Origin: an uncultured Pelagibacteraceae bacterium
GTDB lineage: Bacteria > Pseudomonadota > Alphaproteobacteria > Pelagibacterales > Pelagibacteraceae
Direction of reading: 5' to 3'
Length of the DNA: 64,000 nucleotides
Assembly: GCA_902557605.1 (NCBI GenBank)
Contig: CACEAQ010000002.1
Location: 1-64,000 of the forward strand
This document shows, piece after piece, positions 1-64,000 of this stretch. The first letter of the stretch is position 1; each line of letters begins with the position of its first letter. Made by a program: the position numbers and the translations under genes. The notes under the pieces are model-generated. The model ran no database searches. It was given only the letters and a program-made list of their open reading frames with translations, and was not told the origin of the DNA.

Positions 1-50
1 ATTCTTTTAATTACATATATTTCATTTTTTAAGTTTTACAAAAAATAATA

Positions 51-1214
51 ATGATCAATAGAAATTATTTATTTACTAGCGAGTCAGTTTCGGAGGGCCA
101 CCCTGACAAAGTATGCGATAGGATCTCTGATATGGTTGTTGACTCATATTTGTCTCAAGATCCTGTTTCAAGAGTGGCATGTGAAACTTTAACAACTACT
201 AATAAAGTTGTTCTTGCAGGAGAAACTAGGGGTCCAAAAATTGAAAAAGATGAATTAATTAATAAAGTAAGAAATTGCATCAAAGACATTGGTTATGACC
301 AAGAAGGCTTTAGTTGGAAAACTGCTAATATTGAAACTTTTTTACATGAACAATCAACCGATATTGCAATGGGTGTAGACTCTAAAGAAAATAAAGAAGA
401 GGGGGCAGGCGATCAAGGTATTATGTTTGGTTATGCATGCAATGAAACTGATGATTTTATGCCTGCGCCTATTCACTTTTCTCACAAAATTTTAAGATTG
501 ATGGCAGAAGACAGAAAAAGTGGTTCTTTAAAAGGGATTGAACCTGATTCAAAAAGTCAAGTTACAATGCTTTACGAAAATAATAAACCTATAAAAGTTA
601 CTTCAGTGGTCATTTCAACTCAACATTCAAAAGATTTAAATCAAGAAAAAGTGAGAGAACTAGTAATTCCATATATTAATAAATCTATTCCAAAAAAATA
701 TTTACAAGAACTAGACAATAAAGAAATTTATATAAACCCTACTGGTCAATTTATTATAGGTGGGCCTGACGGTGATACTGGTTTAACTGGAAGAAAAATT
801 ATTGTTGATACCTATGGAGGTGCTGCTCCACATGGGGGCGGAGCTTTTTCAGGAAAAGACCCGACAAAAGTTGATAGATCTGCTGCTTATGCTTCGAGAT
901 ATTTGGCAAAAAATATTGTTTCAGCAGGAGTTTCAGAAAAATGTTTGATTCAATTAGCTTATGCAATTGGCGTGTCTAAACCGCTTTCAATTTTCGTAAA
1001 ATTAGCTGAGGGAGATGAAAATAAAGTAGAGAAAGTTAAGGAAATCATAGACAAAAATTTTAATTTATCCCCTAGAGGAATTAGAGAAATGCTCAAATTA
1101 AATAATCCTATATATGAAATCACTTCAGCTTACGGGCACTTTGGAAGAAAACCTACTAATAAAGGTGAATTTTCATGGGAAAAAACCGATAAAGCATATT
1201 TATTTAAACTGTAA
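51..1214 (+). CDS. metK: S-adenosylmethionine synthetase
   Basis: ORF 387 aa; [30 protein letters not shown] and [21 protein letters not shown] motifs. Confidence 0.98.
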
Positions 1215-1268
1215 TCTTGAAAAAATCCTTAATATCTTTATAAAGAACTTAATATTATTGAAGGTATC

Positions 1269-1294
1269 AAATGGGCACTTGCCCATTTTTTTTT
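1269..1294 (+). terminator. Intrinsic terminator-like hairpin between metK and nusA
   Basis: AAATGGGC-ACTT-GCCCATTT perfect 8-bp stem with a T-run to 1294. Confidence 0.85.
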
Positions 1295-1306
1295 AGGAGT
1301 ATTTAA

Positions 1307-2857
1307 ATGTTAAACAGAGGATTAGATAAACTTGAACTTTTAAGAATAGTTGAAGCAGTCGCAAACGAAAAATCAATTGATAAAGAACTTGTAATTGGCT
1401 CAATGGAAAGTGCTATTCAGAAAGCTGCACTTACTAAATTTGGGAATGATAATAATATTGAAGTGATTATAGACCGAGAAACTGGAGATATTAAAATTCA
1501 AAAAGTTTTAACTATTGTTGAAAAAGTAGAAGATTCGGCTAGAGAAGTTACATTGGATGAAGCAAAAAAATTATATCCAAAAAAAGAAAATTTAAAAATA
1601 GATGAAAAAATATACGAAGAATTACCACAAATAGATTTTGGAAGAATAGCTGCTCAAAGTGCTAAACAGGTAATAAGCAGCAGAGTCAGGGAAGCAGAAA
1701 AAAACAGACAATATGAAGATTTTATAGATAAACAAGAACAAATTTTAAGCGGTATAATTAAAAGATTAGAATATGGAAATGTTATAGTCGATTTAGGTAA
1801 AGCAGAGGGTGTAATAAAAAAAGACGAGCTTATACCTAGAGAAATTTTAAAGACTGGAGACAGAGTTAAAGCATATTGTTACGAAGTGAAAAAAGAAATG
1901 AAAGGGCATCAAATTTTTTTATCTCGAGCCCATCCTCAATTTTTAGCTAAACTTTTTTTTCAAGAAGTTCCTGAAATATATGAAGGTACTATTGAAATAA
2001 AATCTGTAGCTCGTGACCCAGGAAGTAGAGCTAAAATTTGTGTTCACTCTCAAGACTCTTCAATTGACCCAGTTGGAGCTTGTGTAGGAATGAGAGGTAG
2101 TAGAGTTCAAACGATTGTGAACGAACTACATGGTGAGAAAATTGACATTATAAAATGGACTGAAGATCTTCCGACATTAATCTCAGAGTCACTTTCACCG
2201 GCTGAGATACAAAAAGTCTTAATAGATCAAGAAAATAAAAGAATTGATATAATCTTAACGGAGGAAAATTTAAGCAAAGCGATAGGTAGAAGAGGACAGA
2301 ACGTTAGATTAGCATCAAAACTTACAAATTATGAAATAGATATATTAACTGATAAAGAGGACTCAGAACGTAGACAAGCAGAATTTAAGGAAAGAACTGA
2401 AACGCTAATTAAGAATTTAGAAGTGGATGAAACTCTTGGTCAACTTTTAGTTTCCGAAGGTTTTATATCTATAGAGGAAATTGCACAATCTCAAATTGAA
2501 GATATTTCAAAAATTGATGCTATAGATGAAGATACTGCTAAAGAACTAATTAATAGATCTAAAGAAACTCTAGTTAAAGAGAAAGAAGCAGTAGCACTTA
2601 AATTGAAGGAGCTTGGTGTAGAAGAAAAATTAATTGATTTAAAAGGTATGACTCAAGGAATGTTAGTTATCTTAGGTCAAAAAAATATAAAAAAACTCAG
2701 TGATTTTGCTGATTTATCTTCTGATGAATTAATTGGCGGCTTTGATGAGATCAAAGGAAAAAAAATTAGAATAGACGGGTATCTTGAGGAATTTTCACTT
2801 TCGAGAAAAGAGGCTGATGAATTAATATTGGCTGCTAGAGAGATAGTTTACAAGTAA
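1307..2857 (+). CDS. nusA: Transcription termination/antitermination factor NusA
   Basis: ORF 516 aa; NusA N-terminal domain, S1 and KH motifs (GACVGMRGSRVQ; IGRRGQNVRLAS). Confidence 0.97.
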   Translation: MLNRGLDKLELLRIVEAVANEKSIDKELVIGSMESAIQKAALTKFGNDNNIEVIIDRETGDIKIQKVLTIVEKVEDSAREVTLDEAKKLYPKKENLKIDEKIYEELPQIDFGRIAAQSAKQVISSRVREAEKNRQYEDFIDKQEQILSGIIKRLEYGNVIVDLGKAEGVIKKDELIPREILKTGDRVKAYCYEVKKEMKGHQIFLSRAHPQFLAKLFFQEVPEIYEGTIEIKSVARDPGSRAKICVHSQDSSIDPVGACVGMRGSRVQTIVNELHGEKIDIIKWTEDLPTLISESLSPAEIQKVLIDQENKRIDIILTEENLSKAIGRRGQNVRLASKLTNYEIDILTDKEDSERRQAEFKERTETLIKNLEVDETLGQLLVSEGFISIEEIAQSQIEDISKIDAIDEDTAKELINRSKETLVKEKEAVALKLKELGVEEKLIDLKGMTQGMLVILGQKNIKKLSDFADLSSDELIGGFDEIKGKKIRIDGYLEEFSLSRKEADELILAAREIVYK

Positions 2858-2861
2858 TGTT

Positions 2862-5042
2862 ATGGATAAAGATAAAAAAAAGACTCTTACAATTTCAACA
2901 AATTTAAAAAAAAAAATTGATACAAGTTCGTTAACTTCAGGAAAAAAATCATTTTCAATTGAAAAAAAGAGACCTCAAAAGCATAATAAAAACATTTCTA
3001 GGTCAAATACCTCTAACAATGTTAATTTAAATCAATCTGGTAAAAAGAAAAACTTCGTCAGAAAGTTTATTGAGCAACAAGCTACTAAAGATTTCATAAA
3101 AAAAGATAATAAGCCAACTGGCAAAAGTAAACTTAGATTAAAGACACCATTAGATAAAAGAGACTTTAAACTCACTGTATCAAGAGCTTTGAATGTGGAG
3201 GAAATTGAAATTAAACAACGTAGTTTAGCCTCTGTAAAAAGAGCCAGATTAAAAGAGAGGAAGAAACCTGAGCAGGGGGAGGAAAAAAAAGAATTTAAAA
3301 AAGTTATCAAAGAGGTAAAAATTCCTGAACAAATAACAATTCAAGAGCTTTCCAATAGGATGGCAGAAAAATCTAATGAAATAATAAAATTTTTATTTAA
3401 CATGAAAGTGGTTGCTACTATTAACCACAATATTGATAAAGATACTGCTGAATATATTGTTAAAGAATTTGGGCATAAACCAATCATAGAAGATAAACTT
3501 TTGACTGAAAAGAATAATGTTCAGAAAAATTTAGTCGGCGAAATAAAATCAAGACCACCTGTAGTTACGATTATGGGGCATGTAGATCATGGAAAAACCT
3601 CTTTGCTTGATTCATTAAGAAATTCAAATGTAGTTTCAGGTGAACACGGTGGAATTACACAACACATTGGAGCTTATCAAGTGAATACAAGTGGTAATAA
3701 ATTAATAACTTTTATTGACACTCCTGGACATGCTGCGTTTACAGAAATGAGAGCCAGAGGTTCTAAAATTACGGATGTTGTAATATTAGTTGTAGCTGCA
3801 GATGACGGAATAAAACCTCAAACAATTGAAGCTATTCAACATGCAAAAGCGGCAAAAGTTCCAATTATCGTTGCAATCAATAAATGTGATTTACCTGAAA
3901 AAAATATAAACAAGATTAAAAATGAGATGATGCAATACGAACTTATAGCAGAAGACTTAAGTGGTGACACCTTATTTGTAGAAGTTTCAGCTCTAAAAAA
4001 AATAAATCTAGATAAACTTAAGGAGAGTGTATTGCTTCAGGCTGAAATGTTAGATTTAAAAGCTTCATTCACAGATAAAGCCAAAGGTGTTGTGATAGAG
4101 TCAAAAATCGACAAAGGTAAAGGTCCTGTTTCTACAATCTTAATAAGCAATGGAAGATTAAAAAAAGGAGATTATTTTATTTGTGGTGATACATGGGGCA
4201 AAGTAAGAGCAATGATTAATTTTGAGGGAAAAATTGTAGATGAGGCTCTACCTTCAATGCCAGTAGAAATACTTGGAATGAATAGCTCTGCATATGCTGG
4301 CGCAGAATTTAGCGTTACAGATAGTGAAGATGATGCAAAAAAAATGATTGAGTTTAGAAAAGATAAATCTGTAAAAAATAAAGTTTTATCAAAAGAAAAA
4401 ACGACCCTTTTCGATAATGCAAAAAGCAAAGAAGAGCTTAATATAATTATTAAAGCAGATGTTCAAGGATCAAGTGAAGCACTTAAGATGGCAATTGATA
4501 AAATCGAACACAAGGAAGTTGAAGCTAAAATTTTATTATCAGACATAGGAATGATCAACGAAACAGATGTAACATTAGCAAAAGCATCAGACGCAGTTCT
4601 AATTGGATTTAATGTAAAACCAAGTAGAGAGGCAAAAAAATTAGCAGAAGATCAAAAAATTGAAATAAAATATTTTAATATTATTTATGAAGCATTAGAT
4701 TATATTGAAAAATCTTTGTCTGGACTTTTAGAACCGGATATTAGAGAAACACTTTTAGGAAGCGCAGAAATTAAAAAAATCTTCAAAGTTTCTAACGTAG
4801 GAAAAATCGCAGGTTCTAAAGTTTTGAGCGGTGAAATTAAAAGTAAATCAAAAGCAAGAATAATTCGCGATGGAGTAGTTGTTTATAATGGAGAAATCCT
4901 TTCTATTTTTAGAGAAAAAAATCAGGTAAAAGAGGTTGGCGCAGGTCAAGAGTGTGGAATTAGCATTAAAGATTTTATAGATTTTAAGGAGAGAGATGTA
5001 ATAGAATCATACCTTTCAGAGGAGATCAGTAGGTCAATTTAA
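2862..5042 (+). CDS. infB: Translation initiation factor IF-2
   Basis: ORF 726 aa; PPVVTIMGHVDHGKTSLLDSLR, DTPGHAAFTEMRARG, NKCD G-motifs. Confidence 0.98.
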   Translation: MDKDKKKTLTISTNLKKKIDTSSLTSGKKSFSIEKKRPQKHNKNISRSNTSNNVNLNQSGKKKNFVRKFIEQQATKDFIKKDNKPTGKSKLRLKTPLDKRDFKLTVSRALNVEEIEIKQRSLASVKRARLKERKKPEQGEEKKEFKKVIKEVKIPEQITIQELSNRMAEKSNEIIKFLFNMKVVATINHNIDKDTAEYIVKEFGHKPIIEDKLLTEKNNVQKNLVGEIKSRPPVVTIMGHVDHGKTSLLDSLRNSNVVSGEHGGITQHIGAYQVNTSGNKLITFIDTPGHAAFTEMRARGSKITDVVILVVAADDGIKPQTIEAIQHAKAAKVPIIVAINKCDLPEKNINKIKNEMMQYELIAEDLSGDTLFVEVSALKKINLDKLKESVLLQAEMLDLKASFTDKAKGVVIESKIDKGKGPVSTILISNGRLKKGDYFICGDTWGKVRAMINFEGKIVDEALPSMPVEILGMNSSAYAGAEFSVTDSEDDAKKMIEFRKDKSVKNKVLSKEKTTLFDNAKSKEELNIIIKADVQGSSEALKMAIDKIEHKEVEAKILLSDIGMINETDVTLAKASDAVLIGFNVKPSREAKKLAEDQKIEIKYFNIIYEALDYIEKSLSGLLEPDIRETLLGSAEIKKIFKVSNVGKIAGSKVLSGEIKSKSKARIIRDGVVVYNGEILSIFREKNQVKEVGAGQECGISIKDFIDFKERDVIESYLSEEISRSI

Positions 5043-5441
5043 ATGAAAAATCAGTCACTATACAAAGCATTTAGCCAAAGGCAATTGAGAGTTGGGGAAC
5101 TTGTAAAACAAAATCTTGGAGAACTTTTTATTAGAAATGAAGCCAAAATACCGTCAATAAATTCAAAATTAATCACAGTTACAGAAGTTCGTATGACCCC
5201 AGACCTGAAAACTGCGAGAGTTTACGTGATTCCTTTGGGAGGAATAGACACTTCACAAACGGTAAAAATCTTGACGGAATACTCTCATCTTGTTAGAAAA
5301 GCGCTGTCTAAAAGGCTTGATATTAAGTTTCTTCCTAAGCTTGTTTTTGTTGAAGATAACTCATTTGAATATGCTGAGAAGATTGAAAAAATTATAAAAG
5401 AAAATAAAAATAATGATAAAGAAAAAAAAAGATACAATTAA
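5043..5441 (+). CDS. rbfA: Ribosome-binding factor A
   Basis: ORF 132 aa; RQLRVGELVKQNL..., position between infB and rpsO. Confidence 0.9.
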   Translation: MKNQSLYKAFSQRQLRVGELVKQNLGELFIRNEAKIPSINSKLITVTEVRMTPDLKTARVYVIPLGGIDTSQTVKILTEYSHLVRKALSKRLDIKFLPKLVFVEDNSFEYAEKIEKIIKENKNNDKEKKRYN

Positions 5442-5673
5442 ATCGTTAGCTATTCACGCTAAAGATGTAGGATCAACAGAAATACAAATCGGTTTACTTA
5501 CAGATAAAATTACAAAATTATCGGATCACTTTAAGAAATTTAAAAAAGATAAACATTCAGCTTTAGGTTTGACAAAATCAGTTAATAAAAGAAAAAAATT
5601 ACTCTCTTACTTAAAAAAGAAAAATTCTGATTCCTACCTAAAAGTTATAAAACAATTAAATTTAAGGAAATAA
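5413..5673 (+). CDS. rpsO: 30S ribosomal protein S15
   Basis: ORF 86 aa; [14 protein letters not shown] / [20 protein letters not shown]; overlaps rbfA by 29 nt. Confidence 0.93.
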
Positions 5674-7745
5674 TGTTCAAAATACATAAGGAAGATTTAG
5701 AAGTTAATGGTAAAAAATTAACTTTAGAAACAGGCAAAGTCGCAAGACAAGCTGATGGAGCTGTCATTGCCACATTAGGTGAAACAGTAGTGATTGCTAC
5801 AGCGGTAGGAGCAAAAAAAGTTGCTGAGGGTCAAGACTATTTTCCCTTATCAGTAAACTATCAGGAAAAATACTATGCAGCAGGTAAAATACCCGGAGGA
5901 TATTTTAAAAGAGAAGCTAGACCTACAGAGGCTGAAACATTGATTTCTAGACTAATAGATAGACCTATTAGACCGCTATTCCCATCTGGTTTTATGAATG
6001 AAGTCCAAGTGCTTCCTACAGTTTTATCTTACGATAACGAAAATCAACCTGACATTTTATCAATTAATGCTTCTTCTGCAGCTTTAGCTATATCAGGGTT
6101 ACCGTTCTTAGGACCAATAGCTGCAAGTAGAGTTGGATACAAAGATGGAAAATATTTATTAAATCCATCAGTTGAGGAATTAAAAGAGTCCGAGTTAGAT
6201 TTAGTTGTTGCTGGAACTAAAGATGCAGTTTTAATGGTAGAGTCCGAGACGTCAGGATTATCTGAAAAAGTTATGTTAGATGCAGTTAAATTTGGGCACG
6301 AAAACTTTGTACCAGTAATTGAAGCAATCGAAAAGCTAGCTAAAAAAGTTGGAAAACCAAAATGGGAAGTTGAAGAAGTGAATCACTCCGAAATTAAGAA
6401 GAAGATAACTGAGAAATTTGAAAGTGGTTTAAGAAGTGCTTTTAAAGAAATAGATAAGAAAAAAAGATCGACAGCTATTTCTGAAATAGAAACTCAATGT
6501 AAAGAACTTTTTGCAGAAGATGAAACTGTGTCAGAAAATCAAGTAATGAGCCAATTAAAATCTTTAGAAAAAGATATAGTGAGAACTGCAATTTTAAAAG
6601 AGAAGAAAAGAATTGATGGAAGAGGTTTAGCAGATGTAAGACAGATTAAGTGTGAAGTAGGTGTTTTACCGAGAACGCATGGCTCTGCCCTTTTTACCAG
6701 AGGAGAGACACAAGCTCTTGTAGTAACAACACTTGGAATGACAGATGATGAGCAAAGATTAGAAAGTCTTGAAGGGATGCAAAGATCAAATTTTATGTTG
6801 CATTATAATTTTCCTCCATTTTCAGTTGGAGAATGCGGGAGAATAGGCACTGGTAGACGAGAAATAGGACATGGAAAACTTGCTTGGAGAGCAATAAACT
6901 CATCTTTACCAAAAAAAGAAAATTTTCCATATACATTAAGAGTAGTTTCAGAAATAACGGAGTCAAATGGATCCTCATCAATGGCAACAGTTTGTGGAAC
7001 TTCTTTATCATTAATGGATGCAGGGGTTCCTATAAAAGAGCCAGTAGCTGGAATTGCTATGGGACTAATCAAAGAGGGTGAAGAATTTTCAGTATTATCT
7101 GACATCTTGGGAGATGAGGACCATTTAGGAGATATGGACTTTAAAGTTGCTGGAACAAAAAATGGCATAACCTCATTACAGATGGATATTAAAATTACTG
7201 GTATTACTTTTGAAATTATGGAAAAGGCTTTAGATCAAGCTAAGGCAGGGAGAGAACATATTTTAGGAGAAATGAACAAAGCAATAAAAACCTCAAGAAA
7301 AGAGTTTTCAAAACACACACCAAAAATGGAAACAATCAAAGTCGATAAGAAAGATATAGCTACAGTAATTGGAAAGGGTGGAGCAACAATTAGAGAAATT
7401 GTTGAGACATCAGGAGCTAAAGTTGATGTAAAAGATACTGGGGAAGTAACTGTTGCTGCACCAGATGAAGCTTCAAGAAACAAAGCTATAGATTTTATTA
7501 AAAATTTAATTGCCAAACCAGAAATGGGTAAAATTTACAAAGGCAAAGTTGTAAAAATTATGGAATTTGGAGCTTTCGTAAACTTTTTAGGAAAACAAGA
7601 TGGTCTTGTTCATATATCCGAGTTAGCTGACAAACGGGTAGCAAAAGTTGGCGATGTTGTGAAAGAAGGCGACGAAGTTTCAGTTAAAGTTGTTGGTTTC
7701 GATAGAGGAAAAGTAAAGCTTTCTATGAAACAAGCTTCGGCTTAA
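5673..7745 (+). CDS. pnp: Polyribonucleotide nucleotidyltransferase
   Basis: ORF 690 aa; two RNase PH domains, KH ([14 protein letters not shown]), S1. Confidence 0.98.
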
Positions 7746-8527
7746 GTCATATTCTTAGGATCTGGCATTCCCACTTTGTTATATCCAGCATCTACATAAT
7801 GAATCTCACCAGTCACGCCTGCTGCTAAATTACTGAGTAAATATAAAGCAGAGTTACCAACATCATGAATATCAACGTTTCTTTTTAGAAATGAGTGGTC
7901 TTCATTCCATTTGTATAAAAATTTTGCATCTCCTATTGCTGAAGCAGCTAGAGTTTTTATTGGTCCTGCACTTATAGCATTTACCCTTATTTTTTTTGTC
8001 CCTAGATCTCTAGCTAAATATTTTACACTTGCCTCTAAAGCAGATTTACAAACACCCATTACGTTATAGTTAGGTATTGCTTTAGTAGACTCGTATGTAA
8101 GAGTTAATAAACTACCTCCCTCATTCATTATTTTTGAGGCTTCTTTTGAAACCTCTGTAAAAGAAAAACATGATATTAGCATACTTCTTAGAAAATTTTC
8201 TCTTGTGGTATTCAAATATTCTCCAGATAATTCAGATTTGTCCGAAAAAGCAACTGCATGTACAACGAAGTCTATCTTTCCCCATTTTGTCTTCACATCT
8301 TCAAAAAGTTTTACGATCTCTTCTTTTTTTTCAACATCACAGCTAAAAGTAAAATTCGACTTTAATTTTTCGGCTAATGGTATTACTCTTTTTTTTAAAG
8401 CATCACCTAAGTATGTAAAAGCTAGCTCTGCACCTGCCTCAGATAGCTTTTGAGATATACCCCAAGCTATTGAGCGTTCGTTCGCAACACCCATGATCAG
8501 ACCTTTTTTGCCTTTCATTAAAGTCAT
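7742..8527 (-). CDS. fabI: Enoyl-[acyl-carrier-protein] reductase (NADH)
   Basis: ORF 261 aa; [21 protein letters not shown] motif; adjacent to fabB and fabA. Confidence 0.95.
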
Positions 8528-9741
8528 TATTCTACCTTTTCAAATACTAAAGTAGCATTAGTTCCCCCAAAACCAAAACTATTAGACATTATAGAATTTA
8601 AACTAATATCTTTTTCAACTTTTGTGACAATAGGGTATTTTTTTGCTTCCACATCCATATCATTTATATTAGCTGATGCAGCTATAAAATTATTTTTCAT
8701 CATAATTAAACTATATACTGCCTCATGTACTGAAGTAGCCCCTAGAGAATGTCCCGCAAGAGATTTAGTGGAGCTAATTTTAGGCTTATAATCATTAAAA
8801 ACTTCTCCCACAGCTTTTAATTCAGTTATATCTCCAACAGGTGTAGAAGTTCCGTGAGTATTTATATAATCAATTTTATTTTTTGCTGTGCTCAGCGCCA
8901 TTTTCATACAACGAACCGCCCCTTCACCTGATGGTGCAACCATATCATAACCATCTGATGTTGCACCATAACCTGTCAACTCAGCGTAAATTTTTGCGCC
9001 TCTTGATTTTGCGTGTTCATATTCTTCTAAAACTAAAACTCCACCTCCACCTGAGATTACAAAACCGTCTCGAGTTTTATCATAAGGTCTGGATGCTTTT
9101 TCAGGAGTATCATTGTATTTTGAAGATAAAGCTGTCATCGCATCAAACATTGCAGTCATCGCGAAATGAACTTCATCACTTCCTCCTGCAAAAATAATTT
9201 TTTGTTTACCAAGCTGAATTAATTCCATAGCGTTGCCAATACAATGTCCGCTAGTTGCACATGCTGAGCTGATAGTATAATTAACACCTTTAATTTTAAA
9301 CGGGACTGCTAAAGTAGCTGAGGCGGTACTGGACATTGTTCGTGGAACTACAAAAGGGCCCATTCTTTTTGGACTTTTTTCTCTAGTCTTATCTGCTGCT
9401 AATATTACATTTTCTATTGAAGGACCACCTGATCCCATAATCATTCCGGTAGATACATTACTTACTTCCCTTTCCCCAAGCCCAGAGTCTCTGACAGCTT
9501 CATTCATTGAAATATAATTATAAGCTGATCCTGGTCCCATAAACCTAATAAATTTTCTGTCGACATGATCTTCAAGTTTAATGTTTGGTTTTCCATGGAC
9601 ATGACTTTTTAAATTGTATTCCTTGTATTCTTCAGAAAATGTTATTCCAGATTTTGCATTAAGTAATGATTTATAAACTTCATCTTGATTATTTCCTAAA
9701 CAAGAAACTACACCTATTCCAGTCACTACAACTCTTTTCAT
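8527..9741 (-). CDS. fabB: Beta-ketoacyl-ACP synthase I
   Basis: ORF 404 aa; [15 protein letters not shown] active-site Cys, [24 protein letters not shown]. Confidence 0.96.
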
Positions 9742-10241
9742 GATTTAAACAATCCCACCTTAAGATTTTCTGCAGTATAAATTATTTTGCCGTCTGCACT
9801 CAAAATTCCATTAGCTAATCCAACAGCAGTACCCTCTTTTTTTAAAATCCTTTTCATATTTATTTCGTAAGTTGCCATTTTAACGTTTTTTAATACTTCA
9901 CCTGTAAACTTTACTGAATTTACTCCTAAAGCTCTACCTTTTCCAGGCTCTCCGATCCAACCTAAATAAAATCCAACTAACTGCCACATAGCATCTAAAC
10001 CAAGACAACCTGGCATAACTGGATCCTTTTTAAAATGACAATCAAAAAACCACAAGTTATCTTTAATATCAAGTTCAGCTTTAATAAAACCTTTATTAAA
10101 TTCACCAATATCTTTTTTAATTTCTGTAATCCTATCAAACATTAGCATTGGAGGTAATGGTAGTTTAGCGTTTCCTTCACCGAATAATTTTCCCTCTCCA
10201 CACGAAATTAGTTCATCGTAATTGTAGCTGTTTTTTTGCAT
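9738..10241 (-). CDS. fabA: 3-hydroxydecanoyl-ACP dehydratase
   Basis: ORF 167 aa; [24 protein letters not shown]. Confidence 0.96.
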
Positions 10242-10292
10242 GATTTAGAATTGTTTTACTTGATTTAGCAAAAGTTTCATATATATTTTGTG

Positions 10293-10314
10293 TTTAGAAT
10301 GATTATAAAGTAGA
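10293..10314. promoter_or_regulatory. Irr/ICE-like operator upstream of irr
   Basis: TTTAGAATGATTATAAAGTAGA; close to TTTAGAA-N3-TTCTAAA; near-identical copy at 10764. Confidence 0.65.
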
Positions 10315-10333
10315 CCAAAAAAACTTAAAAAAC

Positions 10334-10741
10334 GTGAAAAAAATTGACATTTTAAAAAAACTGAGAACATCTGGGCTACGTCCAACTAAACAAAGAGTTG
10401 AAATCGCTAGATTTTTATTTGAAAGAGAAAAAACATTTCATTTTACAGTTGAAAGTTTAAACAAACTTTTAGCAAAAAAAACAACTGCTAAAATTTCTCT
10501 AGCCACAATTTATAACACGGTACACTCATTTAAAACTGCAGGACATTTAAGTGAAGTTGAAGTTAGAGGTAACAAAAGTTATTTTGATACAAACGTTTCA
10601 AATCACCATCACTTTTATGATAGTGAAACTTCAGAACTAATTGACATAGATGCGAATGATATAGTCATTCAAAAAATTCCAAAGGCACCAAATGGTAAAA
10701 AAATTAAAAATGTTGAGGTATTTATAAATCTGAAAAATTGA
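10334..10741 (+). CDS. irr: Fur-family regulator, Irr-like
   Basis: ORF 135 aa (GTG start); LRPTKQRVEIARFLF, ISLATIYNTVHSFKTAG, HHHFYDSETSELIDID (HHH motif typical of Irr). Confidence 0.85.
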   Translation: MKKIDILKKLRTSGLRPTKQRVEIARFLFEREKTFHFTVESLNKLLAKKTTAKISLATIYNTVHSFKTAGHLSEVEVRGNKSYFDTNVSNHHHFYDSETSELIDIDANDIVIQKIPKAPNGKKIKNVEVFINLKN

Positions 10742-10763
10742 CAGTTTGTCGCTTGTTTTTCAC

Positions 10764-12960
<2,197 letters not shown>

Positions 12961-12961
12961 T

Positions 12962-13588
12962 ATGGAAATTGTTAAAACGCCAAATTTAGAAACATTAAAT
13001 CAAAATATAAAAGATGATTTTTATATTGTTCCAAATTTAAAATTCGATATTGATAAATTAAGAGCTGATTTAAATACTGTGTTGAAAAAGAAGAAATTTA
13101 ACACGTTAGGTATTAAAAACTTTGGAGCTATCTCTTTAAACCAAGTACCAGGTGACAAAAGTTCTACAGAGGGCCACAATGTTAGAGGTACATACTGGAC
13201 CATACCCGATGAAAAAGGTAAAGAAATTATGAGAGATAAACCTATCGATGAGGAAAAATATACTGAAATAGTTTCTGAATTTAAAGGAACCTACTTTGAG
13301 GAAGTTTATAATACTTTAAGGAAACACTTCAAACTTGGAAGAGTAAGAATATTGTTAAAAGAACCTAGATCTACACTTAGTTGGCATAGAGATCCTGAAC
13401 CTAGACTTCATGTACCAATAATAACAAATAAAGGATGCAGGATGGTAATCGAGGAGGTTTGTAGACACATGCCGGCTGACGGATCAGTGACTATTACTAA
13501 TAACACTAAATACCATAATTTTTTTAACGGAGGGGAACAAAATAGAGTACATTTAGTAGCTTGTGTTCTAGAAAATCCATTTAATTAA
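12962..13588 (+). CDS. Aspartyl/asparaginyl beta-hydroxylase-like 2OG-Fe(II) oxygenase
   Basis: ORF 208 aa; SWHRDPEPRLHVPIITNKGCRMVIE ... RVHLVACVL (HxD...H-type spacing). Confidence 0.6.
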   Translation: MEIVKTPNLETLNQNIKDDFYIVPNLKFDIDKLRADLNTVLKKKKFNTLGIKNFGAISLNQVPGDKSSTEGHNVRGTYWTIPDEKGKEIMRDKPIDEEKYTEIVSEFKGTYFEEVYNTLRKHFKLGRVRILLKEPRSTLSWHRDPEPRLHVPIITNKGCRMVIEEVCRHMPADGSVTITNNTKYHNFFNGGEQNRVHLVACVLENPFN

Positions 13589-13831
13589 ATGACAGAATTT
13601 ACTCACGGAATTTTTTCAGCATCAAAAACTATATACGAGAATAATAAAGGTTCTATTTTAAGGACAATAATATATACAATCGGTCATTTCGCTATAGCAA
13701 TAACAGTTTTGATGTTAATTGCAGAAGTATCTTTTATGGTTGCTCTTACTGATGCTATTGTAGAACCATTAGCTAATGCAATTTGGTATTTCGTTCTAGA
13801 TAAAATTTGGACAGCTAAGTACAAGAAATAG
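13589..13831 (+). CDS. DUF2061-like small membrane protein
   Basis: ORF 80 aa; two hydrophobic segments, VEPLANAIWYFVLDKIW. Confidence 0.6.
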   Translation: MTEFTHGIFSASKTIYENNKGSILRTIIYTIGHFAIAITVLMLIAEVSFMVALTDAIVEPLANAIWYFVLDKIWTAKYKK

Positions 13832-13832
13832 T

Positions 13833-14276
13833 TCATAATAAACCCCACAAAATATCTTTTTTAACCCAACCTTTATATTTCTCCACACTTATCTTACACC
13901 AATCATCTTTGCATTTATGAATCTTGCATAATCTACCTTTTTTTAGAATAGCAAAAGGCTTGGAATAAATTGAAGGTTTATTAAAAATTAATTGATCGTC
14001 TTCAATTGTGATTGCCGCTTTTTTTTTTGATAATTGTGAAATATGAATCCAACCGGTATTATTTTCATGATCTCTTATTTTTCTAAAATTTTCAAATTTA
14101 TCTTGAATTAAAACAGGTAAAAATCTTTTTTTATAAAATAATTTGATAGGATATTCGAAAGATGGCCCTTGTCTAAGATTTACTTTGTCATTTCTCAACG
14201 TTAAAAAGTATTCATCTGCGAAAAGATTTTGGAATGAAAAACAAAAAAATAAACTAATATAAATAATTTTTAACAT
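13833..14276 (-). CDS. Bacterial SH3-domain exported protein
   Basis: ORF 147 aa; signal peptide, VNLRQGPSFEYPIKLFYKKRFLPVLIQ and second SH3-like repeat. Confidence 0.75.
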   Translation of the reverse strand: MLKIIYISLFFCFSFQNLFADEYFLTLRNDKVNLRQGPSFEYPIKLFYKKRFLPVLIQDKFENFRKIRDHENNTGWIHISQLSKKKAAITIEDDQLIFNKPSIYSKPFAILKKGRLCKIHKCKDDWCKISVEKYKGWVKKDILWGLL

Positions 14277-15013
14277 TTGTTTTTACATTCAGGGTTGAGA
14301 GATAATTTTACTTTTCTTAAATTTATTTTAATTGAATTAAAAATTATCATCTGGTTATCTAAACCATTCTTTAATCCTAAAATTGATTTTAAAACTTCAT
14401 TAGCTTGTAGTGATCCCAAAATTCCAGCAACTGGTGAGAAAATCCCGTCTGTTTCACAATTTTTTTCTAAAACAGGCTTATCTGGCATAAAGCATCTGTA
14501 ACAAGATGTTTTTTTTCTAAAATTAAATTTGTATAAATGACCGTCAAACTTACTGATTGCTGCAGAGATTAGTATTTTTTTCATTTTTTTACACTCATCA
14601 TTAATCAAGTATCTTGTCTCAAAGTTATCAGTTCCATCACAAATTATGTCAAAATTTCTAATTATTGATTTAATATTCTTTAGAGTTACTTTTTTTTTAA
14701 AAGTTTTAATTTTAATTCCTTTATTTATTCTATTTATACAAGATTTAGCCTGATCGACTTTGTACTTACCTATATCATATGTAGTAAATAACGTTTGTCT
14801 ATTTAAATTACTTATTTCAATTTTATCTGGATCTGCAATTCCTATGGTTCCGACCCCAGATGCTGCTAAGTATGTCAAAAGTGGACAACCCAAACCTCCA
14901 ATACCGATTATTAATACTTTAGCATTAATTATTTTTTTTTGTCCAGCTACCCCAACATTTTTAAGAATAATTTGTTTTTCAAACCTTTTAAAATCTTTCA
15001 TCCTTAATTGCAT
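14270..15013 (-). CDS. moeB: HesA/MoeB/ThiF family adenylyltransferase
   Basis: ORF 247 aa; VLIIGIGGLGCPLLTYLAASGVGTIGIADPDKIEISNLNRQ. Confidence 0.85.
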   Translation of the reverse strand: MQLRMKDFKRFEKQIILKNVGVAGQKKIINAKVLIIGIGGLGCPLLTYLAASGVGTIGIADPDKIEISNLNRQTLFTTYDIGKYKVDQAKSCINRINKGIKIKTFKKKVTLKNIKSIIRNFDIICDGTDNFETRYLINDECKKMKKILISAAISKFDGHLYKFNFRKKTSCYRCFMPDKPVLEKNCETDGIFSPVAGILGSLQANEVLKSILGLKNGLDNQMIIFNSIKINLRKVKLSLNPECKNKC

Positions 15014-15016
15014 ATA

Positions 15017-15457
15017 TCATTTCAACCCAGTAGATCCAAAGCCACCAACACCTCTGTCTGTATCATCCAAGTTATCTACTTCCTTAAACTTGGCTTTAAC
15101 TACAGGGCATAATACCATTTGAGCAATACGCGTGCCTCTCTCAATAACAAAAGTTTTATTACTCAAGTTTATTAATATCACTTTTAATTCGCCTCTATAA
15201 TCAGCGTCAATTGTCCCGGGTGAATTAAGAACTGATATTTGACTTTTAGCAGCTAATCCTGATCTTGATCTAATTTGTATCTCAAAATTTTTAGGTATAG
15301 ACACTGATATACCAGTTGGAACTATTGATGTTTTTCCTGGTTCTATTTTTATCTGTTTTTCAATATTAGCTGAAAGATCCATTCCTGATGAACCAATCGT
15401 CTCGTATTTAGGTAGTTCGATATTTTTTGATAGTCTTTTAATTAAAACTTCTGTCAT
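15017..15457 (-). CDS. dut: dUTP diphosphatase
   Basis: ORF 146 aa; SSGMDLSAN, RSRSGLAAK, GTIDADYRGE, RGVGGFGSTG. Confidence 0.97.
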   Translation of the reverse strand: MTEVLIKRLSKNIELPKYETIGSSGMDLSANIEKQIKIEPGKTSIVPTGISVSIPKNFEIQIRSRSGLAAKSQISVLNSPGTIDADYRGELKVILINLSNKTFVIERGTRIAQMVLCPVVKAKFKEVDNLDDTDRGVGGFGSTGLK

Positions 15458-16667
15458 TAATTAAGAGTTTATCCAAGACTATTTCTGCTATTACGTTTGC
15501 TATAAAACTTTTTTTATTTTTTTTTATAACTTTTATTTTTCCTGAATTATCAATTATAGAAACTCTGTTATAATCTGAATTAAGTCCGCTATCTTTCCTA
15601 GAAACATCATTAACAACAATAAAATCACAATTTTTTTGTCTTAATTTAGAAAATGCATTTTTATCTAAATTTTCAGTTTCAGCTGCAAAACCTATTACTA
15701 AGCTCGGCCGGTGTTTGTTATTTTTACCCAGAAATTCAACTATATCCCTATTTTTCTCTAATTCAATTGATTTAAATTTTATGTTGTCATTTTTAATTTT
15801 ATTTTTGCTTCTTTTAATTGGCTTAAAGTCTGCTACAGCAGCTGCACATATAGCAATATCTACCGGCAAACATTTTTTAACCGCCTCAAACATTTCATTT
15901 GCTGTGATTATTTTTTTTGTTTTAATATCCTTTCTGGAAGAAAGATGTGAAGGCCCCGTAATTAAAGTTGTTTTTATACCTAACCTACTTAGTGCTTCAG
16001 CTATTTCAAATCCTTGCTTACCACTTGACTCGTTTGAAATATACCTAACTGGATCCAAGTATTCCCTTGTTGGTCCAGCTGTTACTAAGGCTTTTAGATT
16101 TTTACTTTTGATAATATTTTTTTTATTGAAATATTGCTTAATAAAGGAGTAAATTTGTCTTGGACTCGACATTTTGCCTTCGCCATATTCTCCACAGGCC
16201 ATTTCACCTTTTTCTGGTCCTATAAAAAGATAACCATAATCCTTTAAAATTTTAACATTTTGTTGTGTTGCTTTGTGTATCCACATTCTAACATTCATAG
16301 CAGGAACTAATAAAATATCTTTATTTGAGGCTAAAATCACTGTTGTCGCTAAATCTTCCGCCTTTCCAAGGCCTAACTTTGTCATAAAGTTTGCAGTTGT
16401 TGGTAGTACAATAATTAAGTCGGCCCATCTAGACAATGAAATATGGTCTATTTCTACCTCAGAGTCCTTGTCAAAAATATTCTCAAATGTCTTACTTTTC
16501 GTTAGAGTAGAAACAGATAAAGGAGTGACAAATTCTTTCCCACTTTTAGTTAGTATGGTTTTAACTTCGTTGCCATTTTTTTTTAACAATCTTATCAAAT
16601 CTAAAGACTTATAAGCAGCAATACCTCCACCAATGATTATAAGAATTTTTTTATTTTTAAAAGCCAT
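15438..16667 (-). CDS. coaBC: Bifunctional phosphopantothenoylcysteine decarboxylase/synthetase
   Basis: ORF 409 aa; GGIAAYKSLDLIRLLKK, PAMNVRMW, TAGPTREYLDPVRYISNESSGKQG. Confidence 0.96.
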   Translation of the reverse strand: MAFKNKKILIIIGGGIAAYKSLDLIRLLKKNGNEVKTILTKSGKEFVTPLSVSTLTKSKTFENIFDKDSEVEIDHISLSRWADLIIVLPTTANFMTKLGLGKAEDLATTVILASNKDILLVPAMNVRMWIHKATQQNVKILKDYGYLFIGPEKGEMACGEYGEGKMSSPRQIYSFIKQYFNKKNIIKSKNLKALVTAGPTREYLDPVRYISNESSGKQGFEIAEALSRLGIKTTLITGPSHLSSRKDIKTKKIITANEMFEAVKKCLPVDIAICAAAVADFKPIKRSKNKIKNDNIKFKSIELEKNRDIVEFLGKNNKHRPSLVIGFAAETENLDKNAFSKLRQKNCDFIVVNDVSRKDSGLNSDYNRVSIIDNSGKIKVIKKNKKSFIANVIAEIVLDKLLINDRSFN

Positions 16668-16673
16668 ATGTAA

Positions 16674-18239
16674 TTAAAATACTAATAGAAAGACAATTAC
16701 AACACCAAAAAAACTAATAAGTATATTATTTCTAAAGTTTTTAATCTTCATTTGTTCTAATTCTAAATTTTTATTTGTTCCAATAGCAAGTTTTAAATTT
16801 CCTTCAGCCATTAACTTAAGAGCATAATCGGCTCTATCCATTAATTCTGGAAGATCCGGTATTCTTTTTAAAATTTCGGACGAAGTATTGATTGCAGTAT
16901 TTATCGTAGATTTTGGACTTTTTACATTTTTCAACCAATCTTCTAGAACTGGTCTAGAGACCTCCCAAATATTTGTTTCAGGATAAAGTCTTCTTGCAAC
17001 TCCTTCGACTACTACCATTGTTTTTTGTAATAAAAGAAGCGGGGGCTGAGTGGGCATATTAAACTTCTCTGTGATCTCAAATAGTTGAGCCAATAGATTT
17101 CCACCTGAAATGTCTTTAATAGACTGTCCAAAAATAGGCTCTCCTACAGATCTTAAAGCCTGAGCAAATTCTTCTTTTGAGGCTCCCTTAGGTACTAGGC
17201 CAGCTTGAAAATGTACTTCTGCAACCTTAACATAATCTCTTTTTATAAAACCATATAAAATTTCAGCTAAAAACTTTCTATTATTTTTATCTAAGCGTCC
17301 CATGATACCAAAATCTACTGGGATTATATTTCCTTTCGAGTCTACAAATAAATTTCCTTGATGCATATCGCCATGAAAAAAACCATCCCTTACAGCTTGT
17401 GTTAAAAATAATTGTATTAAGTTTTCTGCTAGTGTCTTAAGATCTACTTCTAAATCATTAATTTTTTGTATTTCACGTATAGAAACACCTTCTACTTTGT
17501 CTAAGGTTAATATTTTTTTAGTTGTGTAATTCCAATAAATTTTTGGCACAATAAAACCTTGGTCATTTTTAGTATTTTCGTAAAGTTCATTGGCCGCAGC
17601 AGCTTCAAATCTTAAATCCATTTCTATATTTGTTATCTCTCTCAACAAATGGACAACCTCAACTAATTTTAATCTCTTTGCTTTTGTAATAGTATTTTCA
17701 ACTATATAAGCAAACAACATTAAAGCATCTAACTCTTCATTAAATAATTTTTCTATATCAGGCCTTAAAATTTTGATAGCAACTTGTTTTTCTTGATCTT
17801 CATGCTTTATTTTAGCTAGATGTACTTGAGCTATAGATGCTGCTGCTATAGGTTCACTTAATTCCTGGATATCTTTAAAATAATTCTCTCCGATTTCTTT
17901 TTTAATTATTTTTTTTGCATCGTGCAGATCAAAAGCAGGAACTTTATCCTGTAATTTTTCAAGAGATTTTGCAAGTTCCTCTCCAATGATATCCGGCCTT
18001 GTAGCTAGAAATTGACCTAATTTAATAAAAGTCGTTCCCATTCCCTGAAGCGCATTACAAAGTCTTTCGCCGGAGGAATTTAGATTACCCTGTAGATTTG
18101 AATTTGATCCTATTGAAATAAAATTAAAAAATAAATTTATAATTGTTGGTAATTGATGTATCTCATTAATTGTAGATACTGCTCCAGAAGTAGAAAATTT
18201 TCTAGCTATTTGGAATAATTTAAAAACTCTTTTTAACAT
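16674..18239 (-). CDS. ubiB: ABC1/UbiB-family ubiquinone biosynthesis kinase-like protein
   Basis: ORF 521 aa; MGTTFIKLGQFLATRPD, AAASIAQVH, GFFHGDMHQGNLFVD. Confidence 0.94.
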   Translation of the reverse strand: MLKRVFKLFQIARKFSTSGAVSTINEIHQLPTIINLFFNFISIGSNSNLQGNLNSSGERLCNALQGMGTTFIKLGQFLATRPDIIGEELAKSLEKLQDKVPAFDLHDAKKIIKKEIGENYFKDIQELSEPIAAASIAQVHLAKIKHEDQEKQVAIKILRPDIEKLFNEELDALMLFAYIVENTITKAKRLKLVEVVHLLREITNIEMDLRFEAAAANELYENTKNDQGFIVPKIYWNYTTKKILTLDKVEGVSIREIQKINDLEVDLKTLAENLIQLFLTQAVRDGFFHGDMHQGNLFVDSKGNIIPVDFGIMGRLDKNNRKFLAEILYGFIKRDYVKVAEVHFQAGLVPKGASKEEFAQALRSVGEPIFGQSIKDISGGNLLAQLFEITEKFNMPTQPPLLLLQKTMVVVEGVARRLYPETNIWEVSRPVLEDWLKNVKSPKSTINTAINTSSEILKRIPDLPELMDRADYALKLMAEGNLKLAIGTNKNLELEQMKIKNFRNNILISFFGVVIVFLLVF

Positions 18240-18944
18240 CTAAATTTTCCAACCCGAGTGAATTGATGAAATTCCATAAGAAAGATTTCTATATTCTATG
18301 TTGGAAAAACCGTTATCTAAAATTAATTTGGCTAATTGTTCTTGATTATAAAACTTCTCAATACTTTCAATCAAATATTTATAGGGTTTATCTGAACCGA
18401 CAATCAATTTACCAATGAATGGTATAGCTTTTGAATACTTCTTGTAAAGATAATTTAGCAATTCATTATCAATTTTCGAAAATTCTAGACACATAAATCG
18501 ACCTCCTGGCTTTAATACTCTAAAAGCTTCTTTTAAAACGTTGTTAATATCTGAAACATTTCTTATCCCGTAGCTTATAGAGTAATAGTCGAAAGTATTA
18601 TCTTTAGTTGGAATTTTTTCAGCTGAGGCATTTATCCATTTGATATTATCATATTTTTTTAATTTTTCTTTACCTTGACTTAACATTTGAGCATTAGGTT
18701 CAACGCACGTAATTTGTCCTGATTTTTTAGTTTTATTTAAAAAAAGTTTTGCTATATCTCCGGTTCCTGAAGCAACATCAATTAGTTTTGTTTCAGGTTG
18801 AGGATTCATCCAATCGATAAATTTTTCTTTCCAGGCTCTATGTATTCCAAGGGACATAATATCATTCATTAAATCATATTTTCTATGAACATCTGAAAAT
18901 ACAGAATTGACTAATTTACTTTTATCTTGAATAGTACTTTTCAT
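18240..18944 (-). CDS. ubiE: Demethylmenaquinone/ubiquinone biosynthesis methyltransferase
   Basis: ORF 234 aa; YDLMNDIMSLGIHRAWKEKFI, VASGTGDIAKLFL, YGIRNVSDINNVLKEAFRVLKPGG. Confidence 0.96.
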   Translation of the reverse strand: MKSTIQDKSKLVNSVFSDVHRKYDLMNDIMSLGIHRAWKEKFIDWMNPQPETKLIDVASGTGDIAKLFLNKTKKSGQITCVEPNAQMLSQGKEKLKKYDNIKWINASAEKIPTKDNTFDYYSISYGIRNVSDINNVLKEAFRVLKPGGRFMCLEFSKIDNELLNYLYKKYSKAIPFIGKLIVGSDKPYKYLIESIEKFYNQEQLAKLILDNGFSNIEYRNLSYGISSIHSGWKI

Positions 18945-18955
18945 ATCTTAATTAT

Positions 18956-19825
18956 ATGCCAGAATTACCAGAAGTTGAAGTTGTTAAAAGGTCCTTAGAG
19001 AGGAATATACTAAATTTAATTATAAAAAAAGTAAAAATTAATGATGGCAATCTGAGATATAAGGTAAATAAAAATATTTTCTTAAAATTAAAAGGAAAAA
19101 AAATCACAAAAATAAAAAGGAGATCAAAATTTTTAATCTTAGAAATCGGTAAAACTTATCAGATGTTAGTCCACCTTGGAATGACAGGTAAATTTTTTTT
19201 TATAGATAACAAAAATAATAAACTTAAAACCAGTTTTTACTATTTTTTAAATTACAAAAAAGATCGAAAATACGACAGAGTTGTATTTATTTTAAATAAT
19301 AAGCAAAAATTAATTTATAACGACATAAGAAAATTCGGTTTCATAAAGATATATAATTATGGTTTAATTGCAAAATCAAAACATCTTACACACTTAGGTC
19401 CCGAGCCTCTTGAAAAAAACTGGAATTATTTGTATCTGAAAAAATACTTAATAGGACGTAAGAGATCAATTAAGAATATTCTCATGGATCAAAAATGTGT
19501 TTCTGGTTTAGGGAATATTTATGTAAACGAAATTCTTTTTCTTTCAGGAGTAAGACCAGCACGTAAGGCAAATAAACTCAAAAATTTTGAAATAGAAAAA
19601 ATTATTAAATTTTCGAAAAAAACTTTAAAAAATTCAATAAAATTTGGTGGTTCAACAATTAAAGATTTCTCAAGTGAAAATGGCAAAAAAGGTGTCTATC
19701 AACAACATTTTAAGGTTTATGGTAGAGAAAATCAGGAATGTTCTAACGTAGATTGCAACTTAAGAATAATAAGGATAGTTATATCTAATCGAGCAACATT
19801 TTTATGCAAAAAATGTCAAAAATAA
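18956..19825 (+). CDS. mutM: Formamidopyrimidine-DNA glycosylase
   Basis: ORF 289 aa; MPELPEVE N-terminus, GLGNIYVNEILF, C-terminal zinc finger C-x-x-x-x-C...CxxC. Confidence 0.97.
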   Translation: MPELPEVEVVKRSLERNILNLIIKKVKINDGNLRYKVNKNIFLKLKGKKITKIKRRSKFLILEIGKTYQMLVHLGMTGKFFFIDNKNNKLKTSFYYFLNYKKDRKYDRVVFILNNKQKLIYNDIRKFGFIKIYNYGLIAKSKHLTHLGPEPLEKNWNYLYLKKYLIGRKRSIKNILMDQKCVSGLGNIYVNEILFLSGVRPARKANKLKNFEIEKIIKFSKKTLKNSIKFGGSTIKDFSSENGKKGVYQQHFKVYGRENQECSNVDCNLRIIRIVISNRATFLCKKCQK

Positions 19826-19830
19826 TAAAG

Positions 19831-19859
19831 TTGACCCTAATTATTCGTGCATATATACA
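19831..19859 (+). promoter_or_regulatory. Putative housekeeping promoter of rpsT
   Basis: TTGACC (19831-19836), 17-nt spacer, TATACA (19854-19859). Confidence 0.55.
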
Positions 19860-19868
19860 ATCGTAAAA

Positions 19869-20120
19869 ATGCCTAATACAAAATCAGCAGTTAGACGAGT
19901 AAGAAGAGTTAAAAAACAAACTCAAGTAAATAGAATAAGAAGAAGTAAGTATAAAAATGCCATAAAACAAATGGAATTGCTTCTTAAATCAAAAGAAAAA
20001 GACAAAGCAAAAAAATACTTTCCGAAATTTCAATCAATTCTAATGCAGGTTGCTAAATCTGGAGTAGTAGATAAAAAAACAGCTTCCAGAAAAATTTCAA
20101 GAGTTTCAAAAAAAATTTAA
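19869..20120 (+). CDS. rpsT: 30S ribosomal protein S20
   Basis: ORF 83 aa; MPNTKSAVRRVRR...; GVVDKKTASRKISRVSKKI. Confidence 0.96.
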   Translation: MPNTKSAVRRVRRVKKQTQVNRIRRSKYKNAIKQMELLLKSKEKDKAKKYFPKFQSILMQVAKSGVVDKKTASRKISRVSKKI

Positions 20121-20325
20121 ACAAAATCCTAACAATTAAGAGTTGTTAAATTAGAAAATTAAAAACTACATTTAGTTTTGAATTACAAAATATAGTTTCT
20201 TTCAAAAGTTGTAAAAGATTTAAAAAATTACAACCTAATTAAATTTATTTTTAATTACAACCTCTACATAGTTGCAAATAATTTACAAAAAGAGTTTAAA
20301 TAATTTTTTCAAAAAATTTAATTAC

Positions 20326-21714
20326 ATGGATCAAAGCTTTAAAAAACAAAAAGTTTTTACTTCAGAGGAAGAAAAGACATTAAAATGGGACCAGATTCAG
20401 CTATCATTTAAGAAAGCTTTCGGCAATGAAGTTTATAATAGTTGGTTACAAAAAATTTCACTTTTGAAAGAGTACAACGACTATTTGGTTTTAGGAGTGC
20501 CTACAAGATTTTTTAGAGATTGGATAGTATCACGTTATCTAGATAAAATTTTGGAGGAAGTAAAAATTTTTAAATTAAGTCTTAATAGGATAGAATTCAA
20601 AATTATTGAGGAAAATAAACAAAATCAAGAAATAGTAAAAATTGATGAAATAAGCAAAGTCACAGAAATAAAAGACTCAATTCTTAATTATAATAGATTA
20701 AATCCTAACTTAAATTTCTTAAATTTTGTCAAAGGCAAGAGTAATGATATAGCACTCTCCTACTCTAAAAGAGTGTGTGAGGATATCTCAAGATACAACC
20801 CTTTGTATGTTTGTGGGGGCGTAGGATTAGGAAAAACACACTTACTAAATGCTATTGGATTAGAGTTACAGGATAATAATAACGTGATGTTTATTTCAGC
20901 TGAGAGGTTTATGTATCACTTTATTAAATCTATTAAGAAAAATGATATGGTAAACTTTAAAGATTTCTTTAGAAAATCTTCAGTCTTTATCATAGATGAC
21001 ATACAATTCATTAGTGGCAAAGAAAGTTTACAAGAAGAGTTTTTTCACACTTTTAATAGTTTAATGGACAAAGGTTCTCAAATTGTAATATCTTCAGATA
21101 GATCCCCTATGAAATTAGACAAAGTACAAGATAGAATTAAATCGAGATTAGCAGGAGGGTTAGTCGTTGATATTGATGCGCCAGATTTAGAACTAAAGAT
21201 TAAGATTATAAAAAAGAAAATTGAAGAAATTCAAACACAGTTTAAAGAGAGTATTAATTTAAATGATGATGTAATAAACTACATTGCTAAGGAAAGCAAA
21301 ACAAGTGTACGAGAACTGATTGGAATTTTAAATAGAGTTATTGCCTTTGGACGAGTTCATAATAGAACTTTGAACATCAATGATTGTAAAAATATTTTAA
21401 AAGACGTATTTAATCAAATAAAAGTTATCACGGTCGATAAAATTCAAAATGTAGTTGCAAACTATTTTAACATTTCTCTGCAGGACATGCTTTCGCAAAG
21501 ACGATCAAGACCATTAGCAAGGCCAAGACAGATTGCTATGTTTCTCGCAAAAAAAATGACCTCTAGGTCTCTTCCAGAAATTGGTAGAAGATTTGCTAAC
21601 AGGGACCACACTACAGTTATACATGCAGTTAAAACAATTAACCGTTTATCAGATCAAGATGATGAAATGAAAAAAAATATCAATCAAATCAAGAGTCTTT
21701 TACTGGAACAGTAA
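20326..21714 (+). CDS. dnaA: Chromosomal replication initiator DnaA
   Basis: GGVGLGKTHLLNAIG, FIIDDIQFISGK, RDHTTVIHAVKTI; ATG at 20326 (MDQSFKK) preferred to the TTG at 20272 of the ORF track. Confidence 0.96.
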   Translation: MDQSFKKQKVFTSEEEKTLKWDQIQLSFKKAFGNEVYNSWLQKISLLKEYNDYLVLGVPTRFFRDWIVSRYLDKILEEVKIFKLSLNRIEFKIIEENKQNQEIVKIDEISKVTEIKDSILNYNRLNPNLNFLNFVKGKSNDIALSYSKRVCEDISRYNPLYVCGGVGLGKTHLLNAIGLELQDNNNVMFISAERFMYHFIKSIKKNDMVNFKDFFRKSSVFIIDDIQFISGKESLQEEFFHTFNSLMDKGSQIVISSDRSPMKLDKVQDRIKSRLAGGLVVDIDAPDLELKIKIIKKKIEEIQTQFKESINLNDDVINYIAKESKTSVRELIGILNRVIAFGRVHNRTLNINDCKNILKDVFNQIKVITVDKIQNVVANYFNISLQDMLSQRRSRPLARPRQIAMFLAKKMTSRSLPEIGRRFANRDHTTVIHAVKTINRLSDQDDEMKKNINQIKSLLLEQ

Positions 21715-21717
21715 AAA

Positions 21718-22833
21718 ATGCAATTTGTTGTTAAAAGAGATGTTTTATTAAAGTCATTGAATTTTGTGCAAGGAGTTGTTGAAAAAAAAAATACACTTCC
21801 AATACTCTCAAATGTACTTATCCAGCTGAAAGATAAAAAATTAAGCATTATAGCTACTGATCTTGATATAATTTTTCAAGATGAAATTAGTGAAATTGAA
21901 GTTTTAGAGGAAGGCAGCACAACTACAACTGCATCTATTTTATTTGATATTTTAAGAAAAATACCTTCAAATGCAGAAATAAATTTTGAGTTAAAAAAAG
22001 AAAATATCTTAAATTTAAAAAGCGAAAATTCTAATTTTAATCTAAAATGCATATCAACTGATAACTTCCCTACTTTTACAGATGATTTTTCAGGAGATTC
22101 TATAAAATTAAATAACCAAAAATTTTTAAAACTTTTGAACAAAACTAAAATTTCAATATCAAATGATGACACACGACATTATTTGAATGGAGTATTTTTC
22201 CATTTATTAGAGGCTCACGGCCGAAATTTCTTAACAGGAGTAGCTACAGACAGCCATAGATTATCATCTAGTAGTTTGGAGATAGAAAATATTGGCGATT
22301 TTGACCCAATTATTTTACCAAAAAAAACAGTATTTCAACTTTGCAGTTTACTATCTGAAATTAATGAGGATGTCAAAATGCAGTTTGGTGAAAATAAGAT
22401 CAAATTTAGTTTAGGAAAAATAATTTTGGTTTCAAAAATTATTGACGGAAAATTCCCTGATTATAAAAAAGTTGTGCCATCAAATAATGAAAAAACGCTA
22501 ACAGTGCAATCAAAAGAATTTATTAATTCTATAGAAAGAGTAATTAGTGTTTCATTGGACAGAAAAGAGGGTGTGAAATTAACTATAGGAAGAGATAATA
22601 TTCAATTATCTGTAAATAGTGCGAACTCAGGAGAAGGAAATGAGAAAATAAAAGCTGAATTTAATGCAGAAAACTTAAATATTAGTTTTAATTCAAAATA
22701 CTTAATAGATATTGCCTCAGAAGTAGAAGATAAAAATTTAAAATTACGTTTAAAAGACTCAACTTCACCAGTGCTGATTGAAGATTCTTCTGATAAAAAT
22801 AGTTATTACGTAATAATGCCGATGAAAATTTGA
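21718..22833 (+). CDS. dnaN: DNA polymerase III beta sliding clamp
   Basis: ORF 371 aa; VVEKKNTLPILSNVLI, TDSHRLS, YYVIMPMKI C-terminus. Confidence 0.96.
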   Translation: MQFVVKRDVLLKSLNFVQGVVEKKNTLPILSNVLIQLKDKKLSIIATDLDIIFQDEISEIEVLEEGSTTTTASILFDILRKIPSNAEINFELKKENILNLKSENSNFNLKCISTDNFPTFTDDFSGDSIKLNNQKFLKLLNKTKISISNDDTRHYLNGVFFHLLEAHGRNFLTGVATDSHRLSSSSLEIENIGDFDPIILPKKTVFQLCSLLSEINEDVKMQFGENKIKFSLGKIILVSKIIDGKFPDYKKVVPSNNEKTLTVQSKEFINSIERVISVSLDRKEGVKLTIGRDNIQLSVNSANSGEGNEKIKAEFNAENLNISFNSKYLIDIASEVEDKNLKLRLKDSTSPVLIEDSSDKNSYYVIMPMKI

Positions 22834-22870
22834 ATTTAATCAATTTTTAAGATTAAATTTTTTTTATTAA

Positions 22871-25024
<2,154 letters not shown>

Positions 25025-25031
25025 TAAGATA

Positions 25032-26315
25032 ATGAACTTTTCAACTCTTTTTCGAACAAAAGAGAACTTAAGCCTAGATAAAAATACGTTAACAATCCTA
25101 AGGTATATAGCCATTATCGGCCAAATAGTTGCAATTAGTATAGTCTTTTATGCCTTAAATTTACCTTTCCCAATTTTAGAGAGTTATTTGATCATTTCCA
25201 TGGGCATAGCTACAAATTTGTATCTTCAATTTGGGATAAAAGTTAATCAACTTAAAGATTTTTATGCAGCCCCTTTTCTATTGATCGATTTGTTGCAATT
25301 AAGCGCTCTTCTTTATTTGACTGGAGGAATTTTTAATCCTTTTTCTTTTCTTTTAGTTATACCAGCAATCGTTTCATCAACATTTTTAAGTATGGGCACT
25401 ACAATTATTTTAGGTTTAATAACTTCATTACTTTTATTAACCATATCATTTTTTCATCTTCCATTACCAGGTGAAGATATGAATTTGTTACATTTTCCAA
25501 ATTTTTATAAAATTGGAATCATTATCTCTATATTAATAGGTTTAATATTTTTAAGTTATTTCGGTATTCGTTTTTCTGGTGAAAAAAAGAAAACAGAAGA
25601 AGCTTTTAAAAAACTTCAAGAGGTAATTTATAAAGAGTACGAGTTGGAGTCCTTAGGAGGACAAGCAGCGGCAGCAGCACATTCTCTAGGTACACCATTA
25701 GCTACAATAAGTGTTGTTGCTAAAGAATTGAAAAAAGAAATTGGAGATAATAATGAATTATCTAAAGATATTGATCTATTAATTAGTCAATCTAAAAGAT
25801 GTAGTGAAATTCTAAAAAGGATTTCAAAAAAACAAATAGAGGAAGATAAATTTTTTAGTTCAACAAAATTAGAAAATTTACTTGAGGAAATCATAAATTC
25901 TTTTAGAGAAACTTCATCTAAAGAAATTATTTTAGTATCTGATAAAGATAAAAACAAAATTGATATTCAAAGGTCAGCTGAAATGATTTACGGGTTGAGA
26001 AATTTTATAGGCAATGCGATTAAATTCTCAAAAAGTAAAGTTAATATTTTTTTGATGAGTGACGAAAAAGAAATTAAAATCATAGTAAATGATGATGGGC
26101 CAGGATTTCCTAAAGATATTATTGATAACTTGGGAGAACCCTATATTAAATCTAGATCATTAGAGTTAAATTCAAACTCAGGCTTGGGCCTTGGAACTTT
26201 CTTAGGTAAAACTTTATTAGAAAGACAAAATGCTAAACTCTTGTTTAAAGATGATAAAAATTTGGGTGGTGCTTCAGTAGTAATTAGCTGGTCTCCTAAA
26301 AATATTTTACTTTAA
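25032..26315 (+). CDS. regB: RegB/PrrB-type redox sensor histidine kinase
   Basis: ORF 427 aa; multi-TM, LTGGIFNPFSFLLVIPAIVSS (quinone-binding-type loop), AAAAHSLGTPLATISVVAKEL, HATPase NDDGPGFP/GLGLGTFLGKTLLE. Confidence 0.85.
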   Translation: MNFSTLFRTKENLSLDKNTLTILRYIAIIGQIVAISIVFYALNLPFPILESYLIISMGIATNLYLQFGIKVNQLKDFYAAPFLLIDLLQLSALLYLTGGIFNPFSFLLVIPAIVSSTFLSMGTTIILGLITSLLLLTISFFHLPLPGEDMNLLHFPNFYKIGIIISILIGLIFLSYFGIRFSGEKKKTEEAFKKLQEVIYKEYELESLGGQAAAAAHSLGTPLATISVVAKELKKEIGDNNELSKDIDLLISQSKRCSEILKRISKKQIEEDKFFSSTKLENLLEEIINSFRETSSKEIILVSDKDKNKIDIQRSAEMIYGLRNFIGNAIKFSKSKVNIFLMSDEKEIKIIVNDDGPGFPKDIIDNLGEPYIKSRSLELNSNSGLGLGTFLGKTLLERQNAKLLFKDDKNLGGASVVISWSPKNILL

Positions 26316-26323
26316 GAGAAAAC

Positions 26324-27370
26324 TTACTTTGGCTCTTGTTGTGTTAAACAATGAATTGCTCCAAATCCCCAAATTAATTCAGAACAATCTATAGGAATAA
26401 TTTTTCTATTATTAAATTCCTTTTTAAAAATCTCAATCACTATTTTATCTTTTGGATCATTGAAAGTAGGCAACAAAACAAATTTATTAAAGATATAAAA
26501 GTTTAAATATGATGCTGGAACTCTTATTTTATTTATATAAATAGGTCTAGGCATAGGAATTTTTTTAATTCTAATTTGTGAAGAATTAATTCTGATTTTT
26601 TTCAAAATTTTAAAGTTTTCATCAAGATTTTTAAAATTTTTATCTTTTTTATTATTTTCGTAAGCGAGAAATACTTTATTATGTTTTACAAACCTAGCAA
26701 TATCATCAACGTGACCATGAGTATCATCTCCCTCAATTCCTTTATTGAGCCAAATAATTTTTTTTACTCCTAAAAATTTTTTGAATATGTGATTATAATT
26801 TTTAATTTTTAAGAAAGAATTCCTTTGTTGAATTTTACTTAATAAGCATTCTTTAGTTGTGAGTAGTAAACCTTTTCCATTAACATCGATCGCTCCCCCC
26901 TCGAGAACTATTGGTTTTTTATTAAACTTTGGGGTGATGACATTTCCTTTGTAATGACTTTTTATTCTTAAGATGACTTTATTATCTGCTCTAAAATTTT
27001 TATATTTAGCCCAACCGTTGAACGTCCAATTCAATAAAATATTTTGATTTTTTTTATCCTTAATAAATATTGGCCCTGTATCTCTCATCCATACCCTATC
27101 TGTTTTACAAATAATAAATTTTACATTTTGTACTTTTGCATTATTTTTCCTAAGCAATCTTTTAATTGCATTCTTAGAATTGTAGTTTTTAATTAATAGA
27201 TTTACTTCTTGAGACTTAGTAATTTTAGAGATTATTTCAGCAAATATCTTGGGGATATTTTTAAATTTGCCTGGCCAATCATTTTTATTATAAGGCCATC
27301 CTATTAATGTAGATTTTTGTTTTTCCCATTCAGCTGGCATCCTGAAAAGAGATTTTGTTATTCTAGGCAT
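26324..27370 (-). CDS. aguA: Agmatine deiminase
   Basis: ORF 348 aa; MPAEWEKQKSTLIGWP, DRVWMRDTGPIF, EGDDTHGHVDDIARF, GFGAIHCLTQQ. Confidence 0.94.
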   Translation of the reverse strand: MPRITKSLFRMPAEWEKQKSTLIGWPYNKNDWPGKFKNIPKIFAEIISKITKSQEVNLLIKNYNSKNAIKRLLRKNNAKVQNVKFIICKTDRVWMRDTGPIFIKDKKNQNILLNWTFNGWAKYKNFRADNKVILRIKSHYKGNVITPKFNKKPIVLEGGAIDVNGKGLLLTTKECLLSKIQQRNSFLKIKNYNHIFKKFLGVKKIIWLNKGIEGDDTHGHVDDIARFVKHNKVFLAYENNKKDKNFKNLDENFKILKKIRINSSQIRIKKIPMPRPIYINKIRVPASYLNFYIFNKFVLLPTFNDPKDKIVIEIFKKEFNNRKIIPIDCSELIWGFGAIHCLTQQEPK

Positions 27371-28238
27371 CTCTTGGATTTTTAAGTAGTCCTTTATAGT
27401 AGTCTATTCTTCTATCTCTAAAAAAAGGCCAATGTTGTCGAGAAGTTTCTACTTTTTTGAAATCAATTTCACAAATTAAAATGTTTTCTTTTAAACTGGC
27501 CTTTTTAACAACGTTACCACTTGGATCAAATATTACACTATTCCCCCAGAACTCTATCTTTTTATTACCTTGTTTTTCAATTCCAACTCTATTTACTGCA
27601 GCAACATATATACCATTTGCTATTGCGTGAGACCTTTGAATTGAAAGCCAAGACTCGAGTTGCGACGTACCAAATTTCCTTTTTTCTTTTGGATGCCATC
27701 CAATAGCGGTTGGATAAAAAATAATTTCTGCTCCTTTAAGAGCTGTTAATCTTGCTGCTTCAGGAAACCACTGATCCCAACAAATTAAAGTACCTAAATT
27801 GCCTTTTGAAGTTTTAAAAGATTTGAAACCTAAATCTCCAGGTGCAAAATAAAACTTCTCGTAAAACTGTGGATCATCAGGGATATGCATTTTTCTATAT
27901 TTTCCTAATAGTTTACCTTTTTCATTAATTACAACACTACTATTGTGATAAAGCCCAGAGGTCTTCTTCTCAAATAAAGAAATTATTAAAATAATTTTCA
28001 GTTCTCTAGCAAGTGCAGAAAATAAGTTACTGGTAGGCCCTGGTATTTTCTCAGCGAAATTAAAGTTTTTATGACTTTCAACCTGACAAAAATATTTTGT
28101 CATAAATAACTCTGGTAAGCAAATTACTTTTGCACCTTTTTTTGCTGCAGAATTAATTTTGTTGACAGCATTTTGAATATTTTTTTTTGGGTCAGATGAC
28201 ATTTTCATCTGTACTAATGCTATCTTCGTTTTACTCAT
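27363..28238 (-). CDS. aguB: N-carbamoylputrescine amidohydrolase
   Basis: ORF 291 aa; nitrilase E-K-C triad (CLPELF, GKYRKMHIPDDP, LICWDQWFPEAAR). Confidence 0.94.
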   Translation of the reverse strand: MSKTKIALVQMKMSSDPKKNIQNAVNKINSAAKKGAKVICLPELFMTKYFCQVESHKNFNFAEKIPGPTSNLFSALARELKIILIISLFEKKTSGLYHNSSVVINEKGKLLGKYRKMHIPDDPQFYEKFYFAPGDLGFKSFKTSKGNLGTLICWDQWFPEAARLTALKGAEIIFYPTAIGWHPKEKRKFGTSQLESWLSIQRSHAIANGIYVAAVNRVGIEKQGNKKIEFWGNSVIFDPSGNVVKKASLKENILICEIDFKKVETSRQHWPFFRDRRIDYYKGLLKNPRDA

Positions 28239-28244
28239 TATTTT

Positions 28245-29291
28245 TCAATTGAATAAATTTTGAAAATTTCTTTTTTGTCTTGCTTGCCAATGTTTACGAT
28301 GAAACGCATCGCTTGCTATTAGGGGTAATACACTTGTAGCTTCAGCAAACACCATTTGTTCCTTCGTCACATCCACTTTCCCCCATGAACTTGCCTCTTT
28401 TAAAGTAGAACTACTGCAAGCACCATCTCTCGTATCTGCCACAGTTATTTGAATAGCGTATTTATGCATATCTACCTTTTTACCTAATAACTCTGCACAG
28501 ACCACTGTATCCTGAATAAAATTTTTGGGTACCCCACCGCCAACCATTAATAATCCTGATTGTTTTGATTTGAGTTTAATTTCAGTTATTTCTCTGAACT
28601 CTCTTATTGAGTCTATGGTGATGTGATTTTCTGGATTTTGTTCCTGATGCATCACAAGTCCAAATCCTGCTGAACTATCTGTGAAAGCGGGACAAAATAT
28701 AGGAACATTACTATCATAAGCAGCTTCTATTAATGAGTTTTTTTTCTTAGAATTTGTTTTTAAATATTTTCCAAGTTCTTTAATAAATTCCCTTGAGGTA
28801 TATGGTTTAGGTTTTAGAGAATTAGCAATTTCACATATAGTTTTGTCACATGCTTGAAGCTCCTCTTCATCAATATAAGTGTCATATATCCTGTCAATAT
28901 AGTTGTTTCTTAGTTCAGTATCATCTTGAAATTGGGAACCCTGATAGTGCTTGAAACCTAGAGCTTCAAAAAAATCCATATCTATAATCGAGGCCCCCGT
29001 AGCCACAATAGCATCAACCATGTTATGTTTTACTAAATCAGTGTATAAATCCATGCATCCACCTGCTGAAGTTGAGCCTGCTAAAGTTAAAAAAATCGAA
29101 CAATCTTTATCTGCAAGCATTTCATTATAAATAGCTGCCGCTCTGGCTGTATCTCTAGAAGTGAAAGACATCTTACTCATACCATCAATTATCTTACGAG
29201 CATCAAAAGACTTGATGTCGATGTGTTCAACTGGAGAATTAAGTAAAGATTTTTTATTGTGTCCAATATTCGGACTATTTTTTTTATTCAT
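28245..29291 (-). CDS. Deoxyhypusine synthase-like protein (probable polyamine aminobutyltransferase)
   Basis: ORF 348 aa; LTLAGSTSAGGCMDLYTDLVKHNMVDAIVATGA, VGGGVPKNF, KEASSWGKVDV (catalytic Lys motif). Confidence 0.9.
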   Translation of the reverse strand: MNKKNSPNIGHNKKSLLNSPVEHIDIKSFDARKIIDGMSKMSFTSRDTARAAAIYNEMLADKDCSIFLTLAGSTSAGGCMDLYTDLVKHNMVDAIVATGASIIDMDFFEALGFKHYQGSQFQDDTELRNNYIDRIYDTYIDEEELQACDKTICEIANSLKPKPYTSREFIKELGKYLKTNSKKKNSLIEAAYDSNVPIFCPAFTDSSAGFGLVMHQEQNPENHITIDSIREFREITEIKLKSKQSGLLMVGGGVPKNFIQDTVVCAELLGKKVDMHKYAIQITVADTRDGACSSSTLKEASSWGKVDVTKEQMVFAEATSVLPLIASDAFHRKHWQARQKRNFQNLFN

Positions 29292-30472
29292 TAAGCTACT
29301 AAAGAACCAACTTTATCGTTAACATTATCGTACATAGATATAATTGGTTTGTCACTTAATTCGTGAATATCATTTGAATAAAAACCGTTGAAGTTTGTTC
29401 TGAAAGTAAGACTGTAAGCACCTAACTGACCTAATTCTATATAGTCGCCCTCTTTAATATTATTTGGTAACAAAAAAGGTCCTTTCATGTAATCTAATCC
29501 ATCACAAGTTGGTCCAAAAAAACTAAAAGCAGTTAATTTTTTAGACTGAATTCTTCCGTTTGTAATCATCTTTGATGGTAAAACAAAGTTTGGTGCCCCA
29601 GCGTCAAATAAAGATCCATATGTTCCATCATTAATGTACAAGCTATTTTTTTTTCTTAAAATAACTTTAACAATTGTGGATCCACTTTCTGCTACAAGAG
29701 CTCTTCCTGGCTCACATATAATTTCTGGCAATTTATTTAACTTTAAATTATTAAGCTCTTTTTTAATTTCTTCCATATAATTAATTAATGGTTCAGGATT
29801 AAGATCTGGATATACAGAAGGAAAACCCCCACCAACATTAATTGTATTTGGAATTATTTTTGTTTTTTTTATTATATTTCCAATTTCACGAATTCCTTTT
29901 GAGTAAGAAATTTTGTGCATACATTGAGAGCCAACGTGAAAACTTATTCCAAGTTTATTTGAATGTTCCTTACATAATCTTACTAATCCCAAAGCTTCAG
30001 AGGGAAGCGCACCAAATTTTCTAGATAGATCTATTTCAGCGTGTTCATTCGAAATTGCAATTCTTACAAACAATTCTAAATCTTTTGCTTGATTAGTGGC
30101 CTCTAGAATTTTCCTCAACTCATCTTTACTATCAAGAGAAAAACTTTTAACACCATAATCGAAGTAAGCCGATGATATACTTTCTTTACTTTTAATAGTA
30201 TGCATAAAATGTAACTTCGCATTCGACTTAATTTTATTAAGAAGCTTAACTTCATTTAGAGAAGCAACATCGAATTCATTAACACCATTAGCAATAATCT
30301 GTTTAATAATTTTTTCGTTTGGATTCGTTTTAACAGCGTAGAGTATTTTTCCAGGAAAATTATCTTTAAAAAATTTTACGGATTTTTTAATCTCGTTTGG
30401 CCGTATACAATATACGGGGTAATCTGGTTGTAATGAGTTAACTAATTCGTTAACTGTTTTAAATTTTCCCAT
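29291..30472 (-). CDS. Group IV PLP-dependent ornithine (or related basic amino acid) decarboxylase
   Basis: ORF 393 aa; LYAVKTNP, FHVGSQ, INVGGGFPSVYP, EPGRALVAESG, GPTCDGLDYMKGPFLLP. Confidence 0.88.
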   Translation of the reverse strand: MGKFKTVNELVNSLQPDYPVYCIRPNEIKKSVKFFKDNFPGKILYAVKTNPNEKIIKQIIANGVNEFDVASLNEVKLLNKIKSNAKLHFMHTIKSKESISSAYFDYGVKSFSLDSKDELRKILEATNQAKDLELFVRIAISNEHAEIDLSRKFGALPSEALGLVRLCKEHSNKLGISFHVGSQCMHKISYSKGIREIGNIIKKTKIIPNTINVGGGFPSVYPDLNPEPLINYMEEIKKELNNLKLNKLPEIICEPGRALVAESGSTIVKVILRKKNSLYINDGTYGSLFDAGAPNFVLPSKMITNGRIQSKKLTAFSFFGPTCDGLDYMKGPFLLPNNIKEGDYIELGQLGAYSLTFRTNFNGFYSNDIHELSDKPIISMYDNVNDKVGSLVA

Positions 30473-30521
30473 TTCATGTGTTCCTCGTTTAATTACACAA
30501 AGATTTTTTAAAAAATTTAAT

Positions 30522-30559
30522 AAAAAAAACCTTATTTATTTCGCATTTAAGGTTTTTTT
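30522..30559 (-). promoter_or_regulatory. Hairpin with U-tract in the decarboxylase leader (attenuator candidate)
   Basis: AAAAAAACCTTA...TAAGGTTTTTTT inverted repeat, 12-bp stem, 13-nt loop. Confidence 0.45.
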
Positions 30560-30631
30560 GACACTATGTAAAGAAAAAACGGACATTTTTGTCGTGTTGA
30601 AATTTTGTCAACAATACCTATATAACGTTCC

Positions 30632-31204
30632 ATGAGAGCACAAAAAACCGTCCCAGAGCAGCTAAAATTGGCAGACTTTGCTGATAAATCGCTATTAATC
30701 CTTGATGATGATGATCCCTTAAGGGGCAGGCTTGCAAGAGCCATGGAGAAGAAAGGATTTCAAGTTAAGGAGGCTAAATCAGTAGCTGAGGGTCTTAATA
30801 TTGCTAAAACAGCTCCCACAGCCTTTGCTGTAATTGATCTTAGGCTTGAAGATGGTAATGGATTGGATGTTGTTAAGGAACTTTCAAAAAATAAAAAAGA
30901 TAGCAGAATTGTAATGTTAACGGGATACGGGAATCTACCTACGGCTGTAGCTGCAGTGAAAGAAGGCGCAATCGATTATATAGCTAAACCAGTTGATGCG
31001 GACGATGTCGAGTCTGCTTTATTAGCATCGCCAGAATCAAAAGCAAAGCCTCCTGAAAATCCAATGTCAGCTGATAGAGTAAAGTGGGAACATATACACC
31101 GAGTTTTTGAGCTATGTAATAGAAATGTTTCCGAAACAGCTCGAAGACTTAAGATGCATAGGAGAACACTGCAAAGAATTCTTTCTAAAAGATCTCCAAG
31201 ATAA
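30632..31204 (+). CDS. regA: RegA/PrrA/ActR-type redox response regulator
   Basis: ORF 190 aa; SLLILDDDDPLRGRLARAMEKKGF, Fis-type HTH NVSETARRLKMHRRTLQRIL. Confidence 0.93.
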   Translation: MRAQKTVPEQLKLADFADKSLLILDDDDPLRGRLARAMEKKGFQVKEAKSVAEGLNIAKTAPTAFAVIDLRLEDGNGLDVVKELSKNKKDSRIVMLTGYGNLPTAVAAVKEGAIDYIAKPVDADDVESALLASPESKAKPPENPMSADRVKWEHIHRVFELCNRNVSETARRLKMHRRTLQRILSKRSPR

Positions 31205-31205
31205 C

Positions 31206-31757
31206 TTAAATAAATTTTCTAAATTTTTTAATTTGATTTATTAAAAGCGTTGCAATTAGAATTTTAAACAACTCTGCTAATAAGAAAGGTTGTGCTCCCA
31301 ATTTGAATATTGGTTTATCCCAACCTATCAAAGTACCTAGCCATAACATTCCTAACAAATAAATAAAGCTTGTAGCAAAAGTTAATTTTAAAAAAGTCTT
31401 AATATAATTATTATCATAAATAAATTTTCCTGCTAAAAATCCAGCTACTATAAAACCAATTAGATAACCCATTGTGGGACCTGTGAAGTAAACTATTCCT
31501 ATACCTTTTTCTGGGGTGCCTGAAAAAATTGGCAAGCCAATAATTCCCTCAAACAAATATAAAGAAATAGTAGCCACACCTAATCTCCATCCTAAACTTG
31601 CTCCAATTAATAAGACCACTAAAGTTTGCATAGTCATTGGCACAGGATAGAAAGGAATTTTAATTTTTGAGGAGATAGCTAGTATAATGCTTCCAATTAA
31701 AGCAAAGAAAACATATTTTAATAATTTTGATTGTTTTAAACTTTTTACTAATTCCAT
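31206..31757 (-). CDS. bioY: Biotin transporter BioY
   Basis: ORF 183 aa; FYPVPMTMQTLVVLLIGASLGWRLGVATISLYLFEGIIGLPIFSG. Confidence 0.93.
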   Translation of the reverse strand: MELVKSLKQSKLLKYVFFALIGSIILAISSKIKIPFYPVPMTMQTLVVLLIGASLGWRLGVATISLYLFEGIIGLPIFSGTPEKGIGIVYFTGPTMGYLIGFIVAGFLAGKFIYDNNYIKTFLKLTFATSFIYLLGMLWLGTLIGWDKPIFKLGAQPFLLAELFKILIATLLINQIKKFRKFI

Positions 31758-31788
31758 AAGACTAAATAAACATTTTTTTAATTAAAAT

Positions 31789-32718
31789 CTAGTGCTTTGT
31801 TAATTGAACGAAAACATCTTCCAAGTCGCCGTCGTCCGTAGAAATATCCTCAATTTTTAAGTTGTTCTGATTAAAATAATCAATTATTTCACCAAAATTT
31901 AACGAATTTTTTTCATATGTTGCAGTGATTTGTTTGCTTGAAATGATCTTAAACTTAATTCCTTCCATATGAAGAGGAAGATTTAAATTAACAAGCTGAA
32001 CTTTAAAATTGATTTTTTTGGTTTTAATTCTATCTAAGAGTTTTTCCGTTGTATCTAAAGCGACCAAATTACCTTTATCAATAATAGCTATACGATCACA
32101 CATTTCTTGCGCTTCTAAGAGATAGTGCGTAGTTAAGATTATTGTTACACCCTCCTTATTAAGTTTTTTAACATTTTTCCAAAGATTATTTCTAAGCTCT
32201 ACATCTACTCCTGCAGTCGGCTCATCTAAAATTAAAATAGGAGGCTGATGAACCATTGCTTTTGCAATTAAAAGTCTCCTTTTCATGCCACCAGACAAAC
32301 TTCTTGAATACGAATTAGCCTTACCCTCCAGGGAAACCATTTTGAGTATTAGTTCTGTGATTCTTTCTGTTTTATCTATACCATAAAGTCCAGCTTGCAG
32401 TTCTAATAATTGCTTTGGACTAAAAAAAGCATCTAAATTTATCTCTTGAGGAACTATTCCAATAGAGGCTTTAACTTGTCTCGGGTTTTTATCAAGATCG
32501 AAACCCCAAACATTAACAAGACCAGATGTTTTAGATACTGTCCCACCTAAAATACTTAAAAAAGTTGTTTTGCCAGCACCGTTTGGTCCAAGTAGCCCAA
32601 ACACTTCACCTTCTTTAACTTCAAAAGTTAAATCCGTAATAGCTTTAGTTTCCTTTTTTGTTTTGGAGTTTGAATAGATTTTGTTAAGATTTTCAACAGT
32701 TAATGCGTTATTTGACAT
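31789..32718 (-). CDS. ABC-2 type transporter ATP-binding protein
   Basis: ORF 309 aa; GLLGPNGAGKTTFLSILGG, SLSGGMKRRLLIAKAMVHQPPILILDEPTAGVD. Confidence 0.93.
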   Translation of the reverse strand: MSNNALTVENLNKIYSNSKTKKETKAITDLTFEVKEGEVFGLLGPNGAGKTTFLSILGGTVSKTSGLVNVWGFDLDKNPRQVKASIGIVPQEINLDAFFSPKQLLELQAGLYGIDKTERITELILKMVSLEGKANSYSRSLSGGMKRRLLIAKAMVHQPPILILDEPTAGVDVELRNNLWKNVKKLNKEGVTIILTTHYLLEAQEMCDRIAIIDKGNLVALDTTEKLLDRIKTKKINFKVQLVNLNLPLHMEGIKFKIISSKQITATYEKNSLNFGEIIDYFNQNNLKIEDISTDDGDLEDVFVQLTKH

Positions 32719-32760
32719 AATTTTTTAATCTAAGTAAAGAATTCAATGTAATATGTATAT

Positions 32761-35526
32761 ATGAGTTCAATAAAAAAAACAGATCATTTTTATCTAATTG
32801 ATGGATCCGGCTACATTTTCAGAGCTTATTATGCTTTGCCGCCTCTATCTAGAAAAAGTGATGGGTTACCAACAGGAGCTGTCAGTGGTTTTTGCTCGAT
32901 GCTTTTTAAGCTTTTAGAGGATGCTAGATCCGATGACTCAAAAAATAAACCAACCCATTTTGCTGTTATATTCGACTCAGCTAGAAAAAATTTTAGAAAT
33001 GAAATTTACAGCGAATATAAAGCGAACAGACAAGAAGCACCTGACGATTTAGCGCCTCAATTTGAGTACATCAGAAAATCTGTTGAGGCTTTCAACTTAC
33101 CCTCTATTGAACTTTTAAATTATGAAGCAGATGATCTTATAGCCACTTATGCAAAAAAAATTACTGAAGTTGGCGCAAAGGTTACCGTGATATCGTCGGA
33201 TAAAGATTTAATGCAGTTAGTATCAAATAAAGTCAGACTATTTGATCCTATGAAAAGTAAAGTTATAGGTGAAAAAGATGTAATTGAAAAATTTGGAGTT
33301 AAACCAAGTCAAGTAATCGACGTGCAATCACTTGCTGGAGATAGCTCAGATAATGTGCCTGGAGTTCCTGGTATTGGCATTAAAACAGCAGCGGAACTTA
33401 TAAATAAATATAAAACCTTAGAAAATTTATTAAATAAGGCATCAGAAATACCTCAGAACAAAAGAAGGGAAACATTATTGTCTAACAAAGATAAAGCTAT
33501 GATTAGTAAGCAATTAGTAACTTTAAAAAATGATGTTCCACTTAAAAATGATGCTGCTGACTTTATAATTAAAGATATTAATAAAGATAAACTATACGAT
33601 TTTTTAAGAGATATGGAATTTAATAGATTGTTGAGCCAAGCAATTAGTTTTTATGGTGAACCTGGAAGCAAAGATTTTAATGAGAAAAATCCAGTAAAAA
33701 AAAACAATAAGATAAATATTAAGACCTACAAAACTATTTTCAAAGAGAAACAACTGGATGAATTAGTAAAAAAATTAAATGAAAAATCATTCATAGCAGT
33801 TGACACTGAAACCTCATCTTTAAATCCTCAAGAAGCAGATCTAGTTGGTGTATCGTTATGTTATGAGGCTAACCAAGCTTTCTATATCCCAGTAGGTCAT
33901 ACAGAAAAAACGGAATTAAAAAAGGATGTAGTTTTGAAAAAACTTAAACCGATTTTAGAAGACCCAAGTATAAAAAAAGTTGGCCAAAATATAAAATATG
34001 ACTTTATAATATTTAAAAATTACGGCATCGAACTAAACTCGGTAGAAGATACGATGTTACTTTCGTACACACTAGACGCGGGAAATAATAGACATAATAT
34101 GGATACGTTATCTGAATTACACCTTGGTCACAAAACCATATCTTATAAACAGTTAGTTGGAACTGGAAAAAAGCAGTTAAACTTTTCAGAAGTAGATCTT
34201 AAATCAGCCACTGAGTATGCTGCTGAAGATGCAGATATAACGTTTAGATTATATGAAGTTTTATCTGAGAGAGTATCCAAGGAAAAGTTAGAAAAAGTTT
34301 ATGAGGAATTTGAAAAGCCAATGATAAAAATTCTTTCAAAACTAGAGTCGAGCGGTGTAAAAGTTGACGATGTTTATCTTAAAAAACTTTCAAAAAAATT
34401 TGAGGAAAGATTAATAACTATTGAAAAAGAAATTTATAAAATATCGGGTAAAAAATTTAATATCGGATCACCAAAACAATTAGGAGAAATTATTTATAAT
34501 GACCTGAAGATAGCAAAATTAAAAAAAACTAAGAAAGGAAGTTTAGCTACGAGCGCTAAAATTCTAGAGGAATTGGCATTGACTGGACATAAATTTCCTA
34601 ATTTAATTTTAGAATGGCGCCAAGTTTCAAAACTAAAAAGTACTTATACAGATGCTTTGCAAGATCATATAAGTAAAAAAACAAAAAGAGTGCATACTTC
34701 TTTTTTATTAGCTGCAACTAATACTGGCAGGTTAGCATCGAGTGATCCTAATCTACAAAATATTCCTATAAAAACTTCAGACGGTAAAGAGATAAGAAAA
34801 GCCTTTATAGCAGATAAAAATAATTTATTAATTTCTGCAGATTATAATCAAATAGAAATGAGAATTCTTGCTGATATGGCTGACGTAAAAGAATTAAAGA
34901 AAGCTTTTAAAAATAAACAGGATATACATTCTTTAACAGCTAGCCAAGTTTTTGATGTTCCCATTACAAAAGTGACAGATGATTTTAGAAGAAAAGCTAA
35001 GGCAATTAATTTTGGAATTATTTATGGAATTACACAATATGGATTAGCAAAACAAATATCAGTTTCAAATGAAGAGGCTTTAAGTTTCATTAATTCATAT
35101 TTTAATAAATTTCCTGAAATTAAAGATTATATGAATACGACAATCAAAACTTGCAGAAAACAAGGCTTTGTTACAAATATTTTTGGAAGAAGAATTCATT
35201 TAAGAGGAATTAATGATAAAAATTTTAGCGTGCGCGCATTTCAAGAAAGAGCAGCAATTAATGCACCAATACAAGGATCAGCTGCAGATATCATAAGACT
35301 AGCAATGATTAAAATTGATAGAATCCTTGAAGAAAAAAAGAAAGCAAAAATGCTTTTACAAATACATGATGAACTTATTTTTGAGTGTTTAAAAAAAGAT
35401 GAGAGTGAAGTAAAAAAAATTGTTAAAGAAGTTATGATGTCAGTTTCAAGTTCAGACCATCACATGTTTTCAATACCTTTAGAAGTAAGTATTAACTCTG
35501 GAAACAATTGGGGAGAGGCCCATTAA
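32761..35526 (+). CDS. polA: DNA polymerase I
   Basis: ORF 921 aa; FLIDGSGYIFRAYYALP, FAVDTETSSLNP-type exonuclease motif, SADYNQIEMRILAD, QIHDELIFE. Confidence 0.98.
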   Translation: MSSIKKTDHFYLIDGSGYIFRAYYALPPLSRKSDGLPTGAVSGFCSMLFKLLEDARSDDSKNKPTHFAVIFDSARKNFRNEIYSEYKANRQEAPDDLAPQFEYIRKSVEAFNLPSIELLNYEADDLIATYAKKITEVGAKVTVISSDKDLMQLVSNKVRLFDPMKSKVIGEKDVIEKFGVKPSQVIDVQSLAGDSSDNVPGVPGIGIKTAAELINKYKTLENLLNKASEIPQNKRRETLLSNKDKAMISKQLVTLKNDVPLKNDAADFIIKDINKDKLYDFLRDMEFNRLLSQAISFYGEPGSKDFNEKNPVKKNNKINIKTYKTIFKEKQLDELVKKLNEKSFIAVDTETSSLNPQEADLVGVSLCYEANQAFYIPVGHTEKTELKKDVVLKKLKPILEDPSIKKVGQNIKYDFIIFKNYGIELNSVEDTMLLSYTLDAGNNRHNMDTLSELHLGHKTISYKQLVGTGKKQLNFSEVDLKSATEYAAEDADITFRLYEVLSERVSKEKLEKVYEEFEKPMIKILSKLESSGVKVDDVYLKKLSKKFEERLITIEKEIYKISGKKFNIGSPKQLGEIIYNDLKIAKLKKTKKGSLATSAKILEELALTGHKFPNLILEWRQVSKLKSTYTDALQDHISKKTKRVHTSFLLAATNTGRLASSDPNLQNIPIKTSDGKEIRKAFIADKNNLLISADYNQIEMRILADMADVKELKKAFKNKQDIHSLTASQVFDVPITKVTDDFRRKAKAINFGIIYGITQYGLAKQISVSNEEALSFINSYFNKFPEIKDYMNTTIKTCRKQGFVTNIFGRRIHLRGINDKNFSVRAFQERAAINAPIQGSAADIIRLAMIKIDRILEEKKKAKMLLQIHDELIFECLKKDESEVKKIVKEVMMSVSSSDHHMFSIPLEVSINSGNNWGEAH

Positions 35527-35566
35527 ACGCCTAAATTTTGACAACATAATTAAGAGAATAAAAAAT

Positions 35567-36265
35567 ATGAGTCAAACAATAGCTTTAGTAGATGACGATA
35601 GAAATATACTAACCAGTATAAGTATTGCTTTGGAAAGAGAAGGTTTTAAAGTTCAAACTTATATAGACGGGGAGTCCGCTTTAATAGGATTGACTAGAAA
35701 TCCACCTGACTTAGCTATATTGGATATTAAAATGCCAAGGATGGATGGAGAAGAATTATTAAAAAAGCTTAAAAAAAAGATGTCAATTCCAATTATCTTT
35801 CTAACATCAAAAGATGATGAAGTTGATGAATTACTTGGTTTGAAGTTGGGTGCTGATGATTTTGTCAAAAAATCTGGAGGTTTTTCTACAAAAGTTTTAA
35901 TAGAGAGAATTAGAGTTCAATTAAGAAAAAAAACTAATACTGTCGATGACACAAAAAATATAATTAGTCACGGTAAATTAAAACTAGATCCTGCCCAATT
36001 AGAGTGTGAATGGAACGGAAAAGCTTTACCAGACAAGCTGACAACTACAGAATTTTTAATAGTTAAAGAATTAGCTAAAAGACCAGGTGTTATAAAAGAA
36101 AGAGCACATTTAATGGACATAGCCTATAAGGAAAATACAGAAATTGAAGATAGGACGATTGATAGTCACGTAAAAAGAATTAGAAAAAAGTTTAAAAAAG
36201 TGGATGAAAAGTTTTCCGCGATTGAAACAAGATATGGAAGTGGATATAGATGGAATGTTAGCTAA
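35567..36265 (+). CDS. chvI: OmpR-family response regulator ChvI-like
   Basis: ORF 232 aa; IALVDDDRNILTSISIALEREGFKVQTY, DSHVKRIRKKFK. Confidence 0.88.
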   Translation: MSQTIALVDDDRNILTSISIALEREGFKVQTYIDGESALIGLTRNPPDLAILDIKMPRMDGEELLKKLKKKMSIPIIFLTSKDDEVDELLGLKLGADDFVKKSGGFSTKVLIERIRVQLRKKTNTVDDTKNIISHGKLKLDPAQLECEWNGKALPDKLTTTEFLIVKELAKRPGVIKERAHLMDIAYKENTEIEDRTIDSHVKRIRKKFKKVDEKFSAIETRYGSGYRWNVS

Positions 36266-37785
36266 TGAAACAAAAAAAATCAGCTTCTATTTTAAAGAAG
36301 TTTTTAATTATTAACCTTACAGTCTTTTCTGTATTAGGACTTTTTACAATTATATACCTTGAAGCAATCCAACCAAATCTAGTAAAGGAAAGATCAGATA
36401 ATCATAAAATAGTAATTAATAATACCAAAGATAATCTTGAAAGACTAAATACAGAATATACTAAAGAGGGAATTAGAGATTTCTTGCTCTCTACAAGATT
36501 TTTATTTCAAAGTCTAGATCGTGTCCAATTTTATGACTTATCTGGAAATCTAATTGGCGATACTAATATTTTAGATTTGGATCAAAGTGTTTTTACAGGA
36601 TCAGATATAATTTTTGAAGAAGCTTTGAGTGGGGAAAAAATCAAGCCAGATATTGAAGAAAGACTTGAAGAAGAAGAAATAGACGAAATTAAAGATATTA
36701 TTACTAATAAATATAACGATGAAATAATGACTATTACCAATGATAAAAAAAATAATTTTTTTGTAAGCACGCTAAGTAAAATTCAATTCCAAAACGATGA
36801 TATCGGTTATATTGTAGTTTCAGAGCAAGCTAATGATATCACCATTGCTGTGAAAGAGAGAAAAGCATTTATAATAAGAACTATGATTGCTGTTGCAATT
36901 GTGATTTTAATCTTTTCTCTATTTTTAAATAAATATATTCTTAAGCCAATTGGACTTTTGGTTAAATTTAGTGACGGAGTCAAAAAAAAATCTAGTCAAA
37001 CAATCGATATAAACAAAGTTTTTATAAGAAATGATGAAATTGGAAAACTCACAAAGTCAATTGATGAAATGACTAAAGAATTACAACAACGAACAAATAG
37101 AGCAGAAACATTTTCAAATGATTTAGCTCATGAAATAAGAAATCCACTTGCATCTTTAAAAAGTGCCTCAGAACTTTTAGACAAAACTACTGAAAAAAAT
37201 GAAGGAGAAAAACTTCTTAAGATCATAAATCATGATGTAGAAAGAATAGAAAGATTAATAACAGATTACACTCAAATTTTAAAAGATGAAGCATCTTTAT
37301 CCCGAGAAAAAATGAGTAAAATAAATTTAGTTGAAATTGTTAATAGTGTAGTAGAAGATTTTAACCAAGATCTGATTAATCAAAATAAAAAAATTGAGAT
37401 AAGTGTCATAAATAAAATTAAAAGTAAAAATGGCCATTTTATACTCGGTATAAGCAATAGATTGGAGCAAGTAATTGCTAATTTGTTGGACAATTCGATT
37501 TCATTTAGCAATGATGACCAAAAAATCGAGATTGGCCTTGAAGAAACTTCTAGTAATCTATTAGTATCAGTCAAAGATGAAGGACCTGGCTTTACTGAAA
37601 CTTCACCTCAGAAAATTTTTAAACGTTTTTATAGCAACAGACCTTCGAGTTTTGGAAAACACTCTGGCTTAGGATTAAATATCGTTAAAAATATTGTCGA
37701 ATTACATAAAGGAACAATAGCAGCCTCAAATAGGATAAATACAAAAGGGGCCCAGGTCGAGGTTTTACTTCCTAAATTGACCTAA
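36265..37785 (+). CDS. chvG: Sensor histidine kinase ChvG-like
   Basis: ORF 506 aa; two TM, HAMP, FSNDLAHEIRNPLASLKSASELL, HATPase; overlaps chvI stop. Confidence 0.87.
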   Translation: MKQKKSASILKKFLIINLTVFSVLGLFTIIYLEAIQPNLVKERSDNHKIVINNTKDNLERLNTEYTKEGIRDFLLSTRFLFQSLDRVQFYDLSGNLIGDTNILDLDQSVFTGSDIIFEEALSGEKIKPDIEERLEEEEIDEIKDIITNKYNDEIMTITNDKKNNFFVSTLSKIQFQNDDIGYIVVSEQANDITIAVKERKAFIIRTMIAVAIVILIFSLFLNKYILKPIGLLVKFSDGVKKKSSQTIDINKVFIRNDEIGKLTKSIDEMTKELQQRTNRAETFSNDLAHEIRNPLASLKSASELLDKTTEKNEGEKLLKIINHDVERIERLITDYTQILKDEASLSREKMSKINLVEIVNSVVEDFNQDLINQNKKIEISVINKIKSKNGHFILGISNRLEQVIANLLDNSISFSNDDQKIEIGLEETSSNLLVSVKDEGPGFTETSPQKIFKRFYSNRPSSFGKHSGLGLNIVKNIVELHKGTIAASNRINTKGAQVEVLLPKLT

Positions 37786-37833
37786 CATTATTTCTTGCTA
37801 AGGTTTATTTATGTTGATAATAACTTCTTCAAT

Positions 37834-39123
37834 ATGGTTCAGGATTATAAAGTAAAAGATATTAATCAAGCTGATTTTGGAAGAAAAGAAATTTCTTTAG
37901 CAGAAACGGAAATGCCAGGACTTATGGCTCTTCGAAAAGAGTACAAAGGTAAAAAACCTCTGAAGGGTGCAAAAATCTTAGGTTGTCTTCATATGACAAT
38001 ACAAACAGCAGTTTTAATTGAAACTTTAGCGGAACTTGGAGCAGAAGTTAGATGGTCTTCATGTAATATTTTTTCAACACAAGATCATGCAGCAGCTGCA
38101 ATAGCCAAAGCGGGTATTCCTGTTTTTGCTTGGAAAGGCGAGACAGAAAAGGAGTATTGGTGGTGCGTTAAGCAAACCATTGAAGGAAAAAAAGATTGGA
38201 AACCAAATATGATTTTAGATGATGGTGGTGACCTTACAGCTATAATGCACAAAGAATATAAAAATTTATTAAAAGATGTTAAGGGTGTTTCAGAAGAGAC
38301 TACAACAGGTGTTTTAGCACTTAAAAAGATGGAGGCTAATAAAGAGCTACTTATACCTGCAATAAATGTAAACGACTCGGTGACAAAATCTAAATTTGAT
38401 AACCTTTATGGTTGTAGAGAAAGTTTAGTAGACGGAATAAAAAGAGCAACTGATGTAATGATGTCAGGCAAAGTAGCCATTGTCGCTGGATTTGGTGATG
38501 TTGGTAAAGGAAGTGCTGCTTCTTTACGTCAAGCAGGTGCAAGAGTTATGGTAACCGAGACAGATCCGATCTGCGCTTTACAAGCTGCTATGGAAGGTTA
38601 CGAAGTCGTTGTTATGGATGAGGCTATCAAATATGCCGATATAGTAGTAACTGCAACAGGAAATAAAGATATAGTTACAGCTGATCATATGAGAGATATG
38701 AAAGACAGAGCAATACTTTGCAACATAGGTCACTTTGATAATGAAATTCAAGTTGAGGCTTTAAAAAACTACAAATGGGATGAAATAAAACCTCAAGTGC
38801 ATGAGATTGAATTACCTAGTAAAAAAAGAATCATTCTTCTAGCCGAGGGAAGATTGGTAAACTTGGGATGTGCTACAGGCCATCCTAGTTTTGTTATGAG
38901 TGCTTCATTTACAAATCAAGTAATTGCTCAAATTGAATTATGGAATAACTCAGATAAGTATGAGAAAAAGGTTTATGTACTTCCAAAACATCTTGATGAA
39001 AAAGTTGCAATGCTTCATTTAGAAAAAGTAGGTGCTAAATTAACCAAAATGTCAAAAGAGCAAGCCGATTATATTAGCGTTAAACCATCAGGACCATTCA
39101 AACCAGATACTTACCGCTACTAA
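37834..39123 (+). CDS. ahcY: Adenosylhomocysteinase
   Basis: [52 protein letters not shown]-terminal [11 protein letters not shown] at 37834 (MVQDYK) preferred. Confidence 0.97.
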
Positions 39124-39134
39124 AACAGTAGCTA

Positions 39135-39584
39135 ATGATTGTAAAATCTTTAGAACATTTAAACTCCTTATCACAAAAAATTGCGGACAAGCTAGCTAAA
39201 AACGATTGTATCTTTTTAATCGGTGAAATCGGAGTAGGGAAAACCACTTTTACAAGATATTTGATAAATTATTTACAAGAAAAAAAAGGAGAAAAGATTT
39301 CCGAAGTACTTAGCCCCACTTTTAACTTACTTTATGAGTATGATTTAAAGGGAATTAAGATTATGCATTATGATCTTTACAGAATAAGAGATAAAAAAGA
39401 ATTAAAGCATTTAGGAATATTTTTAGATAAGCAAGATACAATTAAGATTATTGAATGGCCACAACTCATAAATATTCCATTATCTGATAAGTTAGAAATA
39501 TATATAGATTATGCTAAAAATGAAAAAGAGAGGGAGATAAAATTTGTAGGTACAGGTAAATGGAAAATTTTGAATGAATTATAA
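39135..39584 (+). CDS. tsaE: tRNA threonylcarbamoyladenosine biosynthesis protein TsaE
   Basis: ORF 149 aa; FLIGEIGVGKTTFTRYL, LSPTFNLLYEYDLKGIKIMHYDLYR. Confidence 0.94.
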   Translation: MIVKSLEHLNSLSQKIADKLAKNDCIFLIGEIGVGKTTFTRYLINYLQEKKGEKISEVLSPTFNLLYEYDLKGIKIMHYDLYRIRDKKELKHLGIFLDKQDTIKIIEWPQLINIPLSDKLEIYIDYAKNEKEREIKFVGTGKWKILNEL

Positions 39585-40536
39585 ACTTAAAAAAATTTCA
39601 GGAGATGCATCGTTCAGAGAATTTTACAGGTTAAAAAAAGGAAAAAATTCATCAATTGTAGTCCAAGCAAAAAAAGAAAAATTTAAAAATTTAATTACCT
39701 ATATTGTTGTTAACAAAATTTTAGAAAAAAATAAAATATATGTACCTAAGTTAATTTCCAATCACTATGAGCATAATGTTATTGAAATCACTGATTTGGG
39801 ACAAAAGTCTTTTTACAATTCAATTATCAAAAAAAAAAAAAAATTTAAAGATTACAAAGATTTAATTAAGATTATTATAAAATTACAAAATATAAAGTTA
39901 AAAAAAAATTATCGTTTAGGAAAATTCAAAGTTAATTTTCAAAATTATTCAATTAAGAATCTGCATAAAGAATCAGATTTATTTTTTGAATGGTACTTAA
40001 AGTATTGTTCCAAAATTTCAAAACAAAAAAAAGTTAAAGATATTATAAAAAATGAATTAACTAAAATATACAAAAAACTTTATTTTCAAAATGATACTTT
40101 TGTGCATAGAGATTTTCATGCATCAAATATAATGATAAATAAAAATAAACTTGGTTTGATAGATAGCCAAGATGCAATAATTGGAAATCCGTTATATGAT
40201 GTGGCTTCATTAATTGATGATGTAAGAATAAAATTACCCTCAAATTTAAAAGAGAAATTATTGAATTATTATTATTATAAATCGAGGTTTAAAAAAGAGA
40301 AATATAAAAATTTAAAAAATGATTTTGAAATATTATCTGTTCAAAGAAATTTAAAAATTCTAGGGATATTCGTAAGACTTTTTAAAAGAGATGGCAAACC
40401 AAATTATTTAAAATATTTACCTTATACATGGAGTTTAATTGAGAAACGTCTCAAAAATCCTGTCTTCAAAAACCTAAACTTATTATTTAAAAAGCATCTA
40501 AAAATTAAAAAACTGAAAAAAATTAATAATTTATGA
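39574..40536 (+). CDS. amgK: Aminoglycoside phosphotransferase-like sugar kinase (AmgK-like)
   Basis: ORF 320 aa; FVHRDFHASNIMINKNKLGLIDSQDAIIGNPLYDVASLIDD; adjacent to MurU-like gene. Confidence 0.8.
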   Translation: MNYKLKKISGDASFREFYRLKKGKNSSIVVQAKKEKFKNLITYIVVNKILEKNKIYVPKLISNHYEHNVIEITDLGQKSFYNSIIKKKKKFKDYKDLIKIIIKLQNIKLKKNYRLGKFKVNFQNYSIKNLHKESDLFFEWYLKYCSKISKQKKVKDIIKNELTKIYKKLYFQNDTFVHRDFHASNIMINKNKLGLIDSQDAIIGNPLYDVASLIDDVRIKLPSNLKEKLLNYYYYKSRFKKEKYKNLKNDFEILSVQRNLKILGIFVRLFKRDGKPNYLKYLPYTWSLIEKRLKNPVFKNLNLLFKKHLKIKKLKKINNL

Positions 40537-41231
40537 AAATAAAACACGGTATGATATTGACCGCTGGCTTAGGCAAGAGAATGCAACCTCTTACTAATAA
40601 AAGACCAAAACCATTATTAAAAATAGGAGGTAGCACTCTTCTTGAAAGAGCAATTAATCTTTTAATCAATCATGGTGTAGAAGAGATAACTGTTAATATT
40701 CATCATCTTGCTGATCAGATAGAAAAATTTATCTCAGATTTTACATCAGAGGTTAAATTTAAAATATCTAATGAAAAAGATTTATTATTAGATACTGGTG
40801 GTGGAGTGAAAAAGGGAACAAAAGAATTTAAGGATAATCCCTTTTTTGTAGTAAATCCAGATACGCTTTGGAGTAATAAATATTCTGAAGAAGTACGATC
40901 TCTAGAAAACGAGTATTTCACAAATAAAAGGCCGTGTTTATTACTGGTTAAAAAAGAATTATCTTTGGATAATTCTTTTAAAGGTGACTTTAATTTAAAC
41001 AACAATTTAATTTCTAAAGATGAACACAATCAATACATTTTTACTGGTCTACAAATAATGGAAAATGATTATTTAACCTCATTTAGTAAAAATATTTTTT
41101 CTATGAATGAAGTTTGGACAAAATTAATAAGTGAAAACAATCTGGGTGGGTTGGAAAGTAATCAAAAATTTTATCATTTAAATACTGTAGAAATGTTTGA
41201 AAAAATATCTTCTTTAAGATCTATTGATTAA
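40533..41231 (+). CDS. murU: Sugar-1-phosphate nucleotidyltransferase (MurU-like)
   Basis: ORF 232 aa; MILTAGLGKRMQPLTNKRPKPLLKIGGSTLLERAI. Confidence 0.82.
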   Translation: MKIKHGMILTAGLGKRMQPLTNKRPKPLLKIGGSTLLERAINLLINHGVEEITVNIHHLADQIEKFISDFTSEVKFKISNEKDLLLDTGGGVKKGTKEFKDNPFFVVNPDTLWSNKYSEEVRSLENEYFTNKRPCLLLVKKELSLDNSFKGDFNLNNNLISKDEHNQYIFTGLQIMENDYLTSFSKNIFSMNEVWTKLISENNLGGLESNQKFYHLNTVEMFEKISSLRSID

Positions 41232-41940
41232 AGATAATATTTTTTGCCCTAGTATCATCTAGATAATAATATTTTTTAATTTTTAATTGATTATCAAATT
41301 CGATTATTAGTGGGTTTCCTGTTGGAATTTCTAATTCATTTATCTTTGTGTCTGAAATCTTAAAAAGATATTTACACAATGCCCTTAATGAATTTCCATG
41401 AGCTGATATCAAAATATTTTTTTCATTTTTCAAATTCTTGTGTATTTCAATATCATAAAAAGGAATTACTCTTTCGTAAGTGTTCTTCAAAGATTCTGTC
41501 AAAGGAATTTTATTTTTGGGAATTCCGCCGTTCAAAGGGCTGAAATTTTCAAGGTAATTACTTTCTTTAGCCATGAGAGGAGGTGCCACGTCCCAAGATC
41601 TTCTATATTTTTTAAATTGTTCTTCACCTATTTTTTTTTTTGTTTCCTCCTTATTTAAACCAGTTAATGACCCATAATGTCTCTCATTTAATTCCCAGGA
41701 AGTATTAAACTTCAAAGGTAAATTTAAAGTTTTTAAGATAATTGTGAGCGTTTCAATAGCTCTTTTAAGATAAGAGGTATAACTAATATCAATTTTAATA
41801 TTCAATTTTTTAATTAACTCACCTGACTTTTTAGCTTCCTCTTTACCTTTCTCTGAAAGATCAACATCTACCCAGCCCGTAAATCTATTTTCAGCATTCC
41901 AGGTACTCTGGCCATGTCTTGTTAAGATTAGTTTACTCAT
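41221..41940 (-). CDS. gpmA: 2,3-bisphosphoglycerate-dependent phosphoglycerate mutase
   Basis: ORF 239 aa; LILTRHGQSTWNAENRFTGWVDVDLSEKG, SAHGNSLRAL. Confidence 0.95.
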   Translation of the reverse strand: MSKLILTRHGQSTWNAENRFTGWVDVDLSEKGKEEAKKSGELIKKLNIKIDISYTSYLKRAIETLTIILKTLNLPLKFNTSWELNERHYGSLTGLNKEETKKKIGEEQFKKYRRSWDVAPPLMAKESNYLENFSPLNGGIPKNKIPLTESLKNTYERVIPFYDIEIHKNLKNEKNILISAHGNSLRALCKYLFKISDTKINELEIPTGNPLIIEFDNQLKIKKYYYLDDTRAKNIIFNQ

Positions 41941-41980
41941 ATAAGTTAATTAAGTTATTATGTACTATATAAAAATCTAA

Positions 41981-42373
41981 ATGAAAAATATTTTATTCTC
42001 TTCTTCAAAATATTTATTCTATTTTTCATTTATAATTCTAATAATTCTTTATTTGTTCCCAGGAAGTTTAATTGGTTATTTTTTATATGGTAATTTAGGA
42101 AAACAACCTGATTTTATATTAAATCCAATAGGCACCTCTATTAATCATTTAGTATTCTTTTTATATTTAAGTATTCTGGGTTTTATATTTCGAAGTATTG
42201 AAAGAAAATTTATTAATAGCTTTTCTTTTTTATTTTTAATTTCAATAATTTTGGAATTATTGCATTATTTTATTCCTAATAGGGCATTTGAACTTAACGA
42301 TTTATACGCAAATAGCTTGGGAGTGTTATTAGCTTATTTTATATTAAAACTTTTTAGGAAAACTAGGAACTAA
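41981..42373 (+). CDS. VanZ-like membrane protein
   Basis: ORF 130 aa; four TM segments, IPNRAFELNDLYANSLGVLLAYFI. Confidence 0.65.
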   Translation: MKNILFSSSKYLFYFSFIILIILYLFPGSLIGYFLYGNLGKQPDFILNPIGTSINHLVFFLYLSILGFIFRSIERKFINSFSFLFLISIILELLHYFIPNRAFELNDLYANSLGVLLAYFILKLFRKTRN

Positions 42374-42871
42374 ATGCCTTTGCGTATTATAATTTTATTT
42401 TTGATTTTTTTCTCTAATACAATAGCAGAGGAAATATCTGGTGTTCCAAAAATTGTAGATGGAGATACTATTCATATAAATCATAAAAAATTTAGACTAG
42501 AGGGTATAGATGCTCCAGAAATGAAACAGAAATGTAAAAAAGAGTCTTTAAAAATTTCATATATAATTGGTTTCACATTTTACAAAGATTATAGCTGTGG
42601 AAAAGTTTCAAAAGAAAAGTTAATAAGAAAAATTCGTGGATCAAAAATAAAATGTATATTCACAACTAAAGACAGATATAAAAGATATATTGCTACATGT
42701 TATAAGGAAAAAACAAATTTAAATCAGTGGATGGTAAGAAATGGATATGCAATAGCATACAGAAGATACTCAAAAAAATATGTGCCAGATGAAGATTTTG
42801 CCAAAGAAAACAAATTAGGATTATGGCAAGGGAAGTTTATGAATCCAGAAAAATGGAGAAAGCTTAACTAA
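42374..42871 (+). CDS. Secreted thermonuclease (SNase) family protein
   Basis: ORF 165 aa; signal peptide, VDGDTIHINHKKFRLEGIDAPEMKQ, KDRYKRYIATCY, AYRRYSKKYVPDEDFAKENKLGLW. Confidence 0.9.
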   Translation: MPLRIIILFLIFFSNTIAEEISGVPKIVDGDTIHINHKKFRLEGIDAPEMKQKCKKESLKISYIIGFTFYKDYSCGKVSKEKLIRKIRGSKIKCIFTTKDRYKRYIATCYKEKTNLNQWMVRNGYAIAYRRYSKKYVPDEDFAKENKLGLWQGKFMNPEKWRKLN

Positions 42872-42891
42872 TTTTTAGTATAAATTACTAA

Positions 42892-43491
42892 GTGATTCCT
42901 TTTAAACAAATAATATTAATTCTAATATTTTTTATTTTAGGTGCCTGTTCATCGATTCCAAAAAATACTCAAAACAGTTGTGCTATCTTTGAAGAGAGAT
43001 ATCTGTGGTACAAACATTCTAAAGCTTCTTATGAAAAATGGGGAGCACCTATTCATTTACAATTAGCTTTTGTTAAAAAAGAAAGCGACTTTAATTGGCT
43101 TGCAAAACCTCCAAGAACCAAATTATTTAAAGTAATTCCATTTAAAAGACCTTCATCTTCTTTTGGGTACTCCCAAGCAGTGAAGGGAACCTGGGAACAA
43201 TACAAAAGAGAAACAAATAATCCACTTGCTACAAGAGCAAGATTTAAAGACTCGGTAGATTTTATAGGATGGTACATCCATAAAACAAATAAGATATTAA
43301 AAATCTCAAAAAAAGATCCTTATCGACAGTACTTAGCTTATTATAAAGGCTGGGGAGATTATAAAAATTACTCAAAAGATAAAAAGGCCATCATATACGC
43401 AAAGTCAGTTAAGGATATGGCAAGTAAATATAGAAAACAATTAACTCTCTGTAAAAAAAATCTTGATAAAAACAAATATATTATTTTTTAA
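42892..43491 (+). CDS. Lysozyme/lytic transglycosylase-like lipoprotein
   Basis: ORF 199 aa (GTG start); ILGAC lipobox, FVKKESDFNW, SSFGYSQAVKGTWEQYK, YLAYYKGW. Confidence 0.7.
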   Translation: MIPFKQIILILIFFILGACSSIPKNTQNSCAIFEERYLWYKHSKASYEKWGAPIHLQLAFVKKESDFNWLAKPPRTKLFKVIPFKRPSSSFGYSQAVKGTWEQYKRETNNPLATRARFKDSVDFIGWYIHKTNKILKISKKDPYRQYLAYYKGWGDYKNYSKDKKAIIYAKSVKDMASKYRKQLTLCKKNLDKNKYIIF

Positions 43492-46400
43492 GCTGTCTCT
43501 GTAGCTCAATTTCAACAGCATCAATCCTCTTGGTGCCTCTTCCAACAATTGTATAAACAGTAGGAATTACGTAGAGAGTAAAAAATGTTGAGAATAACAT
43601 TCCACCAAATATTGTTATACCAACAGTTAATCGACTTGCAGCACCAGGTCCAGTTCCAAGAATTAGTGGTAAAACTCCAATAATTGTTGAGATACTTGTC
43701 ATGAGAATAGGTCTTAGCCTAATAGCGGCAGCTTCAAAAACAGCAACTTCTAAATTTTTACCTTCCTTCCTTAACTGATTTGCAAATTCTACAATTAGAA
43801 TACCGTTTTTAGCTGAGAGACCTATCAAAATGATTAACGCTATTTGACTATAAACATTTAATGAAGACCCAACTACTAACAAACCAATTAATCCACCAAG
43901 AATAGCCATAGGCACAGTTAACATAATTGTCAGTGGATGCCTCCAGCTTTCAAATTGTGCACTCATGGCTAGGTATGCAGTAATTAATGCTAAAGCAAAT
44001 ATTACATAAAGTTCAGTATTAGTTTTTTTATACTCCTCACTTTCACCTTTATAAGCAATTTTTGCTTGAGGTGTATTCTGCTCTACAACACCTACTAAAA
44101 ACTTTAGAGCCTCATCAAGCGAATAGTTTCCAACAAGTCTTGCTGAAATAGTAACTGCTTTTTGCCTATTGTATCTTGCTAAGAATGGAGATTGTCCCTC
44201 TTCATCGTAAGCAACTAAGTTTGACACAGATACAAGCTTTCCATTGTTTTTAGATCTTACAAAAACTTTACTTATACTATCTGGCTCTTGTCTATCTTTG
44301 ATATCACCTTGCAAAATTATAGAATATTCTTTTCCATCCCTTGTGAAGTTTGTAACTCTTTTAGAACCAAAAATTGTTTCTATAGTTTTTCCAATATCTT
44401 CTGTTGAAACTCCTAGGTCAGCAGCTTTTTTTTGATCTATCTTTACATTTAGTTGAGGTTTGTTCAGATCAAAGTCATCTTGAATTGAAGTAAGACCAGG
44501 ATTTTTTCTTGCCTCTTTTTTAATAATCTCTTTCCACTCAATCAATTGTTCATATGTATTACCTAGAACAACAAATTGAACTGGACTTTCTATTCCGCCA
44601 GTCCTTATCCCCTGAGGCATTATTGGAAAAGCCAAAACACCAGGCACTTTCGCAATTTTTCCAAAAGATTCTCTCATTATCTCGACACCATGACGATCTC
44701 TTTGAGCCCAAGGCTCTAAAAGAACAATTATAAAACCACTGTTAACTTGTTTAGCCGACTTTCCAAAACCTGGAACCCGCATAATTAATTTTCTATATTC
44801 ACCTTTACCTACACTTGGAAGCAATAATTCCTCAATTTCTTCCGCTCTATCTTTGGTAAAATTAAAACCAGATCCTTGTGGAGCTTTTACAATTACAAAG
44901 AATGCTCCCCTATCTTCAGGAGCAATTAATTCTTTCTTAGCAAAATTAAAAAAGAATATTGTTAATATAAGGGTTCCTAATAAAAAAATAGTTATTGTTT
45001 TTCTTTTTTTTATCCAATTTAAAAGTGAAACTTTATAAAGATAAGTGAGATTTTTTAAAAACTTCTCAAATTTCAAAACAATTTTTGATTTTTTCATATC
45101 TTTTTGCAAAAATTTACTAGCTAACATTGGACTCAAGGATAATGCAACAAAGCTAGAAATAATCACGGCTGATGCAAGAGTAATTGCTGTTTGAGTAAAA
45201 AGAACTCCTGTAATGCCTTTAATAAAAATTAGAGGAACAAATACCGCTACTAACACAACAGTTGTAGCTATTATCGCAAACGAGACCTGCTTAGCACCTT
45301 TATAAGCTGCAACTAAAGGTGTATCTCCTAACTCTATTCTTCTAACTATATTTTCAAGCATCACAATGGCATCATCAACAACAATACCGATAGCTAGTAC
45401 TAAGGCCATCAAGGTAAAAAGGTTAATTGAAAAATCAAAAATATAAATTGATAAAAAAGTTGAGATTAATGAAACAGGCAAAGCTATCAAAGGGACAACC
45501 AAAGCTCTAAGGTTGCCTAGAAATAGATAAATAATAATAGTCACTAATATTAATGCAATAATTAGTGTTTTATAAACTTCTTTAATAGCAGATTTTATAT
45601 AATTACTTCTATCAAATGAAACTTCTAAAGTAGTGCCTGGGGGCAAGCTTGGTTTTAGTTCTTTTATCTTTTTTTTTATCCCATTAGCTACAGCGATAGT
45701 GTTTGCATCAGATTGTTGATATATCCCTATACCAACTACTTGCTTTCCGTTACCTTTAAAAAGAGTTCTAGTCGACTCAGCTCCTAATTCGATTCTTGAA
45801 ACATCTGACAAGGTTATGATTGAACCGTCCTTAGCTCTTTTTAGAGGTAGATTTTTATAATTTTCAACTTCTTTATAAGCTTTATCGAGTTTTATAGTCA
45901 GATCAATATCTCTTGACTCAATCCGCCCAGCTGGGAATTCTGTATTTTCACTTCTTAAGACTGCTTCTACTTCTTGGGTGGTTAGATCTCTTGCAGCTAA
46001 AGCTATTGGATCTAACCAAACTCTAAGTGAAAGTTCTCTTTGACCACCAAGGCGTACTCTACCTACGCCATCCACAGTGGAAAAAGTATCTGTTAAATAT
46101 CTATCAGCATAATCAGTTAATTCTAAATCTGTCATTGTTTCAGAGTTGAAAGACAACCACATAGTAGTTCTCATACCCGCACTTTGTTTGAAAATTTCAG
46201 GCTGTTCCGCACCCTCTGGTAAATTATCCAGTACTCTGGATACAGAGCTTCTTACATCGTTAGCAACGTCATCTAAGTTCAAACTCGTTTCAAATGTGAG
46301 TGTTATTCTTGAACTTTCATCTTCACTAAATGAATCTATCGTTTCTAACCCAGGTGTTCCTCCAACAAAATCTTCGATTTTTTGAGTTATTTGAGTATCA

Positions 46401-46576
46401 ACAATTTCTGCTGATGCACCTCTATACTCAGTTTGAATAGTTACCACAGGAGGTTGAACATCAGGTAGTTCATCAGTTGGAATTTCTTGGAAAGTTACAA
46501 GACCAAATATCACCAGCACTAAGCTCATTACTGAAGCTACGACAGGTCTTTTGATAGATAGGTCTGTTAAAAACAT
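43481..46576 (-). CDS. RND-family efflux transporter permease
   Basis: ORF 1031 aa; FLTDLSIKRPVVASVMSLVLVIFG, VDDAIVMLENIVRRIE, GLSAKNGILIVEFANQL. Confidence 0.96.
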   Translation of the reverse strand: MFLTDLSIKRPVVASVMSLVLVIFGLVTFQEIPTDELPDVQPPVVTIQTEYRGASAEIVDTQITQKIEDFVGGTPGLETIDSFSEDESSRITLTFETSLNLDDVANDVRSSVSRVLDNLPEGAEQPEIFKQSAGMRTTMWLSFNSETMTDLELTDYADRYLTDTFSTVDGVGRVRLGGQRELSLRVWLDPIALAARDLTTQEVEAVLRSENTEFPAGRIESRDIDLTIKLDKAYKEVENYKNLPLKRAKDGSIITLSDVSRIELGAESTRTLFKGNGKQVVGIGIYQQSDANTIAVANGIKKKIKELKPSLPPGTTLEVSFDRSNYIKSAIKEVYKTLIIALILVTIIIYLFLGNLRALVVPLIALPVSLISTFLSIYIFDFSINLFTLMALVLAIGIVVDDAIVMLENIVRRIELGDTPLVAAYKGAKQVSFAIIATTVVLVAVFVPLIFIKGITGVLFTQTAITLASAVIISSFVALSLSPMLASKFLQKDMKKSKIVLKFEKFLKNLTYLYKVSLLNWIKKRKTITIFLLGTLILTIFFFNFAKKELIAPEDRGAFFVIVKAPQGSGFNFTKDRAEEIEELLLPSVGKGEYRKLIMRVPGFGKSAKQVNSGFIIVLLEPWAQRDRHGVEIMRESFGKIAKVPGVLAFPIMPQGIRTGGIESPVQFVVLGNTYEQLIEWKEIIKKEARKNPGLTSIQDDFDLNKPQLNVKIDQKKAADLGVSTEDIGKTIETIFGSKRVTNFTRDGKEYSIILQGDIKDRQEPDSISKVFVRSKNNGKLVSVSNLVAYDEEGQSPFLARYNRQKAVTISARLVGNYSLDEALKFLVGVVEQNTPQAKIAYKGESEEYKKTNTELYVIFALALITAYLAMSAQFESWRHPLTIMLTVPMAILGGLIGLLVVGSSLNVYSQIALIILIGLSAKNGILIVEFANQLRKEGKNLEVAVFEAAAIRLRPILMTSISTIIGVLPLILGTGPGAASRLTVGITIFGGMLFSTFFTLYVIPTVYTIVGRGTKRIDAVEIELQRQLKK

Positions 46577-47449
46577 TTAATTATTTGGATTTATAATTTT
46601 GATTTTAGCGTTATTTCTTACTTTCGAGACACCTTCTGTAATAACAAGGTCACCTTCGTTTATTCCTGATATTACAGAAACTTTCCCAAAATTTCTTTTA
46701 CCGATTTCAATATTCTTTTTTTCAGCAGTTTCATCTCTTACTGTGTAAACAAAAGCTGTACTACCTTGTATCGTTACAGCACTCTCAGGAACACCAACTT
46801 GATTAATTTCATCGTATATAATTTTTACTGTCATTAGTTGCCCTGGAATGATTTTGAAATCAGAATTATCAACTAAAACTCTAGATAAAATCGATCTTGT
46901 AGAAGGATCTATTCTTGAGCTAATTGTTTGAATTTTACCCTTAAAAGTTTTTTTAAATGCTGAACTTGTTATTTCTGCCTTCAATCCTGGTTTGAGTATA
47001 CTTACATAATTCTCTGGGACTTTTATATCTATTACAATTTTCTTTAAATCATCCAAAGTTACTATTAAACTCTCTGAACCCAAAACTCCTTGAGCAATTT
47101 CTCTTTTCCCCAATTTACCTGAAAAATCTGCAATAACTTCTTCTCCACTATTAAGTCTAAGGATTATTTCACCTTTTTTTACAAATCTATTATCAATATT
47201 TAATTTTCCAGCAACCTCATTAGTTTTTATTCTATACGTTTTTGAATTTTGCGCTAATGCTGTCCCAAAAGTTTCTATACTTTTGTAAAACAAAGATCTC
47301 TCAACTTGCTCTACAATTACCCCTGGTGCAGGCCTTACACTAAATTTTTTTTTAAAGTGCAAACCAATAAAATGCCTTGCAGCAATAATTGCAAAAATAG
47401 CAATGAAGAAGATAATTAAAAATACTTTTAACTTTGATGATGCTTTCAT
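46577..47449 (-). CDS. RND efflux membrane fusion (periplasmic adaptor) protein
   Basis: Single TM N-terminus, RPAPGVIVEQV, barrel-sandwich and beta-barrel regions; internal ATG (MKASSKLK) preferred over ORF-track start 47476. Confidence 0.88.
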   Translation of the reverse strand: MKASSKLKVFLIIFFIAIFAIIAARHFIGLHFKKKFSVRPAPGVIVEQVERSLFYKSIETFGTALAQNSKTYRIKTNEVAGKLNIDNRFVKKGEIILRLNSGEEVIADFSGKLGKREIAQGVLGSESLIVTLDDLKKIVIDIKVPENYVSILKPGLKAEITSSAFKKTFKGKIQTISSRIDPSTRSILSRVLVDNSDFKIIPGQLMTVKIIYDEINQVGVPESAVTIQGSTAFVYTVRDETAEKKNIEIGKRNFGKVSVISGINEGDLVITEGVSKVRNNAKIKIINPNN

Positions 47450-47451
47450 TT

Positions 47452-48264
47452 TTATTCTAATCCGTACTCCGACCATGAGCCGTCATAGATAGTAGGTTTT
47501 TTACCACTTATGATAGAATTAGCTAGTCCTAAAATACATGCCGTGACTCCAGATCCACATGTAAAAGCAATATCTTTATCTTTATCTATTTCATTCTGAT
47601 CAAAAATCTTTATTAAATCTTCTTTTTTTTTGAAGGTTCTATCTTCATTTAAAAGTAATTGAAAAGGTATATTTTTAGATCCCGCAATATGACCACTTTT
47701 TAATCCTTGTCGGGGCTCAGGCACCAAACCCGAAAATCTTTCTTTGCTTCTAGCATCTATTAACTGAAATTTTTTATCTAATATGTTTTTTTTGACTTGA
47801 GTTTTATTTATTACCATGGATAAATTTTCATTAGTTTCATAATTAGTTTTGGATATTTTTATTACTTCATTTGACACAGCTCTATTTTCCTTCAACCATT
47901 TTGTAAAATTTCCGTCTAAAACAGAAACTTGATCAGGATTATGTCCAAAGTAAATAAAAGTATACCAAACTCTACATGAACTAAAGACATCTGAATTATC
48001 ATAAATAATTACATGGTCAGAATTATTTATTCCTAAATTTGAAACAATTTTTCCCCACTCTTTATTTGATGGAAGCATATGGGGTAATGAAGAATTTTTC
48101 TTTGAATTTTTATCAATATCAAAGAACATTGAGTTCTTTATATGATTTTCTTTAAACTCTTCTTCAGCATTTCTACCTGAGTTAGGCAAACACCAAGTAG
48201 CATCTAATATTTTCACCTTATTGATATTTTTTTCAAGCCATTCTGTAGTAACAAGTTGTTTCAT
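47452..48264 (-). CDS. sseA: 3-mercaptopyruvate/thiosulfate sulfurtransferase
   Basis: ORF 270 aa; ILDATWCLPN, tandem rhodanese domains, FTCGSGVTACILGLA. Confidence 0.93.
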   Translation of the reverse strand: MKQLVTTEWLEKNINKVKILDATWCLPNSGRNAEEEFKENHIKNSMFFDIDKNSKKNSSLPHMLPSNKEWGKIVSNLGINNSDHVIIYDNSDVFSSCRVWYTFIYFGHNPDQVSVLDGNFTKWLKENRAVSNEVIKISKTNYETNENLSMVINKTQVKKNILDKKFQLIDARSKERFSGLVPEPRQGLKSGHIAGSKNIPFQLLLNEDRTFKKKEDLIKIFDQNEIDKDKDIAFTCGSGVTACILGLANSIISGKKPTIYDGSWSEYGLE

Positions 48265-48710
48265 TATCTATTTTTTTCTAAGTACTTTTGGTGATATTCT
48301 TCCGCCTTACAATAATTTTTGAGACTAGAAATATTAGTTTGAATTTTTCCATTAAGTTTCTTATTAAAAATTTCTAAAATTTCTTTAGCCTCTGCTTTTT
48401 GAATGTCGTCTTCATAAAATATTTCACTTCGATATTGAGTTCCAACATCAGGGTATTGCATATCTTTTTGAGTAGGATCGTGCATTTTAAAAAATAAATC
48501 TAAAATTTTTTTGAAGGAAATTAATTTTTCATCAAAAGTAAGTCTTACAACTTCAGCATGACCAGTGTCACCTCTACATACTTCCTCATATGTAACTTTA
48601 TCTGATAATCCACCGGCATAGCCGACTTCTGTTTCAATTATACCTGGCTTATTTTTGAAGTTTTCCTCAGGTTTCCAAAAACAGCCAAGAGCAAGTGTAC
48701 ATTTCTTCAT
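48264..48710 (-). CDS. msrA: Peptide-methionine (S)-S-oxide reductase
   Basis: ORF 148 aa; LALGCFWKPEENF, TEVGYAGG, GHAEVVRLTFD, QYRSEIFY. Confidence 0.95.
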   Translation of the reverse strand: MKKCTLALGCFWKPEENFKNKPGIIETEVGYAGGLSDKVTYEEVCRGDTGHAEVVRLTFDEKLISFKKILDLFFKMHDPTQKDMQYPDVGTQYRSEIFYEDDIQKAEAKEILEIFNKKLNGKIQTNISSLKNYCKAEEYHQKYLEKNR

Positions 48711-48743
48711 AAAGTAATTATATAGAGTTGTGAGGATATTAAA

Positions 48744-49622
48744 TTGTTAGCACGAAATCAATTAGGCGTATTGTACGGAGTAGCATCAGTGGCATGTTTT
48801 GCCATGATGGATGCTTGTGTTAAATGGTTAGACCAGTTTCCTGTTGGTGAAGTATTATTTGCAAGATTTTTTTTCGGTTTGATACCAATTTTAATGCTTG
48901 TACCTAAGAATGAATTTAAAACTTTTTATAAAACTACAAGACCTAAATTACATGCTTTCAGAGCTGTAACAGGGACTTTAGCAATTGTTGCGCTTTTTAT
49001 TGCTCTCAGAGAAATACCTTTGGCAGATGTTGTAAGCTTGACTTTTGGAGGCCCAATTTTCGTTACCTTAGGTTCAATATTTTTTTTATCTGAAAAAGTG
49101 GGTATTAGAAGATGGTCTGCAGTTTTAATTGGTTTTATCGGGATGTTAATGATTGTCAAACCCGCTTATGATGAATTAAATATTTATTACTTGTTTCCAA
49201 TAATTTTTTGTATTTTCTTCGCTTGTGTAGCTTTAAGTATAAGAAGTTTATCATCTACCGAACCTAATTATAGAATTGCCCTATACTTTTCTTTATTAAG
49301 CATGATAGTTGGTCTAGTAACGCTTCCTTTTGGCTGGATCATGCCATCAAAGTTTGAATTCTTTCTTTTAATTTTTACAGGTATAATTGGTTCAGTAGCT
49401 AATATTTTACTTACAGTATCACTAAGAATAGCTGAGGCATCACTAGTTACACCAACAAAATATTTAAATTTAGTATTTGCAATATTGTTAGGATATTTCA
49501 TTTGGGGCGAAATACCAAAAGTACTGACTCTTTTTGGTGCTGCTTTAATCATTGTAAGTTCTGCAATTATTTTCATGAGAGAATCTCAACTTAAAAAACA
49601 AGTTGTTAGTCCTAGGCCGTGA
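48744..49622 (+). CDS. EamA/DMT-family transporter
   Basis: ORF 292 aa; ten hydrophobic segments, two EamA repeats; TTG-type start in ORF track. Confidence 0.9.
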   Translation: MLARNQLGVLYGVASVACFAMMDACVKWLDQFPVGEVLFARFFFGLIPILMLVPKNEFKTFYKTTRPKLHAFRAVTGTLAIVALFIALREIPLADVVSLTFGGPIFVTLGSIFFLSEKVGIRRWSAVLIGFIGMLMIVKPAYDELNIYYLFPIIFCIFFACVALSIRSLSSTEPNYRIALYFSLLSMIVGLVTLPFGWIMPSKFEFFLLIFTGIIGSVANILLTVSLRIAEASLVTPTKYLNLVFAILLGYFIWGEIPKVLTLFGAALIIVSSAIIFMRESQLKKQVVSPRP

Positions 49623-50242
49623 GCAAATATCCAAGTTATTGGTTAAAAGCAACAAAAATTTTATCTAAAAGAGATAAAGTTTTAAAAAGACTAATCATTA
49701 AATACAATGATAAATTTTTAACCACTAGAAAAGATATTTTTTACTCTTTATGTAAAAGTATAGTCGGTCAGCAGATAAGTGTATCAGCTGCTAACTCAGT
49801 ATTTAAAAAATTCCAAAAGAAAACTAAAAGGATCAATCCCTTAAAAGTATCAAAATTATCGATATCACAACTTAAATCCTGTGGTCTAAGTAGACAAAAA
49901 GCTTTAGGAATAAAAGAGTTGTCAATTAAATTTGTAAAGAAAGAATTTGATCCAAAATTAATCAAAAACATGAATGACGAGGAAGCCATTCAATACTTAT
50001 CATCTTTAAGACAAATAGGTAGATGGAGCGCAGAAATGATTTTACTATTCACTTACAACCGATCTAATATTTGGCCTTTGCAAGATATTGGATTATTAAG
50101 AGCAATATCAAACAATTATAAGAAAAAATATTTTCCTCCAAAAACTTTTTTAAATAAACTTTATAAAAAATTTTCACCTTATTGTTCAGTTGCCACGTGG
50201 TATCTCTGGCGCAGTATTGATGATGAACCAATCCAATATTAA
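49619..50242 (+). CDS. DNA-3-methyladenine glycosylase II (AlkA-like HhH-GPD)
   Basis: ORF 207 aa; SIVGQQISVSAANSVFKKF, LRQIGRWSAEMILLFTYNRSNIWPLQDIGL. Confidence 0.9.
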   Translation: MSKYPSYWLKATKILSKRDKVLKRLIIKYNDKFLTTRKDIFYSLCKSIVGQQISVSAANSVFKKFQKKTKRINPLKVSKLSISQLKSCGLSRQKALGIKELSIKFVKKEFDPKLIKNMNDEEAIQYLSSLRQIGRWSAEMILLFTYNRSNIWPLQDIGLLRAISNNYKKKYFPPKTFLNKLYKKFSPYCSVATWYLWRSIDDEPIQY

Positions 50243-50526
50243 ACACCTTCAATCGTTTGATGTTGACGTTCTGCATAGCCTTCAAGAATAGAATGTGCAT
50301 CTTGATACTCCTTTGAATTGTAAAAGCTATTAGCTTCATCATAGGATGGAAACTCAATTACAACTGTTCTTGGAGATTTATCGCCCTCATTAGATGTATA
50401 TTTTCCGCCTCTAATTAAAAATTTTCCCTTATATTTTTCAACTGCTGCTCTAGCTTTGACAGCGTATTCTTTTAATTTTTCCTCATTAATTATACTTTTA
50501 TAAACACAAACTACGTATCCTTTCAT
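50239..50526 (-). CDS. DUF1330 family protein
   Basis: ORF 95 aa; FLIRGGKYTSNEGDKSPRTVVIEFPSYDEANSFYNSKEYQ. Confidence 0.88.
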   Translation of the reverse strand: MKGYVVCVYKSIINEEKLKEYAVKARAAVEKYKGKFLIRGGKYTSNEGDKSPRTVVIEFPSYDEANSFYNSKEYQDAHSILEGYAERQHQTIEGV

Positions 50527-50559
50527 TTACAACTCCTTTAAAATAAATTATTTTTTTTC

Positions 50560-51087
50560 ATGGCAGATAAACTTATCATAGATTGGAAAGAGTATAATCT
50601 AATCGTAGAAAAACTAGCAATACAAATTTATAAAAGTGGCTTCAAGCCAAATTTGTTAATTGGCATTATGCGTGGTGGAGCACCAATCATTGATGTTTTA
50701 AGTCGAGTGTTTAAATTGAAATGTGCTTACTTAGCAGTTGAATCTTATTCAGGAGTGGGTACAGAAGATCAACAAGGGGATTTAGTTTTTTCGAGAGAAA
50801 TGAGTTCTACTGTTCAGGATATGAGAGGCAATATTTTGCTGTGCGATGACTTATCTGATACTGGTATAACTTTAAATAAAAGTATTGATTGGTTGAAAAA
50901 TTATCCACCTCTCAAAGATAATATTAAAGAAATAAAGACAGCAGTACTTTGGAAAAAAAAAGACTCAACTTTTGAACCAGATTTTTGTGCACAAAGGCTA
51001 GATAGTAATCCATGGATAGTTCAACCTTTTGAGCATTATGAAGAAATAAAAATTAAGGATTTAATTAATAAACATCAAAAGAATTAA
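50560..51087 (+). CDS. Purine phosphoribosyltransferase-like protein
   Basis: ORF 175 aa; LIGIMRGGAPIIDVLSRVF, ILLCDDLSDTGITLNKSIDWL PRPP-binding motif. Confidence 0.85.
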   Translation: MADKLIIDWKEYNLIVEKLAIQIYKSGFKPNLLIGIMRGGAPIIDVLSRVFKLKCAYLAVESYSGVGTEDQQGDLVFSREMSSTVQDMRGNILLCDDLSDTGITLNKSIDWLKNYPPLKDNIKEIKTAVLWKKKDSTFEPDFCAQRLDSNPWIVQPFEHYEEIKIKDLINKHQKN

Positions 51088-51115
51088 GGGCCAGAATTAA
51101 CTGGCCCTAAAATTT
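51087..51115. terminator. Bidirectional hairpin terminator between convergent genes
   Basis: GGGCCAG-AATTAA-CTGGCCC followed by TAAAATTTTT. Confidence 0.8.
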
Positions 51116-52426
51116 TTAAGCTACGTAAAAACTAATTACACTAAATACTGCGATTACCCAAATAGCTGGAGAAGTTTTACCAAATTTTCCCGTAAATATT
51201 TGAATTAATGCATATGAAATAAATGCGAGAGCGATACCGTTACTGATGCTATATGTTAGCGGCATTGTTATCATTGCAACTACTGCCGGGCCTGACTCAG
51301 CTATATCATCCCACTCAATATCAGTGATATTTCTCACGAATAATATTGCTACGTACAATAAAGCTGCACCATCAATTTCTTTTGGTAAGCTTGTAGCGAG
51401 CGGCGAAAAGAATAAACAAGCTAGGAACAAAACTCCTATTACAAGTGAAGTCATTCCAGTTCTACCTCCGGCTTTTACTCCTGCACCTGACTCAACATAA
51501 CTAGTTACAGTTGTTGTTCCCATCATTGCTCCAGCGACTGTTCCCACACTGTCAGATAACATTGCTTTGTTGATGTCTTGCACTTTACCTTTTTTATCAA
51601 CTTTACCTGCTACGTTAGCAACGGATGTTAATGTTCCTGCTGTGTCGAAAAAGTCGATAAATAATAAAGTAAAAACTATTGAAGCCATACCTGCAGTGAG
51701 CGCTGCTTTAAGATCAAAATCAAATAAGTATGTCATTGGAGGTATTGAACCAACAACACCATTAAATTTTGCTAAACCAGTGGCCCAAGCTATTATACTA
51801 AATAAAAGGATACCAATTATAATGTTTCCTCTTATCTTCATTTTCTCTAAAATAATCATAAAGACAAAAGTTAAACAACCAAGAAGCACTAAAGGATTCT
51901 TAATGTCTCCTAAAGTAACAAGTGTGACTGGGTGGTCTCCTACTACTCCCATAATTTCTAAACCTATAATAGCTAAAAATAATCCTATCCCTGCCCCAAT
52001 TCCTAGTTTTAAACTTCTCGGAATCGAGTTAATCAACCACGCTCTTAAAGGCGTAAGTGATATAGCTAAGAAGATAATTCCAGCTACTAGTACAGCGCCC
52101 AGTGCTGCTTGTGGGGTGTACCCCATTCCTGCAACCACTCCGTATGCAACAAATGCATTTATACCCATACCTGGCGCCAAACCTATAGGCCAAGTTTTTC
52201 CGTAAAATGCCATAATGAAACATGCAAGTGCCGTTGCTAATATCGTTGCAGTAAATACTGCACCAAAATCAAAAAAACCTTTTTCTGTTCCAGCAAATTC
52301 ACCAGACAAGATAAAGGGATTTAAAAACATGATGTATGCCATTGTAAGAAAAGTAGTTACACCAGCTATTACCTCAGTTTTAAAATTTGTTTTATGTTTT
52401 CTATACTCAAAATATTTATCCATCAT
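51116..52426 (-). CDS. NCS2 family purine (adenine/guanine/hypoxanthine) permease
   Basis: ORF 436 aa; EVIAGVTTFLTMAYIMFLNPFIL, APGMGINAFVAY, DFFDTAGTLTSVAN. Confidence 0.94.
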   Translation of the reverse strand: MMDKYFEYRKHKTNFKTEVIAGVTTFLTMAYIMFLNPFILSGEFAGTEKGFFDFGAVFTATILATALACFIMAFYGKTWPIGLAPGMGINAFVAYGVVAGMGYTPQAALGAVLVAGIIFLAISLTPLRAWLINSIPRSLKLGIGAGIGLFLAIIGLEIMGVVGDHPVTLVTLGDIKNPLVLLGCLTFVFMIILEKMKIRGNIIIGILLFSIIAWATGLAKFNGVVGSIPPMTYLFDFDLKAALTAGMASIVFTLLFIDFFDTAGTLTSVANVAGKVDKKGKVQDINKAMLSDSVGTVAGAMMGTTTVTSYVESGAGVKAGGRTGMTSLVIGVLFLACLFFSPLATSLPKEIDGAALLYVAILFVRNITDIEWDDIAESGPAVVAMITMPLTYSISNGIALAFISYALIQIFTGKFGKTSPAIWVIAVFSVISFYVA

Positions 52427-52560
52427 AAATAAAGCCTCCGTTATATGTTTATTACTCTATATAATTGTTAAAATCTTAACTAAATCGTTCATATCTACCT
52501 TGATTCAACCAATAGTAAATATATCTGTTTATAACTTTTCGTTATAAAATAAGGTTAAGA

Positions 52561-52866
52561 ATGAAAAGATTTTTTTTAACGATTTTATACACATTATTTT
52601 TGATTTCTTTCACTGGCTGCCAAACTGTCTCAAAAAAAATTGAAGATACGACAACCAAAGAAGAGCAGGAATTAAGCAAGTGGTTAAATAAAACTGAAGA
52701 AGATCTTAAAAGTTTTTATGGTCAACCTGACAAAGTTGAATTTTTAAAAACAAGAAACAGAAATTACGTCTACACTACTAAAAAATATAAAATTAAGTGT
52801 GAGCGAAAGTTTGAAATAAACCCAAGGAATATTGTAATTGGTTTTAGTAGCAAAAATTGCTTTTAA
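52561..52866 (+). CDS. Small lipoprotein of unknown function
   Basis: ORF 101 aa; signal peptide with FTGC lipobox. Confidence 0.7.
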   Translation: MKRFFLTILYTLFLISFTGCQTVSKKIEDTTTKEEQELSKWLNKTEEDLKSFYGQPDKVEFLKTRNRNYVYTTKKYKIKCERKFEINPRNIVIGFSSKNCF

Positions 52867-52896
52867 TTACTTGCGGAGCAAATACTCCGCAAGTAA
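52867..52896. terminator. Perfect 12-bp inverted repeat between convergent genes
   Basis: TTACTTGCGGAG-CAAATA-CTCCGCAAGTAA; no long T-run. Confidence 0.7.
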
Positions 52897-52903
52897 GGTA
52901 AAC

Positions 52904-53347
52904 TTATTTAATTTCAATAAGTCTTTTTTTCTTAATTTCAGGGATAATTTTTTCACAAGAAATAGTGAGTAAACCATCTTTTAGTTCGGCATCGTTCACT
53001 TTTACATCATCTGCAATTGTAAACGACCTTGCAAAAGATCTTTGCGATATTCCTCGATGAATAACTTCATCACCTTCTTTTTCTTTAGCTCTTTTAACAT
53101 CTTTTGTTTTTACAGTTAAAAGATTATCTTCATATTCAACTTCAACATCATCTTTGTTAAAACCAGCAACTGCTACTTCAATAGCATACTTATCTTTGCC
53201 TGCTTTTCGAATGTTGTATGGCGGGTAATTGCTTTGTACAGCAAGACTACCATTCCCTAACATCGACTCGAATTGATCAAACATGTCATCGAATCCAATG
53301 CTAAAAGGTCTAAGTGAATTAAAGATCGATAGATCCTTACTTGTCAT
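52904..53347 (-). CDS. Hsp20/alpha-crystallin small heat shock protein (IbpA-like)
   Basis: YPPYNIRKAGKDKYAIEVAVAGFNKDDVEVEYEDNLLTVKT, HRGISQRSFARSFTIADDVKV; ATG at 53347 has AAGGAGG SD. Confidence 0.95.
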   Translation of the reverse strand: MTSKDLSIFNSLRPFSIGFDDMFDQFESMLGNGSLAVQSNYPPYNIRKAGKDKYAIEVAVAGFNKDDVEVEYEDNLLTVKTKDVKRAKEKEGDEVIHRGISQRSFARSFTIADDVKVNDAELKDGLLTISCEKIIPEIKKKRLIEIK

Positions 53348-53400
53348 ATATCCTCCTTTGTTAGCAAGGTTAATGTCAGCCCCATTTGGCAACTGACAAA
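53348..53400 (-). promoter_or_regulatory. ROSE-like RNA thermometer in hsp20 5' UTR
   Basis: minus-strand TGTCAGTTGCCAAATGGGGCTGACA hairpin then CCTTGCT-AACAA-AGGAGG, SD paired with UUGCU-type motif. Confidence 0.7.
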
Positions 53401-53404
53401 GTAG

Positions 53405-53432
53405 ATATGGGAATTATTTTTATTTTTTCAAG
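53405..53432 (-). promoter_or_regulatory. Sigma32 (RpoH)-type heat-shock promoter
   Basis: minus strand CTTGAAA (53432-53426), 14-nt spacer, CCCATAT (53411-53405). Confidence 0.75.
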
Positions 53433-53436
53433 ATTG

Positions 53437-55521
53437 TTATTTAAAAATTTTTGCTGATTTTAAAATAAAAGAATATTCTTCTGCCAGTTCTGTGATCGCA
53501 TTGTCGCGGCCAGACATTCCTCCATGACCTGCTGCTTCCATTTTACATTTTAATAATTGAATATTATTATCAGTTTTTGTTTCTCTAAGTTTTGCAATAT
53601 ATTTTACTGGCTCAGAGTAAAGGACTCTATTGTCAAACAGAGATGTTGTAATAAGCATCGACGGATAATCTTTTTTCTCAAGATTATTATAAGGAGAGTA
53701 AGATAGAATATATTCAAAGTACTCTTTACTTTTTATTGGATTTCCCCACATCTCCCATTCGCCTGGTGTTAACGGTAATTTTTCATTTAACATAGTTGTC
53801 ATTGTGTCTACAAATGGAACTAACAAAAGCATTCCAAAAAATAAATCTGGAGACAAATTAGCTACCGCACCACCCGTAAGACCTCCAGCTGATCCACCAT
53901 AAAAACAAATTCCACCCTTATAAGTATATCTTTGATTTATCAAATGATTTGCACATGCTACATAATCTAAAAAAGTATTTTTCTTTAATTTTTTTTTACC
54001 TTCAGCGTGCCAGTTATCACCAAGGTCGCCTCCACCTCTAATATGAGCTATTGCAAAAATAATTCCTCTATCTACAAGACAAAATCTTGAAGCACTAAAT
54101 GAACAATTAACCGAGTGTTTATAAGCTCCGTAGCTATAGAGCAATACTTTTGATTTTCCATTCTTTTTTGAGTCTTTTAATCTTACTAAACTAATTGGAA
54201 TTAAACGCCCATCATGTGATTTAGCCTTGATTCTCTCTACCACATATTTTTTTGGATCATGACCAGACGGAATTTCTGTTTCTTTAACTAATTTTTTTTC
54301 TTTATTGACGATATTATACTCGTAAACCCTTCCTGGAGTTGCCATACTCTCCCAACTTACTCTTATCATTGAAGTATTTGTATCTCTTTGCATTAAAGAA
54401 ATTCCAGGAACGCCTATTGGTTCATCTGAAATTTTAATTTCTTCTTCTTTGTTAGTGTTAAGATTTCTCACAAAAAGTTTTGGTATAGCATCAGACTTTT
54501 CAGATCTAAGGATATAATCATCTAAAAATTCAAATCCACCTATAACGGTTTCTTTTTTTGCGGGAACAAAAACTTCTAATTTCTCTATTTGATTAGTCTT
54601 ACATCTGAGCACCTTATAATCTCTAGCTTCTTCATTGGTATGCACATAAAAATAACCTTGCCAAGAGTCTATTGAATAACGAACATCATTTTTTCTTTTT
54701 TGAAAAAGTCTGGGTTTTATTTCTTTAGAGTCTGTGGGAAAAAAATATTCCTCAGTTGTGATGTGATCGGATGTTCCAATTATGAAATATTTTTCATCAG
54801 AAGTAATACCAATACCGCAAGTAAAAGTTTCGTCTTTTTCCTCAAATATTAGCTGATCTTTATCGGTCGATGTTCCAAGGACATGTTTGAAAATTTGTCT
54901 TGGTCTATGATATTCATCTAATTTTGAATAAAAGAAACTTTTATTATCCAAGGCCCAAGTAACACTACCACTAGTATTTTCAATTATATCTTTTTCATTT
55001 TTTCCTGTTCTAAGATCTCTTAAATAAATTGTGTAATATTCTGATCCTTTTAAATCGAGAGAATAAGCAATAAAATTATCACAATAAGAAGTGCTTACAG
55101 TTCCAACACCAAAGTATTCTGAACCAGAATTCTTTTTCTCCAAATCACCATCAAAAAAAACTTCCTCAGGCTTAGAGCCATCAATGAGTTGCCTCATTCT
55201 TTTTCCATAATTACCCTTGGCTTCTGTCTTAATCCAATAATAATATCTTTTATCTTTATATTTTAATCCAGTATCATCTAATTTTATTTTTCCTTTTATT
55301 TCGTTAAATAAGTTTTTCTGTAGTTCCTTAACGTCCGCAAAGTAGTCTTCAGTTATTCTGTTGTTAGCTTCTATGTAATCTTTGACTTCGGTATTTAATT
55401 TTTTTGGATCCTTTAAAACATCAAGGATATTTGGTTGATCTACCCAAGAATAATCATCTTCTAGTGGAATCCCGTGGTAATTTTTCGTAGTCTTAATTTT
55501 TTTAAGTTTTGGTATATTCAT
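53437..55521 (-). CDS. ptrB: Oligopeptidase B (protease II), S9A family
   Basis: ORF 694 aa; HGIPLEDDYSWV, HIRGGGDLGDNWHAEGK, CFYGGSAGGLTGGAVANLSPDLF, AAGHGGMSGR. Confidence 0.95.
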   Translation of the reverse strand: MNIPKLKKIKTTKNYHGIPLEDDYSWVDQPNILDVLKDPKKLNTEVKDYIEANNRITEDYFADVKELQKNLFNEIKGKIKLDDTGLKYKDKRYYYWIKTEAKGNYGKRMRQLIDGSKPEEVFFDGDLEKKNSGSEYFGVGTVSTSYCDNFIAYSLDLKGSEYYTIYLRDLRTGKNEKDIIENTSGSVTWALDNKSFFYSKLDEYHRPRQIFKHVLGTSTDKDQLIFEEKDETFTCGIGITSDEKYFIIGTSDHITTEEYFFPTDSKEIKPRLFQKRKNDVRYSIDSWQGYFYVHTNEEARDYKVLRCKTNQIEKLEVFVPAKKETVIGGFEFLDDYILRSEKSDAIPKLFVRNLNTNKEEEIKISDEPIGVPGISLMQRDTNTSMIRVSWESMATPGRVYEYNIVNKEKKLVKETEIPSGHDPKKYVVERIKAKSHDGRLIPISLVRLKDSKKNGKSKVLLYSYGAYKHSVNCSFSASRFCLVDRGIIFAIAHIRGGGDLGDNWHAEGKKKLKKNTFLDYVACANHLINQRYTYKGGICFYGGSAGGLTGGAVANLSPDLFFGMLLLVPFVDTMTTMLNEKLPLTPGEWEMWGNPIKSKEYFEYILSYSPYNNLEKKDYPSMLITTSLFDNRVLYSEPVKYIAKLRETKTDNNIQLLKCKMEAAGHGGMSGRDNAITELAEEYSFILKSAKIFK

Positions 55522-55534
55522 AACTGGAAATTAT

Positions 55535-56047
55535 ATGAATTTGTTTTTATTAGGAATTATCATTTTTGTCATTGTTTATTTGTTTTTAAACTGGTTTGCG
55601 AGAGCTAGTTCAAAGAAAATAGCTACTAGCATAAAAAAAATTGCAATTTATATATCACTAATTCTTGCCGTTCTATTTACAGTAGCTGGAAAATTTATTT
55701 TTAGTTTACCAATGTGGTTGATCTTGCTCTCTGGACTTAAAATAAAAGGATTTACGGCTCTACAAATGTATCAATTATGGAGATTAATTCAGTTTATGAA
55801 AAACAATACTGGTAGGTTTTCTCAAGGGGAATTCGGAAAATCACCAGGCTCATCAAGTCTTACATCTGAAGAGGCCTATAAATTATTGGGTCTTAAAAAA
55901 GGAGCAAGCAAAGAAGAAGTATTAAAAGCAGCTAATCAACTACAAAAAAAAATTCATCCTGACATGAACCGAAATGTGGACAGTTCTAGATTAAGTCAGT
56001 TAGTAAATGAAGCTAAAGAAAAAATAATTAAAACCGATTTTAGTTAG
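55535..56047 (+). CDS. Membrane-anchored J-domain protein
   Basis: ORF 170 aa; two TM segments and C-terminal EEAYKLLGLKKGASKEEVLKAANQLQKKIHPDMN (HPD). Confidence 0.85.
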   Translation: MNLFLLGIIIFVIVYLFLNWFARASSKKIATSIKKIAIYISLILAVLFTVAGKFIFSLPMWLILLSGLKIKGFTALQMYQLWRLIQFMKNNTGRFSQGEFGKSPGSSSLTSEEAYKLLGLKKGASKEEVLKAANQLQKKIHPDMNRNVDSSRLSQLVNEAKEKIIKTDFS

Positions 56048-56999
56048 ACAAAAGCTCAATACATTTATTATAAACTTTGTCGAAAGAGATATTATCTGCT
56101 CCTAAAGTGTCGTGAGTTGTTGTTTCCTCGGTTTCACCCTCAGGCACAATTATTTCGATATTTTTAGAATATTTGCCATAAGCTTGAACTGGGCTATCCA
56201 TAAATAATGCTAGACATTTTAAATTTAATGCAGATGAGATATGAAGCCACCCAGTGTCATTACCAATATATAAATCACAATTTTTAATGATTGGCAGCGT
56301 TTCTCTAATTTTTAAGTCTTTAAATGAGGTACACTTATCTTTAATATTTGAATTAAAAATTTCACTAATCAGCTCTTTGTCATTTTTACCAGCAGCAATG
56401 TAAAATTTAGATGGCACTATTTTATTTATCTTTTCGCATAATTTAATATAATTTTTTATAGACCATCTTTTTGTAGGACCGCTAGCGGAAATACCTAAAC
56501 AAATATGCTTAAATTCTTTGGCAAATTTCTTTCTAGATTTTTCTATTTTTTCTTTATTAAGTTGTAAGTTTGGCTGTGTAGAAACAATTGAACCTAACTC
56601 ATACTCAGTAAAGATTTTTGCAGAAGTCACAAAATTATCTTTTTTTCTAAATAACGGATATTGAGATATTTTTTTTATTCCAGCTAGTTTTGAAATTAAA
56701 AAATATCTTAATGAACTACTGAAGATAAATACTTTATTAAATTTTTTTTCTCTTAATTTTTTTGCAAGATTAAAAAAGCCAGATATACCATCATGAGACC
56801 CAGCATTTGTTTTTGTTCGTTCTAAAGTGATAATCTCATTAATTTGATCATCATCCATTAAAAGATCGCTTGCTCTTGAATTCGCTTTTACCAAAAGAGA
56901 GACCGGTGAATTGCACTTTTTAGAAATTGCATGAATATATGGAAGATAAATAACCATATCCCCCATACCAATTTTAGGTTGTATTACTAAAACTTTCAT
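56040..56999 (-). CDS. Glycosyltransferase family 9 (heptosyltransferase-like)
   Basis: ORF 319 aa; IGMGDMVIYLPYIHAISKK, LYIGNDTGWLHISSALNLKCLALF. Confidence 0.85.
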   Translation of the reverse strand: MKVLVIQPKIGMGDMVIYLPYIHAISKKCNSPVSLLVKANSRASDLLMDDDQINEIITLERTKTNAGSHDGISGFFNLAKKLREKKFNKVFIFSSSLRYFLISKLAGIKKISQYPLFRKKDNFVTSAKIFTEYELGSIVSTQPNLQLNKEKIEKSRKKFAKEFKHICLGISASGPTKRWSIKNYIKLCEKINKIVPSKFYIAAGKNDKELISEIFNSNIKDKCTSFKDLKIRETLPIIKNCDLYIGNDTGWLHISSALNLKCLALFMDSPVQAYGKYSKNIEIIVPEGETEETTTHDTLGADNISFDKVYNKCIELLSN

Positions 57000-57042
57000 T
57001 TTAATTTTAATATAACTTAGATAAAATAATTTAGGTAAGATT

Positions 57043-57933
57043 ATGATTAAAAAAGGTGTTTACGCTGCAAGTTTAAGCATCCTTAATAAGGAAAAAACTT
57101 TAAATATCGATTTGACTATTAACCATGCGGTTAATGCAATTAAAAGTGGCTTACACGGAGTATTTTTTTTTGGTTCAACTGGGCAAAGTCAATTAATTTC
57201 TATTACAGAAAAAAAAGAATTTATTGCAAAAATATCAAGTCACAAAATGAGAAAACAATTCTTTTTAGGTACGGGGTGTAATTCCTTAAATGAAAATATA
57301 GATTTAATTAAATATGCCATGGAATATGATTTTAGGGATTTTTTAATTATGCCACCTGCATATTATAAAGGAAACACCGATGAAGGGGTGTTAAACTTTT
57401 ACTCAAGTATTGTAAAGTCGGCACCAAAAATAAAAATTATTCTTTATAATTTTGAAAAACTAAGTGGTTATAAGTTTTCCCCTGAAGCAGTCACAAGGTT
57501 AGTAAAATTATTTCCAGAAAATATAATAGGCTGCAAAGATTCAAGTTATAATTTATTTGAGATATTAAGATTAAAAAACTTTTTAATGTTTCCTGGTTCA
57601 GAGGCAAAATTACTTAAAGGTTTAAAACTTGGATGCTCCGGATGTATTTCAGCTGTAACAAATGTTACACATTCACTTGCCAGGCAAGTATTTAATGATT
57701 TTGAAGATCGGAAAAATCAAACTGAAAATGAGCAATTAATTGCAGTAAGAGAAACTTTCGATCAATATAATTTGATATCAGCATTGCATAGTTTTCATTC
57801 GCTAAAAGATCAAAATTATAAGAATATACTACCTCCATTAACTTTACTAAGTGAAAATAAACAAAAAGAGCTTATGAAAAAATTGAATGGATTAAATTTT
57901 TCATTAGAAAAAAATAAAGTAGCATACTCATGA
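57043..57933 (+). CDS. DapA/N-acetylneuraminate lyase family aldolase
   Basis: ORF 296 aa; GVFFFGSTGQSQLISITEKKEFI, IGCKDSSYNLFE (Schiff-base Lys). Confidence 0.85.
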   Translation: MIKKGVYAASLSILNKEKTLNIDLTINHAVNAIKSGLHGVFFFGSTGQSQLISITEKKEFIAKISSHKMRKQFFLGTGCNSLNENIDLIKYAMEYDFRDFLIMPPAYYKGNTDEGVLNFYSSIVKSAPKIKIILYNFEKLSGYKFSPEAVTRLVKLFPENIIGCKDSSYNLFEILRLKNFLMFPGSEAKLLKGLKLGCSGCISAVTNVTHSLARQVFNDFEDRKNQTENEQLIAVRETFDQYNLISALHSFHSLKDQNYKNILPPLTLLSENKQKELMKKLNGLNFSLEKNKVAYS

Positions 57934-59135
57934 TACTAGCAAGGATATTTTCAAAAATTTATAAAGAAGGAGGCATAATATTAATTGACGCCAAGGGACA
58001 AAAATATATTTGCGCAAATCCTAGAAAAGAAAAACCGGTAACATTAAAACTTTTAAAAGATAATTTACAATGGAAATTATTAATTGACCCTGAACTTGAA
58101 TTTCCTGAGGCATATATGAGAAATGAGATCATTATTGAAAATGCATCGTTAAAAGATTTTTTAATGGATTTGATTAAAAATCTTGGCAGAAATGAAGTTT
58201 CAAGAGCGAGCTTGATAACAAAGAAAATCTATCAAGCTTGGAGATACCTTACAAATTTTAATTTGCCTAGTAAGTCCCGAAAAAATATTGAACATCATTA
58301 TGATATTGGCGGAAAAAGAGGTGAAAAACTTTATGATATTTTCTTAGATACAAAACATAGATTATATTCATGTGCTTATTGGAAAGATGAAACTAAAACT
58401 CTCGAAGACGCTCAACAAAATAAAATAGACCATATTGTAAAGAAACTAGATATTAAAGAGGGTTCAAAAGTTCTTGAAGTAGGTTGTGGTTGGGGCGGGA
58501 TGGCGCTTGAAATAGCTAAACAAAAAAAATGTGAAGTAACTGGTATTTCTTTAAGCAAAAATCAAATCATATATTGTAAAGAAAAGGCAAAGGAGCTTGG
58601 ATTAGACAATCAAGTAAAGTTTGAACTACTCGATTATAGAGAGGCACAAGGAAGCTACGATAGGATTTACTCAGTTGGTATGTTTGAACATGTAGGTAAG
58701 AAATTTTACTCAACTTTTTTTAAAACAATGAATCGATTACTGAAAGATGATGGTCTTTTTTTATTGCATACAATTGGAGTAGTGGACAAACCATCGCCTC
58801 CTAATAAATTTATAAATAAATATATTTTTCCAGGGGGAGTTTGTCCATCTTTTAGCCAAATAATAACACCCTTAGAAAAGACAGGATTAATAGTAGCAGA
58901 CTCCGAAACACTTATCAGACATTACGACAAAACTTTAGAAAGCTGGCTAGAAAGGTTCTTAAATAAAAAAAATCTTGTTAAAGATTTGTTTGACGAAAAA
59001 TTTGTAAAAATGTGGGAATTTTATTTAGCTAGTTGTGCAGCCGCCTTTAAATATCGTGATCTTGTTGTTTTTCAATTACAAATTGTCAAGAACTTTCAAT
59101 CAGCACATAGAACAAGAGACTATATATATTCATAA
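57930..59135 (+). CDS. cfa: Cyclopropane-fatty-acyl-phospholipid synthase family protein
   Basis: ORF 401 aa; IEHHYDIG, YSCAYWKDETKTLEDAQQNKIDHIVKKL, VLEVGCGWGGMALEIA. Confidence 0.92.
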   Translation: MILARIFSKIYKEGGIILIDAKGQKYICANPRKEKPVTLKLLKDNLQWKLLIDPELEFPEAYMRNEIIIENASLKDFLMDLIKNLGRNEVSRASLITKKIYQAWRYLTNFNLPSKSRKNIEHHYDIGGKRGEKLYDIFLDTKHRLYSCAYWKDETKTLEDAQQNKIDHIVKKLDIKEGSKVLEVGCGWGGMALEIAKQKKCEVTGISLSKNQIIYCKEKAKELGLDNQVKFELLDYREAQGSYDRIYSVGMFEHVGKKFYSTFFKTMNRLLKDDGLFLLHTIGVVDKPSPPNKFINKYIFPGGVCPSFSQIITPLEKTGLIVADSETLIRHYDKTLESWLERFLNKKNLVKDLFDEKFVKMWEFYLASCAAAFKYRDLVVFQLQIVKNFQSAHRTRDYIYS

Positions 59136-59161
59136 AAACTGTTATTAAATTAAGTAACAGC

Positions 59162-60373
59162 ATGAAAAGAAAGAAAAAAAAACTTAAGAAAAATAAGTCA
59201 ATTAGATTAAAAAGACTTAAATCTAGAAAATCTGCTAAAAAAAGAAGAAAAGTCTCAAAAAAAAAACCAAAAATAAAAAAAATAATTAAAAAAAGAAGAA
59301 AAAAAATAAAGATTCGAAAAAAGAAAATTCATTCATCAAAATCTAACAGTAAAAAAACTCAAAAAACAAGGATGGTGGTTTCAAGAATTTTAAGTTTAAG
59401 TGATAAAATTAAATCAATGATAAGATTTAATTTCAATCTTGATAAATCTCTGCAGAATTTTTTTCAAAGTATTTCAAATAGAGTTTTAAATATTAAAAAA
59501 GTCATTCAAGAGGAAAGAGAAAAGCAAAAACAAGAAAAAATAAGAGAAATGGAGAAAGAAAAAATAGAAGCCAAGAAACGTTTTATGCAACAAGAGGAAA
59601 TAGCATTAAAAGCTAAAGCTTTGGAGCTTAAAGAAGAAAAAGAATTAAGTCGCCAATTATCAATCGATCTAAAAAAATTTTTACGTGAGGATCAAGCTGA
59701 ACTTAGAAGAGAGCGGGCAGAAAAACAAAGGAGATTTTTAGAGCAAATTAAACTTGAAAAGAAAATTGAGAGTTTTGTTCGTAGAGAGGAAAAAGAAGTT
59801 CAAGCTCTTTCAAAATATGTTTTAAGTCAACAAAGGGAGTCCTACGATGATGTAAAACTAAGAATAGATAAGATTAAAGAAAAATATAAAGCCTTAAGAC
59901 AACAAAAAGTTGAAGAAGCAATTAGAGAAAGACTAACTCAATTTGGTATAGAGGTAAAAGATAGCGATACAAAAGAAATATTATTAGAAAAGGAGAGAGT
60001 TTATAATGAGGAGAGAGAAAAGGTAGAGTATGCATTAGAGTCTTTCTATAGAGCTTCCCATTCACTTTGTTTCATGATTTCAAAAAGATATTTAAGCAAA
60101 CACCTTCCAATAATGAGGTGTATAGATAAAAGGATTGAAGAGTCAGCTATATATATAAAATGGGATGATACCCCTGAGGATGAGTGGCTTATTTGTATTT
60201 ATTTAAAAGATGATTCTCCTACTGAGGGAATAGTTATTGAAGACAAGACTGATCCAGAAAAAAATATTTCAAAAGAATTTCAGAGAGATCAGATTTTTAA
60301 TGCTTCAGATTTCATGGTCGACTCGCTTACTGCTCTACTTGAGAGAGAGCGAAATAAAAAAAAAGCTAGTTGA
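59162..60373 (+). CDS. Lys/Arg-rich coiled-coil protein of unknown function
   Basis: ORF 403 aa; ~75-aa very basic N-terminus, charged coiled-coil middle, distinct C-terminal region. Confidence 0.75.
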   Translation: MKRKKKKLKKNKSIRLKRLKSRKSAKKRRKVSKKKPKIKKIIKKRRKKIKIRKKKIHSSKSNSKKTQKTRMVVSRILSLSDKIKSMIRFNFNLDKSLQNFFQSISNRVLNIKKVIQEEREKQKQEKIREMEKEKIEAKKRFMQQEEIALKAKALELKEEKELSRQLSIDLKKFLREDQAELRRERAEKQRRFLEQIKLEKKIESFVRREEKEVQALSKYVLSQQRESYDDVKLRIDKIKEKYKALRQQKVEEAIRERLTQFGIEVKDSDTKEILLEKERVYNEEREKVEYALESFYRASHSLCFMISKRYLSKHLPIMRCIDKRIEESAIYIKWDDTPEDEWLICIYLKDDSPTEGIVIEDKTDPEKNISKEFQRDQIFNASDFMVDSLTALLERERNKKKAS

Positions 60374-61469
60374 TAAGATCATTTAATTTTTTAATCTCAC
60401 CAATTTTGAAAATAATTGCTTCGTCTTTTTTATAGCCGAATTTTTCGGCATTTTCTTTAAACCTTACGGGAGGTTCCCATATCGGTTCCAAACTTAATAT
60501 TGCCGTTCCCCAATGCATTCCTATAACTTTTTTTACTTCTAAGTCTTTCATTAAAGATAAAAGCTCTTCAGGATTTGCGTGAGCTGTAGATTTATCCTTG
60601 ACTGGAACCAGTGGAAAGAAATTATAAGCGCCTAAATTTCCAAATCCCAAATCGATAGGACCAAATTTTTTTCCTAATTCTTTGTAAAATGGTGCTGGTC
60701 CAGTATCACAAGCAAAAAAGATTTTTTTATTTTTGTATTCAATTAAAAAGCTCCCCCAAAGTGATCTATTTGTATTTCCATCTCCCCAGATCCATCGTTT
60801 GGACCAATGTTGACTTGGAAGCATTGTTACTGTGATTTCATCATTAATTTTAATTTTATCAAACCAATCCATTTCTTTAACAGTATCTTTTTTATATCCA
60901 TTTTTTGTGAAATATTTTCCAAGTTTAAGAGGCACAAGAACTTTAGTATTCTTATAAGGAAAGTTTTTTATCGTGCGAATACTCATGTGGTCATAATGAT
61001 TGTGTGTCAGCAAAAATAAATCTATTTTCGGAAGTTCTTTAAGAGTTAAAGGAGATTCTATATATTTTTTAGGCCCAAACACCATAGGTCCATAATTTTT
61101 TTCGAAAACTGGATCAGTAATAATTGTAGTGTTTCCAAGTTTAATTATAAAGCTCGCGTGATCAAGCCACATCACATATGAGTCGGATTTATGTTTTTCA
61201 AGATTTTTTAAAACTATTTTTTTATCAATTACATGTTCAGGTGGATAATCAATCTTAAGTTTCTTTTTTTCCTCCCTAAAAACTTTCCAATCCCATTTAA
61301 AATTAGGATCCCTTTTTGGACCTCCCTCAAGATTTCTAAAAGCATATAATTTTCCATCTTTATAAATATGATGATAAGGTTTTTTTTCCATAGCATTTAA
61401 ATTAGTACTTAATGAAAATAATATATACAGAATAAGGGGTATTCGCATACCCCTTATTAGCACAGACAA
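60366..61469 (-). CDS. Metallo-beta-lactamase-fold hydrolase (NAPE-PLD/UlaG-like)
   Basis: ORF 367 aa; WLDHASFIIKLGNTTIITDPVF, LLTHNHYDHMSIRTI, FFACDTGPAPF, IGMHWGTAILS. Confidence 0.9.
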   Translation of the reverse strand: MSVLIRGMRIPLILYILFSLSTNLNAMEKKPYHHIYKDGKLYAFRNLEGGPKRDPNFKWDWKVFREEKKKLKIDYPPEHVIDKKIVLKNLEKHKSDSYVMWLDHASFIIKLGNTTIITDPVFEKNYGPMVFGPKKYIESPLTLKELPKIDLFLLTHNHYDHMSIRTIKNFPYKNTKVLVPLKLGKYFTKNGYKKDTVKEMDWFDKIKINDEITVTMLPSQHWSKRWIWGDGNTNRSLWGSFLIEYKNKKIFFACDTGPAPFYKELGKKFGPIDLGFGNLGAYNFFPLVPVKDKSTAHANPEELLSLMKDLEVKKVIGMHWGTAILSLEPIWEPPVRFKENAEKFGYKKDEAIIFKIGEIKKLNDLIN

Positions 61470-61486
61470 TTAAATTTAAAAGGAAA

Positions 61487-61690
61487 TTAAATATCCGAAC
61501 AATTAGATTTATTTATTCTCTTATCAAATGATTTAAGTGCTTCTTTTGAAATGACCCAAACATACGAGCTCTCTTTTAAACCATTTTCATCAGCAGCTGT
61601 ACATCTTTTGCCAAATTTTACTTTGGCCATGTTGCCTCCAGCACAATTAGTCAACATAAGCAACAACATAAAAGTAGATAATATTTTCAT
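61487..61690 (-). CDS. Small lipoprotein of unknown function
   Basis: ORF 67 aa; signal peptide with LTNC lipobox. Confidence 0.65.
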   Translation of the reverse strand: MKILSTFMLLLMLTNCAGGNMAKVKFGKRCTAADENGLKESSYVWVISKEALKSFDKRINKSNCSDI

Positions 61691-61762
61691 GATTAAAATT
61701 TAAAGTTAGAGTCTGTGCTTTGCTTGGCATAATTTGGACCAAAAAAAGAAATTGAAACTTTA

Positions 61763-62191
61763 TTGAATAAGATAAATTTTAGCCTTATGATTGAAATTAT
61801 GTCTAAAAGCCACATTTATGAATTGAAAGTTTATGTTGAAGACGTTGACTTTGGTCGAGTATTTTACTCTAGATATCTTCAGTATATCGAGAGAGCTAGA
61901 ACGGAGTTAATACACGAAAAATTTGGTCTTACTTTAACTGAACTTATGAACGAGCACGAAATAATGTTTGTCGTTAGGAAATGCAACATTAAATACCTAA
62001 AATCAGCAGTTTTTGAAGATAATCTAAGTGTCGAAACAGTTGTTTTAAAAAAAACCAACGTTAGACTAGGCTTGCTTCAAGAGATTAAAAGAGACGGAGA
62101 AGTTCTTGTTAGTGCAGAAGTGGAACTAGCAGTGGTAGATCGAAGTGGGTCAATAAAAAAACTTTCTAAAGATTTATATGAAAAAATTTAA
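61763..62191 (+). CDS. ybgC: YbgC-type acyl-CoA thioesterase
   Basis: ORF 142 aa; VYVEDVDFGRVFYSRYLQYIERARTELI; start may be an internal ATG (MSKSHIYEL). Confidence 0.9.
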   Translation: MNKINFSLMIEIMSKSHIYELKVYVEDVDFGRVFYSRYLQYIERARTELIHEKFGLTLTELMNEHEIMFVVRKCNIKYLKSAVFEDNLSVETVVLKKTNVRLGLLQEIKRDGEVLVSAEVELAVVDRSGSIKKLSKDLYEKI

Positions 62192-62279
62192 ATTTGGCTA
62201 AGAAACGCCAAATATCTGCCTAAATTTACGTTATAAACTATATTCAATTCAAGTTTGCAAATTCAGCAATACTCATAAA

Positions 62280-62426
62280 GTGAAAAATAAATTAAAAAGA
62301 ATCATGCGAATTAAACAACCAAAAAAAAACAAGTTAAAGACTAATATTGATAAGAAATTCAAAAAAATCTCTCTCTTCGAACTTCAAAATAGTCCAAAAT
62401 TTCTAAATTTTAGAGTTCGAGCATAA
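62280..62426 (+). CDS. Candidate 48-aa basic small protein (GTG start; ATG alternative at 62304)
   Basis: Read directly: (V/M)KNKLKRIMRIKQPKKNKLKTNIDKKFKKISLFELQNSPKFLNFRVRA*; lies in the largest intergenic gap and precedes a terminator. Confidence 0.4.
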   Translation: MKNKLKRIMRIKQPKKNKLKTNIDKKFKKISLFELQNSPKFLNFRVRA

Positions 62427-62444
62427 TCTTTCCTCCTAAAAAAA

Positions 62445-62476
62445 CAGTGGCTTAATCTAATTAGGCCATTGTTTTT
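62445..62476 (+). terminator. Intrinsic terminator
   Basis: CAGTGGCTTAAT-CTA-ATTAGGCCATTG 12-bp stem (with G-U pairs) followed by TTTTT. Confidence 0.85.
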
Positions 62477-62501
62477 ATACCAATAATTGTTAAATTAATT
62501 T

Positions 62502-62987
62502 GTGAAGCGTAATAAACTGAATAATAAAGTAGCAATTATTATGGGATCTCAATCAGATCATTCCATAATGAAAGAATGCGCAAAAATTTTAAATACTCTC
62601 AAAATAAAATATCAAATTTCAATAGTAAGTGCGCACAGAACACCAAAAAGAATGTTTGAATTTGCAGAGTCAGCCTCAAAAAATGGTTTTGGTGTTATTG
62701 TAGCTGGAGCAGGAGGTTCAGCACATTTACCCGGCATGGTAGCGTCATTATCTTCCTTGCCAGTTATTGGAGTTCCGATTGAGTCAAAAAAATTGAAAGG
62801 TTTAGATAGCTTATTATCAATAGTGCAAATGCCGCGAGGTTGTCCGGTAGCAACAATGGCTATAAACGGATCAATGAATGCTGGTTTACTCGCAGCTTCA
62901 ATTATTGGAAATTTTGACGAAAAAATTAAATCAAATTTAGAAAAATGGAAACGTTTACAAACTAAATCTATTAAAAAAAAACCTTAA
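62502..62987 (+). CDS. purE: 5-(carboxyamino)imidazole ribonucleotide mutase
   Basis: ORF 161 aa; VAIIMGSQSDHSIMKECAKIL, SAHRTPKRMFEFA, AGAGGSAHLPGMVASLSSLPVIGVPI. Confidence 0.97.
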   Translation: MKRNKLNNKVAIIMGSQSDHSIMKECAKILNTLKIKYQISIVSAHRTPKRMFEFAESASKNGFGVIVAGAGGSAHLPGMVASLSSLPVIGVPIESKKLKGLDSLLSIVQMPRGCPVATMAINGSMNAGLLAASIIGNFDEKIKSNLEKWKRLQTKSIKKKP

Positions 62988-62991
62988 CAAA

Positions 62992-64000
62992 ATGTCAATA
63001 AGAGTCCTAGGAGTTATTGGTTCAGGTCAACTTGGTTCATTGTTATGCCAGGCTGCAAAAAAACTTAATATAAAAACTATAGTAATATCAGATGACGAAA
63101 ATGGTCCAGCGCAAAAATATTCAGATAAATTTATTTTTTCGAAATATGATAACAAAAACAAGATTAAAGAATTTATAAGTGAAGTAGATATTATAACTTA
63201 TGAATTTGAAAATATTCCAATAAATGTTTTAAAAGAGATAGATAAAGAAAAAAAGGTCTTACCTAAACCTGAAATAAATAAAATAATTCAAAATAGAAAA
63301 CTAGAAAAAACTTTTGTCAATGATTTAGGTATTAAAACTACAGACTGGGCTTTTATCGAACAGGCTGGAGATGTCGAAAAAAATAAAAACTTATTGCCCG
63401 GAATTTTAAAATCAAATACACTTGGTTATGATGGACATGGACAATATGTTTTAAACTCTCTTGATGATGTAAAAAAAGATTGGTGTTTTACTGCTGATTA
63501 TATTTTAGAAAAAAAGGTAAATTTAAAAAAAGAAGTATCAGTTGTAATAACAAGATACTTAAATGGTGAAACTTATATTTATGAGCCTATAGAAAATATT
63601 CATAAAGACCAAATCTTAAATCATTCAAAAATCCCTGCAGACATAAATAAAGAAATTTTTGTTAAAGCACAGAGTAATGCAAAACTTATTTCAGAAAAAT
63701 TAGATTATGTTGGCACGATGTGCGTTGAATATTTCATCGATCAAGACGATAATTTGTTAGTCAATGAAATTGCCCCAAGAGTTCATAATTCAGGCCACCT
63801 AACAATAAATGCGTTTTCTATAAGTCAATTTTCTGGACACGTTGCAGCTGTGTGCAATCTTGGAGTAAAAAAAGTTAAAAAAATTTGTAACGCTGAAATG
63901 TTTAATGTCTTAGGAAAAGATATTGAAGCTTATAGATCCAAAACATTTAGTAAAAATGAATTTTTTTACGATTACGGCAAAAAATCAATTAAAGATAAAA
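62992..64000 (+). CDS. purK: 5-(carboxyamino)imidazole ribonucleotide synthase, truncated by window end
   Basis: Read directly from ATG 62992: MSIRVLGVIGSGQLGSLLCQAAKKLNIKTIVIS...; no in-frame stop noticed before window end. Confidence 0.93.
   Translation, partial: MSIRVLGVIGSGQLGSLLCQAAKKLNIKTIVISDDENGPAQKYSDKFIFSKYDNKNKIKEFISEVDIITYEFENIPINVLKEIDKEKKVLPKPEINKIIQNRKLEKTFVNDLGIKTTDWAFIEQAGDVEKNKNLLPGILKSNTLGYDGHGQYVLNSLDDVKKDWCFTADYILEKKVNLKKEVSVVITRYLNGETYIYEPIENIHKDQILNHSKIPADINKEIFVKAQSNAKLISEKLDYVGTMCVEYFIDQDDNLLVNEIAPRVHNSGHLTINAFSISQFSGHVAAVCNLGVKKVKKICNAEMFNVLGKDIEAYRSKTFSKNEFFYDYGKKSIKDK

Follow-up and report, generated by a model that had tools for sequence, protein, structure and literature searches.

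The hsp20 locus and its promoter

The window, i.e., the whole stretch of 64,000 nucleotides that was analyzed, belongs to a SAR11 (Pelagibacteraceae) assembly of 661 kb with a completeness of 56%. SAR11 bacteria rank among the most numerous cells of the ocean, and their regulators are few. The close relatives of the window's genome are uncultured Pelagibacteraceae single cells and 'Candidatus Pelagibacter ubique' HIMB058. On the minus strand of the window, an hsp20 gene is preceded by a leader of ∼50 nt with two hairpins. Its product matched PF00011 (E 1e-19) and the top NCBIfam model was IbpA, with a score under the cut-off of that model. The hsp20 promoter starts a few bases past the stop of ptrB (prolyl oligopeptidase; ORF end 53437). 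The sigma32-type promoter, its position behind ptrB and the two-hairpin leader ahead of hsp20 had all been described in an initial annotation of this DNA, and each was found in the sequence as follows:

53426..53432, minus strand: CTTGAAA, −35 element of a sigma32 (RpoH)-type promoter, read from the sequence; use by RpoH predicted
53405..53411, minus strand: CCCATAT, −10 element, 14 bases from the −35 element
53374..53398, minus strand: hairpin 1, UGUCAGUUGCCAAAUGGGGCUGACA, bulged G at 53390, tip UYGCC:GGRR; supported by covariation
53352..53369, minus strand: hairpin 2 (ROSE hairpin), CCUUGCU-AACAA-AGGAGG, bulged G at 53365; pairing conserved
53352..53357, minus strand: Shine-Dalgarno sequence (SD) AGGAGG, predicted to be sequestered by hairpin 2, from the sequence and the pairing in 168 of 169 leaders
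53335..53341, minus strand: AGTAAGG, codons 3-5 of hsp20, alternative partner of CCUUGCU in the minimum-energy fold
52904..53347, minus strand: hsp20, IbpA-type small heat shock protein (PF00011), 147 aa, ATG at 53347

The promoter is close to CTTGAAA-N13-15-CCCCATNT and transcription of hsp20 would be expected to start near 53398. CTTGAA was found upstream of 139 of the 149 leaders of the window's family. RpoH (TIGR02392, above cut-off) is encoded in all 12 relatives tested, from two families; the sole absence was the window's own assembly, in which, at 56% completeness, it was not found. Judged from promoter and gene content, SAR11 hsp20 is probably transcribed by RpoH. The gene was present in 103 of 169 genomes of the window's genus, many of them incomplete, and in 13 of the 14 good ones. 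Two further genes near hsp20 lie on the plus strand: one for a short membrane protein with a C-terminal J domain (PF00226; 55535-56047), which adjoins the prolyl oligopeptidase gene, and a small lipoprotein-like gene without a Pfam match (52561-52866), in which codons 2-12 are low in synonymous change across the genus.

Conservation of the two hairpins in SAR11

The ROSE-like class of RNA thermometers is defined by a U(U/C)GCU stretch that is paired to the SD with one bulged G (PMC11342760). Using a direct, alignment-free script, exactly this pairing was found in 168 of 169 SAR11 hsp20 leaders (149 of the window's family and 20 of a second family), which bears out the ROSE pairing proposed in the initial annotation. 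In hairpin 2, U, C, Y and U bind AGGA or a close form of it in the SD, while the G is bulged. The loop is variable and the outer pairs differ between the two families: the window's genus has C-G, C-G and the second family A-U, A-U, U-A. As hairpin 2 is invariant in the window's genus, it has no covariation of its own there; its SD-covering pairing is supported by conservation across the compared sequences. The block AACCUUGCUAACAAAGGAGG was almost invariant in 101 loci of the genus and the arms of hairpin 1 varied in step. Among the 60 ATG-initiated ORFs of the window (at least 100 aa), only hsp20 had U(U/C)GCU followed by AGGR, and of five copies of TTGCT-N3-9-AAGGAG in the 661-kb assembly only the hsp20 copy lay ahead of a clear gene. 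With a covariance model, the element was located in 300 of the 397 genomes of the family, representing 12 of its 14 genera, a few of these being weak matches (E 0.1-1).

The covariation by which the leader had initially been proposed to be judged was strong in hairpin 1. In 36 diverse sequences of the genus, 6 of its 10 pairs were changed on both sides and 97.8% of the cells were paired. In 65 family-wide sequences, 9 of 10 pairs covaried with a score of 0.385 versus 0.194 for shuffled alignments, and none of 500 shuffles reached 0.385; this alignment had been fitted to the structure, towards which it is biased. Slid structures on the same family alignment scored at most 0.10. The bulged-G tip of hairpin 1 was present in 142 of 149 family leaders and the remainder were mostly close variants. 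The consensus lines of ROSE_2 and ROSE_3 likewise show a bulged base in hairpin 1; the feature is therefore shared, not new. A third hairpin considered within codons 4-9 (AAGGAUC-UAUC-GAUCUUU) was rejected, as it was broken in divergent relatives with no compensating change.

The consensus fold of the second SAR11 family has three hairpins, of which the 3'-most lies over the SD. The leaders of this family (L182-L201) are longer and their two upstream hairpins also tend to have a bulged G. Its genomes encode two RpoH-like genes and an Hsp20 that is nearer to Pseudomonas IbpA. A second, distinct Hsp20 gene with a UUGCU-SD leader was seen in a SAR11-family assembly with 8% contamination (L211; G177:C13:7188-8188).

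hsp20 leaders of marine phages

When viral contigs were scanned for exact copies of the 18-mer ACTTGCTTAACAAAGGAG, taken from a sister genus, at least 120 stretches were returned, and among the matches listed nearly all were directly 5' of a small heat shock gene. The 18-mer of the window itself matched viral contigs exactly at a single site, which was not before any gene start. Since selection by the leader was to be avoided, viral hsp20 loci were fetched by protein using two queries, one from a cyanophage and one from a pelagiphage, and the viral start codons were picked by the presence of an SD, not by the motif. The U(U/C)GCU:SD pairing was present in all 157 usable viral hsp20 leaders (88 different; 80 with UCGCU and 77 with UUGCU), a figure that does not represent all phage hsp20 genes because the two queries sample two phage groups. 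A strict test, which also demands hairpin 1 with its bulged G, was passed by 105 of the 157. Among 207 control phage ORFs with an SD, the motif occurred in seven, one of which was a missed hsp20. Hairpin 1 of the phages covaried as well (0.506 versus 0.219 for shuffled alignments), with two of five measures not above the shuffles. A TAAATA/ATAATA late-promoter-like box was located upstream of 150 of 156 viral hsp20 genes versus 38 of 206 control ORFs; judged by this box, the phage leader usually appears to have a T4-type late promoter ahead of it rather than the sigma32 promoter.

The leader was identified in at least 15 named marine phages: the Pelagibacter phages Mosig, HTVC008M, HTVC115P and HTVC103P (hairpin 1 is divergent in HTVC115P and HTVC103P), the methylophage Melnitz-3 and the cyanophages S-SSM4, S-CAM8, P-RSM4, S-SKS1, P-SSM4, MED4-213, S-SM2, syn9, Syn30 and P-TIM68. 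It was less clear in S-RSM4 and Agrobacterium phage Atu_ph07 and was not found in Vibrio phage PWH3a-P1 or cyanophage S-TIM5. An hsp20 homologue is present in 508 INPHARED records. Two-hairpin ROSE-like leaders together with a T4-type late-promoter-like box on hsp20 were seen in the viral loci L298-L437 and L438-L597. On one viral contig (L325; IMGVR_UViG_3300017782_004332) the same leader, a bulged-G hairpin followed by AACTTGCTTAACAAAGGAG, lies ahead of a GroES-like gene, and on another (L401) ACTTGCTTAACAAAGGAG is also found ahead of a peroxiredoxin-like gene.

In the protein tree, one type of SAR11 Hsp20 (genera g5, g7, g9, g12 and one of g3) was placed among the pelagiphage Hsp20s (98/95), and the Hsp20 of the second SAR11 family was placed beside Pseudomonas-type IbpA (99/95), where the Pseudomonas row is an unverified phage record (Y7) of host-like appearance. 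The tree fits an exchange of the gene between SAR11 and its phages in either direction.

The known phage RNA thermometers are lambda cIII, SPbeta blyA and the leader of a gut phage sigma70 gene; the 2024 Robo-Therm paper counted two phage thermometers before its own (PMC11182007). Like the leaders described here, these sit in phage mRNAs; unlike them, blyA and the sigma70 leader are of the fourU type and none is a ROSE-type element on hsp20 (PMC11182007). No paper joining RNA thermometer, bacteriophage and hsp20 was found, and cyanophage and RNA thermometer co-occurred only incidentally, in a literature search that took in few subscription papers. The phage hsp20 leader has apparently gone unnoticed and its extension to phages is apparently the new part; the spread in marine phages is also the most interesting part of the finding. 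On balance, we favor a picture in which ROSE-like thermometers are standard for the hsp20 genes of marine phages (cyanophages, pelagiphages and methylophages), the phage's own late promoter replaces the host heat-shock promoter, late viral chaperone output is set by temperature, and gene and sensor have been exchanged with SAR11. This would give a testable reason for the regulation of marine phage hsp20 and would take phage RNA thermometers from a few cases to a large number of genomes.

Relation to ROSE thermometers and alternative readings

In addition to the bulged-G pairing, the SAR11 leaders have their SD in the 3'-most hairpin after at least one other hairpin (the covarying hairpin 1, or two hairpins in the second family), and a small heat shock gene, which is typical of the class and not required, lies downstream (PF00011, IbpA-like). 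The search with Rfam ROSE models suggested in the initial annotation came out negative, as no family, ROSE included, was found in the window at threshold. The curated thresholds are 43 bits for ROSE_3 (RF02523) and 65 bits for ROSE_2 (RF01832), and the SAR11 maxima of 26.4 and 22.8 bits place the leaders outside both families. The sub-threshold matches were full-length and in register (ROSE_3, 26.4 bits, E 0.14 on leader L172 and 21.3 bits on L141; ROSE_2, 22.8 bits, E 0.45 on L141). When ROSE_3 was run on 39 SAR11 genomes, the hsp20 leader was the best match in two (G184 and G207); the others were missed or gave chance matches. The same model scored 34.1 bits (E 0.0009) on the Melnitz-3 leader and 69 bits on a Pseudomonas-type ibpA leader. 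A fourU thermometer, which needs four consecutive U opposite the SD, was rejected, since the arm CCUUGCU has no U run.

The leaders of Pseudomonas ibpA are proven thermometers of 61-62 nt with two hairpins, the U(U/C)GCU motif and sigma32 control, and hairpin 2 alone melts and senses (PMC3669281). As this arrangement is proven, the window element belongs to a known kind. The likeness covers a length of ∼50-62 nt, two hairpins, the bulged-G U(U/C)GCU over the SD, an ibpA-type gene, a sigma32 promoter and a bulged base in hairpin 1 (by the Rfam consensus). Unlike the Pseudomonas leader, that of SAR11 is A+T-rich and too distant in sequence for the Rfam threshold, and its working temperature must be lower if it is functional in the sea. 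The enterobacterial ibpA-type ROSE_2 shares the motif and the full-length match to L141, which lies far under 65 bits. Of the dual heat control put forward in the initial annotation, promoter and ROSE motif both hold; that their combination is notable is less well supported, as it is established for Pseudomonas ibpA (PMC3669281). A 'possible RNA thermometer' was predicted from intergenic regions of HIMB5, of the same SAR11 clade (Stav et al., 2019, PMC6429828). The main text of that paper gives neither gene nor structure; the candidate may be this same hsp20 leader, and the SAR11 element may thus have been seen before. Neither a heat-shock element nor a thermometer is mentioned in the text of the Meyer 2009 paper on Pelagibacter RNAs.

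The window element is very probably a ROSE-like thermometer, and we put at roughly 80% the reading that it is a short thermometer of this type on an RpoH-transcribed hsp20 whose leader is shared by phages. After transcription by RpoH, the leader would form two hairpins of unequal strength, hairpin 1 being stable and hairpin 2 weak; in the latter, U(U/C)GCU masks the SD, leaving one G bulged, and would keep the ribosome off at normal temperature. Upon warming, hairpin 2 would open and free the SD; such heat-induced opening is probable by likeness to the proven Pseudomonas case. In marine phages the same leader would usually act behind the T4-type late promoter. If a chaperone gene of cool-water organisms carries a direct RNA sensor of temperature, ROSE elements would extend to a lower working range. 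The missing Rfam match, the invariance of hairpin 2 in the window's genus and the computed folds described below count against a thermometer.

The leader could instead serve mainly as the site to which Hsp20 binds to repress its own translation, in the manner of E. coli IbpA; heat would then act by diverting Hsp20 to unfolded proteins. The binding of IbpA to its own 5' UTR involves Arg93, a residue common among the IbpAs of alpha- and gammaproteobacteria (PMC10474464), and a matching GI..R.F motif was present in 101 of 101 SAR11 Hsp20s and, in a looser form, in 104 of 114 proteins downstream of the viral motif. The leader accompanies hsp20 even into phages, and hairpin 1 with its conserved bulged G, which is without an assigned role, would find one here; the bulge being common to SAR11, phages and the ROSE_2 and ROSE_3 models does point to a role for hairpin 1. 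What is invariant, however, is the U(U/C)GCU over the SD, for which a thermometer is a direct explanation, and the Arg is also common where RNA binding was not assayed. Both mechanisms act together in gammaproteobacteria. Self-repression may be an addition to a thermometer and not its replacement, and as the main function it is unlikely.

The ROSE-like reading of hairpin 2 is at odds with the energy model. The SD pairing claimed initially is conserved, but in the minimum-energy fold of the leader with the first codons CCUUGCU pairs with AGUAAGG (codons 3-5), not with the SD; the other computed minimum draws in more distant coding sequence. For hairpin 2 alone, CCUU:AAGG is favored over the bulged-G register by 1.6 kcal/mol. 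In favor of a thermometer, deletion of the bulged G is predicted to stabilize the hairpin by ∼2 kcal/mol. In a melting simulation the SD opened only shallowly with temperature, without a steep transition. It is conceivable, though quite improbable, that CCUUGCU alternates between the SD and AGUAAGG and that temperature shifts the balance. Codons 2-12 of hsp20 are nearly without synonymous change in the genus (entropy ratio 0.08 versus ∼0.5 elsewhere in the gene), yet the same codons of the neighboring lipoprotein-like gene (52561-52866) are similarly constrained (0.21), which weakens this as proof of a coding-region structure. AGUAAGG is also absent from several genera and from the second family, which retain the SD pairing, and such a switch has no covariation. 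Finally, a fixed, temperature-insensitive structure that adjusts translation or mRNA stability would agree with the shallow melting and with a protective hairpin 1 near the 5' end, but it is highly improbable, because it leaves unexplained why the bulged-G U(U/C)GCU:SD pairing is fixed in both SAR11 families as well as in phages from several host groups and occurs almost only before hsp20.
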